Under the pieces are notes generated by a model, which worked only from the letters and a program-made list of their open reading frames with translations, was not told where the DNA came from and searched no databases. This document shows, piece by piece, positions 1 through 9,750 of a DNA stretch of 9,750 nucleotides. The stretch is taken from assembly GCA_025774865.1 (NCBI GenBank), contig JALGZO010000320.1:1-9750 (forward strand), given 5' to 3'. The translations under genes were made by a program, and so were the position numbers. Origin of the DNA: a bacterium. Its GTDB lineage: Bacteria; ARS69. The stretch's first letter is position 1. Every line of letters begins with the position of its first letter.

Positions 1-44
1 TGGACGCGTCGAGCTGGGGCGTCATCAAGGGCGGCTACCGGTAG
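1..44 (+). CDS. C-terminal end of an unidentified protein with SWGxIK tail
   Basis: Only the last 13 codons are present, reading DASSWGVIKGGYR and ending in TAG; the first two bases belong to a preceding codon. The family cannot be identified from this. The reading frame is supported by the tail's close match to the C-terminus of the next gene (ASWGDIKALYHR). At DNA level 19 of 20 bases are identical between 11-30 and 1627-1646. A strong terminator follows directly. By analogy with the neighbour this is probably also a secreted or surface protein whose tail is a conserved C-terminal signal; that role is an inference. Confidence 0.75.
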   Translation, partial: DASSWGVIKGGYR

Positions 45-69
45 GCTTCTCTCCGGTCACTGTCCCACG

Positions 70-104
70 AATCGGGCGGACCTTCGGGTTCGCCCGATTT
101 CTCT
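70..104 (+). terminator. Intrinsic terminator with UUCG tetraloop
   Basis: Bases 70-82 pair with 87-99 over 13 positions, with one G-U wobble (79/90), around the very stable tetraloop ttcg (83-86). A T-rich tail (tttctctt, from 98) follows. It lies 25 bases after the stop of the upstream gene and ends its transcript. Confidence 0.9.
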
Positions 105-151
105 TGGAGCCGCGTCCGCGGTCGCCGCACTTCTCCCGGTCGATCTTCCCC

Positions 152-179
152 TTGTCGGATCTCGCGTTTCCCCTACCTT
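152..179 (+). promoter_or_regulatory. Possible sigma70-type promoter of the LTD gene
   Basis: TTGTCG (152-157) and TACCTT (174-179) are separated by 16 bases. The -10 resembles the TATCTT and TAGCTT elements ahead of the two HU genes in this window. The match to TTGACA is 4 of 6 and the position would give a leader of about 90 bases. Apart from this and the terminator at 70-104, nothing else was found in the gene-free stretch 45-274. Confidence 0.35.
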
Positions 180-274
180 CCTGCTCCCGCGGCGTCGGCT
201 CGAACGGCCGCGGGCTCCCCACTCAGTGATCCTCTCCCCGGTGAATCATCACGCTTCTACGAGGGAGGGATCCC

Positions 275-1663
275 ATGCGATCCTGGATGCTCGTCTTGTT
301 GCCCGCCACGCTCCTCGCCGCCACCTCACGTTGTCCGGCGGAGCTCGTTCTGAACGAAATCATGCCCGCGCCCGGCACCGACTGGAACGGCGACGGCTCG
401 TTTTCCTCGCAGGCGGACGAGTGGGTCGAGATCTTCAATCCCGGCGCCGTCGCCGTCGAACTCTCGGACTACTTCGTGGCCGACGCCGGTGGCAAGGCCA
501 CTCCGCGGGCGGGAGCGAATGGACCGCTCGGCCCCGGAGGACATCTCTTCGTGACCGGCGAGATCGCCGCCGACTGGGAGACGGCAAACGGCTTCCCCGC
601 CGTCGGCCTCTCGCTCAACAACTCCGGCGACACGGTGCATCTCTTCCGGACCGCCGGCGGCACGACGACGCTCGTCGACAGCCTGACGTACTCGGGCTCG
701 GACGGAGACGTCTCGCTGGGTCGTCTCCCCGACGGCACGGAACCTTGGACGGCATTCGACGCTCTCGCGGGCGGCGCCGGCGTCCAGCCCACGCCGGGCG
801 GCACCAATGGGGGAATCGCCGCGCCGAAGATCCTGTCGGTGCACGTGGACCCGCCCTCGCCGGCCGACATCGACACGATCCGGATCTGTGCGTACGCCGG
901 TGACACCGACGGCATCGTGGAATGCCTCCTTCGCCTGTCGGAAAACGGAGGAGCGGCACAGTGGCATCCCATGACGCTGGCGGACGGGACCCCGGCCCTC
1001 GGCACGTGGGAGGCGGCGCTCACCCCGCGCCCCGCGGGCACGTCGCTGATCTGGCGCGTGCGGGTGTCGGACGGGTCGCTCGTGTCCGAAACGAACGACG
1101 AGGAGATCGTCGTGGCGGGGTCGAACTCCCCGGTCGTGCTGAACGAAATCCTGGCCGATCCGCCGCCCGATCTCGCGGGTGACGCCAACGGTGACGGCGT
1201 TCGCGGCTCGGCGGACGACGAGTTCGTCGAGCTCGTGAACCGCGGTGAGGCCCCGGTGGATCTGAGCGGGTGGGAGCTGCACGACGCCACCGCGCTCCGT
1301 CACGAGTTCGTCGTGGGCCCGGTGATCGGTCCCGGCGAGATGTTCGTCGTCTTCGGAGGCGGAACGCCGACGGGAATCCCGTCACCCGCGACCGTCGCCT
1401 CCACCGGCGGGCTCTCGCTCAACAACTCCGCGGATACCGTGAGCCTGAAGGGACCGGACGGCGTCGCCCGCGACGTTCACGTGTACGGCTCCGAGGCGAA
1501 CACCGACCAATCCCTGATCCGGGTGCCGGACGGGGACGGCGATTGGACTCGCCCCTTCGACGTGGACTTCCCGTGGGCCTTCAGCCCCGGCCTCCTGAAC
1601 GCTGCCCCGTCGGTCGTGTCCCAGGCGAGCTGGGGCGACATCAAGGCGCTCTACCACCGTTGA
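275..1663 (+). CDS. Secreted protein with two lamin-tail domains (LTD)
   Basis: The product has 462 residues. The ATG at 275 follows GGGAGGGA (263-270) at good spacing. Residues 1-22 look like a Sec signal peptide (hydrophobic core LVLLPATLLAA, cleavage after CPA). Two LTD-type repeats are visible at about 23-178 and 286-442. Each opens with LNEI(M/L) and a calcium-loop-like DxNxDG element (36-41 and 303-308), then DE(W/F)VE, and later carries LSLNN(S)xDTV (112-121 and 380-389) and S-L-x-R-x-PDG. Residues 185-281 between them resemble an Ig-like linker domain. The last residues, ASWGDIKALYHR, match the tail of the upstream gene. LTD domains occur in secreted and surface proteins and often accompany nucleases, but no catalytic domain is seen, so a structural or binding role outside the cytoplasm is most likely. 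It appears monocistronic, with a terminator on each side. Confidence 0.88.
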   Translation: MRSWMLVLLPATLLAATSRCPAELVLNEIMPAPGTDWNGDGSFSSQADEWVEIFNPGAVAVELSDYFVADAGGKATPRAGANGPLGPGGHLFVTGEIAADWETANGFPAVGLSLNNSGDTVHLFRTAGGTTTLVDSLTYSGSDGDVSLGRLPDGTEPWTAFDALAGGAGVQPTPGGTNGGIAAPKILSVHVDPPSPADIDTIRICAYAGDTDGIVECLLRLSENGGAAQWHPMTLADGTPALGTWEAALTPRPAGTSLIWRVRVSDGSLVSETNDEEIVVAGSNSPVVLNEILADPPPDLAGDANGDGVRGSADDEFVELVNRGEAPVDLSGWELHDATALRHEFVVGPVIGPGEMFVVFGGGTPTGIPSPATVASTGGLSLNNSADTVSLKGPDGVARDVHVYGSEANTDQSLIRVPDGDGDWTRPFDVDFPWAFSPGLLNAAPSVVSQASWGDIKALYHR

Positions 1664-1678
1664 ACGGGCCGACCTCGG

Positions 1679-1719
1679 CGACCGGCCCGCCCCGGGGGCC
1701 GGTCGGGTTCGTTTCTCTT
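1679..1719 (+). terminator. Intrinsic terminator after the LTD gene
   Basis: Bases 1679-1688 (cgaccggccc) pair perfectly with 1696-1705 around a 7-base loop. After a short spacer comes the T-rich tail tttctctt (1712-1719). An alternative outer pairing, 1669-1674 with 1701-1706, is also possible. The tail merges with the candidate -35 of the next gene, so the two transcription units sit back to back. Confidence 0.75.
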
Positions 1720-1746
1720 GGTGGGGCCTGGGGGTCTTGATATGGT
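1718..1746 (+). promoter_or_regulatory. Promoter of the peptidase-kinase-permease operon
   Basis: TTGGTG (1718-1723) and TATGGT (1741-1746) are separated by exactly 17 bases. The -10 is preceded by TTGA, as in the promoter of the second HU gene (TTGATAGCTT). Predicted initiation near 1753 leaves a leader of about 30 bases with a strong ribosome binding site. The -35 is a poor match, so the call rests mainly on spacing and on the shared -10 region. Confidence 0.5.
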
Positions 1747-1784
1747 ATCCCGTCTCGCGATTCACCTGCGACGGGAGGAGCCAC

Positions 1785-3185
1785 GTGGAGTCGGTGCTCA
1801 AAGCGATCGAGAGCGGGAAAGACGCGTCGGTCACGATCCTCGAAGAGCTGCTGCGCATTCCGAGCATCAGCGCCGACCCCGACCGCAAGGGTGACGTCCA
1901 AAGGGCCGCGGAGTTCCTGGCGAACGTGCTTCGCGACTCCGGGCTGCCGACCGTCGAGATCATCCCGACCGATGGGCACCCGATCGTTCTCGGGGAATGG
2001 TGCGAAGATCCGTCCGTACCCACGCTCCTCGTCTACGGCCACTACGACGTCCAGCCGATCGTGGATCTGGCCGAGTGGTCCATGCCTCCGTTCGAGCCAC
2101 AGATCCGCGACGGAAAGATCTGGGCCCGCGGCGCAACCGACGACAAGGGGCAGGTTCTCGCGCACGTGCTGTCGGTGGCCGCCCATCTCCGGGAGACGGG
2201 AAAGCTGCCGGTCAACGTCAAGCTCCTGATCGAAGGGGAGGAGGAGATCGGCAGCGAGCACCTCGCCGAGTTCGTCCGGACGAATCGCGATCGGCTCGCC
2301 TGCGATGCCATCGCCATCTCGGACTCGGCGATGTACGCGCCGGGCATCCCATCGATCTGCATTGGCCTCAGAGGCATCGCGTACGTCGAGTTCACCGTCC
2401 GCGGACCGGCCGCGGATCTCCACTCCGGTGGCTTCGGGGGCGTCATCGAGAATCCGGCTGTCGCCCTGGCCCAGGTTCTGGCCGGTCTCAAGGATCCGGG
2501 GTCGGGAAGAATCCTGGTCGGAGGTTTCTACGACGGAGTCGAGGAGCCCACGGACGAAGAAAAGGCGGGGTGGGCGAAGCTGTCCGATCCGGATGGCCGC
2601 TACCTCGCGATGACCGGGTCGCCGCAGCTGTACGGAGAGCGGGATCGCACCACGTTGGAGCGTGTGTGGTCACGTCCCACGCTCGACGTGAACGGTATCT
2701 GGGGTGGGCACACGAAACCGGGCGAGAGCATGACGGTCCTTCCCGCCGTCGCGAGCGCGAAGGTGAGCATGCGGCTCGTGAAGAACCAGCGTCCGGCGGA
2801 CGTGGTCGCGAAACTCCGCTCTCACATCGAAGAGCACCTGCCGGACACGGTGACGCTGGAGCGGTTCGTCGAATTGCACGGCGGTGACCCCTGGACGAGC
2901 TCCGTGGACCATCCGGCGGTGCAGGCCGCGTTCCGCGCCGTCGAGAAAGGCTTCGGGAAGCCTCCGGTCCCGACGCGAGAGGGCGGCTCGATTCCCATCA
3001 TCCCGATGTTTACGGAGATCCTGGGAGCGCCCGTGGTCCTCCTGGGATTCGGACTTGGGGACGAGGGCGCCCACGGCCCTGACGAGCACTTCGACCTCTC
3101 GAACTTCCAGGCGGGCATCCGGACTTCTGCGCACTACCTCATGGAGTTCCGAGAGGTCGCGGCCGCTTCGAAGGGGAGCGCTTGA
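1785..3185 (+). CDS. M20 family zinc metallopeptidase (dipeptidase-like)
   Basis: The product has 466 residues, the usual length for M20 dipeptidases of the carnosinase/CPG2/ArgE group, cytosolic enzymes that cleave dipeptides or N-acylated amino acids. Starting at GTG 1785, the metal-site motifs are complete: YGHYD (H86, D88), ARGATDDKG (bridging D119), EGEEEIGS (E153 general base, E154 metal ligand), ISD (D180) and GAHGPDEHF (H430). The lid-domain motif LHSGGFGG (H213) is also present. No signal peptide is visible. GTG 1785 is chosen because GGGAGGAG (1773-1780) precedes it by a few bases; the more upstream TTG at 1737 lies inside the likely -10 element. It is the first gene of an operon, and its TGA overlaps the next start. 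Family assignment is secure; substrate is unknown. Confidence 0.93.
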   Translation: MESVLKAIESGKDASVTILEELLRIPSISADPDRKGDVQRAAEFLANVLRDSGLPTVEIIPTDGHPIVLGEWCEDPSVPTLLVYGHYDVQPIVDLAEWSMPPFEPQIRDGKIWARGATDDKGQVLAHVLSVAAHLRETGKLPVNVKLLIEGEEEIGSEHLAEFVRTNRDRLACDAIAISDSAMYAPGIPSICIGLRGIAYVEFTVRGPAADLHSGGFGGVIENPAVALAQVLAGLKDPGSGRILVGGFYDGVEEPTDEEKAGWAKLSDPDGRYLAMTGSPQLYGERDRTTLERVWSRPTLDVNGIWGGHTKPGESMTVLPAVASAKVSMRLVKNQRPADVVAKLRSHIEEHLPDTVTLERFVELHGGDPWTSSVDHPAVQAAFRAVEKGFGKPPVPTREGGSIPIIPMFTEILGAPVVLLGFGLGDEGAHGPDEHFDLSNFQAGIRTSAHYLMEFREVAAASKGSA

Positions 3186-4546
3186 CCGTCTTCGGGTCCG
3201 CCCGCCCGAACGAAACCCTCCGGCAGGTCGTTCACGTCGCGTTCGGCTTCGTCGCGCTGTCCCTGCGCTACCTCTCGCCGCTCGAGGCCGTCCTCCTCCT
3301 CCTGGCCGCGCTCGCCCACAACCTGTTCCTGATTCCGCGCTACGCCCGCGCCCTGTGGCGTGCCGAGGACGAGGCCCGGGGCTTCTCGATCGGTATCGTG
3401 CTCTACCCGGCCGTCGTCCTCGGGTTCGTGCTGCTGTTCCTCGATCGGCCTCCGCTCGCGGCGGCCGCCTGGGGGATTCTCGCGTTCGGAGACGGTTTCG
3501 CCACGCTCGTGGGACGAACCGTGGGCGGACCCCGCCTGCCCTGGAACTCCCGCAAGACCTGGGCGGGCACGATCGCTTACGTGGTGTTCGGCTCGATGGC
3601 GGCGGCGGGGCTTCTCGCCTTCGTGTCCCTGCGTCCCGACCAGGGTGCCGCGATCTCGTTCGTGGGCGCGCTCGGATTGTGCGCGGTCGCCGCGGTCGCC
3701 GGGGCGGTCGTGGAGTCGCTGCCCCTGAAGCTCGACGACAACCTGACCACTTCCATCGTCGTGGCCGCGACTCTCGCCGCGGGGGCGGCGATCGTGCCGG
3801 CGGAGCTCGTCGCTGCAGTCCCCGCCCTCGCAAGCCGGGCTCTTCCGGCGGCGACGATCGTCGCGGGCCTCGCTTGGCTCGCCTGGCGCGTGCGCGCCGT
3901 CGACCGGTCCGGCGCGGTCGGTGGGTTCGTGCTCGCGGTCGCGATCTGGGTCACGGGAGGTTGGGAGGCGTTCACGGTGTTCGGAGCCTTCTTCGTCCTG
4001 GGGAGCTCCGCCACGCGGATCGGTGGGTCCACGAAGGAAGCTGCGGGCGTGGCGCAGGAGGCGGGCGGGCGTCGCGGCTTCTCGCACGCGTTCGCGAACA
4101 CGGGACTCGGTGCCGGCCTTTCCTTCTTGTCGGTGGCGACCGGTCGCCCCGAGCTCTTCCGGCTCGCGTTCGCCGGAGCGATGGCCACCGCCGCGTTCGA
4201 CACCGTCTCCACCGAGATCGGGAAAGCGTGGGGCCGGCACCCCGTGCTCGTGACGACGGGCCGGCCGGTTTCGATAGGTACCGTGGGAGCGGTCTCCGGG
4301 GCGGGAACCGGGGCGGGGCTTCTGGCGGCGCTGCTGGTGGCGGGGCTGGGCGCCGGGCTCGGCCTCTACGGCACGGGCTGGATCGTCGCGGTCGTTGTCG
4401 CTGCGGCGCTCGGGGCGATGCTCGAGTCGCTCGCCGGAGCCACGCTCGGGCGGCGCGGCCTTCTCGGCCACGGCACGCTGAACTTCCTCAACACGGCGAT
4501 CGGTGCGGGCATCTGCCTGGCGATCGGCGCGTGGTTCGGGCTCTGA
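3182..4546 (+). CDS. Phytol/dolichol kinase-like domain fused to DUF92 (VTE6-like) domain
   Basis: A polytopic membrane protein of 454 residues. The N-terminal half (about 10-210) has the hallmarks of the CTP-dependent phytol/dolichol kinase family (VTE5, SEC59): R14xxxH18, GDGFATLVGRTVGG (103-116), KTWAG (125-129) and E179 followed by DDNLT (185-189). The C-terminal half (about 220-454) is a DUF92 domain, the family of plant phytyl-phosphate kinase VTE6, with FDTVSTEIG (339-347), GTVGAVSGAGT (366-376), ESLAGATLG (415-423) and LNFLNTAIGA (433-442). Known VTE5 and VTE6 act in sequence, alcohol to monophosphate to diphosphate, so one chain could do both steps on an isoprenoid alcohol; this is inference. 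The start is TTG 3182 inside TTGA, overlapping the peptidase stop by 4 bases, with AAGGGGAG at 3171-3178. Its stop overlaps the permease ATG. Confidence 0.87.
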   Translation: MTVFGSARPNETLRQVVHVAFGFVALSLRYLSPLEAVLLLLAALAHNLFLIPRYARALWRAEDEARGFSIGIVLYPAVVLGFVLLFLDRPPLAAAAWGILAFGDGFATLVGRTVGGPRLPWNSRKTWAGTIAYVVFGSMAAAGLLAFVSLRPDQGAAISFVGALGLCAVAAVAGAVVESLPLKLDDNLTTSIVVAATLAAGAAIVPAELVAAVPALASRALPAATIVAGLAWLAWRVRAVDRSGAVGGFVLAVAIWVTGGWEAFTVFGAFFVLGSSATRIGGSTKEAAGVAQEAGGRRGFSHAFANTGLGAGLSFLSVATGRPELFRLAFAGAMATAAFDTVSTEIGKAWGRHPVLVTTGRPVSIGTVGAVSGAGTGAGLLAALLVAGLGAGLGLYGTGWIVAVVVAAALGAMLESLAGATLGRRGLLGHGTLNFLNTAIGAGICLAIGAWFGL

Positions 4547-5934
4547 TGTTTCTGAGATTCCGGACTCACATCTTCGCGTTGGGGCTCACCCTGCTGCTCG
4601 TGGGGATGGTGCTCCGGCCGCCGACCGGGCTCGAGCCGGCGGGGCTCCGGTGCCTGGCGATCTTCGCTACGTCGTGCCTGTTCTGGGTGACGGGGGTTCT
4701 GCCGCTCGCGGTCACGAGCCTTTCGGTCCTGGCGCTGCTCCCGCTCCTCGGGGTGCTCGGCCCCGACGAGGCATTCGCTCTGTTCGGCAACCGAGCGGTG
4801 TTCTTCATCCTGGGGGCTCTGGTGCTGGCGGCGTCCATGATCTCGACGGGGCTCTCCGCGCGCCTGGCTCTCCTCTTCGTGACGCGCTTCGGTTCGAGCT
4901 CGCGGTCCTTCCTGCTCGGGGTCCTCTTGTCCGCCTCGTTCCTGTCGTTCTGGATGCCGGAGCACGCAGTCGCCGCGATGCTCTTCCCCGTAATCCTGGA
5001 AATCGCTCACTCGCTGAAGCTGACCCCGTTGCGCTCCGCGTACGGCAAGGCACTCTTCCTCGCGCTCGGTTGGGGCTCGGTGATCGGCGGGATCGCCACG
5101 CTTCTCGGGGGCGCCCGGAATCCGCTCGCCATTGCGATCCTCTACCAGACCACCGGAGAGACGATCGGGTTCTTCGAATGGATGCGAGTCGCGGTTCCCC
5201 TCACCGTCGGGCTCGTCGTCGTCACGGCGTTCGTGCTCGACCGTCTCGCGTCTCAGGAAAAGGTGGACATCCGACCGAGCCGCGAGATTCTCGCGCGCAA
5301 GCTGCGCGAGGCGGGTCCGCTGTCCACCGCCGAGAAGAGGCTCGCCTGGATCGCGCTCGGTACGATCGGGGCCTGGATGACCCTCGGGCATGCCTTCGGG
5401 CTCGCCCAGATCTCCATCCTCTCGGCCGTCCTCCTGTTCGTCTTTCGAGTCACCGACTGGACGGCCGTCGAGGAGAACGTGAACTGGGGGATCATCATCA
5501 TGTACGGCGGAGCGGTCGCGCTGGGGGCGGCACTCGTGGAGTCGGGGGCCGCTCATTGGCTCTCCGTGGTTCTCGTGCAGAACGCGATGATCCCGCCCGT
5601 GCTCGTGCTCATGGTTCTCGTGGCCGTGACGCTCTTCCTGACCGAAGGGATATCGAACTCGGCGGCCGTCGCGGTGATTCTGCCGATCGCGCTGAGCCTG
5701 GCCGAGTTCGAGGGAATCGCGAGCGCGAAGCTCACGGTGTTCGCGGTGGCTCTGCCGGCGGGACTCGCGTTCTGCCTTCCGATGGGGAGCCCGCCGAACG
5801 CGATCGCGTACTCATCGGGATACTTCAAGCTGCGGGACATCCTGATGCTCGGGCTGTTTCTGAAATTCGTCGGCCTGGCGCTCATACTCGCCCTGATGCT
5901 CTGGGTCTGGCCACACTTCGGATTGACGTTCTGA
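4546..5934 (+). CDS. SLC13/DASS-family permease (divalent anion:Na+ symporter-like)
   Basis: The product has 462 residues, predicted to be an inner-membrane transporter with about a dozen hydrophobic segments. DASS signatures are GGIATLLGGARNPLAIAIL (181-199), TEGISNSAAVAVILP (366-380), the second-repeat 'SNT' region, and LPMGSPPNAIAYSSG (411-425). The equivalent first-repeat region reads LSFWMPEHAVAAML (133-146), so the usual S-N-T that binds Na+ and substrate is replaced by P-E-H (138-140). This points to a divergent subgroup with altered ion coupling or substrate. Known family members import dicarboxylates, citrate or sulfate. The ATG at 4546 shares its A with the TGA of the kinase gene (TGATG), so it is translationally coupled; no separate strong ribosome site is present. 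The same frame stays open far upstream, but that extension is not coding. Confidence 0.9.
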   Translation: MFLRFRTHIFALGLTLLLVGMVLRPPTGLEPAGLRCLAIFATSCLFWVTGVLPLAVTSLSVLALLPLLGVLGPDEAFALFGNRAVFFILGALVLAASMISTGLSARLALLFVTRFGSSSRSFLLGVLLSASFLSFWMPEHAVAAMLFPVILEIAHSLKLTPLRSAYGKALFLALGWGSVIGGIATLLGGARNPLAIAILYQTTGETIGFFEWMRVAVPLTVGLVVVTAFVLDRLASQEKVDIRPSREILARKLREAGPLSTAEKRLAWIALGTIGAWMTLGHAFGLAQISILSAVLLFVFRVTDWTAVEENVNWGIIIMYGGAVALGAALVESGAAHWLSVVLVQNAMIPPVLVLMVLVAVTLFLTEGISNSAAVAVILPIALSLAEFEGIASAKLTVFAVALPAGLAFCLPMGSPPNAIAYSSGYFKLRDILMLGLFLKFVGLALILALMLWVWPHFGLTF

Positions 5935-5980
5935 CGGGCGGTCTGTGGCCGCCTGCCGCGGGCGGGGAGGGAGGGAGGAA

Positions 5981-6478
5981 GTGAGCGGGAGTGAAGGACC
6001 ACGCAGCCTCATCGTATTCACGGCGCTGCGATTCACGAGAGAGTACGGGGCGTCGGCTCTGAGATCCGCGGCGTCCCGCGGGGAAGACGTCGTGCTCTGT
6101 CTGGTCGCGGACCGGGAGACCCCGGACGCGGTCAGCGACCAGCTGGCCGACACCGGTTTCGTGGGGGAGCGGCTGGCTCACGATCTCAAGGAGACCATGA
6201 CGACGGAGTACCGGGCCCGAGGAGCGGCCTACCTGGAGGAACTCGTCCGCGGGGCTACGGATCTGGGGCTCGCCGTCGAGAGCCGGGTGGTGGATGGTCC
6301 GTTCGTGGAGGCCATCCTCGAGGTCGCCCGCCAGACGGGGGTCGACCGAATCCTGGCCCCGAGGATGCGGGAGGTCTTCTTCGCGAGTGAAGTCGATCGT
6401 CTGGCTCGTCGGGCGCCGTGTCCCGTCGACCGCTTCGAAGCGAGCGGAGCGCCGGTTTCGGCGACCGCCGAAGGATGA
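5981..6478 (+). CDS. UspA-like (universal stress protein) domain protein
   Basis: The product has 165 residues from GTG 5981. It has the alternating pattern of a Usp alpha/beta fold: strand and helix SLIVFTALRF...ALRSAA (9-31), strand DVVLCLVA (36-43), a long helix (77-95), strand AVESRVVDG (98-106), helix FVEAILEVARQTG (108-120), then VDRILAPR (121-128) and a last strand near 148-152. The usual ATP-binding G-2x-G-9x-G-(S/T) stretch is missing, so it probably does not bind ATP in the classical way. The start is placed at GTG 5981 because the purine tract 5964-5980, with several GGAGG-like cores, lies immediately upstream. It follows the permease by 46 bases. Usp proteins next to transporters often modulate them, which is a reasonable but unproven role here. 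Confidence 0.75.
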   Translation: MSGSEGPRSLIVFTALRFTREYGASALRSAASRGEDVVLCLVADRETPDAVSDQLADTGFVGERLAHDLKETMTTEYRARGAAYLEELVRGATDLGLAVESRVVDGPFVEAILEVARQTGVDRILAPRMREVFFASEVDRLARRAPCPVDRFEASGAPVSATAEG

Positions 6479-6632
6479 TTGCCGCCGAAATGGCCCCATT
6501 CCCACCGCCGGCGAGTCCTGGGCGCGATTTCAAATCGAGTTCCCCCAAATCCTTGCGGCCCTTCCATGAGAATTCGATCGAGAGTATGGCTCCAACCCCG
6601 TCCGTGGAATACGAGTGCCCTTTTGCCGGTTC

Positions 6633-6662
6633 TTGACTGCGCTGGGGTTCACTTGCTATCTT
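6633..6662 (+). promoter_or_regulatory. Promoter of the first HU gene
   Basis: TTGACT (6633-6638) and TATCTT (6657-6662) are separated by 18 bases, with TTGC just before the -10. Transcription would start near 6669 and give a leader of about 85 bases. In the gene-free stretch 6479-6753 this promoter is the only clear signal; no convincing terminator for the upstream operon was found. Confidence 0.7.
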
Positions 6663-6753
6663 TTGCTGATCAGAGGTCGTTCTTTGCCGGATCTTCGGAT
6701 CGGGTAGGGAGTTCTTTCGGTTCCTTGGCCCGCTGTCCAGTGGAGAGGGTGGC

Positions 6754-7038
6754 ATGACGAAGGCCGACCTGGTGGAGGAGATCGCAAACTCGACCGGCCT
6801 GACCAAAAAGGACACGGCGCTCGCAGTGGATCACCTGATCGATGCGGTGAAGGAGGCCCTGCGAGACGGCCGACACATCGAAATTCGCGGCTTCGGGACG
6901 TTCAAGGTGAAGCAGCGGAAGGCTCGAACGGCTCGGAATCCGCGAACGGGAGATCCCGTTCAGTTGCCGCCCCGTAAGGTGGCTGTTTTCAAGGTCTCCA
7001 AGGAGTTGAAGGACAAGATCTCACAAGACGGACTGTGA
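6754..7038 (+). CDS. HU/IHF-family DNA-bending protein (first copy)
   Basis: The product has 94 residues, against about 90 usual for HU. It carries the typical N-terminal helical dimer body with MTKADLVEEIA and GLTKKDT, then RGFGTF (45-50), and the DNA-inserting beta-arm with ARNPRTG (60-66), whose proline (P63) is the residue that wedges into DNA in this family. These small proteins dimerise, bend DNA and organise the nucleoid, and assist replication, recombination and transcription. The ATG at 6754 is preceded by GGAGAGGG (6742-6749). It has its own promoter and a longish leader. The arm sequence and C-terminus (ELKDKISQDGL) differ clearly from the second HU gene 0.5 kb downstream, so the two are not a recent duplication. 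Confidence 0.95.
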   Translation: MTKADLVEEIANSTGLTKKDTALAVDHLIDAVKEALRDGRHIEIRGFGTFKVKQRKARTARNPRTGDPVQLPPRKVAVFKVSKELKDKISQDGL

Positions 7039-7097
7039 TCTCCTTCCGGGCTCGCCGGCAAAGTGCACCTTTGAGTCCAACATCCCTGACGGAGAAT

Positions 7098-7135
7098 CCG
7101 GCGCGCGGCTGCCCACGGACGACGGGCGGCGCCGG
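7098..7135 (+). repeat. GC-rich stem-loop before the HTH gene
   Basis: CCGGCGC (7098-7104) pairs with GCGCCGG (7129-7135), and inner GCCC (7111-7114) pairs with GGGC (7124-7127) around a 9-base loop, with an unpaired bulge between. Only ttt follows, so it is a weak terminator candidate for the first HU gene. It ends 4 bases before the GGAG that serves the next gene and could instead limit its translation. Confidence 0.4.
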
Positions 7136-7150
7136 TTTGGAGTAGACCGC

Positions 7151-7336
7151 ATGAAGACCGAAATCATGGACATCGCCGAGGCGGCGTCCTACCTCAACAT
7201 CAAGAAGGGAACGCTCTACCGGCTGGCGAAGAACGGCAAGGTCCCGGCCACGAAGATCGGGGGCCAGTGGCGGTTCAAGCGCCAGCGCCTGGATGAGCTG
7301 TTCCGTCTCGCCGTGGAGATCCGGGCGAAGCGCTGA
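7151..7336 (+). CDS. Small excisionase-type (MerR-like) helix-turn-helix protein
   Basis: The product has 61 residues. It matches the short winged-helix 'excisionase family' DNA-binding domain (HTH_17): DIAEAASYLNIKKGTLYRLA (7-26) is the helix-turn-helix, and GKVPATKIGGQWRFKRQRLDE (29-49) is the wing with the characteristic P-x-x-K-x-G-x-x-WRF core. The protein is essentially this one domain, so it would act as a small DNA-binding regulator or architectural factor. ATG 7151 is taken as start, with GGAG at 7139-7142; an internal ATG at 7166 would leave the domain intact and cannot be excluded. Despite the family name, no integrase or phage gene is nearby, so a recombination role is not supported. 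It lies between two HU genes and may be read from the first HU promoter. Confidence 0.88.
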   Translation: MKTEIMDIAEAASYLNIKKGTLYRLAKNGKVPATKIGGQWRFKRQRLDELFRLAVEIRAKR

Positions 7337-7399
7337 GCCCGAGATCCCCACGAGCGCTGCCCTTCCCGCGTGCCTCGGCCGGAGACCCACTCCCCCGAA

Positions 7400-7433
7400 G
7401 GCTCTCCCGATCCGGGAGCCGGGAAAACCCTTT
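7400..7433 (+). terminator. Possible weak terminator after the HTH gene
   Basis: CTCCCG (7404-7409) pairs with CGGGAG (7413-7418) around atc; an alternative stem pairs GGCTC (7400-7404) with GAGCC (7416-7420). Next comes gggaaaaccc (7421-7430), which can form a second tiny hairpin followed by ttt. The T-run is short and overlaps the -35 of the next promoter, so function is uncertain. Confidence 0.35.
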
Positions 7434-7460
7434 GACAAGCGGCCGACCCGTTGATAGCTT
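7432..7460 (+). promoter_or_regulatory. Strong promoter of the second HU gene
   Basis: A perfect -35 TTGACA (7432-7437) lies 17 bases from TAGCTT (7455-7460), which is preceded by TTGA. Initiation near 7467 gives a leader of about 59 bases that begins with a hairpin. This is the best promoter match in the window. Confidence 0.85.
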
Positions 7461-7468
7461 GCGCGCGC

Positions 7469-7487
7469 TCCCGGGGCGATCCCGGGA
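7469..7487 (+). repeat. Hairpin at the 5' end of the second HU transcript
   Basis: TCCCGGG (7469-7475) pairs with CCCGGGA (7481-7487) over 7 bp around the loop gcgat. It falls within the first ~20 bases of the predicted transcript. Such 5'-terminal stems can protect mRNA from decay; each half is also palindromic, so a DNA operator is an alternative. Confidence 0.55.
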
Positions 7488-7525
7488 TGCCAAGAGTCTA
7501 GCCAGTGACGCTGTGGAGGAAGAAG

Positions 7526-7798
7526 ATGAACAAGGCTGAGCTCATTGAGGCTGTGGCAAAACACGCGAAGCTCACGAAGAAGGACGCCAGCAACGCCGTG
7601 AACGCCACGTTCCTCACCATCAAGAAAGAAACGAAAAAGACGAGCGGCATCTCGATCGTTGGCTTTGGTAGCTTCGCGTCCGTGAAGCGCAAAGGCCGCA
7701 AGGGTCGCAACCCGCGGACCGGCGAAGTCATCATGATCAAGCCCTCGAAGGGCGTGCGTTTCCGGCCTGGAAAGGCGTTCAAGGAGCAACTGCAGTAA
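7526..7798 (+). CDS. HU-family DNA-binding protein (second copy)
   Basis: The product has 90 residues, exactly the standard HU length. Features in order: MNKAELIEAVA and LTKKDASNAV (helical dimer body), VGFGSF (45-50), the arm with KRKGRKGRNPRTG (54-66, wedge proline P63) and the typical C-terminus RFRPGKAFKEQL. It is a histone-like DNA-bending protein of the nucleoid. The start is ATG 7526, which follows GGAGGA (7515-7520) at 6 bases from the core; a possible GTG at 7505 would add seven residues unknown in HU and place the ribosome site inside the gene. It is monocistronic, bounded by a strong promoter and a strong terminator, as expected for an abundant protein. This copy is closer to canonical HU than the first one. 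Confidence 0.96.
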   Translation: MNKAELIEAVAKHAKLTKKDASNAVNATFLTIKKETKKTSGISIVGFGSFASVKRKGRKGRNPRTGEVIMIKPSKGVRFRPGKAFKEQLQ

Positions 7799-7823
7799 CG
7801 CCCACCGCAGGCGACGGATTTCG

Positions 7824-7865
7824 AGAGGCAGGTCGTTCGCGTCCGACACGACCTGCCTCTTCCTT
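7824..7865 (+). terminator. Strong intrinsic terminator after the second HU gene
   Basis: Bases 7824-7836 (agaggcaggtcgt) pair perfectly with 7848-7860 over 13 bp around an 11-base loop, then ttccttt follows. It lies 25 bases after the HU stop. Confidence 0.92.
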
Positions 7866-7903
7866 TGGTGGGAACTTGCGCGCGTCTCTCGGGGTCTCAC
7901 GTC

Positions 7904-7922
7904 CGACCACCCACGGTGGTCG
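7904..7922 (+). repeat. Perfect inverted repeat upstream of the exported-protein gene
   Basis: CGACCACC (7904-7911) and GGTGGTCG (7915-7922) form an 8-bp perfect stem around cac. It ends 7 bases before the ribosome binding site GGGAG (7930-7934). It may be an operator or an mRNA structure affecting initiation. No clear promoter was recognised between the HU terminator and this point. Confidence 0.5.
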
Positions 7923-7939
7923 TTGACCTGGGAGTTCTG

Positions 7940-8779
7940 ATGGCTCGATTCACGATCGCGCTCCGGCCCACAATCGCGATCATCGTCCTGTCCCTCTCCG
8001 CCGCGGATGCATCGCTCGGCGACGCGCTCTCCGACCTCGCTCATGCCGTCGAGAAGTTTCGCGGGATCGGGCACGAAGGAATCACTTCGTACCGCGTCGA
8101 TTTGCGGATTCCGGACGAGGGGGAAGAGGAATCGATTCCCCTCGAGGAGATCTGGCAAAGCCCGCGCGATCTTGTCCTGCGGGCGGCCACACCGGAAACG
8201 CCCACGGCCATGGTACGTAGCCTCGCGCTCTATCTCGAACCTCTGTACGTGGCGCGGACGTCGCTCTTGGATGCCGATCTCGGCGCGCACGTGGAACATC
8301 TGCGGGAGAACACGGTCGTGGAAGCGGAGACGACGGCGACCGGCACCCGGATCGTCCTGCAGTTTCCCGACGATCCCGAGGCGACGCTGGAGACGTTTCG
8401 AGATGTCGCCCGGCTGGCCGCCGAGATAGACGGGCAGGGGAGGATGCGTCGGCTGGAGTTGGCCCTGCGCGAGGAAGAAGACCCGCTGACTCTCGAGTGC
8501 GAGTTCGATCCCGCCCACGAGCGCCCGCAGCCCGACCTGGCCGTGTGGACGCTGCCGAGTCGGGAACAAGTCCAGATCCGCACGATGTTCCGCGATGAGG
8601 GCGGACGATCGCTCCCGGCTTCGCGGTACGTCGTCTTCCCGAGCCGGTACGATCCCGGTGAACGGGAAGAGATCCTCGTGCACTACGGCGCCTACGTCAT
8701 CAACGCGGAGATCCCCGCCGATTTGCTCACCGATCCGGGCTCATTTCGCTATGACGTGAACGGCCTGGTCGCAAACTGA
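7940..8779 (+). CDS. Exported protein of unrecognised family
   Basis: The product has 279 residues. ATG 7940 is chosen because GGGAG (7930-7934) precedes it and because translation from there starts with a good Sec signal peptide (positive MARFTIALRP, hydrophobic IAIIVLSLS, probable cleavage after ADA at residue 24). The mature part is acidic, with alternating beta-like stretches such as YRVDLRI (51-57), LVLRAA (78-83), LALYLEPLYVA (95-105), RIVLQF (137-142), RRLELAL (170-176) and VQIRTMF (211-217), then VFPSRYDPGEREEILVHYGAYVIN (232-255). The pattern is vaguely like LolA/LolB-type periplasmic carriers, but no diagnostic motif is seen and I do not assign it. It has no cysteine lipobox. It lies 44 bases ahead of a membrane glycosyltransferase and is probably co-transcribed with it. 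Confidence 0.82.
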   Translation: MARFTIALRPTIAIIVLSLSAADASLGDALSDLAHAVEKFRGIGHEGITSYRVDLRIPDEGEEESIPLEEIWQSPRDLVLRAATPETPTAMVRSLALYLEPLYVARTSLLDADLGAHVEHLRENTVVEAETTATGTRIVLQFPDDPEATLETFRDVARLAAEIDGQGRMRRLELALREEEDPLTLECEFDPAHERPQPDLAVWTLPSREQVQIRTMFRDEGGRSLPASRYVVFPSRYDPGEREEILVHYGAYVINAEIPADLLTDPGSFRYDVNGLVAN

Positions 8780-8823
8780 GCTCGGTCGACTCCCCTCGGA
8801 ATTCGCGTGGGGCTGAGCCGTTC

Positions 8824-9750
8824 TTGCGTGCCGGCCTTCTGCCTTTGGGAATCGCTGCCTTCGCATTCCTGATCCGGATCCCCAACTTGCGGTGGGGTTT
8901 GCCGGAAGTGGAAGAAGAAGCTCTCCCGGTACGCAAAGCCTTCGACATGTGGGGCTGGGATCAGGGTCAACTGACGCTCGATCCGCAGACGGCCGGCTGG
9001 CCGTCCCTGTCGTTCTATGTGCACCTTGCGTTGCAGCATGCGCAGTATGTGATCGGCAAGATGACCGGTCGGTACGACGAACGGCTGGATTTCTTCGTGG
9101 AGCACGTCGACTTGGACACGCTCATGACGCCGGCCCGGTTCCTGAGCGTTGTCGTGGCCGTAGCCGTCGTCGTTGTCGGGGTCCGTCTCGCTCAGCGTCT
9201 CGTCGGGTGGCTCGGCGCCCTGACTACGGGCTTGGTCCTGTCCTTGAGTCCACTCCTGATCGAGCATTCCATCAAGGTCACTCCGGACATCTTTCTGACA
9301 CTGTTCTCGGCACTCGCGCTTGCTTGCTTCCTCGACGTTTACGAAAAGGGACGACTGCGAGACTACCTCTGGAGTGCTGTTTGGATCGCGCTCGGGGCGG
9401 CATCGAAATACACGCCCGTCCTTCTGGTTCCATGTTTGGTGGGTGCGCACCTTGCGCGGCAGTGGAACGACGGTCGTTGGCGGAGATTGTTCGATTGGCG
9501 TTTGCTCCTGGCCGGAGTGGTTTGCGGTGCTACGTTCTTCGCGGCGAGCCCGTTCACCATCCTGAACCGCCGCTCTCGGGTGGCCGACGGTGGTCTTGGG
9601 GCTTTCGGGAATGGTGCTCGCGGCGTGGCGCCGGCGAGGAGCCTGGCTTCTCGTCTTGCTCTCTTTCGTGTGCTACTACGTCGGATTGGGCGCGCTGCGC
9701 TCCCTCCATGCGCACTACATCCTGCCCGCGCTGCTCCCCGTGGCGTTGGG
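8824..9750 (+). CDS. GT39/PMT-like membrane glycosyltransferase, partial and apparently disrupted
   Basis: Integral-membrane glycosyltransferases of this type move a sugar from a polyprenyl-phosphate donor at the outer membrane face. Visible family features are the first membrane helix and RIPNLRWGLPEVEEEALP (18-35, acidic motif after the first helix), TAGWPSLSFY, ARFLSVVVAV (near 103), LSPLLIEHSIKVTPDIFLTL (acidic D155), AASKYTPVLL (K195) and FFAASPF (near 242). After ILN (codons ending 9567) the frame stays open to the window end, but its residues become arginine- and alanine-rich and unlike a membrane protein; the sensible continuation is in another frame. TTG 8824 is the most upstream usable start after the previous stop, with only a weak GGGG (8809-8812) before it, so the start is uncertain. 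The gene continues past the window. Confidence 0.72.
   Translation, partial: MRAGLLPLGIAAFAFLIRIPNLRWGLPEVEEEALPVRKAFDMWGWDQGQLTLDPQTAGWPSLSFYVHLALQHAQYVIGKMTGRYDERLDFFVEHVDLDTLMTPARFLSVVVAVAVVVVGVRLAQRLVGWLGALTTGLVLSLSPLLIEHSIKVTPDIFLTLFSALALACFLDVYEKGRLRDYLWSAVWIALGAASKYTPVLLVPCLVGAHLARQWNDGRWRRLFDWRLLLAGVVCGATFFAASPFTILNRRSRVADGGLGAFGNGARGVAPARSLASRLALFRVLLRRIGRAALPPCALHPARAAPRGVG
9566..9750 (+). pseudogene. Out-of-frame C-terminal part of the GT39-like gene
   Basis: In the +1 frame relative to the upstream part, reading opens after TGA 9563-9565 as TAALGWPTVVLGLSGMVLAA, then a basic WRRRG, a hydrophobic helix LLVLLSFVCYYVGLGAL and LHAHYILPALLPVAL. These are the expected late features of GT39-like proteins: a helix after 'LGWP', a basic loop, a helix, and an (R/H)Y-x-LP-x-LP motif. 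The intervening segment normally found between 'SPF..LN' and 'LGWP' is absent. This is a deletion with frameshift, or an assembly error. Confidence 0.6.

Follow-up and report, generated by a model that had tools for sequence, protein, structure and literature searches.

Exosortase, rhombosortase, MYXO and sortase tags require a hydrophobic segment and a basic cluster. To our knowledge, the described signals of the type IX secretion system (T9SS), types A, B and C, are all domains of about 70 or more residues. Type A CTDs fold as a beta-sandwich of seven strands and are bound through PorV (PMC10994853, PMC12618676), and signals of types B and C run to about 100 residues or more (PMC10202324, PMC12618676). 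Type B genes often adjoin their PorP/SprF-like shuttle (PMC12618676).

The tail described here, the W-tail, resembles the type A CTD (TIGR04183, PF18962) in its extreme C-terminal position, its occurrence on signal-peptide proteins, its tens of copies per genome and its cargo families. Unlike that domain, it spans 9–16 residues, is predicted to form a short helix or to be flexible, and is not recognised by any CTD model. No C-terminal Ig-like beta-sandwich is predicted in the tail: the window protein's final ~25 residues are modeled as disordered, and the Fn3 tail protein described below has only a low-confidence helix. In both the W-tail and the type A CTDs of one genome (G070), a Lys lies 4–5 residues before the terminal basic residue with hydrophobic residues between, a weak likeness that is partly built in by the search. 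The shuttle-adjacent genes of type B signals (TIGR04131) recall a single-copy tail protein linked to porD and PorQ. We saw no sequence resemblance between type B or type C CTDs and the W-tail, and both families are absent among the 25 most frequent NCBIfam matches listed for 98 tail proteins (E up to 1), so neither is a common feature. Like PEP-CTERM/exosortase, GlyGly-CTERM/rhombosortase, MYXO-CTERM and LPxTG/sortase signals, the W-tail tags the C-terminus of exported proteins that otherwise have nothing in common; unlike those signals, it is accompanied by a transmembrane-like window within the final 60 residues in just 3 of 179 proteins, and by LPxTG in none. A tag of the LPxTG, PEP-CTERM, GlyGly or MYXO type was rejected on this lack of a hydrophobic segment. 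These comparisons agree with the original prediction, which had found the tail to resemble neither LPxTG, PEP-CTERM nor the usual T9SS tail.

Two adjacent genes in the window share a C-terminal tail

The window, the whole 9,750-nt stretch of DNA analysed, is the complete contig C323 (G000:C323) of a 785-contig MAG. Its tail-bearing genes and their surroundings are as follows.

3–44, + strand: 3′ end of a gene truncated at the contig edge, reading DASSWGVIKGGYR-stop; one of the 22 matches in the genome
15–44, + strand: W-tail copy 1 (WGVIKGGYR), ending the truncated first ORF
84–97, + strand: terminator-like hairpin after the truncated gene (scan match only)
275–1663, + strand: exported double-LTD protein of 462 aa with the W-tail at its end (Pfam LTD, 9.3e-31, two stretches)
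1631–1663, + strand: W-tail copy 2, WGDIKALYHR-stop (motif search; kept in homologues)
1679–1705, + strand: terminator-like hairpin of 10 pairs after the LTD gene (scan match only)

The shared C-terminal tail originally reported for these two genes is thus present as described, and a recount reproduces the reported identity of 19 of 20 bases between positions 11–30 and 1627–1646. The double-LTD protein begins with a signal-peptide-like N-terminus (MRSWMLVLLPATLLAATSRCPAE, by a simple in-house predictor) and terminates in QASWGDIKALYHR-stop, its final residues also being given as ASWGDIKALYHR; its tail is slightly off-consensus, with YHR in place of YR. In an AlphaFold2 model, the LTD regions are folded and residues 437–462 have pLDDT below 50, falling to ~25–31 in the last blocks.

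Elsewhere in the window, a small HTH_17 (excisionase-like) gene lies between two HU-family genes (6754–7038, 7151–7336 and 7505–7798), all with ordinary Pfam domains. A 454-aa membrane protein (3182–4546) has a DUF92 match confined to residues 226–425, its N-terminal half having no Pfam match. A 279-aa exported-looking protein (7940–8779), flanked by an HU gene and a PMT-like glycosyltransferase, is not matched by any Pfam model.

The tail recurs at the C-terminus in several phyla

We searched for the degenerate DNA pattern W-G-x-[IVM]-K-x-x-[YF]-(x)-R-stop, with the reversed pattern as control. The source genome contains 22 matches and none to the reversed pattern, so the recurrence of the tail is not due to chance. 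Five genomes of the source phylum, this one included, have 19–34 matches each. With a stricter pattern, counts across a 386-genome sample are bimodal (8–54 copies in 17 genomes, 1–2 in 26 and none in 343), and the reversed pattern is absent from every genome. A scan of 84,980 species yielded 101 stretches with the tail, from MAGs that their depositors mainly named Eisenbacteria, Krumholzibacteriota/Krumholzibacteriia, Latescibacterota, ‘Gemmatimonadetes’ or ‘bacterium’. In the literature searched, we found no paper joining Eisenbacteria or Krumholzibacteriota with type IX secretion, and none printing the string WGSIKA, absences that are weak evidence. On one contig from a MAG named Planctomycetota SJ778 (L068, JADZDL010000390.1), the ends of three W-tail genes are very similar to those on an Eisenbacteria contig (L101); the Planctomycetota contig is probably misbinned, its genome having no SprA or type A CTD match.

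Removing the stop requirement adds few matches in tail-rich genomes (62 vs 58 in G060, 66 vs 59 in G070 and 60 vs 54 in G071), indicating that ~90% of occurrences directly precede a stop codon. The consensus is [PS]V[ED]xS[ST]WGx[IV]K[SAG][LM][YF]R-COOH, with ~9 residues strongly and 16 weakly conserved. Among 182 tails, the invariance of W, G, K and R was built into the search pattern, and the Leu or Met at the second residue after K (162 of 182) was partly fixed in the collection scan. The pattern left free the [ST] before W (164 of 182), the Ser, Ala or Gly directly after K and the upstream P-V-E preference. Synonymous codons vary at the fixed residues, with all four Gly and all six Arg codons in use; judged from these sequences, the tail is conserved at the protein level. 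Variants outside the search patterns, including ...TSWGLIKSLYNK, WGALKALYR and tails with Phe for Trp (ASFGQVKATYR, ASFGSLKATYR), were found at L139:960–1457, L139:3621–4196, L116, L275 and L286, so our tail counts are underestimates.

Unrelated, export-biased proteins carry the tail

Signal-peptide-like starts, as called by a simple, crude in-house predictor, are present on 138 of 150 tailed ORFs (92%) compared with 114 of 435 neighbours (26%, P=2e-48), and nearly all those on tailed ORFs are type I. In the same 150-protein set, the tail occurs 139 times at the terminus and never internally. After trimming of the tail, these proteins form 55 clusters that show no similarity to one another, 38 of them singletons. 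Their Pfam domains are diverse and include LTD, beta-helix, CHRD, cohesin, pectinesterase and caspase-like domains. No Pfam or NCBIfam model describes the tail, and the most widespread family is found in at most 6 of the 98 tail proteins compared. NCBIfam matches include the choice-of-anchor V and J domain families, whose names refer to a choice among anchors of the CTERM and sortase kind. There are also partial matches to rhombosortase- or PEP-CTERM-dependent families, which we did not take as proof; one such match that we inspected spans only ~100 of 1315 profile positions.

As many as 59 different genes in one genome carry the tail. For 44 of the 130 tails in collection loci, another tail lies on the same strand within 2 kb, from which we conclude that local duplication happens. 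Considered as an amphipathic helix, the tail has a hydrophobic moment of 0.44, compared with 0.34 for permuted residue order; 44 of 200 permutations equal or exceed the observed moment.

The original prediction had suggested that the tail behaves like a sorting or anchoring signal. Its presence on many unrelated exported proteins supports this putative function and shows that the observation, though correct, understates the extent of the tail. Neither of the two outcomes named as refuting it was observed: the motif is not missing from other exported proteins of the genome, and it is not the end of a single paralogous family. The prediction had also proposed looking for a co-occurring peptidase or translocon. 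Genes neighbouring tail genes revealed no recurrent machinery, and no tail-specific receptor, shuttle or peptidase was found; a translocon does co-occur, as described below.

The tail co-occurs with the T9SS translocon

We compared 103 genomes drawn from relatives, 33 tail-bearing and 70 tail-less. All 33 tail-bearing genomes encode SprA, compared with 24 of the 70 without tails (P=9e-12), a co-occurrence that could reflect shared ancestry. Overall, an SprA match is present in 37 of 39 tail-bearing genomes, counts of presence and absence that are limited by the incompleteness of MAGs. Exceptions among the named MAGs are G068, whose 3 tails lie on an apparent contaminant contig, and G079, which has 8 tails and 52 type A CTDs; we assume that incompleteness accounts for its missing SprA match. 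Type A CTDs are numerous in all but one of the 39 genomes. In the other direction, many T9SS-positive genomes have no W-tail. Two attributes of T9SS substrates are found here, a Sec signal peptide (138/150) and an SprA translocon (33/33 sampled tail-bearing relatives).

The tail and type A CTDs exclude and appear to replace each other

A type A CTD profile built in this work matches none of the 150 tail ORFs, compared with 19 of 114 signal-peptide-positive neighbours (P=5e-8), and no CTD is present on the 179 W-tail ORFs of a larger set. By NCBIfam, TIGR04183 is found on at most 1 of 98 tail proteins, compared with 14 of 80 signal-peptide-bearing neighbours. In 1.03 Mb sampled from the tail-rich genome G070 as a proteome background, there are 10 tails (relaxed motif) and 44 CTDs, with no protein carrying both.

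Homologous proteins can nonetheless differ in which of the two they carry. The double-LTD protein of the window keeps its W-tail in the source genome and two others (G000, G002 and G003), and the tail has diverged in G064. In G007, which is T9SS-positive and has no W-tails, the homologue carries a type A CTD at its end. CTD-bearing homologues exist for 23 W-tail ORFs; in one pair, the W-tail protein of L075 aligns with the CTD protein of L110 over almost its full length, and such pairs also occur inside the single genome G070. As far as these alignments indicate, the W-tail and the type A CTD stand in for one another on homologues.

A single-copy tail protein adjoins porD

Twelve genomes outside the tail-rich set each encode one conserved protein of 130–165 residues, consisting of a signal peptide, one Fn3-like domain and a terminal TWG[SA]IKA[MLI]FR (for example L287:4540–4935, L288:4537–4965 and L289–L299). 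It occurs in T9SS genomes, and in other phyla. No Pfam or NCBIfam model names this protein. In an AlphaFold2 model, its Fn3 domain is confident and a short C-terminal helix covers the tail at low confidence (pLDDT ~60). In the cargo of T9SS genomes, the same type of Fn3 domain is followed by a type A CTD, so the single-copy protein represents another exchange of a CTD for a W-tail.

In two families, the gene adjoins porD with PorQ/PorV-family genes nearby. Its immediate neighbour in G005 is PorD (DUF4835, 4.5e-25), and a PorV/PorQ-family gene comes after that; in G055, it has PorD (3e-15) on the upstream side and a PorQ-like gene (2e-34) on the downstream side. The distance to PorD (1e-11) in G331 is two genes. 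In F. johnsoniae, the extended SprA translocon includes PorD among its subunits (PMC10994853). The Fn3 tail protein is a candidate new T9SS accessory protein. Going beyond the original prediction, the tail is tied to the T9SS, at the level of genome comparison, by co-occurrence, by replacement of tail and CTD on homologues and by this porD-linked protein.

Discussion

We favour, with moderate confidence, a reading of the W-tail as a new short linear C-terminal sorting signal on Sec-exported proteins, most likely read by the T9SS. The C-terminal restriction, export bias, unrelated carriers, nesting within SprA-positive genomes, exclusion and replacement of CTDs and porD-adjacent tail protein are all computed; we infer the reading of the tag by the T9SS, and likewise the binding component, cleavage and final location. 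Sec and signal peptidase I would deliver the tailed protein to the periplasm. Its flexible C-terminal tag would then be recognised by the T9SS (the SprA translocon with a PorV/PorQ/PorP-type shuttle), replacing the 70–100-residue CTD, and the protein would exit through the outer membrane or be displayed on it. A T9SS tag of 9–16 residues would be unusual, because the described signals have about 70 residues or more.

The unlikeness of the W-tail to any CTD, in sequence as well as length, would be expected if a separate receptor or transpeptidase, merely occurring in T9SS lineages, read the tail and held the cargo at the outer membrane or surface. The existence of T9SS-positive genomes without W-tails fits this alternative, as does the abundance of type A CTDs in the same genomes, where two signals might serve two routes. 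However, the sampled tail-bearing genomes are all nested within SprA-positive ones, CTDs replace W-tails on homologues, and the single-copy tail protein adjoins porD; we consider a separate reader unlikely, if deserving of some weight. Equally tentative is the idea that the tail marks an independent protein-sorting system, served by its own receptor or transpeptidase, through which several uncultured phyla akin to Eisenbacteria, Krumholzibacteriota and Latescibacterota would sort dozens of exported proteins per genome.

The position of the single-copy Fn3 protein beside porD, like that of an accessory subunit, and the predicted form of the tail, a flexible extension with a short low-confidence helix, would also suit a periplasmic docking peptide, by which cargo binds a T9SS-associated component (e.g. 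PorD/SprE or a PorV-family barrel) and stays unsecreted. We find such a role improbable: the cargo mostly has domains of surface or extracellular type (LTD, beta-helix, CHRD, cohesin, pectinesterase-like), and up to 59 tailed genes per genome are too many for subunits of one machine.

Despite the near-identical DNA of the two window copies and the 44 closely spaced tails, it is very improbable that the tail is the end of one paralogous domain family, a reading refuted by the 55 dissimilar tail-trimmed clusters, or that a mobile element or short DNA repeat was copied between genes, a reading rejected on codon diversity at fixed residues. The AlphaFold model of the window protein also places the tail outside the folded domain.

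If the T9SS does read the W-tail, types A, B and C would be joined by another C-terminal signal, much shorter than any of them. The phyla that carry it, which lie outside Bacteroidota, are ones in which the T9SS has received very little study. Being portable and 9–16 residues long, the tag makes what the T9SS translocon reads directly testable. Furthermore, because no annotation model that we checked recognises the tail, it offers a simple sequence handle for predicting the surface proteome of several uncultured phyla.
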